Shown one piece after another: positions 1 through 64,000 of a DNA stretch of 64,000 nucleotides. The notes under the pieces are model-generated. The model was given only the letters and a program-made list of their open reading frames with translations. It was not told the origin of the DNA and ran no database searches. The stretch is taken from assembly GCF_002288365.1 (NCBI RefSeq), contig NZ_CP016782.1, forward strand, positions 372,001-436,000, in the 5' to 3' direction. A program made the translations under genes and the position numbers. Source of the DNA: Candidatus Planktophila limnetica (lineage in GTDB: Bacteria; Actinomycetota; Actinomycetes; Nanopelagicales; Nanopelagicaceae). Each line of letters opens with the position of its first letter. Positions within the stretch are counted from its first letter, which is position 1.

Positions 1-340
1 GACCCCAATCCAACGCATCCACATCTTCCCAAGGCAAGAACTTTTTATCTGCTACTTGGATAGGTGCAGTCCGCAATCCTTCAGCAGGATTGGCAGAGGA
101 AACTTTATAAATCCGTGCTTCTCGGTACAGGGTTTTAACCAACATTAAACAGTGACGAGCAGTTTGTGGCGGAAGTGAAATCAACTTTTGTTGAAGCACA
201 ACAGAGTCCACATCATCGAGGCTCATAAGCCCGATGACGGGCGCTAAATGGCGCTTATAGAGTCGCTTGTAATCGTGCAGAGTCTTTGGTCGAACATTCA
301 AAACGTTCCAGGCAGTCTCTGCCCATTCATTTACTAACAT
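1..340 (-). CDS. Tyrosine-type site-specific integrase, N-terminal part (runs off the left edge)
   Basis: Open frame on the minus strand from an ATG at 340 to the window edge, 113 codons with no stop. A ribosome site (GGGAAGG) lies about 8 nt before the ATG. The translation starts MLVNEWAETAWNVL and carries the helical SAM-like core-binding region of phage and element integrases (pattern RPKTLHDYKRLY..HLAP.IG, then a helix rich in Leu/Gln). The catalytic domain is outside the window. The gene lies next to the 3' end of tRNA-Lys, the usual setting for an integrase of an integrated element. An inverted repeat (349-365) overlaps its ribosome site. The family call is fairly sure; whether the gene is intact cannot be seen. 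Confidence 0.75.
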   Translation of the reverse strand, partial: MLVNEWAETAWNVLNVRPKTLHDYKRLYKRHLAPVIGLMSLDDVDSVVLQQKLISLPPQTARHCLMLVKTLYREARIYKVSSANPAEGLRTAPIQVADKKFLPWEDVDALDWG

Positions 341-348
341 TGAAATTA

Positions 349-365
349 CCTTCCCTAAAGGAAGG
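349..365. repeat. Inverted repeat over the integrase ribosome site
   Basis: CCTTCC and GGAAGG (349-354 and 360-365) flank a 5-nt loop. On the integrase mRNA this hairpin would include the Shine-Dalgarno sequence, so it could limit translation or be an operator. The role is inference. Confidence 0.4.
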
Positions 366-420
366 ACCTACTGATTCATACTCACCAAGTCATTGACTAA
401 AAGTAAGTATTTCTTCAGAG

Positions 421-440
421 CCACTTACGCTCCTAAGTGG
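421..440. repeat. Inverted repeat at the 3' end of tRNA-Lys, candidate attachment region
   Basis: CCACTTA (421-427) and TAAGTGG (434-440) form a 7-bp stem with a 6-nt loop. The right arm overlaps the last bases of the tRNA acceptor stem, and a further GTAAGT/ACTTAC pair lies just to the left. Integrases commonly recombine in the 3' part of tRNA genes, so this is the likely element/chromosome junction. The same structure could instead help end tRNA transcription. No second copy of the att core is visible in the window. Confidence 0.4.
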
Positions 441-510
441 GTTGTGAGGGACTCGAACCCCCGACCCGGTGATTAAGAGTCACCTGCTCTACCAACTGAG
501 CTAACAACCC
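438..510 (-). tRNA. tRNA-Lys (anticodon CTT)
   Basis: Full cloverleaf on the minus strand: acceptor GGGTTGT/ACAACCC, D-arm AGCTCAGTTGGTAGAGC, anticodon stem GGTGA/TCACC with loop CTCTTAA (anticodon CTT), and T-arm with GGTTCGAGTCC. The discriminator is A and CCA is not encoded. An integrase gene starts about 100 bp beyond its 3' end, which makes this the probable integration target. Confidence 0.95.
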
Positions 511-534
511 ATTTGAAGTGGGTGACTTCAAATG
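510..534. repeat. 10-bp hairpin between ppa and tRNA-Lys
   Basis: CATTTGAAGT (510-519) and ACTTCAAATG (525-534) form a perfect 10-bp stem with a 5-nt loop directly at the 5' end of the tRNA. There is no T-run, so it is not a classical terminator. It may be a processing signal or an end point for the ppa transcript. Confidence 0.4.
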
Positions 535-592
535 CTTGGCAGACCCTATCAGCGCGTGGACTGTAATTACCACTTGCTGATAAGCGCCTTAT

Positions 593-1078
593 TTAATGTG
601 AATCCTGATATCTCTTATATGACGCGTTGATTTCAAGCTCTGCGGCGTCGTGGCCAACCCATTCTCCGCCGTGGACTTCTTTGCCTGGTTCTAGGGTTTT
701 ATAGACTTCAAAGAAGTGCTTAATTTCTTCTAATTCATACATCGGAACATCTTTAAGATCAGTCAAACTTGATTTGCGGATATCACCGGCTGCAACACAG
801 AGAAGTTTGTCATCGCCACCTTTTTCATCAGTCATACGAAACATTCCGATGACTCGACATGAAACAACACAGCCAGGAAATGTTGGTTCATCGAGCATGA
901 CTAGCGCATCGAGTGGATCGCCATCATTTGAGAGTGTGTTTTTCACGAAACCATAATCATGTGGAAAGCGAGTTGCTGTGAAGAGCATTCGATCGAGTCG
1001 AACTTCTCCTGTGCGATGATCGATTTCATATTTGTTGCGACTACCTGCAGGAATTTCTACAACGACATCGAATATCAC
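593..1078 (-). CDS. ppa: Inorganic pyrophosphatase (family I, soluble)
   Basis: Hydrolyses pyrophosphate to phosphate in the cytoplasm, pulling biosynthetic reactions forward. The 161-residue length fits bacterial family I enzymes. The start chosen is GTG at 1078, giving MIFDVVVEIPAGSRNKYEID, because AAGGAG stands 8 nt upstream and the alignment with actinobacterial Ppa begins there; a longer reading frame upstream has no family similarity. Visible family motifs are NKYEID (residues 15-20), the metal-binding DGDPLDALV (52-60) and the late KHFFEVYK. It lies between tRNA-His and tRNA-Lys on the same strand. Confidence 0.95.
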   Translation of the reverse strand: MIFDVVVEIPAGSRNKYEIDHRTGEVRLDRMLFTATRFPHDYGFVKNTLSNDGDPLDALVMLDEPTFPGCVVSCRVIGMFRMTDEKGGDDKLLCVAAGDIRKSSLTDLKDVPMYELEEIKHFFEVYKTLEPGKEVHGGEWVGHDAAELEINASYKRYQDSH

Positions 1079-1121
1079 GGTGGCGCTCCTTAAAGTGTAA
1101 TTAATGCAGGACAAGAAATAG

Positions 1122-1198
1122 TGGGGTGAGCGACGGGGCTCGAACCCGCGACATCCCGGACCACAACCGGGTGCTCTACCAGCTGAGCTACGCCCACC
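1122..1198 (-). tRNA. tRNA-His (anticodon GTG)
   Basis: Minus-strand cloverleaf with acceptor GTGGGCG/CGCTCAC (one G:U pair), anticodon loop TTGTGGT (anticodon GTG) and T-arm GGTTCGAGCCC. An encoded extra 5' G (1198) faces C73, the identity mark of tRNA-His. CCA is encoded at 1124-1122. Confidence 0.95.
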
Positions 1199-1212
1199 AT
1201 GAGGTGCTAATA

Positions 1213-1815
1213 CTACCCGCCAATGCGATCGGCTATCTCCTTTAATTGTGCGGACTCTGGGCCAGGGGCTGCAACAAATACTGCTTCTCGGTAGTACTTC
1301 AACTCAGCAATCGAATCTTTAATGTCGCCAAGGGCGCGATGATTGCCTGTCTTTGCAGGGGCTGCGAAATAAACTCGCGGAAACCAACGGCGTGATAACT
1401 CTTTAACCGAAGACACATCGATGGTGCGATAGTGCAAGAAGTTATTTAACGCGGGCATATCGCGGGTGATAAATGAGCGATCAACGCTTACAGAGTTTCC
1501 AGCCAGTGGCGACTTACCTTCGGCAGCTCCTGATGCAATCAGGTATGCAAGCACTTGTGCTTGCGCATCGGCCACAGAAATTCCTTGAGGGATCTCGGTG
1601 ATTAATCCGGAAGCAGTGTGCATATCTGTTACGTATTCATTCATCGCAGCCAACTGCGCATCAGTTGCTTTGATGACAACGTCTACTCCATCGCCGATAA
1701 CGTTGAGTTCGCTATCGGTGACAAGGACGGCAATTTCGACCAAAACGTCTTTTTCGAGGTCTAGGCCCGTCATCTCACAATCAATCCAGATCAGATGCGG
1801 GTGCTCAAGTGCCAT
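1213..1815 (-). CDS. orn: Oligoribonuclease (DEDDh 3'-5' exonuclease)
   Basis: Degrades 2-5 nt RNA fragments and pGpG to mononucleotides at the end of mRNA decay. It has 200 residues, the normal size. The DEDDh catalytic set is visible: D12 and E14 in WIDCEMTGLDL, D112 in VDRSFI, H159 in GNHRAL and D164 in GDIKDS. The ATG at 1815 has no clear ribosome site; instead TACATT (1827-1822) stands 6 nt before it, so the mRNA may be leaderless. Divergent from pstC. Confidence 0.95.
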   Translation of the reverse strand: MALEHPHLIWIDCEMTGLDLEKDVLVEIAVLVTDSELNVIGDGVDVVIKATDAQLAAMNEYVTDMHTASGLITEIPQGISVADAQAQVLAYLIASGAAEGKSPLAGNSVSVDRSFITRDMPALNNFLHYRTIDVSSVKELSRRWFPRVYFAAPAKTGNHRALGDIKDSIAELKYYREAVFVAAPGPESAQLKEIADRIGG

Positions 1816-1821
1816 TGGGCA

Positions 1822-1827
1822 AATGTA
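1822..1827 (-). promoter_or_regulatory. Leaderless -10 element of orn
   Basis: TACATT, 6 nt before the ATG of orn, with no Shine-Dalgarno sequence. This spacing puts transcription start at or next to the start codon. Confidence 0.4.
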
Positions 1828-1913
1828 TCGGCCGCAGCGCTGATCGGCCTTAATTTCACCACCCGTTCACCTTCTCGTAACCATCCATCTGCCCATTTTC
1901 TCTGGAGAAATAG

Positions 1914-1919
1914 CATTAT
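1914..1919 (+). promoter_or_regulatory. Leaderless -10 element of pstC
   Basis: CATTAT, 7 nt before the GTG chosen for pstC. The only purine-rich ribosome-like sequence (GGAGAA near 1905) is too far from that GTG. Confidence 0.35.
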
Positions 1920-1926
1920 CACCCTC

Positions 1927-2901
1927 GTGAACACATCCGCACCGACCTTGCCGCCAAAGCGCGAGATCACCACGGTCCCACGATTTTCGGACAAAGTTTT
2001 TCGCGGAATTGTTACAGCTGGTGGTTTATCTTCGCTAGTTATTCTCGCACTTATTGCATTTTTCTTAGTTTATAACGGTATAGATGTTTTTAGATCTGAG
2101 GGCTTAAAATTCTTAACTGGTTTTGATTGGATAGATGCTTCAACTGAAGAAGGATTACTTGCGCAATATGGAGTTGGCGCAATGTTATATGGAACATTAG
2201 TAATTGGCTTTTTAGCTGTTTTATTCGGTGTTCCAATTGCAGTTGGAGCCGCACTATTTCTTTCTTACTATGCACCTGATTGGATTAAGAAGCCAATGGT
2301 TGTCGTAGTTGACGTAATGGCTGCGATTCCTTCAGTCGTATTTGGCTTGTGGGGATTTTTCATTTTGATGCCACACGCCGAATACTGGGCGAAACTTCTA
2401 CATAAATATTTTAGTTTTATCCCATTTTTTGACATGCCTGCACCGGCGTATTCGAGATCTCCATTTATTGCAGGACTCGTCCTTGCGATCATGATTATTC
2501 CAATTGTTACTTCAATCTCCCGTGAAATATTTGCGCAGACGCCGCTGGATCGAATTCAAGCTGCATACGCACTCGGTGCCACAAAGTGGTCAATGATAAA
2601 AGCAGTTGTATTTCCATATGGCGCTGGTGGAATCGTTGGTGGAGCAATGCTCGGCTTAGGTCGTGCACTTGGCGAAACTGTGGCTGTGTATACGGTACTC
2701 AACCTCGTTTATGACATTCGTATCGAAGTATTGCTCAGCGCAGGTGGTTCAGTTGCATCGATGATTGTGAATAAATTTGGTGAAGCAGACGCTCCTGAAT
2801 TAAGAGCTTTGATGGCGGCAGGCTTTGTTTTATTCCTGGTCACACTTCTCGTCAACTTCATTGCAAACATTATTATCAATAGAACAGCGAGAAAGGGCTG
2901 A
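1927..2901 (+). CDS. pstC: Phosphate ABC transporter permease PstC
   Basis: Membrane subunit of the high-affinity Pst phosphate importer, pairing with PstA. The frame is open from 1795, but that would overlap orn; GTG at 1927 gives 324 residues, usual for PstC, and sits 7 nt behind a CATTAT box. Several membrane helices begin with LVILALIAFFLVYNG. The permease EAA-type loop (LDRIQAAYALGATKWS) that contacts PstB is present, as is the PstC signature AIPSVVFGLWG. Its TGA shares one base with the ATG of pstA (TGATG), so the two are translationally coupled. The start is the only uncertain point. Confidence 0.93.
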   Translation: MNTSAPTLPPKREITTVPRFSDKVFRGIVTAGGLSSLVILALIAFFLVYNGIDVFRSEGLKFLTGFDWIDASTEEGLLAQYGVGAMLYGTLVIGFLAVLFGVPIAVGAALFLSYYAPDWIKKPMVVVVDVMAAIPSVVFGLWGFFILMPHAEYWAKLLHKYFSFIPFFDMPAPAYSRSPFIAGLVLAIMIIPIVTSISREIFAQTPLDRIQAAYALGATKWSMIKAVVFPYGAGGIVGGAMLGLGRALGETVAVYTVLNLVYDIRIEVLLSAGGSVASMIVNKFGEADAPELRALMAAGFVLFLVTLLVNFIANIIINRTARKG

Positions 2902-3956
2902 TGTCGATTTCACTCGCACCAGAGGTTCTTCCTAAGAAACCGTGGCAGCCAACTTTTAAGAGAGTTCTGCCTGATTTATTTGGCGCTTTACTTACTGCGC
3001 TCAGCACTGTTCTGATCGTCGCAATAACGCCACTTAAAGGAAAACTTGGTTTTTCTCTTACTTTAATTGCCATGGCACTCGTCTTCTCTGTGCTGATTAG
3101 TGGAATCAGAAAAGATAAGAAAGCAGCATTTAACTCTGTGAGTACTGTCTTTGTATATATCGCAGCAACTTTCGTTTTAATCCCGCTATTTTCAATTTTG
3201 TATGAGATTTATTCTCGCGGAGTAGGTGCCCTGACATGGGGAATTTTTACAAAAGATATGTCTCTCTCATCAGCAGATGCTCCGGTCTCCGAAGGCGGAC
3301 TCTTACACGCGATTATTGGCACCTTGTATTTAGTTGCAATTGCAACGCTTATCAGTGCACCAATTGGTTTGCTTACCGCGCTTTACATCGTTGAAGTAAA
3401 GGGCAGGGCAGCAGGATTGGTGCGATTCTTTGTTCAAGCAATGAGCGGGGTTCCTTCAATCGTTGCAGGTCTATTTATTTATGCGGTTTGGATGATTGGC
3501 TTGGGCAATAGCTATAACGCAGGTGCTGGCGCAGCTGCACTTGCAATCTTGATGATTCCAACAGTGGCGCGCACCTCTGAAGAAGTATTAAAACTTATAC
3601 CTTCGGATTTGCGCGAAGCAGGTTTGGCTCTTGGCGCAACACAATGGCGCACTGTTGCCATGATTATTCTTCCTGCAGCTCGCAGTGGATTGATCACAGC
3701 CATCATCCTTGGAATTGCACGAGTTGCTGGTGAAACAGCACCGCTATTACTCACTATTGGTGGAGCCGATGCAATTAACTTGAATCCATTTAGTGGAAAT
3801 AGTTCGGCGCTGCCTTACTACGTCTGGAAAAACCTGTCACTCGGTAACCCAGAGTCAATTGAACGCGCATGGGCGGGCGTTATGGTCTTGATGCTCCTCG
3901 TCTTCGTATTCTTCACCTTGGCGAGATACTTCAGTGGCAAGAGGGCGGGACGTTGA
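2901..3956 (+). CDS. pstA: Phosphate ABC transporter permease PstA
   Basis: Second membrane subunit of the Pst importer, 351 residues, longer than the roughly 300 of many homologues because of an N-terminal stretch with two extra predicted helices (about residues 28-68). The conserved permease block includes [17 protein letters not shown] (181-197) and the EAA loop [16 protein letters not shown] (238-253) that docks on PstB. Start codon overlaps the pstC stop; its own stop overlaps a possible pstB start in the same TGATG fashion. Confidence 0.95.
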
Positions 3957-4012
3957 TGTCAATATCGAATGAATCTGAAAAATTTAATGAGAAGAATCAA
4001 TCGGAGGAAAAA

Positions 4013-4858
4013 ATGAATGATGTCCACGTGAGTTCATTGGCTGATGTTGCCACTAGTCATGCGAGCAAAAAACAGCCAGGCACAGCTGTTCTGGGCACTG
4101 GTTTAGAAGCTCGCGGAGTACACGCTTGGTTTGGAAAGAAGCACGTTCTTGAAGATATTTCTCTTGATTTCTTTCCTGGAACAGTAACAGCGCTCATCGG
4201 TCCATCTGGTTGTGGAAAATCTACTTTTATTCGAATCCTAAACAGAATGCATGAATTCATTCCAACAGCTGCCCTTGCCGGAGAGGTCTTGCTGGAAGGA
4301 AAAGATATTTATGAATCCGGAACAGATGTAACAAAGATTCGGTTGCGCATCGGCATGGTTTTTCAAAAGCCCAACCCTTTTCCTTCGATGACTATTAAAG
4401 AGAACGTTCTTTCTGGCCTGCGCTTAGCACAGCTAAAGGTTTCTGGTGAAGATGAGTTACTCGAAAGTTGTTTACGTCGCGCAGGATTGTGGGAGGAAGT
4501 AAAGGATCGTTTAGGCGAATACGGTGGAGCTCTCTCTGGTGGACAACAACAACGCCTCTGCATTGCACGTTCACTCGCCGTAAATCCACAGGTGTTACTC
4601 ATGGATGAGCCATGTTCGGCACTTGACCCTGGTTCAACTCTTCGCATCGAAGAGACTATTCGCGAGCTCTCATCGACCATGACAATCGTTATCGTTACTC
4701 ACAACATGCAGCAAGCAGCACGAGTCTCTGATTACACGGGCTTCTTTTTATCCGATGGTGGTCCTGGACGCTTGATTGAGAGCGCACCGACATCTCAGAT
4801 TTTCTCTAATCCAAAAGAGAAGCGAACAGAGGATTACGTAACAGGTCGATTCGGCTAA
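4013..4858 (+). CDS. pstB: Phosphate ABC transporter ATPase PstB
   Basis: ATPase that powers phosphate import. Counting from ATG 4013 (281 residues): Walker [10 protein letters not shown] (63-71), Q-loop Q118, PstB-typical FQKPNPFP, signature LSGGQQQR (174-181), Walker B VLLMDEP (194-200) and switch His230. Two starts compete. ATG 4013 follows a strong GGAGG at 5 nt. ATG 3956 overlaps the pstA stop and would add 19 polar residues. I prefer 4013 for its ribosome site. The N-terminal 30 residues are low-complexity and not conserved in the family. Confidence 0.95.
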
Positions 4859-4873
4859 TTTGATTCACCAATT

Positions 4874-4906
4874 GTTTACTTAACCTACACAATTTGTTTG
4901 CCTGAA
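4874..4906 (+). promoter_or_regulatory. Possible PHO box upstream of pstS
   Basis: GTTTACTTAAC (4874), CTACACAATTT (4885) and GTTTGCCTGAA (4896) are three consecutive 11-nt units, with the first and third alike. Actinobacterial PhoP/RegX3-type regulators bind 11-nt direct repeats resembling GTTCACC. The match is weak; position and layout are the main support. Confidence 0.3.
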
Positions 4907-4924
4907 AAAGCCTCTCTGTTGGTG

Positions 4925-4951
4925 ACGTGTGAATACTTTTTACTCACACGT
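4925..4951. repeat. Inverted repeat in the pstS leader
   Basis: ACGTGTGA (4925-4932) and TCACACGT (4944-4951), a perfect 8-bp pair 11 nt apart, lie just before the pstS ribosome site. It could be a dimeric operator or an mRNA hairpin affecting pstS yield over pstCAB. Confidence 0.45.
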
Positions 4952-4974
4952 AGTTCTCACTTATGGAGGAATAG

Positions 4975-6156
4975 ATGAAATCTCGCAAGAGACTGACAGT
5001 CGTAGCAATCGCTACATCATTTTTATTCGTATCGGCTTCCCCAGCTTTTGCAGGTTCGATAAATGGCAGCGGTGCCACATTTGCGGCTCCGCTTGTAGAT
5101 GCATGTAAGGGTGACTTTACAAAAGACACTGGTCACACAGTTAACTATTCTGGTGGCGGATCCGGTAAGGGTCGCTCAGATTTCACCGGCAACCTCGTTG
5201 ATTTTGCCAACTCAGATGCACCGTATTCTTCAGGCGCACCAGCTAACTTAATCTACGCACCTGTGTACGCAGCGCCAATTGCAATTATGTATAACTTGCC
5301 AACTATCAAGGAGCCAATTTATTTGAGCCCAGCTTCAGTTGCAAAGATTTTTTCTGGCTACATCACAAACTGGGATGCACCAGAAATCGCAGCTGATAAC
5401 GAGCGTGTTGTGACGACTCCAATCTTCGAAACAAAGAAGATCACAACAACAAACAAGGGTAAAAAAGTAACTAAGACTGTTCCTGTTCTTGATTCAAAAG
5501 GAAAGCCAAAGATCAAGAGCTACAGCACAAAGACAATCAACATTGATCTTCCAAAGCAACAGATCACAGTCTGGTACCGCACAGATTCATCAGGAACATC
5601 TGAAAACTTCACACGCTTCCTCAAGGGTGCAAATGCCACAAACCCAGATACTCGTATCTGGCCTAAGGCACAGAACACAACATTTGCTAATGGAACACCA
5701 AATAACATCTCAACATTCTTTAACTTCCAAGGTGCTTCAGGTTCAGCAGCGATTTCAGCTGGTGTGGCTGGCAAAGTTGGTTCAATCACATACAGCGAAT
5801 TGAGCTATGCAACTGATAACAAGTTGCCAGTAGCTTTCATTCAAAATGCAAATGGTGAGTTTGTAGGACCTGATGCAGCTGGTACGTCAACTTTCCTTGG
5901 TGGCGGAACAATTAACGACAATGGAACAGTTTCAGTGGACTTTGTAAAGAAGATTCCTGGTGCATATCCAATCGGTACAACTTCCTATGCTTTGGCTTAT
6001 TCATCTGGCAAGAGCGCAGAGAAGCAGCAAGTTGTTGCCTCTTTCCTAACATATATGTTAGAAAAGTGTGCATCAAAGTACCCAGAAAAGGGCTTTGCAC
6101 AAATCACTGGTCCACTTGCAACTAAGGCAAAAGAGCAGATTGCAAAGATCAAGTAA
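4975..6156 (+). CDS. pstS: Phosphate-binding protein PstS (secreted, with an inserted K/T-rich segment)
   Basis: Captures phosphate outside the membrane for PstCAB. 393 residues, ATG preceded by GGAGG. The signal peptide is MKSRKRLT..ASPAFA with a probable cut after A26; there is no lipobox cysteine, although the likely monoderm cell plan would call for an anchor. Phosphate-site motifs are GSGATFAAP (31-39), SGGGSGKGRSDF (59-70), DAPYS (81-85) and the later RTDSSGTSENF (202-212). Residues about 146-190 form a Lys/Thr-rich insertion absent from ordinary PstS. It is last in the cluster with its own leader region; phoU is not present. A strong terminator follows. Confidence 0.93.
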   Translation: MKSRKRLTVVAIATSFLFVSASPAFAGSINGSGATFAAPLVDACKGDFTKDTGHTVNYSGGGSGKGRSDFTGNLVDFANSDAPYSSGAPANLIYAPVYAAPIAIMYNLPTIKEPIYLSPASVAKIFSGYITNWDAPEIAADNERVVTTPIFETKKITTTNKGKKVTKTVPVLDSKGKPKIKSYSTKTINIDLPKQQITVWYRTDSSGTSENFTRFLKGANATNPDTRIWPKAQNTTFANGTPNNISTFFNFQGASGSAAISAGVAGKVGSITYSELSYATDNKLPVAFIQNANGEFVGPDAAGTSTFLGGGTINDNGTVSVDFVKKIPGAYPIGTTSYALAYSSGKSAEKQQVVASFLTYMLEKCASKYPEKGFAQITGPLATKAKEQIAKIK

Positions 6157-6170
6157 TTAATCAGTAATAT

Positions 6171-6210
6171 AAATATCCCGGCATCTAATATCGATGCCGG
6201 GATATTTTTT
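6171..6210 (+). terminator. Intrinsic terminator after pstS
   Basis: A 15-bp stem (6171-6185 with 6193-6207, core ATCCCGGCATC/GATGCCGGGAT) and a T-run. Because the left arm begins AAATAT it may also work on the minus strand for tRNA-Arg. Confidence 0.9.
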
Positions 6211-6214
6211 ATTG

Positions 6215-6288
6215 CGTGCCTGGCAGGAATCGAACCTGCGACAACCCGCTTAGAAGGCGGGTGCTCTATCCGACTGAGCTACAGGCAC
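6215..6288 (-). tRNA. tRNA-Arg (anticodon TCT)
   Basis: Minus-strand cloverleaf: acceptor GTGCCTG/CAGGCAC, anticodon stem CCCGC/GCGGG with loop CTTCTAA (anticodon TCT), T-arm GGTTCGATTCC. Discriminator G; CCA not encoded. Confidence 0.95.
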
Positions 6289-6344
6289 CTGTGGTGCTCT
6301 AACAGGGCTAAGTCTACCGATAAGAACTAGTAAGGTTTCGTCCT

Positions 6345-8012
6345 ATGGCTGAGTTCATTTACACGATGAAGAAGGCGCGTAAAGCGCACGGCGAAAAAGT
6401 AATTCTTGATGACGTCACACTCATGTTTTTACCTGGCGCCAAGATCGGCGTTGTTGGTCCAAACGGTGCCGGTAAATCAACTGTCTTGCAGATTATGGCT
6501 GGATTGCAGCAACCATCAAATGGTGAAGCATTTTTAACTCCTGGTTACACCGTCGGAATCTTGTTACAAGAGCCAGTTCTGGATGAAACAAAAACCGTTC
6601 TTGAAAATGTTCAAGAAGGCGTTGCCGAAACAATTGCTTTGCTCAATCGATTTAACGCCGTCTCTGATGAGATGGCTAGCCCTGATGCTGATTACGACAA
6701 GTTATTAGCTGAAATGGGAACACTGCAAGAACAACTCGATCACCGCAATGCGTGGGATTTAGATTCACAGCTTGAGCAAGCGATGGATGCACTTCGCTGC
6801 CCGGCACCTGATGCTGATGTGAAGATTTTATCTGGCGGAGAAAAGCGCCGGGTTGCACTATGTAAATTACTTTTGCAAGCACCTGACTTATTACTCTTAG
6901 ATGAACCAACAAACCACTTGGACGCCGAATCTGTTTTGTGGCTCGAACAACACCTCAACAAGTATCCAGGCGCCGTTGTAGCGATTACTCACGATAGATA
7001 CTTCTTGGACAACGTTGCACAATGGATTCTCGAACTCGATCGTGGTCGTGCTTATCCTTACGAAGGCAATTACACGACCTATCTTGAAACAAAGTCGGCT
7101 CGTCTTAAAGTTGAAGGTCAAAAAGATGCAAAGCGCGCAAAGCGTCTGGCTGAAGAACTTGATTGGGTTCGACAAAATGCAAAGGGACGCCAGACAAAGT
7201 CCAAAGCACGTCTTGCTCGCTATGAAGAGATGGCGGCAGAAGCTGACAAGATGCGCAAACTAGATTTCGAAGAGATCCAGATTCCACCTGGACCACGTCT
7301 TGGAAATGTTGTCGTTGAAGTTGAGCACCTTTCTAAAGGCTTCGGTGATCGTTTACTCATCGATGATCTTTCATTTACTCTGCCACGTAACGGAATCGTT
7401 GGTGTTATTGGACCCAACGGTGCGGGTAAAACAACCCTCTTTAAAACAATTATGGGAATGGAAGCTGCAGATAGTGGCAGTGTAAAAGTTGGAGAGACTG
7501 TAAAGATTTCTTACGTCGATCAGTCACGCGGTGGAATTGATCCTAAGAAATCTCTTTGGGAAGTTGTCTCCGACGGTCTTGATTTCATCAAGGTTGGACA
7601 AGTTGAAATGCCATCTCGCGCATATGTCTCTGCATTTGGATTTAAGGGTCCGGATCAACAAAAAGCTGCAGGTGTTTTATCAGGTGGTGAACGCAACCGT
7701 TTAAATCTTGCACTGACTCTTAAGTTAGGTGGAAACCTGTTACTACTGGATGAGCCAACGAATGACTTAGATGTGGAAACACTTGGTTCATTAGAAAACG
7801 CGCTCCTTGAATTTCCAGGATGCGCAGTGGTTGTCTCTCACGATCGTTGGTTTCTTGACCGCATTACTACGCATATTTTGGCTTACGAAGGTGACTCAAA
7901 GTGGTTCTGGTTTGAAGGAAACTTTGATTCATATGAAAAGAACAAGATCGAACGACTCGGTGTCGATGCTGCTCGTCCACATCGCGTGACGTATCGAAAG
8001 CTCACACGCTAA
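6345..8012 (+). CDS. ettA: Energy-dependent translational throttle protein EttA (ABC-F)
   Basis: ABC-F ATPase that binds the ribosomal E site and gates the first elongation step according to energy charge. 555 residues, the family length. There are two ATPase cassettes: GPNGAGKST near 38-46, LSGGEKRR near 163 and LLLLDEPTNHLD near 183; then GPNGAGKTT near 357, LSGGERNR near 446 and LLLLDEPTNDLD. Between them lies the charged P-site tRNA interaction motif linker (DAKRAKRLAEELDWVRQNAKG). No membrane domain. A TAAGGT sequence 8 nt before the ATG may be a near-leaderless -10. Its stop overlaps the start of the next gene. Confidence 0.95.
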   Translation: MAEFIYTMKKARKAHGEKVILDDVTLMFLPGAKIGVVGPNGAGKSTVLQIMAGLQQPSNGEAFLTPGYTVGILLQEPVLDETKTVLENVQEGVAETIALLNRFNAVSDEMASPDADYDKLLAEMGTLQEQLDHRNAWDLDSQLEQAMDALRCPAPDADVKILSGGEKRRVALCKLLLQAPDLLLLDEPTNHLDAESVLWLEQHLNKYPGAVVAITHDRYFLDNVAQWILELDRGRAYPYEGNYTTYLETKSARLKVEGQKDAKRAKRLAEELDWVRQNAKGRQTKSKARLARYEEMAAEADKMRKLDFEEIQIPPGPRLGNVVVEVEHLSKGFGDRLLIDDLSFTLPRNGIVGVIGPNGAGKTTLFKTIMGMEAADSGSVKVGETVKISYVDQSRGGIDPKKSLWEVVSDGLDFIKVGQVEMPSRAYVSAFGFKGPDQQKAAGVLSGGERNRLNLALTLKLGGNLLLLDEPTNDLDVETLGSLENALLEFPGCAVVVSHDRWFLDRITTHILAYEGDSKWFWFEGNFDSYEKNKIERLGVDAARPHRVTYRKLTR

Positions 8013-8422
8013 TGCGCCACAGTGCAAAAGTTCACGTGCGCTGGGATGACCTCGATGCATTTGGCCATATCAATAACGCCGCATACTTAGTTTTTGTCCA
8101 AGAAGCACGCGCGGATTTCACATGGTTTACCCGTGAAAAAGCGGGCAAGAAACCATTACTTGCCGACATGGTTGTTGCACGCGCCGAAATCGATTACATC
8201 GAACCAATCTATGACGGTGGCATGGAAATCGAATGCCAAATTTGGATCACTCGGATTGGTAATGCATCTTTTGAGATGGAGTACGAACTTATTCATAAGG
8301 GCGTTATTCGCGCACGTGTGAAAACAACACAGGTGGCTGTTTCAATTGAAACAAAGAAATCTCGTCCGCTCAGCGATGAAGAACGTGAATTTTTAAGTGA
8401 GTACCTCGAGGAAACCAAGTAA
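8012..8422 (+). CDS. Acyl-CoA thioesterase, hotdog (4HBT/YbgC-like) family
   Basis: 136 residues forming one hotdog fold. The motif RWDDLDAFGHINNAAYLVFVQEAR (residues 10-33 region) holds the catalytic Asp and the GH.NN turn of 4-hydroxybenzoyl-CoA thioesterase-like enzymes. It likely hydrolyses a cytoplasmic acyl-CoA; the substrate cannot be read from sequence. Its ATG overlaps the ettA stop (TAATG), and ettA plus a thioesterase is a pairing seen in other actinobacteria. Confidence 0.85.
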   Translation: MRHSAKVHVRWDDLDAFGHINNAAYLVFVQEARADFTWFTREKAGKKPLLADMVVARAEIDYIEPIYDGGMEIECQIWITRIGNASFEMEYELIHKGVIRARVKTTQVAVSIETKKSRPLSDEEREFLSEYLEETK

Positions 8423-9688
8423 TTGAGTAAGAAAAAGATCCTGCACCCAGCATGGATCGCTATGGGCGTTACATTCGTAACGCTGGCAATTACTGCCGGA
8501 TTTAGAAGTGCTTCATCTGTACTGATAATTCCACTAGAAGACTCTTTTGGTTGGGGACGCGAACAAGTTTCTTTAGCAGTTGCAATAAACGTACTTGTAT
8601 ATGGCTTGGTAGCACCTTTTGCCGCAGCCCTCATGGAACGCTTTGGAATACGCAGAGTTGTTATGTCAGCTCTGCTATCTGTCAGCGCAGGTGCCGGACT
8701 TACTATTTTCATGAACGCGCCTTGGCAACTCATGGCTCTGTGGGGCTTCGTAGTTGGTGCAAGCACTGGCTCGCTTGCCCTTGTCTTTGCAGCAACTGTT
8801 GCCAATCGTTGGTTCGTTGAAAAACGCGGAATTGTTATCGGTGTATTAACTGCTAGCTCTGCAACCGGACAGCTGATTTTCTTACCGGGACTTTCAAGAA
8901 TTGCAGAAGTTAATGGCTGGAAGAGTGTTTCTTTAACAATTACATTTGTGGCCCTCGCTTTGCTCCCTCTTGTGTGGTTATTTCTAAAGGAGCGCCCACA
9001 AGATGTTGGTGTTCTTCCTTATGGCGCCCCAGATAACTGGCAGCCACCAGCCAAGAGCTCAATGAGCGCTGGGGCATTAGCAATTGACACTCTCAAGCAA
9101 GCAAGTAAGAAAAAAGATTTCTGGTATTTGTTTGGCTCTTTCTTTGTTTGTGGTCTTTCAACCAATGGATTAATCGGAACACATTTCATTCCCGCGGCCC
9201 ATGATCACGGAATGGGAACTACAACAGCAGCAAGTCTTCTGGCTCTGGTTGGAGTTTTTGACCTTGTGGGAACTATCGCTTCAGGTTGGCTTACAGATAA
9301 ATATGATCCACGTAAGTTGCTCTTCTTTTACTATGGATTTAGAGGATTATCACTTCTTCTTCTGCCATCGATTTTGTTTGCATCCATTCATCCTTCAACA
9401 CTGGTTTTTGTGATTTTCTATGGTCTTGATTGGGTTGCAACAGTTCCACCAACGATCATGCTCTGTCGCACAATTCTTGGACCAGAACGCGCAACGGTTG
9501 TCTATGGGTGGGTTTTCGTTGCTCATCAAATTGGTGGCGCCATTGCTGCCTTTGGAGCGGCTGTATTACGCGTTCAATTTGGGGATTATGCAATTGCTTT
9601 CTATATCAGCGCGGTTTTGTGTTTAATCACTTCATACTTTGTTCTGCAAATTGCAAAAGGCCAATCTCGCGAGGCAATTACTACATGA
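8423..9688 (+). CDS. MFS transporter, monocarboxylate/oxalate-formate type
   Basis: 421 residues with about 12 membrane helices. TTG start directly after the thioesterase stop, giving MSKKKILHPAWIAMGVTF. Features of the OFA/MCT-like branch: N-terminal helix with GFRSASSVLIIPLEDSFGW, and the loop 2-3 motif ALMERFGIRRVVM that corresponds to the MFS motif A. A small organic acid is the likely substrate, which is inference. The third gene of a tight run (ettA, thioesterase, MFS, glbO); the last base pairs overlap glbO (ATGA). Confidence 0.8.
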   Translation: MSKKKILHPAWIAMGVTFVTLAITAGFRSASSVLIIPLEDSFGWGREQVSLAVAINVLVYGLVAPFAAALMERFGIRRVVMSALLSVSAGAGLTIFMNAPWQLMALWGFVVGASTGSLALVFAATVANRWFVEKRGIVIGVLTASSATGQLIFLPGLSRIAEVNGWKSVSLTITFVALALLPLVWLFLKERPQDVGVLPYGAPDNWQPPAKSSMSAGALAIDTLKQASKKKDFWYLFGSFFVCGLSTNGLIGTHFIPAAHDHGMGTTTAASLLALVGVFDLVGTIASGWLTDKYDPRKLLFFYYGFRGLSLLLLPSILFASIHPSTLVFVIFYGLDWVATVPPTIMLCRTILGPERATVVYGWVFVAHQIGGAIAAFGAAVLRVQFGDYAIAFYISAVLCLITSYFVLQIAKGQSREAITT

Positions 9689-10056
9689 GCACCATCTATG
9701 ACGAAATTGGCAGTGAAGCATTTGAGCAATTAGTTTCACATTTTTACGCACTCGTTTCAATTAATCCCGTCATTGCACCTATGTATCCAAAAGATGATTT
9801 ACATGGCGCAGCCCTTCGCTTGAAAATGTTCCTGGAGCAATATTGGGGCGGACCGACAACATATACAGAAGAGCGTGGACACCCGCGTCTTCGTATGCGT
9901 CACGCAGAGTTTCACATTGACACAAAAGCTCGCGATGAGTGGCTATCGTGCATGAGAGAAGCAGTTGCTGATTTAAAGATTCGCGAAGATCTAAAGATCC
10001 AGTTGTGGGAGTATCTTGAAATGGCAGCCAATGCCATGGTCAATCAACCAGATTGA
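9685..10056 (+). CDS. glbO: Truncated haemoglobin, group II (TrHbO)
   Basis: 123 residues from ATG 9685, which overlaps the MFS stop (ATGA). A longer frame opens at 9430, but that part is MFS sequence in another frame. Group II features: Tyr B10 region HFYALV (19-24), EQYWGGP (51-57), proximal His73 in RMRHAEFHI and Trp86 (position G8) in DEWLSCM. Such globins bind oxygen and may handle NO or reactive oxygen; the exact role is not fixed. Its 3' end overlaps the convergent mscS gene by 13 nt. Confidence 0.92.
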   Translation: MSTIYDEIGSEAFEQLVSHFYALVSINPVIAPMYPKDDLHGAALRLKMFLEQYWGGPTTYTEERGHPRLRMRHAEFHIDTKARDEWLSCMREAVADLKIREDLKIQLWEYLEMAANAMVNQPD

Positions 10057-10592
10057 GAAAGATTTCCAACCTTTAAGATTTCACCATTTCGTAAATACCA
10101 GAGCGTTCCTTGTGTATCGCGAATGGTTGTAATTCTTAATCCTACTTTTTCAACAGTGCCCTTAACATCTAGAACATCAACTAAGTCACCGACTCCGTAT
10201 TGATCTTCAATGAGCATGAAGATTCCAGAGAGAATATCGCGCACCAAAGTTTGCGCACCGAGTCCGAGGGCAACACCTATAACACCGGCGGAAGCAATGA
10301 TTGGTCCTAAGTTAAATCCGAATTCACCGAGAATCATTGCAACGGCTAGTACCCAAATAATTGCGTTTAATGTGCTGGATAAAACAGTTCCCGTCGTGCG
10401 CGCTCTTTCTTTTTGACGTGAAACGGAATTTGTCGGACCCGGTACTAAATCAGCTGTCGCCAATCGAGTCATCGCTCGATCTATGGCACGGCCGCCGAAA
10501 TATTGAGTAAATAGCGCACCTGCAATGACCAGCAAAATTCGCAAGGGGGAACCGCTAAACCACTGCCATATTTGTTGAAAACTCTCGCTCAT
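10044..10592 (-). CDS. Small-conductance mechanosensitive channel, short MscS
   Basis: Pressure-relief channel of the inner membrane. 182 residues: a first helix near 17-30, a second near 76-92, and the pore helix plus beta domain in GVIGVALGLGAQTLVRDILSG (104-124), followed by YGVGDLVDVLDVKGTVEKVGLR. The C-terminal alpha/beta cage of E. coli MscS is missing, so the protein ends soon after the beta domain. It begins behind TAGAGT at 7 nt (leaderless) and ends inside glbO. Confidence 0.88.
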   Translation of the reverse strand: MSESFQQIWQWFSGSPLRILLVIAGALFTQYFGGRAIDRAMTRLATADLVPGPTNSVSRQKERARTTGTVLSSTLNAIIWVLAVAMILGEFGFNLGPIIASAGVIGVALGLGAQTLVRDILSGIFMLIEDQYGVGDLVDVLDVKGTVEKVGLRITTIRDTQGTLWYLRNGEILKVGNLSQSG

Positions 10593-10599
10593 AAATCAC

Positions 10600-10605
10600 A
10601 CTCTA
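10600..10605 (-). promoter_or_regulatory. Leaderless -10 element of mscS
   Basis: TAGAGT on the minus strand, 7 nt before the ATG at 10592, with no ribosome site. Confidence 0.45.
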
Positions 10606-10710
10606 ACGAAATTGACATAAGAAATTTACTCAGAAATACCCCCTTATTGATACCTTTTAAGGCAAGATAAACCAATCGGCGCGGGCCACGCGCTGAGAAT
10701 CGGAGAACAG

Positions 10711-11226
10711 ATGTTGCGGACCTTGGTCTTAAATGCCACCTACGAACCACTGGGTGTTATTTCAGATCGTCGCGCTCTCATTCTCTGCCTCAACTCCAGA
10801 GCAACAATGGTTGAAGATTCTGGGACGGTTTTGCGCTATTCATCCGGAGAAATCGCGCTTCCATCAGTTATTAGATTAAATAAATTTGTTCGCATTCCAT
10901 ATCGCCATTCAGTGCCGCTTTCACGTCGGGCAATATTTGCTCGTGACGGGGGACGCTGTGTTTATTGTGCGGCGCCTGCAACATCTATTGATCATGTGAT
11001 TCCACGCAGCCGTGGCGGTGCTCACAATTGGGAAAACGTTGTTTCTGCATGTCATCGATGCAATCACACCAAGGCAGATAAGCCATTAAAGGACTTGGGA
11101 TGGCGTTTGCGCACACTTCCACGCGAACCTGTTGGTGCGGCATGGAGAATTCTTGGAACGGGTCGTACGGATAAGACGTGGTTGCCATACCTCGAACCAT
11201 TTGGTGTGGCAGCAGCAACTGCCTAA
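10711..11226 (+). CDS. HNH endonuclease of the conserved actinobacterial type
   Basis: 171 residues, ATG with GGAG about 6 nt upstream. The N-terminal domain (MLRTLVLNATYEPLGVIS) and the basic region RIPYRHSVPLSRRAIFARDG precede an HNH core with a zinc knuckle: C83/C86, then IDHVIPRSRGG (D94, H95), N106 and C114/C117. This stand-alone family is widespread in actinobacterial chromosomes and is not linked to a mobile element here. Its role is unknown; DNA repair or processing is possible. Confidence 0.85.
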   Translation: MLRTLVLNATYEPLGVISDRRALILCLNSRATMVEDSGTVLRYSSGEIALPSVIRLNKFVRIPYRHSVPLSRRAIFARDGGRCVYCAAPATSIDHVIPRSRGGAHNWENVVSACHRCNHTKADKPLKDLGWRLRTLPREPVGAAWRILGTGRTDKTWLPYLEPFGVAAATA

Positions 11227-11232
11227 ATAACT

Positions 11233-11238
11233 TAGACT
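11233..11238 (+). promoter_or_regulatory. Leaderless -10 element before the small membrane protein
   Basis: TAGACT, 7 nt before ATG 11246. The same hexamer and spacing recur before valS, gatC and ndk. Confidence 0.5.
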
Positions 11239-11245
11239 TACCTAT

Positions 11246-11449
11246 ATGTTGAACAACTTAGTTTCAGGCTTGTCCATGATCAATCAAGAAGATGGAACGA
11301 TTCCTGGTCCAGCTTTAAGCGCTCTTGAAACAGTGATTACTTTCGTAATTGTTCCAACCGCGCTCTTTCTGGTTATTTCACTTATTGCCTATGCAGCAAC
11401 TGCTGACCGAAAGAAGAGTGAAAAATCAGTTATTACTCATATTGAGTAA
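11246..11449 (+). CDS. Small single-pass membrane protein, function unknown
   Basis: 67 residues with one hydrophobic helix (about 30-50, TVITFVIVPTALFLVISLIAYAA) and a lysine-rich tail, giving an N-out/C-in layout by charge. A TAGACT box 7 nt before the ATG supports expression. The stop at 11449 directly abuts the stop of convergent pepN. I do not recognise a named family. Confidence 0.65.
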   Translation: MLNNLVSGLSMINQEDGTIPGPALSALETVITFVIVPTALFLVISLIAYAATADRKKSEKSVITHIE

Positions 11450-13990
11450 TTAAGCATCCTTGGATTGAGCACGCAATGATCGTGCAAGTCCATCTCGACC
11501 TTCAATAATCACACGGCGCAGTGCGCTCGGTGCATCTTTGCCAGTGGCATCGATCCACTTTTGAGCTTTGGCCAAAGTTTCTTCACTGACTACAAAGCTT
11601 GGAAACAGCATGGTCGCTGTGGTTTCTGCGATTTCATAACCCGCAGTCGTCCACAGGTCGATCAAAATCGCAAAGTACTGATCTACAAATGGAGTCAGTA
11701 ATTCAGATTGCATGGCAACGTTAAAGCCACGGCAGGTGTATGAGTGGATTGTGTTGCTCAATTTTTCTGAAGTTACTGCTGTGAATGCTCTTTCTTTCGC
11801 CGCAGCAGTTGGGATAGCAGCGTGAGCGAGTGCTCCGTATTGCTTTCCGTGAGCTGTGTTGTCCTTTGCAACTTCTGCATCAATATCTACTGGCCCAAGT
11901 AGTCCACGCTTTATGGCGCAGATCACAAGGTGCCAACGGATCTCAGCATCAACTGTTAAGCCCTTAACGCTGCCATTTAGAATTTCTAGAATCTCTCTGC
12001 CTTGTGCATCAGTTGCTGCTGATTCAGCAAAAGCACGTGCAAATGAAAGTTGGTGATCACTTGCCGCAGGTGCGGCCTTAAGGAATCCATGAAGAGCATC
12101 AGAAACTGTTGCGCGCAGTGCGGCGCGGTGGGAAGGCGCTGCATATAACCAAATAGCTGTCTCAATGTTTGTATTCGTTGCAGAGACTATGGAGATATCA
12201 CTTTCTGTGCCAAGTGCGTTCAGTGCTATTGCTATGTAATCAGATGCGCTGAGTTCGCCATCTCGCACTGAATCCCATAGAGAAGCCCAAATCAGAGAGC
12301 GGGCCAAAGGTTCTTTTAAGCCACCAAGATGTGATTTCAGTGTGGCAATGGAGCGATCATCAAAGCGAAGTTTTGCATATGACAAGTCGCCATCATTGAT
12401 TAAAACCAAATCTGCTTGCTTCTCACCCTTGAGTTCGACCACTTCAGTCATTGCGCCTGCAACATCTAGAGCAACACTTTTTCTCTTAACAAGTGAATCT
12501 CCGGCGATATCAAAGAGTGCAACGCGCAGACGGTGTGGACGCAATTCTTTTGATCCAACAGGCATCGTTGGCGCCTCTTGCTTAATTGCTAATTTCTTAT
12601 ACACACCTGACTCAATTTCAATCTCAGGACGCAATGTATTTACACCTGCAGTCTGTAACCACGTGGCGGCCCATGGCTTGAGATCGCGGCCACTTGTGGC
12701 TTCTAGTTCGACCATAAGGTCATTTAGAGTTGTATTTTTAAAGGCGTGCTTTGTGAAGTAGATACGTAAGCCCTTAATGAAATTTTCACGGCCAACGTGC
12801 TCAACTAATTGCTGAAGCACAGATGCACCCTTTGCATATGAAATTCCATCGAAGTTTGTCTTCACATCTTCAAGGTCTTTCATCTCTGTGGCAATCGGGT
12901 GAGTAGTTGAAAGCTGATCTTGGCGATATGCCCAGTTCTTGCGCAGGGCGTTGAATTCAGTCCATGCATTTGTGTATTGAGTTGCTTCACTGGTTGCCAT
13001 ATACGAAGCCCATTCAGCGAATGATTCGTTGAGCCACAAATCTTCCCACCACGCCATGGTGACAAGATCGCCAAACCACATGTGCGCCATTTCATGCAAA
13101 ATTGTGCTGGCACGACCGAGATGCTTGCTTTCGGTCACTTTACTTCTAAAGATCAAAACATCTTCATGGAAAGTTACGCAACCAACATTTTCCATTGCGC
13201 CCCAGTTGTATTCAGCGACAGCAAGTTGATCGTATTTTCCAAATGGATAGGCCAGACCGAAGGTCTTTTCAAAGTAGGCAAATCCTTGCTTTGTTACCTT
13301 AAAAATATTGTCAGCATCTACGTGCTTAAAAAATGATTTACGGGCATAGATTCCAAGTGGAATTATTTTCTCACCCACGTATTCATCTTTAACGTACTGA
13401 TAGGCACCGGCCACAATCGCTGTGACATATGTTGAAATAATCTGTGACTCTTTGAATTGAGTTAATTTGGAGTCAGAACCCACATCAGTAACTGAATCGA
13501 TGTCGTAGTTTGAAATTACTTCCCAGTGTTTTGGTGTAATCGCACTAATTGTAAATGTGGCCTTTTGATCTGGTTGATCAAAACAGGCATACATCTGTCG
13601 TGCATCTCCTGTTTCAAACTGGGTATAGAGATAGACCTCGTTATCTGCAGGATCTACGAATCGGTGTAAGCCTTCGCCTGTATTTGAATAGTTCGCTTCG
13701 ATTTCAAGGAATAATTCATTCTCGGCTGCAAGTGCTGGCAGGTGGATTGTTTCTCCGTCGTAATCTTTTACTTCAAAGGCAACGCCATTTAACTTAGCTG
13801 AGAGAACGCGCTTTCCGACAGCGTCAATAAATGTGCTCGCTCCAGGCTTTAGTCCAGAGAATTTCACAGTCGTTTTAGCAATAAAAGTTTCAGCACTTGT
13901 TGTGAGATCTAGATCAATTCGATAACTATGGGTTTTAACCAGGGTAGAGCGTGTAGATGCTTCATCGCGGGTCAGATTTACTCCTGGCAC
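11450..13990 (-). CDS. pepN: Aminopeptidase N (M1 zinc metalloprotease)
   Basis: Cuts N-terminal residues from peptides in the cytoplasm, recycling amino acids. 846 residues, typical of actinobacterial PepN. The substrate-binding exopeptidase motif GAMEN is at 264-268, the zinc site HEMAH at 299-303 with the third ligand E322 (LNESFAEW). The C-terminal half is the helical ERAP1-like domain. Start GTG 13990 has GAGGAG about 6 nt upstream. Divergent from trmB. Confidence 0.95.
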   Translation of the reverse strand: MPGVNLTRDEASTRSTLVKTHSYRIDLDLTTSAETFIAKTTVKFSGLKPGASTFIDAVGKRVLSAKLNGVAFEVKDYDGETIHLPALAAENELFLEIEANYSNTGEGLHRFVDPADNEVYLYTQFETGDARQMYACFDQPDQKATFTISAITPKHWEVISNYDIDSVTDVGSDSKLTQFKESQIISTYVTAIVAGAYQYVKDEYVGEKIIPLGIYARKSFFKHVDADNIFKVTKQGFAYFEKTFGLAYPFGKYDQLAVAEYNWGAMENVGCVTFHEDVLIFRSKVTESKHLGRASTILHEMAHMWFGDLVTMAWWEDLWLNESFAEWASYMATSEATQYTNAWTEFNALRKNWAYRQDQLSTTHPIATEMKDLEDVKTNFDGISYAKGASVLQQLVEHVGRENFIKGLRIYFTKHAFKNTTLNDLMVELEATSGRDLKPWAATWLQTAGVNTLRPEIEIESGVYKKLAIKQEAPTMPVGSKELRPHRLRVALFDIAGDSLVKRKSVALDVAGAMTEVVELKGEKQADLVLINDGDLSYAKLRFDDRSIATLKSHLGGLKEPLARSLIWASLWDSVRDGELSASDYIAIALNALGTESDISIVSATNTNIETAIWLYAAPSHRAALRATVSDALHGFLKAAPAASDHQLSFARAFAESAATDAQGREILEILNGSVKGLTVDAEIRWHLVICAIKRGLLGPVDIDAEVAKDNTAHGKQYGALAHAAIPTAAAKERAFTAVTSEKLSNTIHSYTCRGFNVAMQSELLTPFVDQYFAILIDLWTTAGYEIAETTATMLFPSFVVSEETLAKAQKWIDATGKDAPSALRRVIIEGRDGLARSLRAQSKDA

Positions 13991-14057
13991 AAGAACTCCT
14001 CATAATCTTTATCGTGTGTGATTTCAGGTTGATATCTAAGCATGTAAGAGTTACCCA

Positions 14058-14717
14058 GTGGAACGTCAAGGGATTAAGAGCTTTCGCTTACGCGGCAAAC
14101 GGATGACTCGAGCACAAAATGCGGCTCTTGTGCGTTCCTGGGATCAATTTGGAATTATTGCCGGTACTTCAATTGATATCGATCACTTATTTCCATCAGC
14201 GAAAGAAGTAATCGTCGAAATCGGATTTGGCATGGGCGATGCCACGGCCGAAATAGCCAAAGCCCACCCCGACAATGGATACATCGCCATCGAGGTACAT
14301 CCGCCAGGAATCGGAAAATTACTATCGCTGATAGAAGAACATGAATTAAGCAATGTGCGCATCATCGAAGGCGATGCAATCGAAATCCTTGAAACAATGT
14401 TTGCCGATCACAGCATTAATGGTTTTCACTTGTTTTTCCCAGATCCATGGCCAAAGATGAAACATAACAAGCGGCGCATTGTGAACGCTGAATTTCTAGC
14501 CTTAATTCATCTCAAACTTAAAGCCAGCGGTTATATAAATATCGCAACGGATTGGGTTGCCTACGCGGAGTCGATACAAGCAGTCTTTGCAGGATCCACG
14601 CTATTTACTGGGGGAGAAGTTTCCAGGCCCACATGGCGTCCCTATACAAAATTTGAAGGCAAAGGATTAGATAAAGATCACCGAATCAGCGATTTTCATT
14701 ACCAAGTGAAAGATTAA
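14058..14717 (+). CDS. trmB: tRNA (guanine-N7-)-methyltransferase
   Basis: Makes m7G46 in tRNA variable loops using S-adenosylmethionine. 219 residues. The SAM site is VEIGFGMGDATAEIA (about 54-68), with the family motif FPDPWPKMKHNKRR (about 130-143). GTG 14058 fits family alignments beginning IKSFRLRGKRMT; it has no clear ribosome site. The stop overlaps the convergent rpiB stop by 4 nt. Confidence 0.95.
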   Translation: MERQGIKSFRLRGKRMTRAQNAALVRSWDQFGIIAGTSIDIDHLFPSAKEVIVEIGFGMGDATAEIAKAHPDNGYIAIEVHPPGIGKLLSLIEEHELSNVRIIEGDAIEILETMFADHSINGFHLFFPDPWPKMKHNKRRIVNAEFLALIHLKLKASGYINIATDWVAYAESIQAVFAGSTLFTGGEVSRPTWRPYTKFEGKGLDKDHRISDFHYQVKD

Positions 14718-15169
14718 ATAGAACCCTTAGTTTCGAAATTTGATACTTGACCAATGCGGCGGATATGGCGCTGATCATTGCTAAAAGGCGTTGCCAAAAA
14801 TGCATCAATAAGTTCTTTGCATACATCGATTGAGTGCATGCGCCCACCGATTGCAATCACATTTGCATCATTGTGCTCACGGGCTAATTTTGCTGTCTCA
14901 ACACTCCAGACCAGTGCAGCCCGAATTCCCTTAACTTTATTAGCCGCCATCTGTTCGCCATTACCCGAACCACCCAGCACAATTCCAAAGGAACCTTTTT
15001 CGCTAGCAACTGCTTGCGCCGCTGGAATGCAAAAAACTGGGTAATCATCGAGAGCGTCATATTCGTGTGGTCCATGATCGATGACATCGTGACCAGAACT
15101 CTTTAAGTGCTCGATGAGAGAATTCTTTAATTCAAGGCCTGCATGATCGCTTCCGATGTGTACGCGCAT
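14714..15169 (-). CDS. rpiB: Ribose-5-phosphate isomerase B
   Basis: Interconverts ribose 5-phosphate and ribulose 5-phosphate in the pentose phosphate pathway. 151 residues, the usual size. Signatures are IGSDHAGLELK at the N-terminus, GSGNGEQMAANKVKGIRAAL in the middle and the late NDANVIAIGGRM. The active-site position that is Cys in many RpiB enzymes reads G-S-G-N-G here, the Ser variant known from actinobacteria such as Mycobacterium. Confidence 0.93.
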   Translation of the reverse strand: MRVHIGSDHAGLELKNSLIEHLKSSGHDVIDHGPHEYDALDDYPVFCIPAAQAVASEKGSFGIVLGGSGNGEQMAANKVKGIRAALVWSVETAKLAREHNDANVIAIGGRMHSIDVCKELIDAFLATPFSNDQRHIRRIGQVSNFETKGSI

Positions 15170-15202
15170 GGCGAAATACTCTCATGCACAGAGGCACAAA
15201 AC

Positions 15203-15240
15203 GAAAGACCCGCCACTAATTTCTTAGTAGCGGGTCTTTC
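15203..15240 (-). terminator. Intrinsic terminator after the Ala-rich secreted protein gene
   Basis: GAAAGACCCGC..ACTAA pairs with TTAGT..GCGGGTCTTTC, a 17-bp stem with one mismatch and a short loop. On the minus strand it follows the stop at 15268 and is trailed by T-rich sequence. It also insulates rpiB from upstream transcription. Confidence 0.75.
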
Positions 15241-15267
15241 TTACCCGTAAGGAGGAGATACGAATAT

Positions 15268-15894
15268 TTAGTTAGAAGGTGTTGCTAGAGGAGCAGGTGC
15301 TGGCATTAATCCACCGTGCTTGCCTTTGCCCTTTACTTCGTTGATTTCTTCGCTCACGTGTGCGAGAAGAGCAGCTTTCAAGGTTGTGGCTTGTGCAGCA
15401 GTTATTTTTCCAGCAGCAAGACGAGCGTCAATCTTCTTTGAATGCTCAGCAACGAGAGCTGCAATTAATGCATCTTTCTTTGAGCCCGCAATTGCGGCAA
15501 GAGTTTCTCCTGCTTGCAATCGTGACTTAATTGTTGCTGAATCGATTCCAAGAATCGATGAGATCAATGCATCCTTGGCTGCGCGCTCCGGACTCATCGC
15601 CTTTGCAGGGCGATTAGCTTTTGCAGTCTCGGCCGCAGCAAGTGCTGCTGCCTTAATTGCATCTGCTTGAACCTGAGTGATCGTTCCCTTGGTGACTAAA
15701 CCAGAAAGCAGGCTGTCTAGTGCGGCAGCTGGCCCGCCTATCCCACGTGCGTTAGCACTAGGTTGCGAAACTTTTGTAATTGATTTTGTTACAACAGTTC
15801 GCGATGTCTTCGAAGCTGCGTTAGCAACTCCTAAACTTCCGGCTGTTAGTGCAACAGTTGTTAACACAACAGTTGCAATTGTTCTCTTTGACAT
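15268..15894 (-). CDS. Secreted alanine-rich helical protein, function unknown
   Basis: 208 residues. Sec signal peptide MSKRTIATVV..LGVANA with a probable cut after A26 or A27. The rest is Ala/Lys-rich and helical, with repeated helix-turn units such as GLVTKGTITQVQADAIKAA (66-84) and ARLAAGKITAAQATTLKAA (157-175), plus a Pro-rich tail. No cysteine, membrane anchor or catalytic motif is visible. AGGGG lies 7 nt before the ATG. It is divergent from the collagen-like gene, and a strong terminator follows. Confidence 0.7.
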   Translation of the reverse strand: MSKRTIATVVLTTVALTAGSLGVANAASKTSRTVVTKSITKVSQPSANARGIGGPAAALDSLLSGLVTKGTITQVQADAIKAAALAAAETAKANRPAKAMSPERAAKDALISSILGIDSATIKSRLQAGETLAAIAGSKKDALIAALVAEHSKKIDARLAAGKITAAQATTLKAALLAHVSEEINEVKGKGKHGGLMPAPAPLATPSN

Positions 15895-15929
15895 TTACTG
15901 CCCCTTCGTCCCGTAAGAACTCTGTTAAC

Positions 15930-16001
15930 GACCCCACGTCATTAACTAGTCGTAATAAACCCTCCTAAGTTAAAAAACAACGGCGAGAATCCTGTGGGGT
16001 C
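15930..16001. repeat. Paired GTGGGGTC sites between the two secreted-protein genes
   Basis: GACCCCAC (15930-15937) and GTGGGGTC (15994-16001) are perfect 8-bp mirror copies, one facing each divergent gene. This could be a shared regulator site; chance is not excluded. Confidence 0.3.
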
Positions 16002-16041
16002 TATGTGAGTTTTTCCCGCAAGTGCCACCTCTCTCACATCG

Positions 16042-16067
16042 CCGGTATAGGGGTAGTCCTATATCGG
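16042..16067 (+). promoter_or_regulatory. Hairpin in the leader of the collagen-like gene
   Basis: CCGGTATAGG and CCTATATCGG (one G:U pair) form a 10-bp stem around a 6-nt loop, about 50 nt before the start codon. It may be an operator or an mRNA structure. Confidence 0.4.
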
Positions 16068-16117
16068 TGAAGTATTTATGCGCACAGACTTGGAATCTCT
16101 ACGAAAGGAAAGTCCCC

Positions 16118-17107
16118 ATGAAAAGCTATAAGGCTTTCAACAGAGTTTTTGCAATTATGTGCGTTCTTACACTTTTTGCTGTTCAGCCAGGTTTTGCAGC
16201 CACGAAATCCGTCATCAAAATAAAGTCTGCAGGCCGAACAGCGAATTCAATTCCAAACACAATACTCAACGGCATAACAGCACCTATTAAAACTATTGGC
16301 ATCAATGGTGATTTCTATATTGATACAAAGAACTTAAACATCTATGGCCCTAAGAAAAACAACATGTGGCCTGCTGCAATTTCACTGCGCGGAACAGCAG
16401 GAATCGCGGGAACTGATGGAAAGTCTGGAACCCCAGGTGTTGCAGGATCTGATGGAAAAACAGTGACAAATACATCAACAGTTTCTGGAACTGCAGGTGC
16501 CACAGGTTCAACTGGTGCAACGGGATTAACAGGTGCAGCTGGATCAAATGGCGCAGCAGGTGAAACAGGTGCAGCGGGTGCATCAGGAAGTGCTGGCCCA
16601 GCGGGACCAACTGGACCAGCAGGTAGTACAGGTGCAACTGGGGCAACTGGGGCGGCGGGTGTTGATGGATCGCCTGGAGTTGCAGGAGTCACTTCAATTT
16701 CTAGTAATCAATTTACATTTGTAAACACTTTGACAGGCATCCCTGGCTCAAGCGCTATTTCCAACAGCTTCGGAGCATTATCGGCCCACAAAAAGTATTT
16801 GGTTCATATTGTAATTTCAGCCGTAACGTCATCGTCCGTTGACATTCCAACTACTTTAAATTTGGTTGTCACGACAACAGCCGGTGCCGTACCCAGTTCA
16901 TTGTGGTTTTTTACAGCAGCAGGAAAGAGATTTGTTTCACCAACGACTAAATTCACCCAAAACATTTTTGCAGATCTGATTATTGACGGAACCTTAATAG
17001 ATTCAGGTTTTGACTTAATTGCCACGGTAACTGCAACTGAAAATTTAGCGGCGACATTAACCTTGGTTGGCTACTTCACGCTCACCGAAGTTGGTTCTAT
17101 TACTTAA
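16118..17107 (+). CDS. Secreted collagen-like (Gly-X-Y) protein
   Basis: 329 residues from ATG 16118 (GAAAGGAAAG upstream; the frame opens earlier at 16022 without support). Order: signal peptide 1-27 (ends QPGFA), a short domain with NGDFYIDTKNLNIYGPK that often precedes bacterial collagen repeats, Gly-X-Y repeats at 92-190 rich in Ala/Thr (interrupted near 114-122), and a beta-rich C-terminal domain 191-329. No sorting motif or C-terminal membrane helix is visible, so it may be released or held by other surface material. It likely forms trimeric stalks; the function is unknown. Confidence 0.85.
   Translation: MKSYKAFNRVFAIMCVLTLFAVQPGFAATKSVIKIKSAGRTANSIPNTILNGITAPIKTIGINGDFYIDTKNLNIYGPKKNNMWPAAISLRGTAGIAGTDGKSGTPGVAGSDGKTVTNTSTVSGTAGATGSTGATGLTGAAGSNGAAGETGAAGASGSAGPAGPTGPAGSTGATGATGAAGVDGSPGVAGVTSISSNQFTFVNTLTGIPGSSAISNSFGALSAHKKYLVHIVISAVTSSSVDIPTTLNLVVTTTAGAVPSSLWFFTAAGKRFVSPTTKFTQNIFADLIIDGTLIDSGFDLIATVTATENLAATLTLVGYFTLTEVGSIT
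16391..16687 (+). repeat. Gly-X-Y coding repeat tract
   Basis: About 33 collagen triplets encoded as GGn-n-n 9-nt periodic units. Near-identical triplets such as GGTGCAACTGGG are tandem, so the tract is prone to length change. Confidence 0.8.
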
Positions 17108-17114
17108 GAAACTA

Positions 17115-17188
17115 TGGAGCGGGTGACCGGGATCGAACCGGCATGGCCAGCTTGGAAGGCTGGGGCTCTACCATTGAGCTACACCCGC
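17115..17188 (-). tRNA. tRNA-Gly (anticodon TCC)
   Basis: Minus-strand cloverleaf: acceptor GCGGGTG/CACCCGC, anticodon stem CCAGC/GCTGG with loop CTTCCAA (anticodon TCC), T-arm GGTTCGATCCC. Discriminator T and CCA are encoded at 17118-17115. Confidence 0.95.
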
Positions 17189-17315
17189 ATTTTTGATGCA
17201 GTTTTTGTGCTGGGCTTAGATTACCTCTGCCGCAGTACGGTTATCGAATCGGGGCTAACGTTATCGCCTCGGTTAGCAAGGGTGAAAATCTCCTCTAGAC
17301 TCACCACTTGCGCCT

Positions 17316-17391
17316 CGGGGCGTAGCGTAGTGGCTAGCGCGCCTGCTTTGGGAGCAGGAGATCGGGAGTTCGAATCTCCCCGCCCCGACCA
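17316..17391 (+). tRNA. tRNA-Pro (anticodon TGG)
   Basis: Cloverleaf with acceptor CGGGGCG/CGCCCCG, anticodon stem CCTGC/GCAGG and loop TTTGGGA (anticodon TGG), T-arm AGTTCGAATCT. Discriminator A and CCA encoded. It stands just before tig, as in many actinobacteria. Confidence 0.95.
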
Positions 17392-17429
17392 TAACTTTTA
17401 ATTTAATACTTATATAAAAGGAGTACTTC

Positions 17430-18713
17430 GTGAAGAGCACGGTAGAAACACTCTCTCCAACCCGTGTTCGTTTAGATATCGAAGTGCCGTATTCAGAGCT
17501 CACACAACATGTTTCTGATGCGTATAAGAAAGTTGCATCACAAGTAAATATCCCAGGGTTTCGTAAAGGAAAAATTCCGGCATCAATGATTGATCAACGC
17601 GTGGGTCGCGGAACTGTCATGGATGAAGCAATTAACTCAGCGCTGCCAGAGTTCTATGGCAAAGCAGCTCGTGAGCACACAGTTCTAGTTATTGGTCGCC
17701 CAACTGTTGATGTGAAAGAGTTTGTAGATAACGAGAAGTTAGTTTTCACCGTTGAAGTAGATGTGCGCCCAGAGGTGAAGTTGCCAGATTTTTCTAAGAT
17801 TGAAATCAAGGTCGATGATGTCGTTATCACCGATACAGATATCACTGAGCAGGTCGACGAATTACGCGCTCGCTTTGGCACTTTAAATACTGTTGAGCGT
17901 GCAATTAAGAGCGGTGATTTTCCAACGCTAGATCTCTCGGCTCGCATTAATGGCGAAGAGGTAGATGGCGGTCAGGCATCTGATATTTCATATGAAGTTG
18001 GTTCTAATCGCATGATTGATGGACTCGATGAAGTACTTGTTGGAATGAGTGCGGGGGATAAGAAAGATTTTCAAACGCAATTAGTAGGACAAGCAGCTGG
18101 TGAAAAAGGCGTTGTGGAAGTTGTAGTTAAAACTGTTAAAGAGCGCGAATTGCCAGCGATGGATGATGCTTTCGCAAAGCTGGCATCAGAGTTTGATACG
18201 TTGGCAGAACTCAAAGCAGATTTTGCTACACGCCTTGAGCGCGTGAAGAAGATGGAACAAGGCGCACAAGCACGCGATTTGCTCGTTGAAAAATTACTTG
18301 CAGAAACTGAAATCCCAGTTCCTGATCTCCTTGTTGACGAAGAAGTAAATGAGCACCTCTCCGGTGAGGGTCGCCTGGAAGATGCCGAACACCGCGCAGA
18401 AGTTGATGGTCAGGTTCGATCATCTCTGAAATCTGATTTCTTACTCGATGCAATCGTGAAGGCAGAAGAAGTTCAGGTCACAGAAGTAGAACTGACTGAG
18501 TATTTAGTTCGCACATCACAGCGTTATGGAATGGCTCCAGAACAATTTGCGCAAGAGTTGCAAAAAGCTGGGCAGATTCAACAACTCGTTGCAGAAGTTG
18601 CTCGCGCCAAAGCACTCGCTGGTGTTCTCTCTCGTATCTCAATAAAAGATGCATCGGGTGCAGCAATTGATCTTGAAGCCCTTGCTCCAAAGCCAGCACC
18701 TGCCGTCGAGTAA
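17430..18713 (+). CDS. tig: Trigger factor, ribosome-bound chaperone and prolyl isomerase
   Basis: Binds nascent chains at the ribosome exit. 427 residues. N-terminal ribosome-docking domain contains the family loop GFRKGKIPASMI (about 43-54; signature GFRxGKxP), followed by the FKBP-type isomerase domain (about 150-240) and the helical C-terminal domain. Start GTG 17430 follows AAAGGAG. It heads the tig–clpP1–clpP2–clpX block, linking folding to proteolysis. Confidence 0.96.
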   Translation: MKSTVETLSPTRVRLDIEVPYSELTQHVSDAYKKVASQVNIPGFRKGKIPASMIDQRVGRGTVMDEAINSALPEFYGKAAREHTVLVIGRPTVDVKEFVDNEKLVFTVEVDVRPEVKLPDFSKIEIKVDDVVITDTDITEQVDELRARFGTLNTVERAIKSGDFPTLDLSARINGEEVDGGQASDISYEVGSNRMIDGLDEVLVGMSAGDKKDFQTQLVGQAAGEKGVVEVVVKTVKERELPAMDDAFAKLASEFDTLAELKADFATRLERVKKMEQGAQARDLLVEKLLAETEIPVPDLLVDEEVNEHLSGEGRLEDAEHRAEVDGQVRSSLKSDFLLDAIVKAEEVQVTEVELTEYLVRTSQRYGMAPEQFAQELQKAGQIQQLVAEVARAKALAGVLSRISIKDASGAAIDLEALAPKPAPAVE

Positions 18714-18719
18714 TCTCTG

Positions 18720-18733
18720 CGCTCTGAGCGAAC
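18720..18733 (+). promoter_or_regulatory. ClgR-like operator upstream of clpP1P2
   Basis: CGCTCTGAGCGAAC fits the published actinobacterial ClgR pattern CGC-N5-GCG followed by WWS. ClgR activates clpP1P2 in Streptomyces and Corynebacterium. A second AGCGC..GCGCT pair follows at 18737-18752. Location between tig and clpP1 supports the call; binding is inference. Confidence 0.45.
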
Positions 18734-18833
18734 ATGAGCGCTTTCACGCGCTTTATTGCAGTAATTGGGAAGCATTTTTGTGCTGACATTGTTAAGGTCA
18801 CTACAGGAGAAATAAATATCAGGAGGATCTCAC

Positions 18834-19469
18834 GTGGAGCACATGAAAGCGCAGACACCGCAGATAGTTGCGCAAGCATCACCAGCATCAATGGGTGGAC
18901 TAGATGAACAGGTTTACAGTCGTTTGCTCCGTGAACGAATTATTTTTCTAGCAGGTCAAGTTGAAGACAACATGGCAAATGCTATTTGCGCACAGATTCT
19001 TTTACTCGCCGCAGAAGATACAGAAAAAGACATCTACCTTTATATCAATTCACCAGGTGGATCCATCACAGCAGGTATGGCCATTTATGACACGATGCAA
19101 TTCGTTAAAAACGATGTAGCAACTGTTGCAATGGGAATGGCTGCATCAATGGGTCAATTCTTGCTAACAGCTGGTGCTCCAGGAAAACGTTATGCACTTC
19201 CAAATGCACGCATCTTGATGCACCAACCACTCGGTGGCATCGGTGGAACTGCAACAGATATTCGTATTCAAGCTGAGAACATGGCAGCAATTAAGAAAAA
19301 GATGGCAGAACTCATTGCTCATCACACTGGTCAAAGCGTTGAGAAAATTACTGCAGATTCAGATCGTGATCGCTGGTTTACAGCTGAAGAAGCCAAGGAA
19401 TATGGCTTTGTGGATCAAATCGCACAATCAGAAGGTCAAGTTTCCGGCAATGCAGGAAAGGCTAAATAA
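18834..19469 (+). CDS. clpP1: ATP-dependent Clp protease proteolytic subunit 1
   Basis: Serine protease ring of the Clp machine. 211 residues, GTG start with AGGAGG 7 nt upstream. Catalytic Ser is in [11 protein letters not shown], His in [10 protein letters not shown] and Asp in the region after it. Actinobacteria need a mixed ClpP1P2 tetradecamer, and the partner follows directly with a TAATG overlap. Confidence 0.96.
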
Positions 19470-20092
19470 TGAATAACATTCCAGAGATTACAAATCGCTA
19501 CGTTCTTCCAACAATTGAAGAAAAAACTGCGTATGGATTTAAGCGTTTAGATCCATATACAAAGTTATTTGAAGAGCGCATTATTTTCCTTGGCCAACCA
19601 ATTGATGACACTGTTGCAAACGATGTTATGGCGCAGTTGTTAACTCTTGAATCAATGGATCCAGATCGCGACATCATGATTTACATCAACTCACCTGGTG
19701 GCTCCTTTACAGCGCTGACAGCAATTTATGACACGATGCAATTCGTGCGCCCAGATGTCATGACAATTTGTCTTGGCCAAGCAGCATCTGCTGCAGCTGT
19801 TCTGCTGGCAGGGGGTGCAAAAGGCAAGCGCTATGCACTTGAAAATTCTCGCATCATGATTCATCAACCATCTTCTGAAGGTGGCGGACAAGCATCTGAT
19901 ATCGAAATTCAAGCTCGCGAAATTCTGCGCATGCGCACACTTCTTGAAGAGTTAATCTCTCGTCACTCAACTCGCTCACCTGCAGAAATTGCCGCAGATA
20001 TCGAACGTGACAAGATTCTTACATCTGCAGAAGCAGTCGAGTACGGACTTATCGATCAGGTTCTAGCGAGTCGTAAAGCAAAGGCTAAGTAA
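19469..20092 (+). CDS. clpP2: ATP-dependent Clp protease proteolytic subunit 2
   Basis: Second ClpP ring partner, 207 residues. Catalytic Ser in [15 protein letters not shown] and His in [12 protein letters not shown]. The first base of its ATG is the last of the clpP1 stop. It differs enough from ClpP1 (Ala-Ala-Ser-Ala rather than Ala-Ala-Ser-Met) to act as the distinct ring that usually contacts ClpX/ClpC. Confidence 0.96.
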
Positions 20093-20111
20093 GAACTTTT
20101 TCGCATAATTA

Positions 20112-20125
20112 TTCTCTCGGCGAAC
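20112..20125 (+). promoter_or_regulatory. Degenerate ClgR-like half site before clpX
   Basis: TTCTCTCGGCGAAC keeps the right half (GCGAAC) and the spacing of the clpP1 site but loses the left CGC. Weak; given because it sits in the only sizeable gap of the Clp block. Confidence 0.2.
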
Positions 20126-20225
20126 AAAGTAGACCTTCTTTATCCCGCGTATTCACACGCCTTCAATCTATTCTTATCTCTTAGACGTTCCCAAAAACTT
20201 CCCCCAATGGGAACAAAGGAGTGAA

Positions 20226-21521
20226 ATGACACGCATCGGCGAGACTAGCGATCTGCTGAAATGTTCCTTCTGCGGTAAAACTCAGAAGCAAGTCAAGAAA
20301 TTAATTGCCGGCCCAGGTGTTTACATCTGCGATGAGTGCATTGAACTCTGTAATGAAATCATTATCGAAGAGCTTGCAGAGGCAGGAACCCTCGGACTTA
20401 CCGAACTTCCAAAGCCTGCTGAAATTTTTGAATTCCTAGATCAATATGTCATCGGTCAAGATCGTGCAAAGAAATCACTTTCAGTTGCCGTCTATAACCA
20501 TTACAAGCGCGTGCAATCAGGGGATTCAAAGCGCGAAGAATCTATTGAATTAGCAAAGAGCAATATTTTGCTCCTTGGCCCAACTGGCTGCGGTAAAACT
20601 CTTATGGCGCAAACTCTTGCTCGCATGCTCAACGTTCCATTCGCAATTGCTGATGCAACGGCTTTAACTGAAGCAGGCTATGTCGGAGAAGATGTTGAAA
20701 ACATTTTGCTTAAGCTTTTGCAAGCCGCAGATTACGATGTGAAAAAGGCTGAAACAGGAATTATTTATATCGATGAAATCGATAAGGTTGCGCGCAAATC
20801 TGAAAACCCATCTATTACTCGCGATGTTTCCGGTGAAGGTGTTCAGCAAGCACTTCTAAAAATCCTAGAAGGAACTGTTGCATCTGTTCCACCACAAGGC
20901 GGACGCAAGCACCCACATCAAGAATTTATTCAAATCGATACAACAAATGTTCTCTTTATTGTTGGTGGAGCATTCGCTGGTCTAGAAAAGATTATTGAAA
21001 GCCGCAGCGGATCTGCAGGTGTTGGGTTTAATGCAACACTTCAGAGCGAAGCAGTGAAAAACCGCCGTGATATTTTCTCAGATGTCATGCCAGAGGATTT
21101 ATTGAAGTTTGGAATGATTCCAGAGTTCATTGGCCGTCTTCCAGTTATCACAAGCGTTGAAAATCTAGATAAGCCTGCACTGATGCAGATTCTTACCGAA
21201 CCAAAGAACGCTTTGGTCAAGCAATACCAACGCCTCTTTGATATTGACGATGTGGAACTTGAAATCACACCGGAAGCCCTCGATGCAATTGCAGAGCTTG
21301 CTCTTAAGCGCGGAACAGGTGCTCGCGGGCTTCGTGCAATTCTTGAAAGCGTTCTACTTGGTGTGATGTATGACGTTCCAAGTCGCGCAGATATTGCAAA
21401 GGTGATTTTGACCCACGAATGCATTAGCGATGGTGGCGCTCCAACTTTGATTGCTCGCACAGGTGACATTCCTAAAAGGGGTGCACGTCGCGATAAAGGT
21501 CAAGAAGAGAAGAGCGCATAA
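20226..21521 (+). CDS. clpX: ClpX, AAA+ unfoldase of the Clp protease
   Basis: Unfolds substrates and feeds them to ClpP1P2. 431 residues. N-terminal C4 zinc-binding domain (C13, C16, C35, C38), Walker A GPTGCGKT, Walker [11 protein letters not shown], and the ClpX pore and sensor regions. The IGF loop that docks on ClpP is read as I-G-F-type around [15 protein letters not shown] precedes the ATG. It has a 133-bp upstream gap, so it may have its own promoter. Confidence 0.97.
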
Positions 21522-21523
21522 TC

Positions 21524-21529
21524 TAGACT
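21524..21529 (+). promoter_or_regulatory. Leaderless -10 element of valS
   Basis: TAGACT, 7 nt before the ATG at 21537, no ribosome site. Confidence 0.5.
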
Positions 21530-21536
21530 GCTCCAC

Positions 21537-24125
21537 ATGAGTCAGTCAGACCGCGAACTCGCATCGACCTTTGTACCGGCCGATATCGAAGCGCCACTGT
21601 ATGAAAAGTGGGTGAAGGCTGGCTATTTCACGGCGGATGCAAAATCAGATAAACCGCCATACACAATTGTTATTCCACCACCGAATGTCACAGGTGTTTT
21701 ACACATTGGTCACGCACTCGATCACACATTGCAAGATGTACTCATTCGCATGAAGCGAATGAAAGGTTTTGAAGCGTTGTGGTTACCTGGAATGGATCAC
21801 GCCGGCATTGCAACGCAAAACGTTGTAGAAAAACAACTGGCTGCAGATGGTAAATCTCGTCACGATCTAGGGCGCGAAGAATTTGTTAAAAAAGTTTGGA
21901 AGTGGAAGGCCGAATCCGGCGGAGCAATTCTGGATCAGATGAAAAGACTCGGTGACAGCGCTGATTGGTCCCGTGAAGCTTTCACTATGGATGAGAATTT
22001 ATCTAAAGCAGTACTAACTATTTTTAAGAAACTCTATGACGCAGATTTGATTTATCGAGCCGAGAGAATCATTAACTGGTGCCCTCGATGCTTAACAGCC
22101 TTATCCGATATCGAAGTTGAACACCAAGATATTGATGGCGAATTTGTTCAGATAACTTATGGCGATCCTGGCGAAACTCAAATAAGTATTGCAACAACTC
22201 GACCAGAGACAATGCTGGGCGATGGCGCAGTTGCAGTTAATCCAGATGACCCACGCTATAAGGATTTAGTGGGCAAGCAAGTAAAGCTTCCATACGTCAA
22301 TCGAATGATTCCAATTATCGCCGATGAATTAGTGGATCCAGAGTTTGGAACAGGTGCGGTTAAAGTTACTGCGGCTCATGATCCAAATGACTTTGAAATG
22401 GCGATGCGCCATAACATTCCAATGGTTGTCATCATGAATGAGCACGGTGTTATGTCAGGAACGAATACTCAATTCGATGGCATGGACAGATTTGCTGCGC
22501 GCAAAGCAGTTGTTGAACAACTCCGCGCAGATGGTCGAATTGGTTGGGAAAAACGTCCTTATTCTCACTCAGTTGGTCACTGCCAACGCTGCGCAACAAT
22601 TGTTGAACCACGTTTATCTTTGCAATGGTTCGTCAAAGTTGCACCACTTGCTAAAGCTGCAGCGGACGCGGTTCGAGATGGACGCGTCAAGATTGAACCT
22701 AAAGAAATGGAACCGCGTTACTTTGAGTGGGTAGATAACATGCACGACTGGTGTATCTCCAGACAATTGTGGTGGGGTCATAGAATTCCTGTTTGGTATG
22801 GACCTAATGGTGAAGTCGTAGTTGTTGGTGCAGATGAAAAAACACCAAGTGGATACACGCAAGATCCAGATGTTTTAGATACATGGTTCTCATCTGCACT
22901 CTGGCCATTTTCAACACTTGGATGGCCAGCAGAGAGTGATGATCTAAAGAAGTTTTATCCAACAAGTGTTCTCGTTACAGGTTATGACATTCTCTTCTTC
23001 TGGGTTGCTCGCATGATGCTATTTGGTTTATTTGCAATGGATGGCAAACAACCTTTTCACACTATTGCACTTCATGGTTTAGTACGCGATCAATTTGGAA
23101 AGAAGATGTCTAAGAGCCGCGGAAACACAATTGACCCAATTGAATTTATGGATAAGTACGGCGCCGATGCTCTGCGCTTTACATTGGCACGCGGTGCTAA
23201 TCCTGGAAAAGACCAAGCACTTGCCGAAGATTGGGTTGGCGGATCACGAAATTTTGCTACAAAACTATGGAATGCAACGCGCTTTGCAATGATCAATGGC
23301 GCAACTACTCAGGGCGAACTTCCTGTCACAGCATCGCTTAATGGAATAGATAAGTGGATTCTTTCAAGACTCTCAGAGACAATTTCAGAAGTCGATGGGC
23401 TCTTAGAGTCATACGAATTTGCCCGGGCATGTGATCGTATTTATCACTTCGCTTGGGATGACCTCTGCGATTGGTATCTCGAACTTTCTAAGGAGAGCTT
23501 TGCATCTGGAGATGCTAAAAATTCGCAACGTGTATTAGGTCACGTGCTAGATCAACTATTGCGATTGATGCATCCAGTTATGCCATTTCTGACCGAACAA
23601 CTCTGGACAACTCTGACCGGGGGAGAATCCCTTGTGATTGCCCAGTGGCCGATCGCAAATCCATCTCACATTGATAAGAAGAACGAAAAAATTATTATAA
23701 GTATTCAAGAAGTAATTACCGAAGTACGACGATTCAGAAATGATCAAGGAATCAAGACGTCAGCCAAGATTCCGGGACGCTTCATCGCACCAGCAGAATT
23801 TGCCCCCTATGAAAGTGCGATGCGTTTTGTTTTAAAGCTTGAAGCATCTGAATTCACACCAAGTGCTAACTTACAAATTGGTTTAGTCAAAGCTGAATTC
23901 GATCTGACCGGAACCATTGACGTGACAGCAGAACGTGCGCGGCTGACTAAAGATTTGGCTACAGCTAAGAAGGATTTAGAAACTGCGAATGTAAAGCTTA
24001 ATAACCAAGGCTTTATGGCTAAAGCACCCGCCGAAGTTGTTGTTGAAATCAAAGAGCGCCTTACCAAGACAAGTGCTGATATTGAGCGAATAACTTCACA
24101 ACTAAATTCGCTGCCGGCTAAATAA
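21537..24125 (+). CDS. valS: Valyl-tRNA synthetase
   Basis: Charges tRNA-Val. 862 residues, class I synthetase. HIGH-type motif in PPPNVTGVLHIGHALDHT, an editing domain with TTRPETMLGDGAVAVNP, Cys pairs CPRC and CQRC, and the KMSKS motif GKKMSKSRGNTIDP. The C-terminal 60 residues form the tRNA-binding coiled coil. A leaderless TAGACT promoter precedes it. folC follows at 3 nt. Confidence 0.97.
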   Translation: MSQSDRELASTFVPADIEAPLYEKWVKAGYFTADAKSDKPPYTIVIPPPNVTGVLHIGHALDHTLQDVLIRMKRMKGFEALWLPGMDHAGIATQNVVEKQLAADGKSRHDLGREEFVKKVWKWKAESGGAILDQMKRLGDSADWSREAFTMDENLSKAVLTIFKKLYDADLIYRAERIINWCPRCLTALSDIEVEHQDIDGEFVQITYGDPGETQISIATTRPETMLGDGAVAVNPDDPRYKDLVGKQVKLPYVNRMIPIIADELVDPEFGTGAVKVTAAHDPNDFEMAMRHNIPMVVIMNEHGVMSGTNTQFDGMDRFAARKAVVEQLRADGRIGWEKRPYSHSVGHCQRCATIVEPRLSLQWFVKVAPLAKAAADAVRDGRVKIEPKEMEPRYFEWVDNMHDWCISRQLWWGHRIPVWYGPNGEVVVVGADEKTPSGYTQDPDVLDTWFSSALWPFSTLGWPAESDDLKKFYPTSVLVTGYDILFFWVARMMLFGLFAMDGKQPFHTIALHGLVRDQFGKKMSKSRGNTIDPIEFMDKYGADALRFTLARGANPGKDQALAEDWVGGSRNFATKLWNATRFAMINGATTQGELPVTASLNGIDKWILSRLSETISEVDGLLESYEFARACDRIYHFAWDDLCDWYLELSKESFASGDAKNSQRVLGHVLDQLLRLMHPVMPFLTEQLWTTLTGGESLVIAQWPIANPSHIDKKNEKIIISIQEVITEVRRFRNDQGIKTSAKIPGRFIAPAEFAPYESAMRFVLKLEASEFTPSANLQIGLVKAEFDLTGTIDVTAERARLTKDLATAKKDLETANVKLNNQGFMAKAPAEVVVEIKERLTKTSADIERITSQLNSLPAK

Positions 24126-24128
24126 TTA

Positions 24129-25475
24129 ATGAGCGCAGACGATAACGCACGTGTAGATGCAATCGAGCAGGCGTTGCTTGCACGATGGCCTGAAACACGA
24201 ATTTCGCCAACACTTGATCGAATTGCTGCATTGACAGACATTCTTGGTTCGCCTCAACTCACATATCCAACGATTCATGTGGGCGGAACAAATGGAAAAA
24301 CAACGACATCTCGCATGATTGATTCGCTCTTATTTGAAATGGGACTACGAACCGGGCGTTTTACTAGTCCACATCTCGAAAGTTATTTGGAGAGAATTTC
24401 TATTAACGGTGCACCTATTGATCCCAAGGCCGCGATTTTTGCCTACAACGATCTCTCTGCATATTTGGATTTAATGGATACAAAGTTTGAAAATCCAATC
24501 TCATTTTTTGAAGCCATCACTGCAATGGCTTTTGTGGCCTTTGCAGAACACCCAGTTGATATTGCAATTATTGAAGTGGGTATGGGCGGTCAATGGGATG
24601 CAACCAATGTGGTTGACGCCGATGTTTCAGTATTGATGCCTATTGGTTTAGATCATATGGAATATCTTGGAAATACTCTGGGCGAGATTGCGCAAACTAA
24701 AGCTGGAATAATTAAAGCTGGTGGTTTTATTGTGATGGCAGAACAAAAGCCAGAGGCTGCTAAAGAGTTATTGCGAAGAGCTGCTGAAGTTGAAGCAGAT
24801 ATTGCGCGAGAAGGAATCGAATACTCGCTGGACTCTCGCGCTATCGCTGTTGGCGGGCAAATGATTTCAATTAATGGCTTAAATGAAAAATATGATGAAA
24901 TTTTCTTACCCCTTCATGGTCGCCACCAAGCAACGAACGCCGCATCAGCCTTAGTTGCTGTTGAAGCGTTCTTCGGCGAACAAGCACTTGATCCTGATGC
25001 TGTGAGAGCTGGTTTTGCTAATGTGAAATCTCCAGGGCGATGCGAAGTTATTCATCGGGACCCAACAATCATTTTAGATGCTGCACACAATCCCCATGGC
25101 GCGCAGGCGCTTTCACAAACACTCGCATCAGAATTTACCTTTGATGACACCATTGGAGTTGTTGGAATTTTTGGAGATAAAGATGCACAGGGAATCCTTC
25201 AATCCCTTGAGCCAGTTCTAAATTCAATAATCGTGACTTCAAGTTCATCGCCTCGAGCGATGCCCGTGAAAGAACTTGAATCCCTTGCCATCAAAATCTT
25301 CGGAGCAGACAGAGTCTTTAGTAACGATCATTTAGAGGGCGCCCTTAAGCGAGCTATTGATGATGCCAAACGTCCGCTCAGTGATGACAGTGTTGGAATC
25401 GTTGTGACCGGTTCTGTTGTCACCGTGGGCGAAGCTCGTTCGATTCTGCGTAGATTTTTTGCCAAAGAAGATTAG
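24129..25475 (+). CDS. folC: Folylpolyglutamate synthase / dihydrofolate synthase
   Basis: Adds glutamate to dihydropteroate and folates, retaining them in the cell. 448 residues, Mur-ligase fold. P-loop VGGTNGKTTTSR (about 55-66), FTSPHLESYLERI (the folate loop) and the central-domain LDAAHNPHGAQAL. Conserved actinobacterial partner of valS and of the DUF4233 gene downstream. Confidence 0.94.
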   Translation: MSADDNARVDAIEQALLARWPETRISPTLDRIAALTDILGSPQLTYPTIHVGGTNGKTTTSRMIDSLLFEMGLRTGRFTSPHLESYLERISINGAPIDPKAAIFAYNDLSAYLDLMDTKFENPISFFEAITAMAFVAFAEHPVDIAIIEVGMGGQWDATNVVDADVSVLMPIGLDHMEYLGNTLGEIAQTKAGIIKAGGFIVMAEQKPEAAKELLRRAAEVEADIAREGIEYSLDSRAIAVGGQMISINGLNEKYDEIFLPLHGRHQATNAASALVAVEAFFGEQALDPDAVRAGFANVKSPGRCEVIHRDPTIILDAAHNPHGAQALSQTLASEFTFDDTIGVVGIFGDKDAQGILQSLEPVLNSIIVTSSSSPRAMPVKELESLAIKIFGADRVFSNDHLEGALKRAIDDAKRPLSDDSVGIVVTGSVVTVGEARSILRRFFAKED

Positions 25476-25484
25476 GATTTAACT

Positions 25485-25820
25485 ATGCGCATGCTGGCTT
25501 CTTCAGTTCTGGTTATGGAATCTTTTGTGATGGGTTTTGCATTATTGCTCGCAATGAAAGATCACTCATCACCCGCGCTAATACTCGGTGGAGTAATTGC
25601 AATTCTGTGTTTACTTGCTCCAGGTTTATTGAAGAAAAAAGCGGGCTGGATTCTTGGTTGGATTTTGCAAGTAGCTCTACTTGCCTATGGCTTCGTGGTG
25701 ACATCAATGTTTCTAGTGGGGGCTATTTTCTTGGGGTTATGGATTGCCGCTATTTTCGTGGGTAAAAAGGGCGAAGCAGCCCGCGCAGCCCTGCTGGCTG
25801 CAGGTCCTCCAAATGCCTAA
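25485..25820 (+). CDS. DUF4233 membrane protein
   Basis: 111 residues with three to four hydrophobic helices (from LVMESFVMGFALLLAM, VIAILCLLAPGLL, ILGWILQVALLAYGF, LVGAIFLGLWIAAIF). This family follows folC and precedes ndk throughout Actinobacteria. Its function is not known. The stop overlaps the likely ndk promoter box. Confidence 0.85.
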   Translation: MRMLASSVLVMESFVMGFALLLAMKDHSSPALILGGVIAILCLLAPGLLKKKAGWILGWILQVALLAYGFVVTSMFLVGAIFLGLWIAAIFVGKKGEAARAALLAAGPPNA

Positions 25821-25826
25821 TAGACT
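25821..25826 (+). promoter_or_regulatory. Leaderless -10 element of ndk
   Basis: TAGACT directly after the DUF4233 stop, 6 nt before GTG 25833. Confidence 0.5.
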
Positions 25827-25832
25827 GCGCGT

Positions 25833-26255
25833 GTGAGTTCCGAGAAAACCCTTATCCTGATCAAGCCAGATGGCGTGCGCCGTGGTCTTGTTGGAGAAGT
25901 TATTTCTAGAGTTGAAGAAAAAGGTTATTCAATTACTGCCCTTCGCATGTTACATGCAGATCGCGCACTACTTGAAAAACATTATGCAGAGCACAATGGA
26001 AAACCTTTTTACGAGCCGCTTCTAGAGTTCATGACTTCAGGTCCAATCGTTGCGATGATTGCCGAAGGAAATCGCGTGATCGAAGGATTTCGTTCACTTG
26101 CTGGTGCAACTGATCCAACAGTTGCCGCGCCAGGAACCATTCGTGGAGATCTTGCACGGGATCAAGGAACTAAAGTTGTACAGAACATTGTTCACGGATC
26201 TGATTCACCTGAATCAGCAGCTCGTGAAATAGCTATTTTCTTTGAAGGGAAATAA
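25833..26255 (+). CDS. ndk: Nucleoside diphosphate kinase
   Basis: Balances NTP and dNTP pools by transferring phosphate through a histidine. 140 residues. Signature [21 protein letters not shown] and the active-site histidine in the conserved [15 protein letters not shown] start behind TAGACT. mreB begins on the base after its stop codon. Confidence 0.97.
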
Positions 26256-27287
26256 ATGGGTAACAAAATGTCATTCATCGGCCGCGATATGGCCGTGGAT
26301 CTAGGAACTGCTAACACGTTGGTATATGTGCGCGGTCGTGGCATTGTTCTCAACGAGCCAAGCGTTGTTGCCGTCAATCAAGACACTGGTGGAATTTTAG
26401 CCGTTGGTCTTGAAGCAAAGAAAATGATTGGCCGCACCCCTGGCAACATCGTTGCAATTCGTCCACTTAAAGATGGTGTGATTGCAGATTTTGATACAAC
26501 AGAGCGCATGTTGCGTTACTTCATTCAAAAGGTTCACCGTCGTCGCTATTTAGCAAAGCCTCGTATTGTTGTGTGTGTTCCATCAGGTATTACAGGTGTT
26601 GAACAACGCGCAGTTAAAGATGCTGGATATGCAGCAGGTGCTCGCAAGGTTTACATCATTGAAGAGCCAATGGCTGCTGCAATCGGTGCGGGTCTTCCAA
26701 TTCACGAACCAACAGGCAACATGGTCGTGGACATTGGTGGCGGCACTACAGAAGTAGCCGTTATCTCACTCGGTGGAATTGTTACATCTCTTTCCATTCG
26801 TGTGGGTGGTGATGAACTCGATCAATCAATTATTAACTGGGTAAAACGCGAATTCTCATTACTTCTCGGTGAGCGCACAGCAGAAGAAATTAAGATGGCA
26901 ATCGGTTCTGCATACCCTCTTCCAGGTGAAAATGACGCTGAAATTCGCGGCCGCGACCTTGCAACTGGTCTTCCAAAGACGATTGTTGTATCTGCTGCCG
27001 AAATTCGTAAAGCGCTAGAAGAACCAGTAAATGCAATTATTAACGCTGTAAAGAGCACCCTAGATAAGTGCCCACCAGAGCTTGCAAGTGATCTTATGGA
27101 TCGCGGAATTGTGCTCACTGGCGGCGGCGCACTTCTTAAGGGACTTGATGAACGACTACGCAAAGAAACTGGAATGCCAATTCACGTTGCAGAGCGTCCG
27201 CTCGATGCAGTCGTAGAAGGTTCCGGAAAATGTATTGAAGAGTTTGAAGCCCTTGAAAAGGTTTTGATCTCTGAGCCTCGACGATAG
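26256..27287 (+). CDS. mreB: Rod-shape actin homologue MreB
   Basis: Membrane-bound actin filaments that guide side-wall synthesis. 343 residues. Phosphate-1 loop [15 protein letters not shown] (about 10-24), phosphate-2 [15 protein letters not shown] and adenosine-site [13 protein letters not shown]. The ATG abuts ndk. It is the first of mreB-mreC-mreD-PBP2-rodA, a complete elongasome set, which points to a rod-shaped or curved cell. Confidence 0.97.
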
Positions 27288-27299
27288 GTAATTAGCTCC

Positions 27300-28226
27300 A
27301 TGCGTAATGGCGGCGAAGGACGCGCTCGCCTCCTACTCATCATACTTATCGTTACATCTTTATTTTTAATCACTCTAGATCTTCGTGGTGTAAAAGTATT
27401 AGATGGTGTGCGAAGCGGTACACAAAATGTATTGGCACCATTTCAAAAAGCAGGCTCAACAGCGATCTCACCTTTTCGCAATTTCATTGGCGATATAACT
27501 AATCTAGGGCGAACTAGCGATCAAATCGAAAAGCTAAAACAGAGTAATGCAAAATTGCGAGCACGCTTGGCGCAGCGCAAGAATGCAGATGCAGAACTTG
27601 CCCAACTCAAATCCGTTCTCGATCTTGCCGGCCAAGCTGGTTACAAGGTTGTTGCAGCCCGTGTCATTTCCCAAGGGTCGAGCACGAATTTTTCTCAAAC
27701 GGTCACGATAGATATTGGTACTTCATCTGGGGTTCGCCAAAACATGACAGTGCTCTCAGGTGAAGGCTTGGTTGGCGTGGTTAAAGAGTCATATGCAAAT
27801 TCAGCACTAGTTATGTTGGCTACAGATCCAGATTTCAAAGTGGGCGTGCGAATTGCAGGATCTCAGCAAATTGGAATTCTCTCAGGTGGCGGATCAAAAC
27901 GTGCTTCCTTACAACTGCTAGATAATCAAAATGTTGTGAATGTAGGAGATGTTTTGTTAGCTCGTGGAAGCACTAACAATCGCCCATTTGTTCCCGGCAT
28001 TCCTGTTGGTGTGATCAGTGCAGTAGATAGCAGCGCTGGTTCGATTGCACAGAGTGCAACAGTGATGCTTTATCCAAACTTTTCAGGACTCGGTGTTCTC
28101 AGTGTTGTATTAAGTGCGGGCAAGAATAACCCAGGCGATGCACTTGTACCGGCTGGACCACAGCCAACTCCTGTTCCAACTGTCACAATTTATGCAACAC
28201 CGTCGCCCACCGCGAGTGCGAAGTAG
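27300..28226 (+). CDS. mreC: Rod-shape protein MreC
   Basis: Links MreB to PBP2 outside the membrane. 308 residues: one membrane helix (about 10-30), a coiled coil (about 70-105, QIEKLKQSNAKLRARLAQ), then a beta-rich extracellular domain with the signature GLVGVV and a Pro-rich tail with repeated P-T/P-S units. Confidence 0.93.
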   Translation: MRNGGEGRARLLLIILIVTSLFLITLDLRGVKVLDGVRSGTQNVLAPFQKAGSTAISPFRNFIGDITNLGRTSDQIEKLKQSNAKLRARLAQRKNADAELAQLKSVLDLAGQAGYKVVAARVISQGSSTNFSQTVTIDIGTSSGVRQNMTVLSGEGLVGVVKESYANSALVMLATDPDFKVGVRIAGSQQIGILSGGGSKRASLQLLDNQNVVNVGDVLLARGSTNNRPFVPGIPVGVISAVDSSAGSIAQSATVMLYPNFSGLGVLSVVLSAGKNNPGDALVPAGPQPTPVPTVTIYATPSPTASAK

Positions 28227-28233
28227 TCTTTAA

Positions 28234-28755
28234 ATGCTTTTGCGACAATTCTCTATTTCATCTTTAATTTTTGTACTTGTATTTATCATTCAAGAAGCCG
28301 TTATTAATCAACTTCGATTGCCAGCAGGGGGATTCTCACTTCTTCTCTTGATTGCGCTGACCTGGGCTGCATTAAGTAATCCAACAGCAGGAGCACTCAC
28401 TGGATTCATTTCAGGAGTCTTGATGGATCTTTCACAAAGTTCAAGCGGACCTATGGGCCACTGGACTTTAATAATGATTCTGGCGTGTTACGCAGTTGCA
28501 TTTTTAGGCTCTGGCAACGATAACGTTCGAGGAAATCCAATAACAAATATTTTCCTTGTTTCTTTCGCCTGCGTTATAACCCTGATTGCATTTGTCATCA
28601 TTGGTTTATTACTTGGAATGTCAGCCGGTAGCTTTTCTAGAATTCTAATAACTATTTTCAGCAATGGAATTTGGGCGCTCTTGGCGACCCCACTTATTTT
28701 GCCAGTGATTACCAGATTACATGCTGTGGTGCTCGGAGATCAGGCACGCCTATGA
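28234..28755 (+). CDS. mreD: Rod-shape membrane protein MreD
   Basis: Membrane member of the elongasome, 173 residues, five to six helices starting at LIFVLVFIIQEAVINQLRLP. The family is weakly conserved; position between mreC and PBP2 is the main support. The stop overlaps the PBP2 start (ATGA). Confidence 0.88.
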   Translation: MLLRQFSISSLIFVLVFIIQEAVINQLRLPAGGFSLLLLIALTWAALSNPTAGALTGFISGVLMDLSQSSSGPMGHWTLIMILACYAVAFLGSGNDNVRGNPITNIFLVSFACVITLIAFVIIGLLLGMSAGSFSRILITIFSNGIWALLATPLILPVITRLHAVVLGDQARL

Positions 28756-30842
28756 ATCAACGGGTTCGCTTAAGTTTGCTAGTTGTTCAGATATTTGTTT
28801 TGACCTTGATGGTTGCTTTGCTAGGAAGACTCTTTTATTTACAAGTGGCAGCTGCTCCTAAGTACAAGGATGCAGCGCTGAGCATTCAGAGCAGAGATGT
28901 AATAAATCCTGCGATACGTGGACTTATCGTTGATTCATCCGGTGTTCCACTGGCACTTAATCGCGTGGGCCTTGCAATCACAGTTGATCGCATCGCATTA
29001 GATAAGCAGAGTGATAAAGGCGCGATAGTCCTTGCCAGTGTTTCAAATCTACTTGGGTTGGCTTATGCCGATGTGTATCGTGCTACTCGTTTGTGTGGAG
29101 AGCTACCAAAGAATGACAAAGCAGGCTGTTGGACCGGATCTAGATACCAGCCAATTCCGATTACAAAAGAGGCTGATCCAGAGATTGCACTTCAAATTGT
29201 GGAAAGAACAAATCAATTTCCAGGAATAGGCGCAACTCCTGTAGCAATTCGAAATTATCCAAGCTATGCCGGTGTCAATGCTGCTCATGAATTAGGTTAT
29301 ATCGGACCAGTTACAGAGGCTGACTTATCAGGAATAAATGGTCGTACGTATTACCGCAGTGAAACGATTGGTAAGACTGGTCTTGAATATCAATACGATT
29401 CATTTTTGCGAGGAACACCAGGGATTCGAACCGTAATCGTAGATCGTAAAGAATCCATCACTCGCGAAAGTCAGAACACCGCGCCAATTGGTGGAAATCA
29501 TTTAGTAACGAGTTTGGATGTTCGTTTACAAGCAAGTGTAGAAAGTGCCCTTTCAGATGCAGTAGGTCGCGCGCGGGCAAGTGGATATCCAGGTGATTCA
29601 GGTGCTGCAATTGTGATGGATGTTCGCAATGGACAAATTTTGGCCATGGCCTCATATCCAACGTATGACCCAAATGCTTGGGAAAAAGGTTTGTCAGTTA
29701 AAGATGCCAGAGCACTTTTTAGCGAGAAAAATAATGTGCCGGCTCTTTCTAGACCATTGCAGGGATTATTTGCACCAGCGTCAACGTTTAAATCAGTCTC
29801 AGTTGTTGCCGCAGCAAATGCTGGCTATAACCTCAATGCAATCTATAACTGTCCTTCAGAGACTCAAATTGGTAATCGTGCTTTCCAAAACTTTGATAGC
29901 AAAGCACTCGGACGTATCAGTTTGAAAAAAGGTATTGCAGTTTCTTGTGACACGCTGTGGTATCAAATTGCATATGACGAGTGGGTTCGAGATGGCGGGT
30001 TAAGGCCAAAATCTGATCCGAATGATTATTTCTTCAAAGCCGCTGAAGGATTTCAAGTCAACAAAAAAACTGGGATTGATATGCCCTCCGAACTTTCTGG
30101 TCGCCTAGCCAATCGTCAATGGCGTAATGCTTGGTATGCCGAAAATAAGGATTTCTACTGCAATTACAAGGATCGTGCCGCAAAGAATCAACTCACTCCA
30201 TTTCTAATCGAATTAGCTCGCGAAAATTGCTTAGATGGTGACAAAATTCGAGCAGGAGATGCGGTTAACTTTTCTATTGGACAAGGTGACACAGTAATTA
30301 CTCCACTGAAGTTAACGCAGATGTATGCCGCTATCGCAAATGGTGGAAAAATTCTGCGTCCAAGTGTCGCAAAGGCAGTTGTTTCAACTGATGGAAGAGT
30401 AATTAAAAAAATTAGTGCTAAACAACTCGGTACGTTACCTGCAACCCAGACAACTCTAAATTTCTTACAGGATGCACTTCGCGAAGCCGTTACGGCAGGA
30501 ACTGCAACCGGAGCATTTGCAGGATTTCCTGTAGCAATCAGTGGGAAAACTGGCACAGCCCAAGTTTTTGGTAGAAACGCAAATGGAACATTAAAGGCAG
30601 ACACATCATGGTTTGCATCTTATGGACCGACACAAAATCCACGTTATGCAGTTGTGATGATGGTGAGCCAAGGTGGTTTCGGTGCATCTGTCAGTGGTGT
30701 TGGAGTTCGCAAAATTTATGAAACGTTATTTGGTGTCACTGGATCAAAAGTAGATCCAGCAAAGGCTATATTTCCTGATGGGAAACCACCGATTAAGATT
30801 CCAAAGATTTCACCATCTACGAAAGTGAAGGAGTCTAAATGA
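28752..30842 (+). CDS. mrdA: Penicillin-binding protein 2, elongasome transpeptidase
   Basis: Cross-links side-wall peptidoglycan together with RodA. 696 residues from ATG 28752, which overlaps the mreD stop; a longer open frame from 28671 lies inside mreD and is not used. N-terminal membrane helix, dimerisation region, then the transpeptidase with catalytic STFK (in APASTFKSVSVV), SCD in place of the usual SxN, and KTGT (SGKTGTAQVF). The SCD variant is also seen in other actinobacterial and gram-positive PBP2s. Overlaps rodA by ATGA. Confidence 0.95.
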   Translation: MNQRVRLSLLVVQIFVLTLMVALLGRLFYLQVAAAPKYKDAALSIQSRDVINPAIRGLIVDSSGVPLALNRVGLAITVDRIALDKQSDKGAIVLASVSNLLGLAYADVYRATRLCGELPKNDKAGCWTGSRYQPIPITKEADPEIALQIVERTNQFPGIGATPVAIRNYPSYAGVNAAHELGYIGPVTEADLSGINGRTYYRSETIGKTGLEYQYDSFLRGTPGIRTVIVDRKESITRESQNTAPIGGNHLVTSLDVRLQASVESALSDAVGRARASGYPGDSGAAIVMDVRNGQILAMASYPTYDPNAWEKGLSVKDARALFSEKNNVPALSRPLQGLFAPASTFKSVSVVAAANAGYNLNAIYNCPSETQIGNRAFQNFDSKALGRISLKKGIAVSCDTLWYQIAYDEWVRDGGLRPKSDPNDYFFKAAEGFQVNKKTGIDMPSELSGRLANRQWRNAWYAENKDFYCNYKDRAAKNQLTPFLIELARENCLDGDKIRAGDAVNFSIGQGDTVITPLKLTQMYAAIANGGKILRPSVAKAVVSTDGRVIKKISAKQLGTLPATQTTLNFLQDALREAVTAGTATGAFAGFPVAISGKTGTAQVFGRNANGTLKADTSWFASYGPTQNPRYAVVMMVSQGGFGASVSGVGVRKIYETLFGVTGSKVDPAKAIFPDGKPPIKIPKISPSTKVKESK

Positions 30843-31996
30843 GCTCACTTTCATCTCGCAGTATTTATCGACGAAGATCTCGTGGTTCGGTTGTGGCAGG
30901 TTTCGATCCAATACTTACAGCAGCAGTGGCAGCACTTTTAATCATCGGAACGCTATTGGTATATGCGGCAACACGTGATTGGTATGCAGCAAATAATTTA
31001 GATCCTGAGTATTACCTCAAGCGCCATGTTCTCAATATATTAATTGGGGTTTTGCTGGCATGGGGAACAACAATTATTGATTATCGATTATTGCGTGCCT
31101 ACACACCAATTGTGTGGGGATTAGGTGTGCTGGGATTAATCATCGTGTTAATTCCCGGTCTTGGTGCTGAAGTAAATGGCGCAAAAGCGTGGATTGCTCT
31201 TCCTGGTGGATTTCAAATTCAACCTGCAGAGTTAGTAAAGATTTCCATCATTGTTGGAATGTCCATGATTTTGTCTGAACGCTCTCATGACAGTGATGTG
31301 CCCACAACCCAAGATGTTTTACAAGCGTTGGTTGTGGCTGGTCTTCCAGTGCTTTTGATTTTGTTTCAGCCTGACATGGGTACTGTTTTTATCATCAGTG
31401 CATCTGTTGTCACGATTATTGCAATTTCTGGTGCGCCATCTCGTTGGGTAGTTGCGCTACTTCTTATTGCGGTTCTGGGCGCCTTTGGGGCGACGAAAGC
31501 TGGAGTGATAAATTCATATCAGGTCAAGCGCTTGCAATCATTTGTAAATCCAACGGCTGACACCCAAGGAAGTGGCTATCAATTACGTCAGGCGCGCATC
31601 ACCGTGGGTTCCGGTGGACTCCTAGGAACTGGTTTATTTAATGGGCCTCAAACAAATGGTCGCTTTGTTCCTGAACAGCAGACAGACTTTATTTTCACGG
31701 TAGCCGGTGAAGAACTCGGTTTTCTAGGAAGCGCCGGAATAGTACTTCTGTATTTGATTATTTTGATGAGAGCCTTTGCCATTGCACGAAGAGCGAGTGA
31801 TCCCTATGGGCGACTTGTTGCAACCGGTGTCACGGCGTGGTTTGCATTTCAAATATTTGAAAATATAGGAATGACACTTGGATTAATGCCTATGACTGGT
31901 GTTCCTTTGCCATTTCTTTCATACGGTGGCTCAAGCATGTTTGCAACCCTGATCGGGTTTGGTTTATTGCAAAATGTGCATGCGCGTCATCGTTAA
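30839..31996 (+). CDS. rodA: Peptidoglycan glycosyltransferase RodA (SEDS)
   Basis: Polymerises lipid II for side-wall growth. 385 residues, about 10 helices. SEDS signatures: QPAELVKI, the catalytic-region QPDMGTVFI, GSGGLLGTGLFNG, PEQQTDFIFTVAGEELGF and GVPLPFLSYGGSS. Start overlaps the PBP2 stop. It closes the mre operon; rne follows after a 213-bp gap. Confidence 0.95.
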   Translation: MSSLSSRSIYRRRSRGSVVAGFDPILTAAVAALLIIGTLLVYAATRDWYAANNLDPEYYLKRHVLNILIGVLLAWGTTIIDYRLLRAYTPIVWGLGVLGLIIVLIPGLGAEVNGAKAWIALPGGFQIQPAELVKISIIVGMSMILSERSHDSDVPTTQDVLQALVVAGLPVLLILFQPDMGTVFIISASVVTIIAISGAPSRWVVALLLIAVLGAFGATKAGVINSYQVKRLQSFVNPTADTQGSGYQLRQARITVGSGGLLGTGLFNGPQTNGRFVPEQQTDFIFTVAGEELGFLGSAGIVLLYLIILMRAFAIARRASDPYGRLVATGVTAWFAFQIFENIGMTLGLMPMTGVPLPFLSYGGSSMFATLIGFGLLQNVHARHR

Positions 31997-32209
31997 TAGA
32001 CATCTAATCACGCTCAATTTGCGCCTTACTTGGGATTAAACCCAACATCTGCCATACTTACATCACAGTTCAGCGCGGCTCGCGAGCACTTCGCGGTAAA
32101 CGCCAAGCGCGAACTCACAGAAGATTTGCTTGACGAGTTAGTTCTTTTCGAAGTTCGAAACAATTCAAGCCAGAGCGCGTTTTATTAAACGCATAGAGGA
32201 TTTGGTGCC
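31997..32209 (+). promoter_or_regulatory. Structured leader of rne
   Basis: 213-bp gap. A TTGGGA / CATACT pair at 17-bp spacing (32030-32035, 32053-32058) is a candidate promoter. The transcript would then hold a GCTCGCGAGC palindrome, TTTCGAA-G-TTCGAAA (32147-32161) and a GCGTTT/AAACGC hairpin (32177-32192) just before the ribosome site at 32195. A leader of this kind could mediate feedback by RNase E, as known in E. coli, but that is inference. A 43-codon frame inside it lacks any start codon. Confidence 0.4.
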
Positions 32210-34276
32210 ATGGCTATTGAGCCAAAAACGCCGCGCAAACGTGCGGCTAAGAAAGCTAGTTCCAAGAAATCTGATGCAGTCGAAAACACTGACGCACCAG
32301 AGGCCAAGAGTGCAACGAAGAAAAAGTCTGCCTCCATTCCAGTTCCGATGTTTCAAGCTGCGCCGGTTGCGGAAAAAACTGCACGCCAGGTAAAGAAAGC
32401 GGCTCCTGAACCCGTCTCAGAAGAATCAGGTGATGATGATTCAGGTGCAGGTAGAAATCGCCGTCGCCGTCGTGGGGGACGTGGTCGCAGAAAAGGCGGC
32501 GCCGATACTGCAAATGCACAAAATGAGAGTTCAACAACACAAGAAGATCAAGATTCAGAAGAATCCACTACACATCGCCGTCGTCGCCGTCGTCGCGCCA
32601 CAGGAGATGGTGTCGTTGCCGGTGAAACCGTTGAAGAAGATGGTGTAAAAACTGTTGTTAAGGTGCGAGAAGTTCGTGAGCGCACTCCACGAGTTGATGC
32701 TCGTCGTGGTCGTCGCGATCGCGCAGAACGTCCAGAACGACGTGAGTATCGCGAACCGTATCGTCGTCGCGGCACAGTCATCACAGATTCCGAATTTCTA
32801 GCACGTCGAGAAAATGTTGATCGCGAAATGGTTGTTCGCCAGATAGATGATCGTATTCAAATTGCAGTTATCGAAGACAAAGTCATGGTCGAGCACTATG
32901 TAAATAGAAATAGCAATGTTTCATACGTCGGAAACGTCTATCTCGGACGCGTGCAAAACGTCTTGCCTTCGATGGAAGCTGCCTTCGTAGATATTGGTAA
33001 GGGCAGAAATGCTGTGTTGTACGCGGGTGAAGTCAATTGGGATGCAGCAGGCATTTCTGAATCCGAACCACGCAAGATTGAAATGGTTTTAAAAACTGGT
33101 CAGCCAGTACTTGTTCAAGTAACCAAAGATCCAATCGGACAAAAGGGTGCTCGTCTTACTAGCCAAATTTCTCTTCCTGGTCGCTATGTTGTTTATGTTC
33201 CTGGCGGTGGAATGAGTGGAATTAGTCGCAGCCTTCCTGAACAAGAACGCACACGTCTGAAAGCAATTCTCAAAGACTTAATTCCTGAAGGCGCTGGCGT
33301 CATTGTTCGCACAGCAGCAGAGGGTGCTTCAGAAGAAGAGATTACAAATGACGTTGCTCGCTTAAAATCTCTGTGGGATGACATCTACCAAAAATCTGAG
33401 AATCCAAACTTCCACGCACCTACTGCTCTGTACTCAGAGCCAGATCTTGCTATTCGAGTTATTCGAGACATCTTTAATGAAGATTTCCGCAAGCTCATAG
33501 TTCAGGGATCTCAGGCGTATGAGGAGATCAATAATTACCTCGGATTTATTGCACCTGAATTGGTTTCTAAGCTAGAAAAATACACAGGAACCGGTGACTT
33601 GTTTGCCGAATATCGCGTGGAAGAACAACTAGCTAAGGCATTTGATCGCAAGGTGTATCTACCTTCAGGTGGTTCCCTCGTTATCGATCGAACCGAAGCG
33701 ATGATTGTTATTGACGTGAACACCGGTAAATTTATCGGTAAGGGTGGAAACCTAGAAGAAACTGTTACGAAAAATAACATAGAAGCAGCAGAGGAAATCG
33801 CTCGCCAGCTTCGCCTTCGTGACTTAGGTGGAATTGTTGTCATCGACTTCATCGACATGATTCTTGAATCAAACCGTGAAGCAGTTCTACGTAGATTAGT
33901 TGAGTGCTTAGGTCGCGATAGAACCAAGCACCAGGTCGCAGAAGTAACATCACTTGGTCTCGTTCAGATGACTCGCAAGCGCGTTGGGCAAGGACTTATC
34001 GAAGCGTTTTCAACAACATGTGATTCTTGCTCTGGTCGAGGAATTCACATTCATACAGAACCTGTGAAGATGAAGGCTCCTATGCCACAAGTTAATTCAC
34101 AATCTGCAATTCATGAAGATGTTGAAGAAGAAGGCGCAACCGGACATGAATTCATAGAAGTTCAAAATGATGATTCATCGAATGTGCCAGAAGTGAAGAA
34201 GGGCTTAAAAGTGGGTGGCCGTAAACGCCGTCGTGCTGTGAGTACTGGAGTAGTCACTCCTGGCTCAGGAGAATGA
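32210..34276 (+). CDS. rne: Ribonuclease E/G
   Basis: Main endoribonuclease for mRNA decay and rRNA/tRNA processing. 688 residues. A long charged N-terminal extension (about 1-190) with Lys/Ala, Asp/Glu and Arg-rich runs (RRRRRGGRGRR, HRRRRRRRA) is typical of actinobacterial RNase E and probably binds RNA or partners. Then an S1 domain (VGNVYLGRVQNVLPSMEAAFVDIGKGRNA), the RNase H/DNase I-like catalytic core (IVIDVNTGKFIG and VVIDFIDM) and the zinc-link CDSC. Conserved neighbour of rplU-rpmA. Confidence 0.95.
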   Translation: MAIEPKTPRKRAAKKASSKKSDAVENTDAPEAKSATKKKSASIPVPMFQAAPVAEKTARQVKKAAPEPVSEESGDDDSGAGRNRRRRRGGRGRRKGGADTANAQNESSTTQEDQDSEESTTHRRRRRRRATGDGVVAGETVEEDGVKTVVKVREVRERTPRVDARRGRRDRAERPERREYREPYRRRGTVITDSEFLARRENVDREMVVRQIDDRIQIAVIEDKVMVEHYVNRNSNVSYVGNVYLGRVQNVLPSMEAAFVDIGKGRNAVLYAGEVNWDAAGISESEPRKIEMVLKTGQPVLVQVTKDPIGQKGARLTSQISLPGRYVVYVPGGGMSGISRSLPEQERTRLKAILKDLIPEGAGVIVRTAAEGASEEEITNDVARLKSLWDDIYQKSENPNFHAPTALYSEPDLAIRVIRDIFNEDFRKLIVQGSQAYEEINNYLGFIAPELVSKLEKYTGTGDLFAEYRVEEQLAKAFDRKVYLPSGGSLVIDRTEAMIVIDVNTGKFIGKGGNLEETVTKNNIEAAEEIARQLRLRDLGGIVVIDFIDMILESNREAVLRRLVECLGRDRTKHQVAEVTSLGLVQMTRKRVGQGLIEAFSTTCDSCSGRGIHIHTEPVKMKAPMPQVNSQSAIHEDVEEEGATGHEFIEVQNDDSSNVPEVKKGLKVGGRKRRRAVSTGVVTPGSGE

Positions 34277-34295
34277 GCATAAATCCCGACTCAGT

Positions 34296-34325
34296 TTGAC
34301 CCATGGGCACGGTTCTCCGTACCCT
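34296..34325 (+). promoter_or_regulatory. Promoter of rplU-rpmA
   Basis: TTGACC (34296) and TACCCT (34320) with an 18-bp spacer, some 58 nt before the GTG of rplU. Confidence 0.5.
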
Positions 34326-34383
34326 TAGCGTCTGCCGGAATTACACACTGTGTGAATCGGGCCTTACGAAGTGGAGTAGTTAC

Positions 34384-34692
34384 GTGTACGCAATCGTGAA
34401 AGCTGGCGGACGCCAGGAGAAAGTCACTGTTGGAGAGACCATTGTTATCGATCACCTCGATAGCAAAAGTGGTGCATCAGTTTCATTTCCTGCTGTTCTA
34501 GTTGTCGATGGCGCAACTGTTACTTCAGATCCAAAGGCGCTCTCATCTGTCAAAGTAACTGGAGAAGTTATTGATGACATCAAGGGTCCAAAGATTGATA
34601 TTTTGCGTTACAAGAACAAGACCGGTTACCGCCGTCGTCAAGGTTTTCGTACGCAACATACTCGCGTAAAAATTACGGCAATTAGTATCTAA
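34384..34692 (+). CDS. rplU: 50S ribosomal protein L21
   Basis: Large-subunit protein binding 23S rRNA. 102 residues from GTG 34384 (MYAIVKAGGRQEKVTVGE), with GGAG about 9 nt upstream. The frame opens earlier at 34303, but that part lies in the promoter. C-terminal RRRQGFRTQHTRVKITAI is the L21 signature. Confidence 0.97.
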   Translation: MYAIVKAGGRQEKVTVGETIVIDHLDSKSGASVSFPAVLVVDGATVTSDPKALSSVKVTGEVIDDIKGPKIDILRYKNKTGYRRRQGFRTQHTRVKITAISI

Positions 34693-34717
34693 CCGAATCG
34701 TCTATAGGAGTTGAGCA

Positions 34718-34972
34718 ATGGCAAGTAAAAAGGGTGTCTCCTCGACACGAAACGGTCGCGATTCAAATGCGCAGTACCTCGGTATTAAGCGCTTCGGTGG
34801 TCAGGTTGTTAACAGCGGCGAAATTCTTGTCCGCCAACGCGGAACGAAGTTTCACCCAGGTGCAAACGTGGGCCGTGGCAAAGATGACACACTCTTCGCT
34901 CTAGCAGCAGGAGCAGTTGAATTCGGTCGCGCTCGCGGTCGCAACGTAGTAAATGTGGTTCCAGTAGCGTAA
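34718..34972 (+). CDS. rpmA: 50S ribosomal protein L27
   Basis: 84 residues, ATG with GGAG upstream. N-terminal [19 protein letters not shown] and GVKRFGGQ-type block ([11 protein letters not shown]). No cleavable leader of the Firmicute kind is present. A terminator follows directly. Confidence 0.97.
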
Positions 34973-34987
34973 TTTTCGGTTCTTACG

Positions 34988-35024
34988 AAAGAGCGAGCCG
35001 CGTTCAAGTGCGGCTCGCTTTTTT
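34988..35024 (+). terminator. Intrinsic terminator after rpmA
   Basis: AGCGAGCCGC (34992-35001) pairs with GCGGCTCGCT (35010-35019), followed by six T. It separates the ribosomal pair from obgE. Confidence 0.9.
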
Positions 35025-35069
35025 ATTTCACAAGGAAACAAACAACGAATAGCAGAGAGGTAAACGCAG

Positions 35070-36557
35070 ATGGCAACTTTTGTTGATCGCGTGACTCTCT
35101 ATGCCACAGCAGGAAAAGGTGGCGATGGATGCGTCTCTGTTAAACGTGAAAAATTCAAACCACTAGGTGGCCCAGATGGTGGCAATGGTGGACGCGGTGG
35201 AGATGTAATTTTAGTTGTAGATCCAAACGTCACAACACTGTTGGATTTTCACCATTCACCACATCGCAAAGCAACATCTGGTCATCAAGGTTACGGTGAT
35301 CGCAAAGATGGAGTATTTGGTGAAGATTTAATTCTTGGTGTTCCAAATGGCACCGTTATCTATGACACTCAAGGAGTACTTCTTGCTGACCTTGTTGGCA
35401 TTGGTACAACTTTTATTGCAGCCCAAGGTGGCCATGGTGGTTTAGGAAATTTAGCTCTTTCATCATCAAAGCGCCGCGCACCTGGTTTTGCTTTGCTCGG
35501 CGAACCAGGTGAAGAGCGCACGTTACAGCTCGAACTTAAATCTGTTGCAGACATTGCATTAGTTGGTTTTCCAAGTGCTGGAAAATCTTCGCTCATTGCA
35601 TCAATCTCAGCTGCACGTCCAAAGATTGCTGATTATCCATTTACAACGCTCGTTCCAAATCTTGGCGTAGTCCAAGCAGGTGATACACGCTTTACTGTTG
35701 CAGATGTTCCAGGACTTATTCCTGGTGCGAGCCAAGGAAAAGGATTGGGCTTGGAATTTCTGCGTCACGTTGAACGATGCGTTGCACTAGTTCACGTATT
35801 GGATTGTGGAACTCTTGAAACTGATCGAAACCCAATTATTGATCTAGAAGTTATTGAAAATGAATTAGCAATTTATGGCGGGCTAGAAGATAGAACGCGC
35901 ATTGTTGCCCTCAATAAAATTGATTTACCTGATGGCAAAGCTATGTCAGATATGGTTGCACAAACACTTCGCGATAAAGGTTATGACGTTTATCCAGTCT
36001 CGGCTGCTTCTCGCGAAGGACTTACAGAGCTGACCTATGCAATGGCTCGTCTGATTCAAAAAGCTCGACTCGAAGCTAAAACTGAGGAGCGCACAAGAAT
36101 TATTCTGCGACCAACTCCAGTAGATGATTCAGGATTTACCGTTAAAGCTAATGCTGATGGTTCCTTTACTGTGCGCGGCAACAAAGTTCTTCGCTGGGTT
36201 CGCCAAACCAACTTTAAGAACGCCGAAGCTATTGGATATCTCGCAGATCGCCTTGCACAGTTAGGAGTTGAAAAAGAGTTATACAAGCAAGGCGCAGTAG
36301 CAGGAAGTGAAGTTCGAATTGGTTCGGGAGAAAACGAAGTTGTCTTTGATTGGGAACCAACGATTGAAGCAGGAGCTGAGCAATTGGCTGGACATTTGCA
36401 TCGACGCGGAGAAGATTCACGCCTTGATTCAACCTGGAAACCAGAGCGCGAAATCAATGTGCTCAGCGATGATGAAATTGCGAGTCAATGGGAATACAAC
36501 GTGAGTGACCCACATTCGCCTAAACTTGTCGAAGTGGACGAAGAGGGTGAGCAATGA
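35070..36557 (+). CDS. obgE: GTPase ObgE/CgtA with C-terminal OCT domain
   Basis: Ribosome-assembly and stringent-response GTPase. 495 residues. Gly-rich Obg fold (1-158), G domain with G1 GFPSAGKSS, switch [11 protein letters not shown] and NKID, then the OCT domain ([19 protein letters not shown]) found in Gram-positive Obg. An acidic tail ends the protein. Overlaps proB by ATGA. Confidence 0.96.
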
Positions 36558-37669
36558 GTCGCGATGCAGTAACAAAGGCTAAACGCGTTGTCATAAAAAT
36601 TGGCTCTTCATCCCTTACAGGGGCTGCAGGTTCTGCTCTAGATGATTCATCTGTTGAAAAAATTGTTAGCGTCGTAGCGGATTTAAAATCTCGAGGCGCC
36701 GAAGTTCTAGTTGTTTCATCTGGTGCAATTGCTGCCGGTTTAGCACCCCTTGGATTAACAACTCGTCCAAAAGATCTTGCAACACAACAAGCGGCAGCAT
36801 CAGTGGGGCAGGGCTTATTGATAGCAAGATACACAGAGCATTTAGCTCGCCATAAAATTACAGCTTCTCAAGTTCTTCTTACAACCGAAGACATTATTCG
36901 TCGCTCGCATTATCAGAATGCTCAAAGAACTCTAACGAAATTGATCTCACTCGGAGTTGTTCCAATCATTAATGAAAATGACTCAGTTGGAACACAGGAA
37001 ATTCGCTTTGGCGATAATGATCGACTTGCAGCACTTGTGGCGCTACTCGTCAACGCTGATCTTCTTGTGTTGGTTTCAGATATTGATGCGCTCTATGACG
37101 CTCCGCCAACTCAAGCTGGAGCAAAAGCAATCCACGAAGTGATGAAAATCTCTGACATAGATTCATTAACTTTGGGGGGCGCAGGATCTGCCGGTGTTGG
37201 AAGTGGCGGAATGGTGACCAAAGTTGAAGCAGCCCGAATTTCAACGAGTGCTGGAATTGCAATGCTTCTGACATCTCTTAAGGAATCTGCTCAAACCCTG
37301 TCGGGAAGTTCACTTGGAACTCTATTTCATGCCCAAGCGAATAAATCTAATTCGCGTATGTTGTGGCTGGCTCATGCATCAACACCACGAGGTCGACTTA
37401 TTCTCGATGCCGGAGCAGTGACTGCAATTTTAGAACGTGGAGTTTCTTTATTGCCTGCCGGAGTTACAGCAGTTCAGGGAGAGTTTATTTCTGGCGATGC
37501 AGTTGAATTGGCAAGTGCTGATGGCAAAGTTATTGCGCGAGGGCTAGTTGCATTCGATAGCGAAGAAATCCCTGCAATGTTAGGTCGATCAACAAAGGAA
37601 CTTGCTCAAAGCCTTGGACCAGAATACGAACGCGAGCTTGTGCATCGCGATGATTTAGTTCTGCTCTGA
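36554..37669 (+). CDS. proB: Glutamate 5-kinase
   Basis: First step of proline synthesis: glutamate to glutamyl-5-phosphate. 371 residues: amino-acid kinase domain ([12 protein letters not shown], then [21 protein letters not shown]) and a C-terminal PUA domain ([12 protein letters not shown] on). ATG overlaps the obgE stop. Its 3' end overlaps the convergent serine hydrolase by 15 nt. Confidence 0.96.
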
Positions 37670-38824
37670 AATTTCCTTTAATACTGCAGCAGTTAGCTCT
37701 TCGAAGTCGCCATTATCAGTTGGTTCATCACTAAGTTTAACAATGACAACTTGATAATTTGGATCTGTATAAACGTACTGACCATGTAAACCGAGCAACA
37801 TTGTTGTGCCTGGGAATGGGTGCCAGACCTGTGCGCTATATCCCCAGTTGTGATCCAGTGTTGTCACCGGATTAGTAAGTCTTTTCATCCACATGGGCGA
37901 AATAATCTCTTTGTTATCTATTTTTATACCCGCTGGGTTAAGCAGCATCTGCCCAACGCGCGCATAATCTCTTGCCGCAGCATTGAAACAGCAGAAGGTT
38001 TTTTCTTGTCCACCAACGTGGTCGACATTCCAATACGCGTCATATTCTGCACCAATTGGTTTCCAGACATTTTCTGAGAAATAATCTGCGACCTTCATGC
38101 CCGTGAGCTTGTGAATAACTAATCCCAATAATTGAGTATCAACGCTTCGATACTCAGGGTGGGTCCCCGGTTCTTGTGCCATTTTGCGATTGTTTTTTAA
38201 GAACCAATTTAAATCAGTTGACGCATACATCTGCGCAATTGCTACACCCCAGCCCGATGGGCCAGTTGGATAGTTATCGCTGACGCCAATTCCACTTTGC
38301 ATATCTAGCAAATGTTGAATTGTTACAGCATCAAAACTTGTGCCATTTTTAAACTCAGGCAAGATACTTACAAAAGTATCACTCTCTTTTAACTTACCTT
38401 GGGTGATAAGTTGTCCGATCATTATTGAAGTCATAGTTTTTGCTGCAGAATAAGAAGGAAGCCTAGATTCTTTGGATTTTCCGTTTAAGTATTTTTCGAA
38501 GGTTATTTCACCATTTCTGATAATGATGAAGGCATTTGTTTTTGTTTTAGATAAGAATTCATCAAATGAAATCTTTTCACCATCCCACGTGACAACAGTG
38601 GGATTTTCTGAATTTGCAACACTCCAAGCCATTGATGGATTAGCTTGTGATTTAATCCAATGCCCGGGCATTAAGTCAGGAGTTTTTGAGGCAGGAGCTA
38701 AGCCCAATTTGATTGCTGCTATCGGCTCTGGATATCTAATGGCTTTGGTTAAGCCAAAGAGCGCAAGATAGAAAACGACTAGACCGATGACGATGTTTCG
38801 CAGAACTCGAATTAATTTGGACAC
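37655..38824 (-). CDS. Serine hydrolase of the class C beta-lactamase / NylB-like family
   Basis: 389 residues. An N-terminal membrane helix (about 9-26) suggests the enzyme faces outward, held at the membrane. Active-site SxxK in SYSAAKTMTS (about 124-133) and the YxN-like Tyr in EYRSVDTQLLG; the region HGQYVYTDP near the end takes the place of a KTG strand, as in 6-aminohexanoate dimer hydrolases. The substrate (peptide, ester or amide) is unknown. It lies antisense between proB and proA, which are normally adjacent. Confidence 0.8.
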   Translation of the reverse strand: MSKLIRVLRNIVIGLVVFYLALFGLTKAIRYPEPIAAIKLGLAPASKTPDLMPGHWIKSQANPSMAWSVANSENPTVVTWDGEKISFDEFLSKTKTNAFIIIRNGEITFEKYLNGKSKESRLPSYSAAKTMTSIMIGQLITQGKLKESDTFVSILPEFKNGTSFDAVTIQHLLDMQSGIGVSDNYPTGPSGWGVAIAQMYASTDLNWFLKNNRKMAQEPGTHPEYRSVDTQLLGLVIHKLTGMKVADYFSENVWKPIGAEYDAYWNVDHVGGQEKTFCCFNAAARDYARVGQMLLNPAGIKIDNKEIISPMWMKRLTNPVTTLDHNWGYSAQVWHPFPGTTMLLGLHGQYVYTDPNYQVVIVKLSDEPTDNGDFEELTAAVLKEISEQN

Positions 38825-38844
38825 GGGCTAAGGGTAACTCCCGT

Positions 38845-38850
38845 TAGGCT
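38845..38850 (+). promoter_or_regulatory. Leaderless -10 element of proA
   Basis: TAGGCT, 7 nt before ATG 38858; gives proA its own promoter now that it is separated from proB. Confidence 0.45.
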
Positions 38851-38857
38851 TAGCACT

Positions 38858-40126
38858 ATGGACGCCACCGCAATAGTTACAGAGTTAGCACTGAAAGCAC
38901 GTGCTGCTTCGCGTTCGCTGTCGACTGCGACAGGTGAGCAGCGATCAAAGGCGCTCTTGGGCATTGCAGATGAAATTGATAAATCCTCAGATTTCATTCT
39001 TGCAGCTAATGCGCAAGATATGGCACGAGCCCAGTCAGAAAAGATGCATCCACAAACTCAGGATCGATTATTACTAACGGCTGAGCGCATTAAGGGAATT
39101 TCCTCTGGCGTGCGCCAAGTGGCAGAACTTGAAAATCCGTTGGGCAAAATTATTCGTGAAAAAGATCTACCAAATGGTTTACATCTCGAACAACGCACTG
39201 TTCCTTTTGGTGTTGTCGGGATGGTCTATGAAGCACGTCCCAACGTCAGTGTGGACGCTGCAGTAATTCTTCTCGCATCGGGCAATGCTGCACTCTTGCG
39301 TGGCTCATCTTCGGCAGCCGCTAGCAACGCTGCACTTTTGAAAGTAATGCGTGATGCTCTTGCCAAGACATCTATTTCCCCAGAAGTTATTCAATTAGTA
39401 CCTTCAGATGATCGGGCAACTGTGAAAGCGTTACTACATGCACGCGGTCTTGTTGATTTAGTTATTCCGCGCGGTAGTGCTTCGTTGATCAGAATGGTTG
39501 TTGATGAAGCCACAGTTCCAACGATTGAAACTGGCGCCGGCGTGTGTCATGTCTATGTTGATGAATTCGCAGATCTTTCAATCGCGCTGCCAATTCTTAT
39601 CAATTCAAAGACTCACAGACCAAGTGTGTGTAATGCCGCTGAGACTCTTTTAGTCCATAGCAAAGTCGCAGAAGAATTCATGCCTGTGGCATTGAAGGCT
39701 CTCAAAGATGCAGGCGTGATAATTCATTGTGATGAAACAACACTAGCTATCGCTAAGAAAAATAACGTAGAAGCAACTCTGGCCACTGATGAAAATTGGT
39801 GCACTGAATACGGAGTGCTCGAAATGAATGTGGGAGTTGTTGGTAGCGTTGATGAAGCAATCGATCACATCGCAAAATTTGGAACAAAACACACTGAAGC
39901 GATCGTGACGCAATCGCGTGAAGTTTCTGACAGATTTATTGCACATTCAGATTGTGCGGCTGTAATGGTAAATACATCCACGCGATTCACAGATGGTGAG
40001 CAGATGGGCTTCGGAGCAGAAATTGGTATCTCTAATCAAAAATTGCACGCCCGTGGCCCAATGGGCTTGGAAGCAATGACCACAACTACCTGGGTCGTAA
40101 CCGGCACTGGGCAAATTCGCAGTTAA
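38858..40126 (+). CDS. proA: Gamma-glutamyl phosphate reductase
   Basis: Second step of proline synthesis, NADPH-dependent. 422 residues, aldehyde-dehydrogenase fold. PFGVVGMVYEARPNVSVDAA and IETGAGVCHVYVDEFAD are family blocks; the catalytic Cys lies in RPSVCNAAETLL. Usually followed by nadD and rsfS in Actinobacteria, but here by gatC. Confidence 0.96.
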   Translation: MDATAIVTELALKARAASRSLSTATGEQRSKALLGIADEIDKSSDFILAANAQDMARAQSEKMHPQTQDRLLLTAERIKGISSGVRQVAELENPLGKIIREKDLPNGLHLEQRTVPFGVVGMVYEARPNVSVDAAVILLASGNAALLRGSSSAAASNAALLKVMRDALAKTSISPEVIQLVPSDDRATVKALLHARGLVDLVIPRGSASLIRMVVDEATVPTIETGAGVCHVYVDEFADLSIALPILINSKTHRPSVCNAAETLLVHSKVAEEFMPVALKALKDAGVIIHCDETTLAIAKKNNVEATLATDENWCTEYGVLEMNVGVVGSVDEAIDHIAKFGTKHTEAIVTQSREVSDRFIAHSDCAAVMVNTSTRFTDGEQMGFGAEIGISNQKLHARGPMGLEAMTTTTWVVTGTGQIRS

Positions 40127-40139
40127 GCCTGCCTCTAAT

Positions 40140-40145
40140 TAGACT
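40140..40145 (+). promoter_or_regulatory. Leaderless -10 element of gatCAB
   Basis: TAGACT, 6 nt before ATG 40152. Confidence 0.5.
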
Positions 40146-40151
40146 GCACAC

Positions 40152-40451
40152 ATGAGTTCACTTTCCCGTGATGACGTAGCCAACTTAGCTCGTTTGGCTC
40201 GAATCGAGATGACGGATCAAGAACTCGAAAATCTCACAACAGAGTTTGGTGTAATTCTTAACGCCGTAGCGCGTGTACAAGAAGTTGCTACAACAGATGT
40301 GGCTGCGACATCTCATCCACTGCCGCTTAAAAACATATTTAGAAGCGATGTAGTAATTCCAAGCTTGACTCCAGAGGAAGCACTCTCTGGAGCGCCTGCA
40401 AGTGAAGAACAACGTTTCCGTGTTCCGCAAATTCTTGGTGAAGAAGCATGA
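40152..40451 (+). CDS. gatC: Asp/Glu-tRNA amidotransferase subunit C
   Basis: Small subunit that holds GatA and GatB together. 99 residues: [20 protein letters not shown] is the typical start. Overlaps gatA by ATGA. The set converts Glu-tRNA-Gln (and Asp-tRNA-Asn where needed) to the amide form. Confidence 0.94.
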
Positions 40452-41944
40452 TTAAGAATTCAGCGGCAGAAATGTCTGCAGCGCTTTCAAGTGGGGCCAC
40501 AACTTCTGTGGCTCTCACGCAAGCACACCTCGATCGTATTTCAGAAGTTGATGGCAAAGTCCATGCTTTTTTATATGTTGATACTCAAGGCGCACTTGAA
40601 CAAGCAAAAAAAGTTGATGATGCGCGAGCTCGTGGTGAAAAGTTAGGCCCACTCGCAGGGGTTCCACTTGCACTTAAAGATGTTCTTGTACAAAAAGGTG
40701 TACCAACTACGTGTGGATCGAAAATTCTCGAAGGATGGCGCCCGCCCTATGACTCCACGGTTGTCACGAATTTAAAAAACGCTGGTGTTGTAATTCTCGG
40801 CAAAACTAATATGGATGAATTCGCAATGGGTTCTTCAACTGAAAATTCTGCATATGGCCCAACTCATAATCCTTGGGATCTCACTCGTATCCCTGGTGGT
40901 TCAGGCGGTGGATCTTCCGCAGCTCTTGCAGCATTTGAAGCACCTCTTGCAATCGGAACTGACACTGGTGGTTCAATTCGCCAACCTGCTGCAGTAACCG
41001 GAACAGTTGGAGTTAAACCAACATACGGTGGAGTTTCTCGCTACGGACTCGTTGCTTTTTCTTCTTCCCTTGACCAAGCAGGTCCATGTGCGCGAACAGT
41101 TTTAGATACTGCGTTATTGCACGAAGTAATTGCAGGCCATGATCCAAGAGATTCAACGAGTATTAATGCACCAGTTCCACAAGTCGTAGCCGCAGCGAAA
41201 AGCGGTGATGTGAAGGGAATGAAGATAGGTGTTGTTAAAGAACTCAATGGTGATGGCTATCAAGCTGGAGTTCGCCAACGCTTTGAAGAGTCACTTGAAT
41301 TACTAGCACAAGCTGGCGCAGAAATTGTTGAAGTATCAGCACCAAATTTTGAATACGCATTAGCTGCTTATTACTTAATTGCTCCTTCAGAGTGTTCATC
41401 TAACTTGGCACGCTTTGATGCGATGCGTTATGGATTGCGTGTGGGCGATACTGATGGTGCATCTGCTGAATCAGTTATGAATATGACTCGCGAAGTGGGT
41501 TTTGGTCGCGAAGTCAAGCGCCGTATTTTGCTCGGAACGTATGCGCTTTCTTCAGGTTATTACGATGCCTATTACGGAAGCGCTCAGAAAGTGCGAACAC
41601 TGATTACTCAAGATTTCAACAAGGCTTTTGAAAAGTGTGATGTGATGGTCTCGCCAACATGTCCAACAACTGCATTTAAAATTGGCGAGAAAGCAAATGA
41701 TCCACTTGCGATGTATCTCAATGACATTGCAACTATTCCCGTAAACATGGCTGGTATCGGTGGCATGAGTGTGCCAAGTGGTGTTGCACCAGAAGATGGC
41801 TTGCCAGTTGGATTTCAAATCATGTCACCTGTGATGCAAGACCAAAGAATGTATTCAGTTGGCGCCGCCCTTGAAGCCGCACTTCTGAGCAAATGGGGAG
41901 CACCATTGCTTTCACAAGCTCCTGCATTAGGTGGTGTTGCATGA
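40448..41944 (+). CDS. gatA: Asp/Glu-tRNA amidotransferase subunit A
   Basis: Glutaminase subunit, amidase-signature family. 498 residues. Ser-cisSer-Lys triad: Lys in PLALKDVLV (about 77), Ser in [15 protein letters not shown] and Ser in [15 protein letters not shown] overlaps on both sides tie it to gatC and gatB. Confidence 0.97.
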
Positions 41945-43446
41945 GCGCGTTGACTTATGAAGATGTCATCTCAAAGTACGAACCAGTATTAGGACTAGAA
42001 GTTCACGTTGAGTTAAATACCAACTCCAAAATGTTTTGTGGTTGCAGCACAATTTTCGGTGCCGAACCAAACACGCAAACCTGTCCCGTCTGTTTAGCAA
42101 TGCCAGGGGCGCTTCCGGTTGTTAATGAGAAAGCAATCGAATCCACAATATTGATCGGCTTGGCCCTGAATTGCTCGATTGCTCCATTTAGTCGATTTGC
42201 TCGAAAGAATTATTTCTATCCAGATATGCCTAAGAATTTTCAGATTTCACAGTACGACGAACCGATTTGTGTCAACGGATATGTCGATGTTGAAATCGAT
42301 ACTGATGAAGGCCCACAGAGTTTTAGAATTGAAATCGAACGTGTGCACATGGAAGAAGACACAGGAAAATCACTGCACGTCGGTGGCGCAACTGGTCGAA
42401 TTCATGGGGCTGATTACTCACTACTTGATTACAACCGCGCCGGTATTCCACTGGTTGAAATTGTTACCAAAATTGTTCCTGGAACAGGAAAATATGCACC
42501 AGAAGTTGCAAAGGCTTACGTTGCAGAACTACGCGATATTTTGCGCTCACTCGGTGTCAGCGATGTAAAAATGGAGCAGGGCTCACTTAGATGTGACGCT
42601 AACGTCTCACTTCGATTAATCGGTTCCGAAGTTCTAGGAACACGAAGTGAAACTAAAAACGTTAACTCATTGCGCTCTGTTGAACGCGCCATTCGCGGCG
42701 AAATGATTCGCCATGCAGAACGACTTAACAATGGTGAAAAGGTTGTCCAGGAAACGCGTCACTTCCAAGAAGACACTGGACTTACGCGTTCAGGTCGTTC
42801 AAAAGAACAGGCTGAGGATTATCGCTACTTCCCAGAACCAGATTTAGTACCAGTTGCACCCGATGCGCAGTGGATTGAAAAACTGCGTGCAGGATTGCCT
42901 GAGCGACCATCACTACGACGTAAACGTCTGCAAGAACAATGGTCTGTGCCAGATAAAGAGATGGCAGCAATGATTAATGCTGACGTTCTCAATATTGTGG
43001 AAGAAACTGTGCTTTTAGGTGCTGATCCAACAAAAGCGCGTTCATGGTGGCTCGGTGAAATTTCTCGCTTAGCAAATGAAAAAGAAGTGGCAATTACTGA
43101 ATTAGCGATAACTGCCAAAGATGTTGCAGAAATTGTCTCTCTAGTTGCACAGGGTGAGCTGACAGATAAGTTAGCCAGACAAGTTGTTGAAGGAGTAATT
43201 GCTGGAGAAGGAAGTCCGGCACAAGTAATAAGTACTCGTGGAATCAAAGTTGTTAATGACGATGGCGCGCTCATGGCTGCGATTGAAAAAGTTTGCTCAG
43301 AACAATCCGAAACTGCCGAGAAGGTTCGCAATGGCCACTTGCCTGCAGCCGGTGCACTCATCGGTGCAGTCATGAAAGAGACAAAGGGCCAAGCAGATGC
43401 CGCTCGGGTTCGAGAGCTTCTACTTGGCCACCTTGGTCAAGCCTAG
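41941..43446 (+). CDS. gatB: Asp/Glu-tRNA amidotransferase subunit B
   Basis: Kinase/transamidase subunit, 501 residues from ATG 41941, which overlaps the gatA stop. The frame opens at 41893 inside gatA without support. Family blocks: [14 protein letters not shown], a zinc-site pattern [30 protein letters not shown], and a C-terminal tRNA-binding YqeY-like domain. It ends 3 bp from the stop of a convergent MFS gene. Confidence 0.97.
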
Positions 43447-43449
43447 AAA

Positions 43450-44904
43450 TTAGTGAGCGATAGCGCCTTCAGTTTCAACAACTGCTTCTTTTCCAATATT
43501 AATAAAGAAGAAAAGAACAACTGCGCCAACTAGCAGCAACACGGAGCTAACTGTAAATGCCACAGTAAAGCCATGTGTAATTCCAAATGCTGGAGTTCTA
43601 TCTGGATTACTTGCCATATAAGAAGTAGCTGCCGTTGCAGCAACAGTGTTAAGAAGTGCGGTTCCGAGTGATCCGCCGACTTGCTGGCTTGTATTTAACA
43701 ACGCACTTGCAACACCAGCATCACGATTGCCGACTCCGTGAAGAGAAGTTGTAGAAAGTGGAATAAACACAAGTGCCATACCGCTGGACATAATCAGAAG
43801 TGAAGGCAATACGTGAGTTACATATGAAGTTTCAGGTGTAATGCGAGTGAGCATTAGTAATCCAACTGATGCAGCAACTAATCCAGGAACCATCAGTGGC
43901 TTAGGTCCAACTTTTGGAAGTAATTGTGAGGCAATTCCTGCAAAGACAATGATGCCTGCTGTAAATGGCAAGAATGCAAAGCCTGAACGAAGTGGCGTAT
44001 ATCCAAGAACTGTTTGTAAATACAGACCTAGAAACAAGAACATTGAGAAAAGTCCTGCACCAACAACGAGTGAACCGAGGTATGAACCACCACGGTTGCG
44101 TTCAGTCACCACGCGCATTGGCATCAATGGATTTGCAACCTTTGTCTCGATCAAGACAAATGCAGCTAGGAGAACTACAGAGACACCTAGGAATGTAAGA
44201 GTCGTATTATCTGACCAACCCTTTGTGGCTGCTTCATTAAATCCATAGACGAGTGCGAATAATCCAGCAGATGCGGTAAAGACACCTGGCAAGTCATAGC
44301 TGTGATCACCCCCTGCTTTAGATTCATGCACATACTTAATTGCAAGTAGAGCTGCCGCAATTGCGATTGGAGTGTTGACTCCAAGACACCAACGCCATGA
44401 GAAGTATTCAGTTAACGCTCCACCCAGAATTAATCCGATTGCAGCACCGCCACCTGAAATTGCGCCATAGACGCCAAATGCGCGCGCACGCTCTTTTGGA
44501 TCTGTAAATGTAACGCTGACAATTGAAAGTGCAGCAGGTGCCAGAAGCGCACCGAAGACACCTTGCAATGCACGCGATGCGAATAGCAGTTCTTGAGTAG
44601 ATGCAATACCGCCCAATGCTGATGCAGCGGCAAAACCGAGGAGGCCGATCATGAATATTTTCTTGCGACCGACAAAGTCAGCGATGCGTCCGCCCAAAAG
44701 TAAGAGTGAACCAAATGCGAGGGTGTATGCCGTAATAACCCATTGTTGATTTGCATCGGAAATACCAAGTTCAGCCTTAGCACTTGGTATTGCAATATTT
44801 ACGATTGAACTATCAAGAACAACCATGAGTTGAGCAACTGCTATGACGAGAAGTGTGCGCCAGCGATCTGGTGCCTGGCCTGCTGGATAGTTTGGGTTGG
44901 TCAT
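43450..44904 (-). CDS. MFS exporter, DHA2 (EmrB/QacA-like, 14 helices)
   Basis: 484 residues from ATG 44904 (GGAG 8 nt upstream); a longer frame to 44928 lacks support. DHA2 features: helix 1 with AQLMVVLDSSIVNIAIPS, motif A GGRIADFVGRKKIFM, and motif C-like GAISGGGAAIGLILGG (antiporter signature). About 14 helices. Likely exports a toxic or metabolic compound by proton antiport; its divergence from ilvD hints at an amino-acid-related substrate but does not show it. Confidence 0.85.
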   Translation of the reverse strand: MTNPNYPAGQAPDRWRTLLVIAVAQLMVVLDSSIVNIAIPSAKAELGISDANQQWVITAYTLAFGSLLLLGGRIADFVGRKKIFMIGLLGFAAASALGGIASTQELLFASRALQGVFGALLAPAALSIVSVTFTDPKERARAFGVYGAISGGGAAIGLILGGALTEYFSWRWCLGVNTPIAIAAALLAIKYVHESKAGGDHSYDLPGVFTASAGLFALVYGFNEAATKGWSDNTTLTFLGVSVVLLAAFVLIETKVANPLMPMRVVTERNRGGSYLGSLVVGAGLFSMFLFLGLYLQTVLGYTPLRSGFAFLPFTAGIIVFAGIASQLLPKVGPKPLMVPGLVAASVGLLMLTRITPETSYVTHVLPSLLIMSSGMALVFIPLSTTSLHGVGNRDAGVASALLNTSQQVGGSLGTALLNTVAATAATSYMASNPDRTPAFGITHGFTVAFTVSSVLLLVGAVVLFFFINIGKEAVVETEGAIAH

Positions 44905-44947
44905 GCAAAAGCTCCAATTCAGATTCAAATTATTGTTATTTAGAGGA

Positions 44948-44953
44948 TAGAAT
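44948..44953 (+). promoter_or_regulatory. Leaderless -10 element of ilvD
   Basis: TAGAAT, 6 nt before ATG 44960. Confidence 0.5.
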
Positions 44954-44959
44954 CATCTC

Positions 44960-46633
44960 ATGTCTGACATGAAGCCGCGTTCCGGAGTAGTTACCGACGG
45001 ACTTGAGCGAGCACCTGCACGTGGAATGTTACGTGCTGTTGGTATGGGAGATGAAGATTGGGTCAAACCTCAAATAGGTATTGCATCATCGTGGAATGAA
45101 ATTACTCCTTGCAATATGTCACTTGATCGTTTAGCAAAAGCTTCGAAAGAGGGAGTATTTGCAGCAGGTGGTTTTCCTATGCAGTTTGGAACTATTTCAG
45201 TTTCTGATGGAATATCAATGGGCCATGAAGGAATGCACTTCTCATTAGTATCTCGAGAAATAATTGCAGATTCCGTTGAAACGGTTATGCAAGCAGAACG
45301 ATTTGATGGAATGGTTACCTTCGCCGGTTGCGACAAATCACTGCCTGGAATGATGATGGCAGCAGCGCGTTTAGATGTTGCCAGTGTTTTTGTTTATGCA
45401 GGTTCTACATTGCCTGGTCAGGTGGATGGTCAAGATGTCACGATCATTGATGCGTTTGAAGCTGTTGGTGCATGTGCGCGAGGATTGATTACACAAGAGC
45501 GAGTAGATCAAATTGAACGTGCAATTTGTCCAGGTGAAGGTGCCTGCGGAGGCATGTACACCGCGAACACAATGGCAGCAATCGGCGAAGCGCTAGGTCT
45601 GTCATTGCCTGGCTCTGCAGCTCCTCCTGCAGTTGATCGCCGTAGAGATGCATACGCCATCAAATCAGGTGAAGCAGTTGTAAATTTAATTCGTCTAGGT
45701 ATTACTACTCGACAAATTCTGACCAAAAAAGCCTTTGAAAATGCGATCACTATTTTAATGGCACTTGGTGGATCAACTAATGCGGTACTTCATTTGTTGG
45801 CAATTGCAAACGAGGCTGAAGTCGATTTAACACTCGAAGATTTCAATCGTATTGGTGCGAAAGTTCCATTATTAGGTGACTTAAAGCCTTTTGGTAAATT
45901 TGTTATGACAGATCTTGATCGCGTAGGTGGAATTCCAGTTGTTCTAAAGATCTTGTTAGATGCCGGATATCTACATGGTGATACGTTGACGGTTACTGGA
46001 AAAACAATGGCTGAAAATCTAGCCGACATTAATCCACCATTTCCTGACGGCGTAGTTGTGCACCCTGCCAACAGCCCACTGTCTAAAGATGTTGGAATCA
46101 CAATTCTTGGTGGTTCGCTAGCGCCAGAAGGAGCGGTCTGTAAAACCGCTGGAATTGGAATTGATTCCTTTGAAGGTCCTGCACGTGTTTTTAATCGTGA
46201 GCAAGCCGCAATGGATGCAGTAGAAGATGGAACAATTAAATCTGGCGATGTCATTGTTATTCGTTACGAAGGTCCTAAAGGTGGACCTGGAATGCGCGAA
46301 ATGTTAATGGTTACTGGTGCAATAAAAGGTGCCGGTTTAGGTAAATCAGTTTTGCTATTAACTGATGGACGATTCTCTGGTGGTTCAACTGGTTTGTGTG
46401 TTGGTCACGTTGCACCAGAGGCTGTCGATGGTGGACCGATTGCATTTATCAAAGATGGCGATCGTATTAAAATTGACACGGTAAAGCGCACGTTGGATTT
46501 ATTAGTTGATGGCGCCGAACTTGAAAAACGAAAAGTTGGTTGGAAGCCATTGCCACACAAATTCACCCGTGGCGTGTTAGCTAAGTACTGCAAAGTTGTC
46601 GGATCTGCCTCAAAAGGCGCCGTCTGCGGCTAA
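44960..46633 (+). CDS. ilvD: Dihydroxy-acid dehydratase
   Basis: Third shared step of valine and isoleucine synthesis. 557 residues. Iron-sulfur cysteines C51 (ITPCNMSL), C124 ([10 protein letters not shown]) and C196 ([13 protein letters not shown]), the pattern of [2Fe-2S] actinobacterial and plant enzymes. Transcribed toward the ilvB operon but separated from it by a promoter and attenuator. Confidence 0.96.
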
Positions 46634-46667
46634 CTTCGCTCAAATTCTGAGATGTTTCAATCTGGGG

Positions 46668-46697
46668 TTGACGCTTTGAGCCTATCTATTGGACAAT
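46668..46697 (+). promoter_or_regulatory. Promoter of the ilvB operon leader
   Basis: TTGACG (46668-46673) and GACAAT (46692-46697), 18-bp spacer. Expected start of transcription is about 46703-46704, which is the ATG of the leader peptide. Confidence 0.6.
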
Positions 46698-46703
46698 AAA
46701 GCC

Positions 46704-46742
46704 ATGTCAACAAAGCCAAGCCGCCTCGTGGTGGTGATTTAA
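46704..46742 (+). CDS. ilv leader peptide MSTKPSRLVVVI
   Basis: Twelve codons ending Leu-Val-Val-Val-Ile-stop, so five consecutive branched-chain codons (CTC GTG GTG GTG ATT) stand just before the stop. This is the classical sensor of transcription attenuation, with a terminator following and acetolactate synthase next. No ribosome site precedes the ATG, and promoter spacing suggests a leaderless peptide. Leader peptides before ilvB are known in Corynebacterium and other actinobacteria. Confidence 0.8.
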   Translation: MSTKPSRLVVVI

Positions 46743-46743
46743 A

Positions 46744-46774
46744 AGCGCGTGATCTAGCAAAACGATCGCGCGCT
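46744..46774 (+). promoter_or_regulatory. Pause/protector hairpin of the ilv attenuator
   Basis: AGCGCGTGATC (46744-46754) pairs with GATCGCGCGCT (46764-46774): 11 bp with one G:U. It begins 1 nt after the leader stop, so a ribosome at the stop codon would block it while one stalled on the Val codons would leave it free. The antiterminator pairing is not resolved. Confidence 0.6.
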
Positions 46775-46775
46775 A

Positions 46776-46800
46776 CCCTCAGTTGATCTGAGGGTTTTTT
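46776..46800 (+). terminator. Attenuator terminator before ilvB
   Basis: CCCTCAG-TTGAT-CTGAGGG followed by six T. Placed between the Leu/Val/Ile leader peptide and ilvB. Confidence 0.88.
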
Positions 46801-46835
46801 ACTTTAACCAAGCATTAGAAAGGAGAAAAGCAAAA

Positions 46836-48586
46836 GTGAGTACACCTAATGGCACAGCAATGAATGGTGCAACAAGTTTGGTCAAATCACTTGAAGCCGC
46901 AGGAGTCGACGTAATGTTCGGTATTCCTGGTGGCGCGATTCTTCCTGCCTATGATCCAATTTTTGATTCAAAGATCAGACACATCCTTGTTCGCCACGAA
47001 CAAGGAGCGGGCCACGCTGCAACTGGATATGCGCAAGTATCTGGTCGCGCTGGAGTGTGTATTGCAACCTCTGGTCCAGGGGCTACAAATTTAGTTACAC
47101 CACTTGCAGATGCAGCAATGGATTCAGTTCCACTTGTTGCAATCACTGGTCAAGTTCCTAGCGCTGCAATCGGCACAGATGCATTTCAAGAAGCTGACAT
47201 CCGTGGCATCACGATGCCTTTTACAAAGCACAATTATTTAATAACTGATCCTGCCGAAATCCCACGCGCAATTGCCGAAGCTTTTCACATTGCAACAACT
47301 GGACGTCCAGGGCCTGTGTTAGTCGATATTGCTAAAGATGCCCTGCAAAAACAGACAGTCTTTAATTGGCCGGCATCTGTTTCACTTAAGGGTTATCAAC
47401 CAACCGTGCAAGCAAATGCACAATCCATATCTGATGCAGCAGCGCTGATTACGCAATCACATCGCCCAGTGTTTTACGTGGGCGGCGGAATCATGAAAGC
47501 GAACGCCTCTAAAGAATTACGCGAAATCGCAGAATTACTTGGTGCACCTGTTGTAACAACATTGATGGCACTTGGATCTTTTCCTCACAGTCATCCATTG
47601 CATATGGGTATGCCTGGAATGCATGGTTCAGTTGCCGCTGTTACGACGCTTCAAAAGTCAGATCTTCTTATTACTTTAGGTGCACGTTTCGATGATCGTG
47701 TAACCGGAAAGCTTTCTACTTTTGCAGTTAATGCAAAGGTTATTCACTGTGATATAGATCCCGCAGAAATTGGAAAGAATCGTTTTGCAGATGTTCCAGT
47801 AATCGGGGATTTAAAGCACACACTCATTGCACTTATTCCTGCTCTTAAAGCAGCGCTAGCTAAAGACCGCCCTGATTTATCTACATGGTTGCGCCAAGTA
47901 AATAACTTAAAGAGCACATACCCATTGGGTTATGACAAACCATCAGATGGTTCGGTTTCCCCTCAATACGTCATTGAACGTCTTGGAAAACTATCCGCAC
48001 CCGACAGTATTTATGTTGCAGGTGTTGGCCAACATCAAATGTGGGCTGCGCAATTTGTTCCTTACGAACTTCCACGCACGTGGTTAAATTCTGGTGGACT
48101 TGGCACGATGGGTTATTCCGTTCCCGCTGCGATGGGTGCAAAAGTTGCAGCGCCAGATACAACTGTGTGGTCAATCGACGGTGATGGTTGCTTCCAGATG
48201 ACAAACCAAGAATTAGTTACGTGCGCACTTAATAACATTCCAATCAAGGTTGCAATTATCAATAACGAAAGCCTTGGCATGGTTCGGCAGTGGCAAACCT
48301 TGTTCTATGAAGGCCGTTATTCAAATACAAACCTTGAATCAAAGCGCGTGCCAGATTTTCCTAAATTAGCCGATGCAATGGGTTGCATAGGTTTAAGTTG
48401 TGATCGCCCAGAAGATGTTGATAAGACAATTGAAAAAGCACTGTCAATTAATGATCAACCAGTAGTAGTTGATTTTAGAGTTCATCGTGATGCAATGGTG
48501 TGGCCAATGGTCGCAGCCGGAACTTCAAATGATGACATCATGATCGCGCGCGAAATGGCGCCTGACTGGGATTCACAGGAGCTCTA

Positions 48587-48587
<1 letters not shown>
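46836..48587 (+). CDS. ilvB: Acetolactate synthase, large catalytic subunit
   Basis: Condenses pyruvate with pyruvate or 2-oxobutyrate; thiamine-diphosphate enzyme. 583 residues, GTG start with AAAGGAG upstream. Catalytic Glu in [29 protein letters not shown] at the N-terminus, and the cofactor site [22 protein letters not shown]. Overlaps ilvN (TAATG). Confidence 0.97.
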
Positions 48588-50875
<2,288 letters not shown>

Positions 50876-50884
50876 GGATAAATA

Positions 50885-51922
50885 ATGTCTAAGAATTTTA
50901 ATTTAGCAGTCATCGCTGGCGATGGCATCGGTCCAGAAGTTGTTGCAGAAGGAATTAAGGTTCTCGATGTTGTCGCAAAGAAATACGGCGCAACCTTTAC
51001 TAAGACTTCTTATGATTTAGGTGCTGGGTATTGGCACAAAACTGGTGAAGTTTTGCCAGATGCAATCCTTAAAGATATTGCAAAGGCAGATGTGATTCTT
51101 CTTGGTGCTGTTGGAGACCCAACAGTTCCCAGCGGTGTATTAGAGCGCGGTTTACTCCTTAAATTGCGATTCGCATTCGATCACTACATCAACTTACGTC
51201 CAGCTCGTTTGATGCCAGGAGTAATCTCACCACTTGCCACAAAGCAGCCAATAGATTTTATTGTTGTTCGCGAAGGTACTGAAGGACCATACGTTGGTGC
51301 TGGTGGAGTACTTGCTGAAGGAACAGATGCTGAAATAGCAACGGAGGAGAGTTTAAATACTCGCCGCGGCGCCGAACGTGTAATTCGTGATGCATTTAAT
51401 CGTGCGATGGCTCGTGAGCGCAAGAAACTTACATTGGTTCACAAAAACAATGTATTGACCCGCGCCGGTGGATTGTGGACTCGTACATTTAACGAAGTTG
51501 CAAAAGAGTTTCCGCAGGTGACAACGGATTATTTACATGTGGACGCTGCTTCAATGTTCTTTGTGACAAATCCAGAACGATTCGATGTCGTGGTTACAGA
51601 TAATTTATTCGGAGATATTTTGACTGATATTGCCGCTGCAATTTGTGGTGGCATCGGCCTTGCAGCTTCAGGAAATATCAACCCAACAGGAAAATTTCCC
51701 TCAATGTTTGAACCCGTTCACGGATCGGCTCCAGATATTGCAGGAAAAAACATTGCAGACCCAACTGCAACTGTGATGTCAGTTGCCATGATGCTTGATC
51801 ACTTAGGTTTAACTGATGCAGCGCGCGATGTCGAACGCGCAGTCGCAGCAGATTTAGTTTCACGTGGAGACAAAAAGCGCAGCACAAGTGAAGTTGGAGA
51901 TGCGCTCGTCGCAGCGTTATAA
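50885..51922 (+). CDS. leuB: 3-isopropylmalate dehydrogenase
   Basis: Oxidative decarboxylation in leucine synthesis; the same enzyme acts on 3-methylmalate in the citramalate route. 345 residues, isocitrate/isopropylmalate dehydrogenase family: [14 protein letters not shown], the substrate loop with [32 protein letters not shown] and [23 protein letters not shown] is preceded by GAGGAT. Located two genes before cimA. Confidence 0.95.
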
Positions 51923-51926
51923 AGCC

Positions 51927-53006
51927 ATGAAAATTTCATTAAACCCACAAGCAAAGGATGCAGCCACTCGCGATGCACTCGTTGCCGAAGGTGGTTTTGG
52001 TAAGTACTACACAGACCACATGGTTGTGTGTGAATGGAATGAAAAAGATGGATGGTCTGAACCTGAATTAAAAGCATACGGTCCGATTTCACTTGATCCT
52101 GCAACAGCAGTTTTTCATTACGGACAAGAAATTTTCGAGGGCATGAAGGCATATCGCCAACCAGATGGTGGCATTGGTTTATTTCGCCCGGAGGCAAACG
52201 CACGGCGCTTTGCTAAGTCCGCCAATCGTTTAGCACTACCTGAAATGCCAGAAGAGTTGTTTATCCAAACAGTTGAGGCACTTGTTAAACAAGATGCCGG
52301 TTGGGTACCAAATAAAGTTGGCGAATCCCTTTATATTCGCCCATTCATGTTTGCCACCGAAGTTGGCTTAGGCGTTCGACCATCGAATAAAGCTTTGTAT
52401 ATGTTAATTGCAACGCCAGCAGGTGCTTATTTTGATCCATCAAAAGCTGTCAATGTTTGGATCTCAACTGAATATGTACGCGCGGCACAAGGTGGAACAG
52501 GTGAAGCCAAGTGCGGTGGAAATTATGCAGCTTCCCTTGTTGCGCAAAAGGCTGCAGCTAAAGAAGGTTGCGATCAAGTTGTGTGGATCGATGCGAAAGA
52601 ACGTAAATGGGTTGAAGAGATGGGCGGAATGAATCTTTATTTTGTTAAAGGCTCTGGCGCCGATGCAACTGTTATTACTCCAAAGTTAACAGGAACTCTT
52701 TTGCCTGGAATCACGCGAGATTCCATTCTCTCTGTTGCCAAAGATCTTGGATACAAAACAGAAGAGGTCATGCTCAGTATTGATAATTGGCGAGATGGTG
52801 TTGCATCCGGTGAAATAACTGAAATCTTTGCGTGCGGAACTGCGGCAGTTGTGTCCCCGGTTGGAACTGCTAAGAGTGCAATGGGCACATGGGTAACAGG
52901 GGGCGGGCAACCTGGAAAAATTACGATGCAAATACGTAATCACCTTTTGGGCATACAACATGGTTCAATCAATGACACACATAAGTGGATGCGCAAGGTC
53001 ATCTAA
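51927..53006 (+). CDS. ilvE: Branched-chain amino acid aminotransferase
   Basis: Last step for valine, leucine and isoleucine; PLP enzyme of fold type IV. 359 residues from ATG 51927 (the frame opens earlier inside leuB). FEGMKAYRQPDG, YIRPFMFATEVGLGV, PLP-lysine region GEAKCGGNYAASL and the late EIFACGTAAVVSPVG. Overlaps cimA by one base. Confidence 0.95.
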   Translation: MKISLNPQAKDAATRDALVAEGGFGKYYTDHMVVCEWNEKDGWSEPELKAYGPISLDPATAVFHYGQEIFEGMKAYRQPDGGIGLFRPEANARRFAKSANRLALPEMPEELFIQTVEALVKQDAGWVPNKVGESLYIRPFMFATEVGLGVRPSNKALYMLIATPAGAYFDPSKAVNVWISTEYVRAAQGGTGEAKCGGNYAASLVAQKAAAKEGCDQVVWIDAKERKWVEEMGGMNLYFVKGSGADATVITPKLTGTLLPGITRDSILSVAKDLGYKTEEVMLSIDNWRDGVASGEITEIFACGTAAVVSPVGTAKSAMGTWVTGGGQPGKITMQIRNHLLGIQHGSINDTHKWMRKVI

Positions 53007-54595
53007 TGCCGGTTAATGACTCCTTTCATATATATGACACCACTTTGCGCGATGGCGCGCAGCAAGAAGGTTTGAATTTATCAGTTCAAGATAAGTTGGC
53101 TATTGCGCGACACTTAGATGATCTGGGCGTTGGATTTATCGAAGGTGGATGGCCTGGTGCAAATCCAAAAGATACAGAGTTTTTTGAACGTGCAAAGAAA
53201 GAGTTAAAACTTAAGAATTCAATCTTTGTCGCATTTGGTGCAACACGACGCCCGAATGTAAAGGCTGTAGATGATGCATTATTGGGAGCACTGCGCGATA
53301 GCGGAGCACCGGCGGTAACTCTGGTTGCAAAGGCTTTTGATCGCCATGTGGATTTAGCTCTGAAAACTACTCTGGATGAAAACCTTGCGATGATTAAAGA
53401 TTCTGTTACACATTTAAGAAGTGAAGGACAAAGAGTATTTCTTGATGCTGAGCACTTCTTCGATGGCTATCGGTCAAATCGCGCATACGCTCTTGAAGTA
53501 GTTCGAACAGCAGCAGAAGCTGGAGCAGATGTAATCGCATTGTGTGACACAAATGGCGGAATGCTTCCAGATGAACTCTCACAAGTTGTTCACGATGTTT
53601 TACAAGCAAGTAAGGCACGACTTGGAATCCACTGTCACAACGACACAGGGTGCGCAGTTGCAAACTCGATGGCTGCAATTGCGGCCGGAGTAACTCACGT
53701 ACAGGGAACTTTAAATGGCTATGGCGAACGAACAGGTAATGCTGATCTTGTCACAATCATTGCAAATCTAGAATTAAAGAAAAAACAACTTGTGCTTCCT
53801 AAAGATGCGTTGCGTGAAGCCTTTAGAATTTCACATGCTGTCGCAGAAGTAACAAATGTTTCTTCTAGTGCGCGTCAGCCATATGTTGGTATCTCAGCTT
53901 TTGCACATAAAGCTGGACTACATGCCAGTGCAATCAAAGTTGACCCATCTCTCTATCAACATGAGGACCCTGAATCAGTTGGTAACGACATGCGAATGCT
54001 TGTCTCTGAAATGGCTGGACGTGCATCAATCGAATTGAAATCTGTAGAACTCGGTGTTGACCTTGGAGGAGATCGCGAACTCATCGGACGCGTCGTTGAT
54101 CGCGTGAAAGATTTAGAGTCACACGGATTTACCTTCGAGGCAGCGGATGCATCCTTTGAGCTCTTACTACTTGAGGAAATTTCCGGAAAGCGTCCATCAT
54201 TTTTTAACATTACCCACTGGGCAACAACGACTGAACGCACAACTAAGTCCGGCATTACAACAAAAGCAGAAGTAAGTGTTGTTGCAAATGGAAAAGAATT
54301 TACATGCAGTGGTTCAGGAAACGGACCTGTAAACGCAATTGATAATGCTCTGCGCACTGGACTTAAACAGTTCTATCCTGAACTAGAAGTACTAGAACTT
54401 ACCGATTACAAGGTGCGTATTCTCGAAGGTCGTTTAGGAACAGGTGCGATCACCCGCGTACTCGTAGAAACGAGTGACGGCAAGGGTGAGTGGAACACCA
54501 TTGGTGTTCACGAAAATATCATTGCCGCCTCAGCTATGGCACTTGAAGATGCTTTAACCTTCGGCCTTCTTCGACAAGGTCGCAAACCCGAGTAA
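53006..54595 (+). CDS. cimA: (R)-citramalate synthase
   Basis: Condenses pyruvate and acetyl-CoA to citramalate, a threonine-independent source of 2-oxobutyrate for isoleucine. 529 residues from ATG 53006 (TAATG overlap with ilvE). DRE-TIM barrel: YDTTLRDGAQQEGLNLS at the N-terminus, HCHNDTGCAVANSMAA metal site, and a C-terminal LeuA-type regulatory domain. CimA-type rather than LeuA-type by the N-terminal LRDGAQQEG motif. Closes the ilv operon. Confidence 0.93.
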   Translation: MPVNDSFHIYDTTLRDGAQQEGLNLSVQDKLAIARHLDDLGVGFIEGGWPGANPKDTEFFERAKKELKLKNSIFVAFGATRRPNVKAVDDALLGALRDSGAPAVTLVAKAFDRHVDLALKTTLDENLAMIKDSVTHLRSEGQRVFLDAEHFFDGYRSNRAYALEVVRTAAEAGADVIALCDTNGGMLPDELSQVVHDVLQASKARLGIHCHNDTGCAVANSMAAIAAGVTHVQGTLNGYGERTGNADLVTIIANLELKKKQLVLPKDALREAFRISHAVAEVTNVSSSARQPYVGISAFAHKAGLHASAIKVDPSLYQHEDPESVGNDMRMLVSEMAGRASIELKSVELGVDLGGDRELIGRVVDRVKDLESHGFTFEAADASFELLLLEEISGKRPSFFNITHWATTTERTTKSGITTKAEVSVVANGKEFTCSGSGNGPVNAIDNALRTGLKQFYPELEVLELTDYKVRILEGRLGTGAITRVLVETSDGKGEWNTIGVHENIIAASAMALEDALTFGLLRQGRKPE

Positions 54596-54598
54596 TCT
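54593..54598 (+). promoter_or_regulatory. Leaderless -10 element of xerC
   Basis: TAATCT, overlapping the cimA stop and 6 nt before ATG 54605. Confidence 0.4.
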
Positions 54599-54604
54599 TT
54601 ACCC

Positions 54605-55522
54605 ATGTCAACACCTACATTAAATGATGTACGTGTCGCTTTTGAAAATGATTTACATATAAAGCGAGATCTCTCACTTCACACCATTCGTGCATATGCT
54701 GGTGATTTAGAAAGCTTTTTTACTCATCTACAAGCACTGGGAATTACAGATCTTCAAGGAATTGATATTTCACATATTCGTTCGTGGTTAGCAAATATCT
54801 CAGTCAAAGGCGGCGCAAGAACCACACTTGCTCGGCGCGCAGTAACGATTCGATTATTTACTAAATGGGCACAAAAAAATGGTTATTTATCCAAAGATAT
54901 TGGCGTAACACTTGCAACACCTAAGGGACACAGAGTGTTGCCCGATGTCTTAGGTGTCAACGATGCCAGAGACGTGATGGAGTCAATGGCGATGAGAGCA
55001 GGCGAAGAAGATTCTCCATTAGCCATTCGTGACAGTGCAATGCTAGAAATTTTGTATGCAAGTGGTGCTCGTGTTGCAGAGTTATGCGGTTTGGATTTCG
55101 AGGCAATTGATTATGACCGCCAGGCTATTCGTGTCATCGGTAAGGGAAATAAAGAACGCTCCATTCCAATTGGAATTCCAGCTATGAAAGCTTTAAAGAA
55201 TTGGGTTGATAACGCACGCCCACAAATCGCATCCGATAAATCAGGTTCTGCGCTCTTTCTTGGTACGCGAGGCAAACGAATTGATCAACGCACAGTTCGC
55301 ACAGTGGTTTACGAAGCTTTAAGTGCCATCGAAGGATTAGAAAAATTAGGGCCACACGCCCTGCGACATTCAGCTGCAACTCATCTGCTCGAAGGCGGGG
55401 CAGATTTGCGAACTGTGCAGGAAATTTTGGGACACGCATCTCTTGCAACAACGCAGATTTATACCCACGTATCCACCGAGCGTTTGCAAAAAGCGTATAA
55501 GCAGGCCCATCCCCGCGCATAA
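54605..55522 (+). CDS. xerC: Tyrosine recombinase XerC (chromosome dimer resolution)
   Basis: 305 residues. N-terminal core-binding domain (1-100) and catalytic domain with the full set R156 (ASGARVAEL), K180 (GKGNKERSIPI), H251 and R254 (HALRHSAATH), H277 (LGHASLAT) and nucleophile Y286 (IYTHVS). Position just before rpsB is the normal place of actinobacterial xerC, so it is the housekeeping enzyme and not part of the element at the left edge. XerD naming is possible. Confidence 0.9.
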   Translation: MSTPTLNDVRVAFENDLHIKRDLSLHTIRAYAGDLESFFTHLQALGITDLQGIDISHIRSWLANISVKGGARTTLARRAVTIRLFTKWAQKNGYLSKDIGVTLATPKGHRVLPDVLGVNDARDVMESMAMRAGEEDSPLAIRDSAMLEILYASGARVAELCGLDFEAIDYDRQAIRVIGKGNKERSIPIGIPAMKALKNWVDNARPQIASDKSGSALFLGTRGKRIDQRTVRTVVYEALSAIEGLEKLGPHALRHSAATHLLEGGADLRTVQEILGHASLATTQIYTHVSTERLQKAYKQAHPRA

Positions 55523-55552
55523 CGCGTGGATTTTGCACTCCTGAACCTCAGG

Positions 55553-55558
55553 TAAGAT
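55553..55558 (+). promoter_or_regulatory. -10 element of the rpsB operon
   Basis: TAAGAT at 55553; expected start near 55565, exactly where the folded leader begins. No good -35 is seen. Confidence 0.4.
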
Positions 55559-55564
55559 TTCACC

Positions 55565-55717
55565 CGCACCAGAGCAATCTGGTGACATCTCAGCACTCAT
55601 TCGACTTAGTCGAAAATCATTTCGGTCCAGTTCGCTGGTAGATGACGAGTGCGACGGGTTTAACAAATTGTTAAACCAATAACCGAGCGGGTTATTTTTG
55701 CTAAGCAGAAATAACCT
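55565..55717 (+). promoter_or_regulatory. Structured leader RNA of rpsB-tsf (candidate S2 autoregulatory element)
   Basis: Five helices can be drawn: CACCAGA-GCAA-TCTGGTG (55567-55584, GNRA loop); long-range GCACTC/GAGTGC (55593-55598 with 55647-55652) enclosing TTCGAC-TTA-GTCGAA (55600-55614) and CCAG-TTCG-CTGG (55627-55638); GGTTTAAC/GTTAAACC (55657-55677). Then two exclusive hairpins: AATAACC/GGTTATT plus T-run (55678-55699, terminator-like) against GGTTATTTTTGC/GCAGAAATAACC (55690-55701 with 55705-55716). Likely control by ribosomal protein S2; not proven. Confidence 0.65.
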
Positions 55718-55735
55718 ATGAAGGAGCACGCCATC

Positions 55736-56536
55736 ATGGCTGTTGTAACAATGCGAGAACTCCTCGACAGTGGAGTCCACTTTGGACATCAAACACGTCG
55801 CTGGAATCCAAAGATGAAGCGCTTTATTTTCACAGAGCGCAATGGCATCTACATCATCGATATCCAACAATCACTTGCACTTATTGATAATGCATACGAG
55901 TTTGTTAAAGATGTCGTTGCAAAGGGCGGACATGTTTTGTTCGTCGGAACAAAGAAAGCGGCACAAGAGCCAATCATCGCTCAAGCCGCACGAGTTGGAA
56001 TGCCTACTGTTACTGAGCGTTGGCTCGGCGGTATGTTGACTAACTTCCCAACTGTGTACAAGCGCATTCAGCGCCTCAAGGAACTAGAAGCACTAGAAGC
56101 AACTAATGACATGTTGCTTACTAAGAAAGAACTTCTAGTACTCCGTCGTGAGCGCGAAAAGCTTCACAAGAACCTTGATGGAATCCGCAACATGACTAAG
56201 TTGCCAAGTGCAATTTGGGTTGTAGATACAAAGAAAGAGCACTTAGCTGTCGCTGAAGCAAAGAAGCTCGGCATTCCAGTTATTGCTATTTTGGATACAA
56301 ATTGCGATCCAGACGAAGTTGATTTCAAGATTCCTGGTAACGATGACGCAATCCGTTCAATTGGTTTGCTCACTCGCGTAATTACAGATGCAATCGTTGC
56401 TGGCCTACAAGCTCGCTCAGCTGTTGTAAAAGAAGAGACAAAGACTGAGGCTCCAGTTGTTGCAGCCGATGAACCATTGGCAGACTGGGAAAAAGAAGCA
56501 ACGCAAGCAGCACCATCAACTCCAGTGGAGGCTTAA
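55736..56536 (+). CDS. rpsB: 30S ribosomal protein S2
   Basis: 266 residues. ATG 55736 with AAGGAG 9 nt upstream (an earlier in-frame ATG at 55718 precedes the ribosome site and is not used). [22 protein letters not shown] is the S2 start; GGMLTNFPT and [20 protein letters not shown] follow. The C-terminal 35 residues are acidic/Ala-rich. Preceded by a complex leader RNA. Confidence 0.97.
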
Positions 56537-56539
56537 CAC

Positions 56540-57364
56540 GTGGCTTATTCAGCAGAAGATGTAAAGAAACTGCGTGAAGCAACTGCAGCAGGAATGCTCG
56601 ATTGCAAAAAGGCACTTGATGAAGCAAATGGTGACTACGACAAAGCTGTAGAAATCATTCGTGTCAAAGGTCTTAAGGGCGTTACAAAGCGTGAAGGCCG
56701 TCTGACATCAAATGGTTTAGTTGTTGCAAAAGTTTCAGGCGAAGTTGGAGTAATGCTCGAACTTAACTGCGAAACTGACTTCGTTGCAAAGGGTGAGCGC
56801 TTTATTGCACTCGGAGATGAATTAATTGATCACTTGTTGACATCTAAAACAGATAGTGTCGAAGCCTTCCTTGCATCTTCAATGGCAAGTGGCAAGAGTG
56901 TGCAATCTGTCATCGATGAGGGCAACGCAACACTTGGCGAAAAGATCGAAATTCGCAATGTTGCTGTTGTAAATGGTCCAGTTGGTTTGTACCTACACAA
57001 GACAAGCCCAGATCTTCCACCTCAGGTCGGAGTTTTGGTTTCACTCGCTAAAGAAGCAGCAGAAGTTGGAAAAGATGTTGCCCAGCACATTGCAGCATTT
57101 GCACCTAAATTCGTTCATCGCGAAGACGTTCCAGCAGATCTGATCGAAAACGAGCGTCGTATTGCAGAAGAGACCGCTCGCGAAGAAGGCAAGCCAGAAG
57201 CGTCACTTTCAAAAATCATTGAAGGTCGAGTCACTGGTTTCGTCAAGGAAGTTAGCTTGATCGAACAAGCATTCGCTAAGGATGCCAAGAAGACTGTGAA
57301 GCAGATCCTCGATGAAGCAGGAACCGCCGTCAAGGCATTCCACCGTTTCCGCGTAGGTCAGTAA
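56540..57364 (+). CDS. tsf: Elongation factor Ts
   Basis: Nucleotide exchange factor for EF-Tu. 274 residues, GTG start. [23 protein letters not shown] is the N-terminal UBA-like signature and [14 protein letters not shown] the core signature. Co-transcribed with rpsB. Confidence 0.97.
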
Positions 57365-57404
57365 ACTATCTTCTATAACACACCAAGTTGTGAAAGGAGC
57401 ACTC

Positions 57405-58127
57405 ATGCCCGGTACCAGAGGTAAATACGGGCGAGTGCTCCTTAAACTTTCCGGAGAAGTTTTCGGTGGAGAAAAAGGCATCGGTGTTGATCCAGATGTT
57501 GTGCAAGATGTTGCAAAACAAATAGCAGATGTTGTGCGTTCTGGAGTTCAAATAAGTGTTGTCGTCGGCGGTGGAAATTATTTCCGCGGCGCAGAGTTAC
57601 AACAGCGTGGAATGGATCGTGCGCGCGCTGACTACATGGGAATGCTCGGAACTGTCATGAACTGTTTAGCACTCCAAGATTTCTTAGAAAAAGAGGGCGT
57701 TGATACTCGCGTGCAAACTGCGATCACAATGGGACAAGTTGCAGAGCCATATATTCCACGCAGAGCAATTCGCCACCTTGAAAAAGGTCGAGTTGTAATT
57801 TTCGGTGCTGGCGCAGGAATGCCTTTCTTCACAACAGATACAGTCGCAGCACAGCGTGCACTGGAAGTTGGTTCAGAAGCTCTGCTTCTAGCTAAGAGCG
57901 GTGTTGACGGTGTTTACAACGCTGATCCGAAGAAGGATCCAAGTGCGAAGAAGTACGACACGATCTCATATGACGAAGTTTTGAGTAAATCTTTGGCTGT
58001 TGCTGATGCAGCAGCTTTTAGTTTATGCCGTGAGAACAAATTACCAATCGTGGTTTTTGACCTCATGACAAAAGGAAATATCGGTCGCGCAGTACGCGGT
58101 GAAACGATCGGAACCCTTGTCGCGTAA
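57405..58127 (+). CDS. pyrH: UMP kinase
   Basis: Phosphorylates UMP to UDP. 240 residues from ATG 57405 with AAAGGAG upstream; an in-frame GTG at 57390 precedes the ribosome site. [23 protein letters not shown], and [27 protein letters not shown] are family blocks. Confidence 0.97.
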
Positions 58128-58152
58128 GCGATGAGGCTACTAAGGAGTCCTG

Positions 58153-58716
58153 ATGTCAGACATAGCAACCGTACTTAAAGATGCGGAAACCAAGATGAAC
58201 AAGGCTGTTGATGTCGCCAAAGAAGATTTTGGTGCAATTCGCACAGGCCGTGCACATCCATCACTTTTTAATAAAATTATGGTTGATTACTACGGTACCT
58301 ACACATCTTTGTCACAGCTTGCATCAATCCAGGTTCCAGAAGCACGCATGGCGTTAATTTCACCTTTTGATAAAGGCGCAATGGCATCAATAGAAAAAGC
58401 AATACGTGAATCAGAACTTGGTGTAAATCCAGGCAGTGATGGCGTTGTCATCAGAGTTAATTTTCCACAACTCACAGAAGAGCGCCGCAAGGATTACATC
58501 AAAGTGGCCAGAACAAAGGCTGAAGATTCAAAGGTTTCAATGCGCAATATCCGCCGTGCTGCAAAAGAAGCCATAGAGAAATTAGAAAAAGATGGTCATA
58601 TTGGTAAAGATGATTTGGCTCGCGGGGAAAAAGAATTAGAGAAAATTACTGGCGATCATGTCACTAAAATCGATGAACTGCTTAAGCATAAGGAGAGCGA
58701 ACTTCTCGAAGTTTGA
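58153..58716 (+). CDS. frr: Ribosome recycling factor
   Basis: Splits the post-termination ribosome with EF-G. 187 residues, mostly helical, with FGAIRTGRAHPSLFNKI and EERRKDYIKVARTKAEDSKVSMRNIRR signatures. ATG with AAGGAG. Confidence 0.97.
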   Translation: MSDIATVLKDAETKMNKAVDVAKEDFGAIRTGRAHPSLFNKIMVDYYGTYTSLSQLASIQVPEARMALISPFDKGAMASIEKAIRESELGVNPGSDGVVIRVNFPQLTEERRKDYIKVARTKAEDSKVSMRNIRRAAKEAIEKLEKDGHIGKDDLARGEKELEKITGDHVTKIDELLKHKESELLEV

Positions 58717-58732
58717 GAATCGCATATCCGAC

Positions 58733-59578
58733 GTGTCTGATCTGCATTCAATTAATGAAGCGATAAACGCTAAGGCTGGGCGCAAACTCCTGCCTTCGAT
58801 TTTTGTTGGCTTGTCTTTGGTAGGCCTTATTTGGTTGAGTTTGGCCTATGCACGTGTTTTGTTTGCCCTCTTAATTGCCATCGTTATTTCACTAGCAATT
58901 CGCGAGTTAGTTCGCGCATTTGGCGTAGCAAACATCGAGGTTTCATCGGTATCTCTTAATCTTGCAACAATTGGCTTGATATATGCAACATGGATAGATG
59001 GTGTCGAAGGATTGGTAGTAGGAACGGCAATCGCTTTTCCTATTCTGCTTATTCTGCGATTACGTAAAGGACCTCATGATTTTGTTCGCAGTGCAACGGC
59101 TACGGCCTTTGGATTAATTTATCTACCATTTCTAGCTGGTTTTTTAATTCTATTAGGCCATCCAAGTGACGGACTTGCACGCGTAATGACATTCGTAATT
59201 CTGGTTGGCTGCAATGACACATTCGGTTATCTAGTCGGCGTGCTCATAGGACGTCATCCACTTGTTCCAGCTATCAGTCCCAAAAAATCTTGGGAAGGCC
59301 TCATTGGTTCAATTATTTTCACACCAGTGGGTGGCGCGCTTTGTTTTCATTACATCCTTGAACTTCAATGGTGGATTGGCATCGTCGTAGGTTTAGTAAT
59401 TGTTTTCACTGCAACTAGTGGAGATCTCATCGAAAGTGCAATGAAGAGAGACTTATCACTCAAGGACATGGGTTCGATTCTTCCAGGACATGGCGGAGTG
59501 TTAGATCGTTTAGATTCTGTTTTATTATCTGCACCTGCTCTGGTTTTAGCACTCGAACTTGTTAAGCGTTTCTCATGA
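58733..59578 (+). CDS. cdsA: Phosphatidate cytidylyltransferase
   Basis: Makes CDP-diacylglycerol for phospholipid synthesis in the membrane. 281 residues from GTG 58733 ([13 protein letters not shown]); the frame opens earlier inside frr. About eight helices and the family signature [15 protein letters not shown] plus the later [34 protein letters not shown]. Overlaps rlmN by ATGA. Confidence 0.94.
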
Positions 59579-60684
59579 CCGAAATTAAGCTCGTTTTTGA
59601 TGAGCCAGTGCAAAGAAAGAAAGCACCTAAGCATCTAGCTGATTACTCACCTGAGGATCGCCGCGAGATTGCAACCGGTTTAGGTTTACCTGCATTTAGA
59701 GCAAATCAAGTTGCTAATCATTACTTCACTCATCTATCAAGTGATCCAAGTGATTGGACTGATATTCCGGCAACAATGCATGATCAAATTCGTGAACATT
59801 TCATACCTCAGATGATCACACTTGTTCGCTCTGTTACCTGTGATAACGGTATGACACGCAAAGATCTGTGGAAATTACACGACGGAGTTTTAGTCGAAAG
59901 CGTGTTAATGCGTTATACCGATCGCACAACTGTTTGTATTTCATCTCAAGCCGGGTGCGGAATGAATTGTCCTTTCTGCGCAACTGGGCAGGCAGGACTT
60001 ACTCGAAACTTAAGCGCGGCTGAAATTACAGAACAAATTGTCGCAGCCGCCCGTGCCTGCGCCAATGGCGAATTACCTGGTGGGCCAACTCGTTTATCAA
60101 ACGTTGTCTTTATGGGCATGGGAGAACCCCTTGCCAATTACAACGCTGTAATGCGAACCGTTCGAAACATCACCACTCCAACTCCAGATGGACTTGGAAT
60201 CAGTGCACGCTCAGTAACAGTGTCAACTGTTGGAGTTGTAAACGGAATTGAGAAATTAACTGAAGAGGGCATTTCAGTCACTTTAGCTGTTTCACTTCAT
60301 ACTCCAGATGATGAGTTACGAGATACGTTGGTTCCTATTAATTCGCGCTGGAAAGTCAAAGAAGTTCTTGCCGCAGCCGATGCATATGAGAAGAAAACTG
60401 GGCGCCGGTATTCAATTGAGTACGCAATGATTCGAGATATCAACGATCAATCATGGCGCGCGGATCTCTTAGGCAGACTTCTCAAAAATCGAAATGCACA
60501 TGTTAATTTGATTCCACTTAACCCAACACCAGGTTCGAAATGGACTGCGTCCAGACCTCAGGATGAAAAAGAGTTTGTCAGAATCCTTGAAGGTTATGGC
60601 GTTGCAGTGACAGTTCGAGATACACGCGGACGCGAAATCGATGGTGCGTGCGGTCAATTGGCAGCAGCCGAAAAGCTAAAGTAG
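59575..60684 (+). CDS. rlmN: 23S rRNA/tRNA (adenine-C2)-methyltransferase RlmN
   Basis: Radical-SAM enzyme methylating A2503 of 23S rRNA and A37 of some tRNAs. 369 residues. Iron-sulfur CxxxCxxC at C128, C132, C135 (GCGMNCPFC); the methyl-carrying Cys near the end is C359 in DGACGQL. Its stop overlaps the convergent oxidoreductase by 9 nt. Confidence 0.96.
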
Positions 60685-61995
60685 TTTTTCAATAAGTTTG
60701 CCGAGCAAACTTGGACGTCTCGTAATCTTTTCTTCAATGTCTGCAAGTTCTGAAAGTTTGATTCCTAAATTAACACCGAGCCATCGAAATGGTTCTGGTT
60801 CCCAATTCGCACTCTTCCATCCAACGTATGGCAAAGATGCGCGGACGCTATTTTTCCCGAGAATGAGATCGGCCATTGAATGTGCTGCAAGATAGGAAAG
60901 CGTGACGCCATCTCCAACATATCCGCCGAAGGCGCCAAAGCGGCCATCCCATTGCAAATATGGTGCCCAATCTCGCTTAACAGTTACGGCTCCACCCCAT
61001 GCATGAGTGAATGAGTAATTCTTTAATTCAGGAAACCATTGGATCGCAGTTTCTCTGAGTTGCTTATGAATTTTTGCGTGCTGTTCTGACTTGTTACTTC
61101 GCGCAGACCCCCATTTATATGGCGCTCCACGTCCACCCATTGCAATTCGATTATCGGCTGTTCTTTGAGCATATGTAACAAGGTGTCGATTCTCATGAAA
61201 AGTTGGGCGATTATCCAAACCATATTTATTCCAAAACTCATCAGGCAGGGGCTCTGTTGCAATCATCAGGGAATAAATCGGAATTTGTTCTCTGTTTTTC
61301 TCGTGATAGGCCTCAATAGCACGAACTACAAATTTAGATTCGATTCTCTTACCTTTAACCTTAACAACTCCATCTGATGAGAGATCAGCAAAGGTATTTT
61401 CAAAGATATGTACTCCGCGTTGTGCTAAAGATTTTGCAAGTGCAACAACTAATTGAGTGGGATTAATGGTCGCACAATCTGGATTAAAGGATGCACCAAC
61501 AGTGTCTGACATTTTGATTTTCAACAGAGTTTGATCTTTATCCAGGATGCTTTCACGGGGGAGTAAGCCCTTTTTTATGCGTTTGAATTGTGCGTTACTG
61601 CGTGCAACTGTCAGTGAGCCACTTTTTATAAATGCGATGCTCTCTTGGGATTGTGCGGCAAATTGACCGATTTCATCGATAGATTTTTCAAGTTCAGTAT
61701 GTAAGTCCGCAATGCTTTGCGCACTGGCATGTTTTGCTAAAGCGCTGTCCTCAATGGGATACAAAGCAGAAGCCCATCCACCATTTCTACCACTGGCACC
61801 AGAACCAACTTGGTGCGCCTCAAGTATTGCAATTGATAAATCTGGTGAAGAATTAAGTAGGTGATGCGCCGTCCACATTCCGGAATAGCCACCACCAACT
61901 ATTACGACATCCCACTGGCGTTCTAGCTCGCCGGGCGTGAAGGTTGGATGGGCAGCACTGCTCCACCAGAGGCTTGCTTCTGCCTGATTTCCCAC
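60676..61995 (-). CDS. FAD-dependent oxidoreductase (DAO family, PuuB-like)
   Basis: 439 residues. N-terminal FAD loop [18 protein letters not shown] (about 31-48), GRNGGWASA, and C-terminal [15 protein letters not shown] and [12 protein letters not shown], as in gamma-glutamylputrescine oxidase and related amine oxidases. GTG start behind TAAGAT at 6 nt. Divergent from an aminobutyraldehyde dehydrogenase and a polyamine-binding protein, so it probably oxidises putrescine or its derivative; a different amine substrate is possible. Confidence 0.82.
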
Positions 61996-62001
61996 GGCAA
62001 C

Positions 62002-62007
62002 ATCTTA
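62002..62007 (-). promoter_or_regulatory. Leaderless -10 element of the FAD oxidoreductase gene
   Basis: TAAGAT, 6 nt before GTG 61995 on the minus strand. Confidence 0.45.
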
Positions 62008-62049
62008 GATGTCACAGGAAAATAACTACACTTTTTTGCCCCTAGGGCG

Positions 62050-62055
62050 TAATCT
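62050..62055 (+). promoter_or_regulatory. Leaderless -10 element of the aldehyde dehydrogenase gene
   Basis: TAATCT, 6 nt before ATG 62062. It and the opposite TAAGAT box leave about 40 bp for a shared regulator. Confidence 0.45.
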
Positions 62056-62061
62056 CGCTCC

Positions 62062-63489
62062 ATGGAAAAATTGAATAACTTCATAAACGGCAAGAGCGTT
62101 GAATCAAAATCTGACAAGAGAACAGATTTAGTTAACCCGGCAACAGGACAGGTTTTCGCCACTGCGCCAAATTCAAATGCAGCAGATGTAGATATGGCGA
62201 TGAAAGCCGCAGCCGATGCCTTTCCTATTTGGCGCGAATCCACACCATCAGAGCGTCAACGCGCACTGTTAAAAATTGCCGATGCCATTGAATCTCGTTC
62301 AGAAGAACTCGTAAAAATTGAGAGCCAAAATACTGGTAAGCCCATTGGAATTACTACATCTGAAGAAATGCCTCCGATGTTAGATCAGATTAGATTCTTT
62401 GCAGGTGCAGCGCGTAACCTTGAAGGAAAGTCTGCGGCTGAATATATGCGCGGAATGACTTCATTTATTCGTCGCGAACCAATTGGTGTGTGTGCTCAAG
62501 TAACACCGTGGAATTACCCAATGATGATGGCTGTTTGGAAATGGGCACCAGCAATTGCTGCAGGAAACACAGTTGTACTAAAGCCAAGTGATACAACTCC
62601 TGCATCTACTGTGTGGATGGCTCGATTAATGAGTGAATTCTTACCTGCAGGTGTTATCAATGTTATTTGTGGAGAACGTGAAACAGGAGCAGCCCTTGTT
62701 GATCACCCAACTCCTGCAATGGTTTCAATTACTGGTTCAGTGCGAGCAGGAATGGAAGTTGCTGGCGCTGCAGCAAAACAATTAAAGCGTGTGCACCTTG
62801 AATTAGGTGGAAAAGCACCTGTAGTTGTTTTCAATGATGCAGATTTACCAGCAGCTGCCGAGGCAATTGCATTGGCTGGTTACTTTAACTCTGGTCAAGA
62901 TTGCACAGCTGCCACACGCGTGATTGTGCAAGAGGGCGTCTATGAAGAATTCGTAGCGCTGCTTGCAGATCAAGCAAAGAACAACATTGCAATCGGAATG
63001 CCTGATCAAGACGTTCTAGTTGGTCCTGTAAATAATGTGAATCAACTCAAGCGAGTTGTTGGGTTCTTAGAGCGCACGCCATCTCATGCACGCGTCATGG
63101 CGGGTGGATCTCAACTAGATCAACCTGGATTCTTCTTTGCCCCAACCGTTGTGGCAGATCTCAAGCAAGATGATGAGATGATTCAAAGCGAAATCTTTGG
63201 GCCAGTTATTACGGTTCAGAAGTTCAAAGATGAGGCCCAAGCGATCGCTATGGGAAATGGCGTTGATTACGGTTTGGCATCTAGTGTCTGGACCAAGGAC
63301 CATGGCCGGGCAATGCGCATGTCCAAGGCGCTGGATTTCGGAGTTGTCTGGATCAATACGCACATTCCGATGGTCTCTGAAATGCCGCATGGAGGCTTCA
63401 AACGCTCAGGATATGGAAAAGATCTTTCCCAATATGGCTTCGAGGATTACACCCGAATCAAGCATGTTATGACTAATCTAGGCGCATAA
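62062..63489 (+). CDS. Gamma-aminobutyraldehyde dehydrogenase-like aldehyde dehydrogenase
   Basis: 475 residues, NAD(P)-dependent. Catalytic N151 (TPWNYPMMM), E247 (LELGGKAPVVVF) and C281 (NSGQDCTAATR). The block FINGKSVESKS at the start and the SGQDCTA context match PatD/PuuC-type enzymes that turn 4-aminobutanal into GABA. Next gene binds polyamines, supporting a role in putrescine breakdown; substrate not proven. Confidence 0.85.
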   Translation: MEKLNNFINGKSVESKSDKRTDLVNPATGQVFATAPNSNAADVDMAMKAAADAFPIWRESTPSERQRALLKIADAIESRSEELVKIESQNTGKPIGITTSEEMPPMLDQIRFFAGAARNLEGKSAAEYMRGMTSFIRREPIGVCAQVTPWNYPMMMAVWKWAPAIAAGNTVVLKPSDTTPASTVWMARLMSEFLPAGVINVICGERETGAALVDHPTPAMVSITGSVRAGMEVAGAAAKQLKRVHLELGGKAPVVVFNDADLPAAAEAIALAGYFNSGQDCTAATRVIVQEGVYEEFVALLADQAKNNIAIGMPDQDVLVGPVNNVNQLKRVVGFLERTPSHARVMAGGSQLDQPGFFFAPTVVADLKQDDEMIQSEIFGPVITVQKFKDEAQAIAMGNGVDYGLASSVWTKDHGRAMRMSKALDFGVVWINTHIPMVSEMPHGGFKRSGYGKDLSQYGFEDYTRIKHVMTNLGA

Positions 63490-63527
63490 GCACACACCCG
63501 AACTACTGCACAAAGGAGCACACCCGT

Positions 63528-64000
63528 ATGGAATCAAAGCGTCGACTTTCACCAGAAGCACGTTCAATAATTAATTCACAAATGTCACGTCGTGCACTGA
63601 TTGCAGGTGCTGGTGGATTGAGTGCTGCTGGGTTACTTACAGCATGTGGTGGGTCATCATCAGGTGGCAGCACAGAAGGTGCTGTGCGTTGGGCAAACTG
63701 GACACTGTATTTAGATTACGACTCAGAGGCACAGTCATATCCAACACTTGAGAAATTTATTGCCGAATCTGGAATTAGCGTTGATTACAAAGAAGATTAC
63801 AACGATAACGATGAATTCTGGGGCAAAGTACAAGGCCAGCTAAAACTCGGTGAAGATATTGGGTATGACATCGTTGCACCAACTGACTGGATGGCTGGTC
63901 GTTGGATTCGCATGGGATACGCACAAGAATTAGATGCAGCAAATATTCCTAATAAGGTAAACATTCTAGATGCGCTCGCGAACGTTAACTTTGATCCAGG
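63528..64000 (+). CDS. Polyamine ABC transporter substrate-binding lipoprotein (runs off the right edge)
   Basis: Open frame of 157 codons from ATG 63528 (AAGGAG 9-10 nt upstream) to the window end. N-terminus holds a twin-arginine signal (SRRALIAGAGG, R21-R22) and a lipobox LTAC with C40, so it is a Tat-exported lipoprotein. The mature part, with RWANWTLYLDYD and DIVAPTDWMAGRW, matches PotD/PotF-like spermidine/putrescine binding proteins. The rest of the transporter presumably follows. Confidence 0.85.
   Translation, partial: MESKRRLSPEARSIINSQMSRRALIAGAGGLSAAGLLTACGGSSSGGSTEGAVRWANWTLYLDYDSEAQSYPTLEKFIAESGISVDYKEDYNDNDEFWGKVQGQLKLGEDIGYDIVAPTDWMAGRWIRMGYAQELDAANIPNKVNILDALANVNFDP

Follow-up and report, generated by a model that had tools for sequence, protein, structure and literature searches.

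The ilvB operon of Candidatus Planktophila limnetica is very probably preceded by a ribosome-mediated transcription attenuator, in which two successive hairpins stand flush against each other. The leader lies in a window of 64,000 nucleotides (the whole stretch of DNA that was analysed, contig NZ_CP016782.1, positions 372,001 to 436,000; all coordinates below count from its first letter). It is assigned to the amino-acid operon attenuators because it combines an ORF ending in Leu-Val-Val-Val-Ile (LVVVI) codons, an intrinsic terminator (T), the genes ilvB, ilvN, and ilvC downstream, and a hairpin (H1) whose formation depends in silico on the position of the ribosome. Attenuation is usually framed as a contest for the same bases. 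The full explanation that we favour, namely an attenuator in which H1 antiterminates by lying next to T, has an even chance of being correct.

The features of the leader are collected in Table 1. Counts given below refer to three sets of ilvB upstream regions, which are mutually non-independent. The family set was drawn from 211 distinct ilvB places (137 + 86 - 12 shared genomes), of which 174 had their upstream regions read (L082-L255, including the window's own); T was found in 172 of these 174, and an ORF was parsed in 161 of the 172, in a few cases wrongly (e.g., L093, L107, L122, and L237). The named set (L002-L081) includes roughly 16 loci from Nanopelagicales and many from Streptomyces. 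The class set (L273-L322; 30 genomes and 20 regions) was hand-chosen for spread; L283, L297, L298, L300, L301, and L313 are without T, and some of the terminators called in this set are wrong (e.g., L292 and L299).

Table 1. Features of the ilvB leader and its surroundings, with the evidence for each
Feature	Coordinates	Strand	Basis
Degenerate inverted repeat TGAGAT-gtttca-ATCTGG, possible operator	46648..46665	+	sequence and relatives
-35 element TTGACG	46668..46673	+	sequence, promoter scan, relatives
-10 element GACAAT, 18-nt spacer; often GAGAAT in relatives	46692..46697	+	sequence, promoter scan, relatives
Leader ORF MSTKPSRLVVVI, predicted leaderless, stop TAA 46740-46742	46704..46742	+	sequence, relatives
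Regulatory codons Leu8-Val9-Val10-Val11-Ile12	46725..46739	+	folding model, conservation
H1, 11 bp with 9-nt loop, proposed antiterminator by adjacency	46744..46774	+	folding, covariation
T, intrinsic terminator stem-loop, 8 bp including outer A-U pair, 5-nt loop	46775..46795	+	folding, scan, covariation
U-tract, six T, the first able to pair with A46775	46795..46800	+	sequence
AGGAG, likely ilvB Shine-Dalgarno	46821..46825	+	sequence
ilvB, acetolactate synthase large subunit, regulated gene, GTG start	46836..48587	+	NCBIfam NF005860, 1042 bits against a cut-off of 881

Promoter and predicted leaderless start

The promoter that an earlier note on this DNA had read from the letters, TTGACG and GACAAT separated by 18 nt, is borne out by direct reading and by a promoter scan, and it is conserved in relatives. 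The scan of positions 46500-46900 returned one promoter and one terminator, both belonging to the leader itself (shuffle means of 0.3 and 0.5, respectively); such single-sequence support is modest, and the call of a putative promoter is carried by its conservation. The gap between the -10 element and the ATG (46704-46706) measures 6 nt, and a canonical start would fall on the A of the ATG. In a blind test, TTGAC-type -35 and -10 elements were picked without regard to the ORF, and 169 of the 172 family regions with a terminator gave a promoter. The first ATG lies 6-7 nt past the blindly picked -10 element in 144 of these 169 regions (129 and 15), compared with 18 of 845 random upstream positions; among the remaining regions it follows at 0-1 nt in 19, and six have no ATG within 25 nt. 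The spacing expected of a transcript that starts at the ATG is seen in the window as well as in most relatives, and the start itself, at 46704, is a prediction. Judged from this spacing, a leaderless start of the window's leader peptide is highly likely.

An earlier ORF parse had picked ORFs partly by their I/L/V content (three in five codons) and starts by a nearby -10 element, and its figures (156 of 161 starts 6-7 nt past the -10, and 155 of 156 ORFs with a run of at least three) are partly built in. A reservation about leaderlessness comes from this content-based parse: 86 of its 156 leaders have a string resembling a Shine-Dalgarno sequence (AGGA, GGAG, or GAGG) 5-14 nt before the start, mostly within a GGAGAAT that forms the -10 element. 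The window leader is without such a string and has GGACAAT where relatives often have GGAGAAT.

Leader peptide and regulatory codons

Direct reading confirms Leu-Val-Val-Val-Ile as the last five codons of the leader ORF (CTC at 46725; GTG at 46728, 46731, and 46734; ATT at 46737). These codons, for which the earlier note had proposed an alignment of related leaders, are conserved in relatives: at least three consecutive I/L/V codons are present in all 144 of the 144 family ORFs that were found blind to content, and I/L/V make up 42% of these ORFs in frame versus 13% and 14% in the other two frames. The earlier note's reading thus passes the check on codon conservation that it had set for itself. 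Among the 156 leaders of the content-based parse, 149 end the run with Ile; Val predominates at the two positions ahead of it, and the choice of synonymous codon varies. The distance from stop codon to T is 18-32 nt in 160 of 161 parsed leaders, the remaining one (3 nt) being a wrong parse.

The ends of the peptides differ among relatives, with VVVI, VVVIR, or VVIEKRAI directly before the stop. In the VVIEKRAI form (e.g., L101 and L102) the ORF continues through the 5' arm of H1, which makes H1 coding too. The TAA of the window cuts off such an extension into H1, and the placement of the stop can shift with the ribosome still masking H1.

Two abutting hairpins

The window leader folds with a minimum free energy of -44.1, compared with an average of -29.2 for shuffled versions (sd 3.5; z -4.24), and none of 200 shuffles was as good. 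The earlier note had described an 11-bp hairpin beginning 1 nt past the stop and a separate terminator with six T; folding and covariation agree with both. The arms of H1 (46744-46754 and 46764-46774) and of T (46775-46782 and 46788-46795) follow each other with no linker and share 0 nt.

Covariation was assessed in 50 non-redundant family leaders, which were excised with reference to the predicted H1 and aligned by sequence only; L099 had been removed from the original 51 sequences as mis-called. For H1, 462 of 539 cells are paired and changes on both sides occur at 8 of 11 pairs, compared with 13-51% paired and 3-6 such pairs in slid controls, figures that are biased slightly towards H1 by the way in which the regions were cut. 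For T, the corresponding values are 343 of 392 cells and 5 of 8 pairs, against 32-66% and 0-3 pairs in slid controls. All 50 leaders form pairs 2-4 of H1, numbered from its T-proximal end, and the apical pairs are more variable.

Ribosome position and RNA folding

The ribosome was placed at each codon and the nascent RNA, ending before the 3' arm of T, was folded with a nearest-neighbour model that represents neither polymerase nor coaxial stacking nor kinetics. Equilibrium folding of the full leader was dropped as a score for T, as E. coli attenuators, too, reach about 0.9-1.0 at most codons. The sets used for the ribosome and coexistence tests were restricted to leaders that have a BCAA run and an H1 close to T, which left 148 of 174 family leaders, 60 of 80 named leaders plus the window's own L001 (61 in all), and 31 of 50 class leaders.

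In the window, the modelled probability of H1 is 0.99 with the ribosome stalled at Leu8, Val9, or Val10, 0.73 at Val11, 0.26 at Ile12, and 0.00 at the stop. The same dependence is predicted across the sets: a ribosome at the stop codon leaves H1 at 0.2 or lower in 148/148 family, 61/61 named, and 31/31 class leaders, and with the ribosome stalled where the run begins H1 reaches at least 0.8 in 144/148, 61/61, and 29/31, respectively. The conservation of Ile12 counts against the model, in which a stall at this codon would disturb H1. Without any ribosome H1 would still form, with a probability of 0.99 in the window and a median of 0.99, falling below 0.5 in 24 of 148 leaders; an anti-antiterminator in the window was rejected on the same ground, none being predicted.

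The 5' arm of T behaves differently from that of classical attenuators. In seven E. coli controls its modelled sequestration peaks at 0.62-0.90 on the regulatory codons and is at most 0.02 at the stop in six of the seven (hisL stays at 0.68). In the window it is 0.00 with the ribosome stalled at Leu8-Val10, and the medians for family, named, and class leaders are 0.12, 0.04, and 0.08 when stalled and 0.13, 0.27, and 0.22 with the ribosome at the stop. The arm is therefore predicted to be slightly less free at the stop than during a stall, which is the reverse of a classical switch. Somewhere between run and stop it is at least half sequestered in 35 of 148 family, 25 of 61 named, and 5 of 31 class leaders. 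In the window, leader codons pair with this arm in the model only when the ribosome stands at codons 3-6 (0.26-0.69), not on the BCAA codons. The hidden antiterminator that the earlier note had wished to look for was not found by the folding model in the form of a structure overlapping the T 5' arm in the window's stalled state, and a classical antiterminator on that arm is likely to be absent.

The energetic cost of having H1 and T coexist is -0.2 kcal/mol in the window, with medians of -0.2, -0.1, and 0.1 kcal/mol in the family, named, and class sets (90th percentiles 3.8, 0.6, and 3.0; maxima 9.1, 3.8, and 8.0). In the E. coli controls, whose stall codons were hand-picked, it amounts to 3.9-13.4 kcal/mol, and the modelled tail of the actinobacterial leaders extends into this classical range. 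Taken as a model result, the ribosome would switch H1 sharply on and off, and most leaders would show no competition between H1 and T for bases. A classical attenuator with overlapping hairpins (trp/thr type) was rejected for the window on the unsequestered T 5' arm and on this cost.

Proposed antitermination by adjacency

The proposed mechanism would begin with transcription starting at or beside the A of the ATG and with a ribosome loading on the 5' end without a Shine-Dalgarno sequence, as suggested by spacing and conservation. When charged Leu and Val tRNAs are plentiful, the ribosome would reach the stop and, in the model, cover the 5' arm of H1 and leave T uncovered; with H1 blocked, T would fold and transcription would presumably end. 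When Leu or Val tRNA is scarce, the ribosome would wait on codons 8-10 and H1 is predicted to form in full, which by analogy with C. glutamicum and M. tuberculosis would allow read-through into the operon. That the starved state, with H1 formed, should be the read-through state follows from the direction of induction in M. tuberculosis.

As H1 does not appear to displace T through pairing, it would have to block T by its position. At release, the stem of an intrinsic terminator stops about 8 nt short of the RNA 3' end; in T, the last nucleotide of the GC stem is 46794. The base of T would thus have to close at this distance, bordering on the RNA-DNA hybrid, where a flush, GC-clamped H1 helix may leave it no room: a helix beginning a single base ahead of the GC stem would be placed within the polymerase, and T would be completed only when the base of H1 melts. 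Antitermination by adjacency, taken alone, is given even or slightly less than even chances, its steric step being a matter of reasoning. The model further predicts read-through of an untranslated window leader, in which H1 would form without a ribosome. This prediction opposes a simple transfer from C. glutamicum, where loss of the leader start codon lowered expression by 80% according to the available part of the report (PMC11857589).

If an abutting helix alone can block a terminator, leaders deemed to be without antiterminator would become candidate switches, and the rule (a helix flush with the terminator base) would be easy to search for and to engineer. A description of a non-overlapping flush antiterminator was not found in the partial sample taken of the open-licence PMC literature. 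Adjacency, if true, could also help to explain results with the S. coelicolor ilvB leader that appear paradoxical under the classical model in the excerpted account (PMC1262725).

H1 could instead serve for pausing or synchronisation, or it could insulate T and so keep it well folded; read-through of T would then be constant, and any regulation would arise from ribosome-RNAP timing or from the promoter. The ability of H1 and T to coexist and the possible operator upstream of the promoter would fit this explanation, as would two published observations, each taken from part of its source: in E. coli, the ribosome mediates repression of a terminator located shortly after a gene (PMC4824070), and changes to the regulatory codons before ilvB were without effect in S. 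coelicolor (PMC1262725). However, H1 is masked at the stop and free at the stall in the model across several stop placements, and a pure pause hairpin needs neither this nor a flush junction. An insulating H1 would moreover favour termination during starvation, opposite to the direction reported in the accessible part of the M. tuberculosis study (PMC13236596). We consider this explanation unlikely.

The H1/T junction across actinobacteria

The junction between the two stems was measured by a count of shared nucleotides that lets both stems take their largest extent. In each set the most frequent value is 0 (78 of 173 family, 47 of 76 named, and 18 of 44 class leaders), and the stems abut to within 1 nt in 122, 64, and 34 of the same totals, including 52 of the 60 named leaders outside Nanopelagicales. 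Overlaps of at least 3 nt occur in 13/173, 4/76, and 5/44. The earlier suggestion of a non-classical switch, for example with stacked helices, fits a flush junction that is found across the class.

A high-scoring helix abutting T is present in 131 of 181 family, 66 of 75 named, and 34 of 44 class leaders, a count that took ten places twice (L263-L272); by the same loose score such a helix is not rare by chance, with 425/3620, 255/1500, and 178/880 (12-20%) in dinucleotide shuffles. Judged by folding, a strong structure stands flush before the ilvB terminator in 151 of 172, 41 of 75, and 31 of 44 leaders and before other terminators in 5 of 45 (2/28, 1/9, and 2/8), the latter being a small background taken from the window and the flanks of relatives, in which one of the window's two flush cases is the ilvB structure itself on the minus strand. 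Linkers of 11-19 nt, returned by an H1/T finder with a 75-nt window, were rejected as an artefact of long Streptomyces H1 stems being cut. Elsewhere in the window, a terminator-like stem with a strong flush upstream structure lies at 40042-40077 on the minus strand; it is the only other flush pair besides the mirror image of the ilvB pair.

A further explanation is a boundary-overlap or 'fast' attenuator, in which antiterminator and terminator exchange a few common base nucleotides by branch migration and of which the window would be a reduced version. C. glutamicum ilvBNC has been modelled in this way, with a boundary trinucleotide (GCC) common to both hairpins, and mutations there in the terminator stem raise expression 7-8 fold, as stated in the part of the report at hand (PMC11857589). 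The overlaps of 3 nt or more counted above agree with it; the lack of any shared nucleotide in the window, the negligible coexistence cost, and the mode of 0 in every set speak against it, and we regard it as quite improbable. Membership of the window in the C. glutamicum 'fast attenuator' type was rejected on the same observation of 0 common boundary nucleotides. A tertiary contact, pseudoknot, or long-range pairing invisible to a nearest-neighbour model, as might be suspected by eye from the CCC(C)TC-like sequence kept in the T 5' arm of many class leaders and from leader codons that often resemble this arm and so could pair with the T 3' arm, is very improbable as the real antiterminator, given that a stalled ribosome covers those codons and that the T 5' arm is then little sequestered.

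Whether antitermination by adjacency extends to a class-wide actinobacterial switch that replaces base-pair exchange, with the zero-nucleotide linker as a selected feature, is a more tentative proposition, which we hold to be somewhat less than evenly probable.

Comparison with known attenuators

Leaderlessness and the BCAA sensor are not new, and the window's leader is best grouped with the leaderless ilvB attenuators already described in actinobacteria, its unusual aspect being the switch; like actinobacterial ilvL-type leaders, it has an LVV-type run just before a hairpin and a terminator at ilvB. With the E. coli thr, leu, trp, his, ilv, ivb, and phe attenuators it shares the principle that the ribosome's position on regulatory codons sets the downstream RNA structure. 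In E. coli, however, the antiterminator takes the T 5' arm, at the coexistence cost given above, and the leader ORFs are led by a Shine-Dalgarno sequence.

The C. glutamicum ilvBNC attenuator (IlvL, 'ilvB-II motif') is a near relative of the window design, in which, as in most measured leaders, H1 and T have at most one base in common. As described in the available parts of two reports, it has a leaderless LVVV peptide and a hairpin adjoining the terminator in front of the same gene, with a transcript start within 1 nt of the ATG, as predicted for the window (PMC11857589, PMC10272879). There, the 3-nt GCC boundary is common to the hairpins and an extra anti-antiterminator hairpin covers the start (PMC11857589, in part), whereas in the window no base is common, the model yields no anti-antiterminator, and the stop follows directly after Ile, before H1.

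For M. tuberculosis ilvB1NC, which like the window has a BCAA uORF and a terminator, codon-dependent induction is experimental: in the portion of the study available, an inhibitor of BCAA synthesis induces via LVVI codons, an LVVI-to-AAAA change abolishes induction, and disruption of T mitigates the phenotype (PMC13236596). The same source presents terminator and antiterminator as mutually exclusive, whereas five mycobacteria-like leaders analysed here (species inferred from the peptide) overlap by at most 1 nt, with 0 shared nt in L287, L293, and L295 and a 1-nt overlap in L289 and L290; a sixth, L292, was mis-called.

The ilvL of Streptomyces ilvBHC (MRTRILVLGKRVG) likewise has BCAA codons, hairpins, and a U-tract, and it was found to be leaderless by RNA-seq in S. 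lividans, according to the excerpted report (PMC8079986); its peptide extends into H1, unlike that of the window. The reported lack of effect of codon mutations in S. coelicolor, mentioned above, is a further difference, and the older comparative work in which it appears had found ilvB peptides and terminators and, in its available part, left their mode of action unclear (PMC1262725).

A possible operator and the neighbouring genes

A scan of the whole window with Rfam returned five tRNAs and no other match at gathering score, and at 46600-46900, with E values up to 10 allowed, a single match was obtained (E 9.6), far under its gathering score; a known RNA family was therefore rejected for the ilvB leader.

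The -35 element of the ilvB promoter begins 34 nt past the end of ilvD (44960-46633), and the intervening DNA carries the degenerate inverted repeat of Table 1. An intact TGAGAY-N0-8-RTCTCA is present in 134 of 172 family upstream regions holding TTGAC, and the spacing from repeat to TTGAC is exactly 4 nt in 123 of the 172, as opposed to none of 174 mononucleotide-shuffled regions. The repeat is a candidate operator and hence possibly a second layer of control.

The promoter is followed by ilvB, ilvN, and ilvC and then by serA-like and leuB-like genes. IlvN (48587-48874) has just 95 amino acids; its match to the small-subunit model TIGR00119 spans positions 2-78 of 158, and the C-terminal half is absent. 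The SerA-like protein (49901-50875; 324 amino acids) matches positions 2-312 of a 525-position phosphoglycerate dehydrogenase model with 437 bits, below the cut-off of 454, and its C-terminal region is absent as well.
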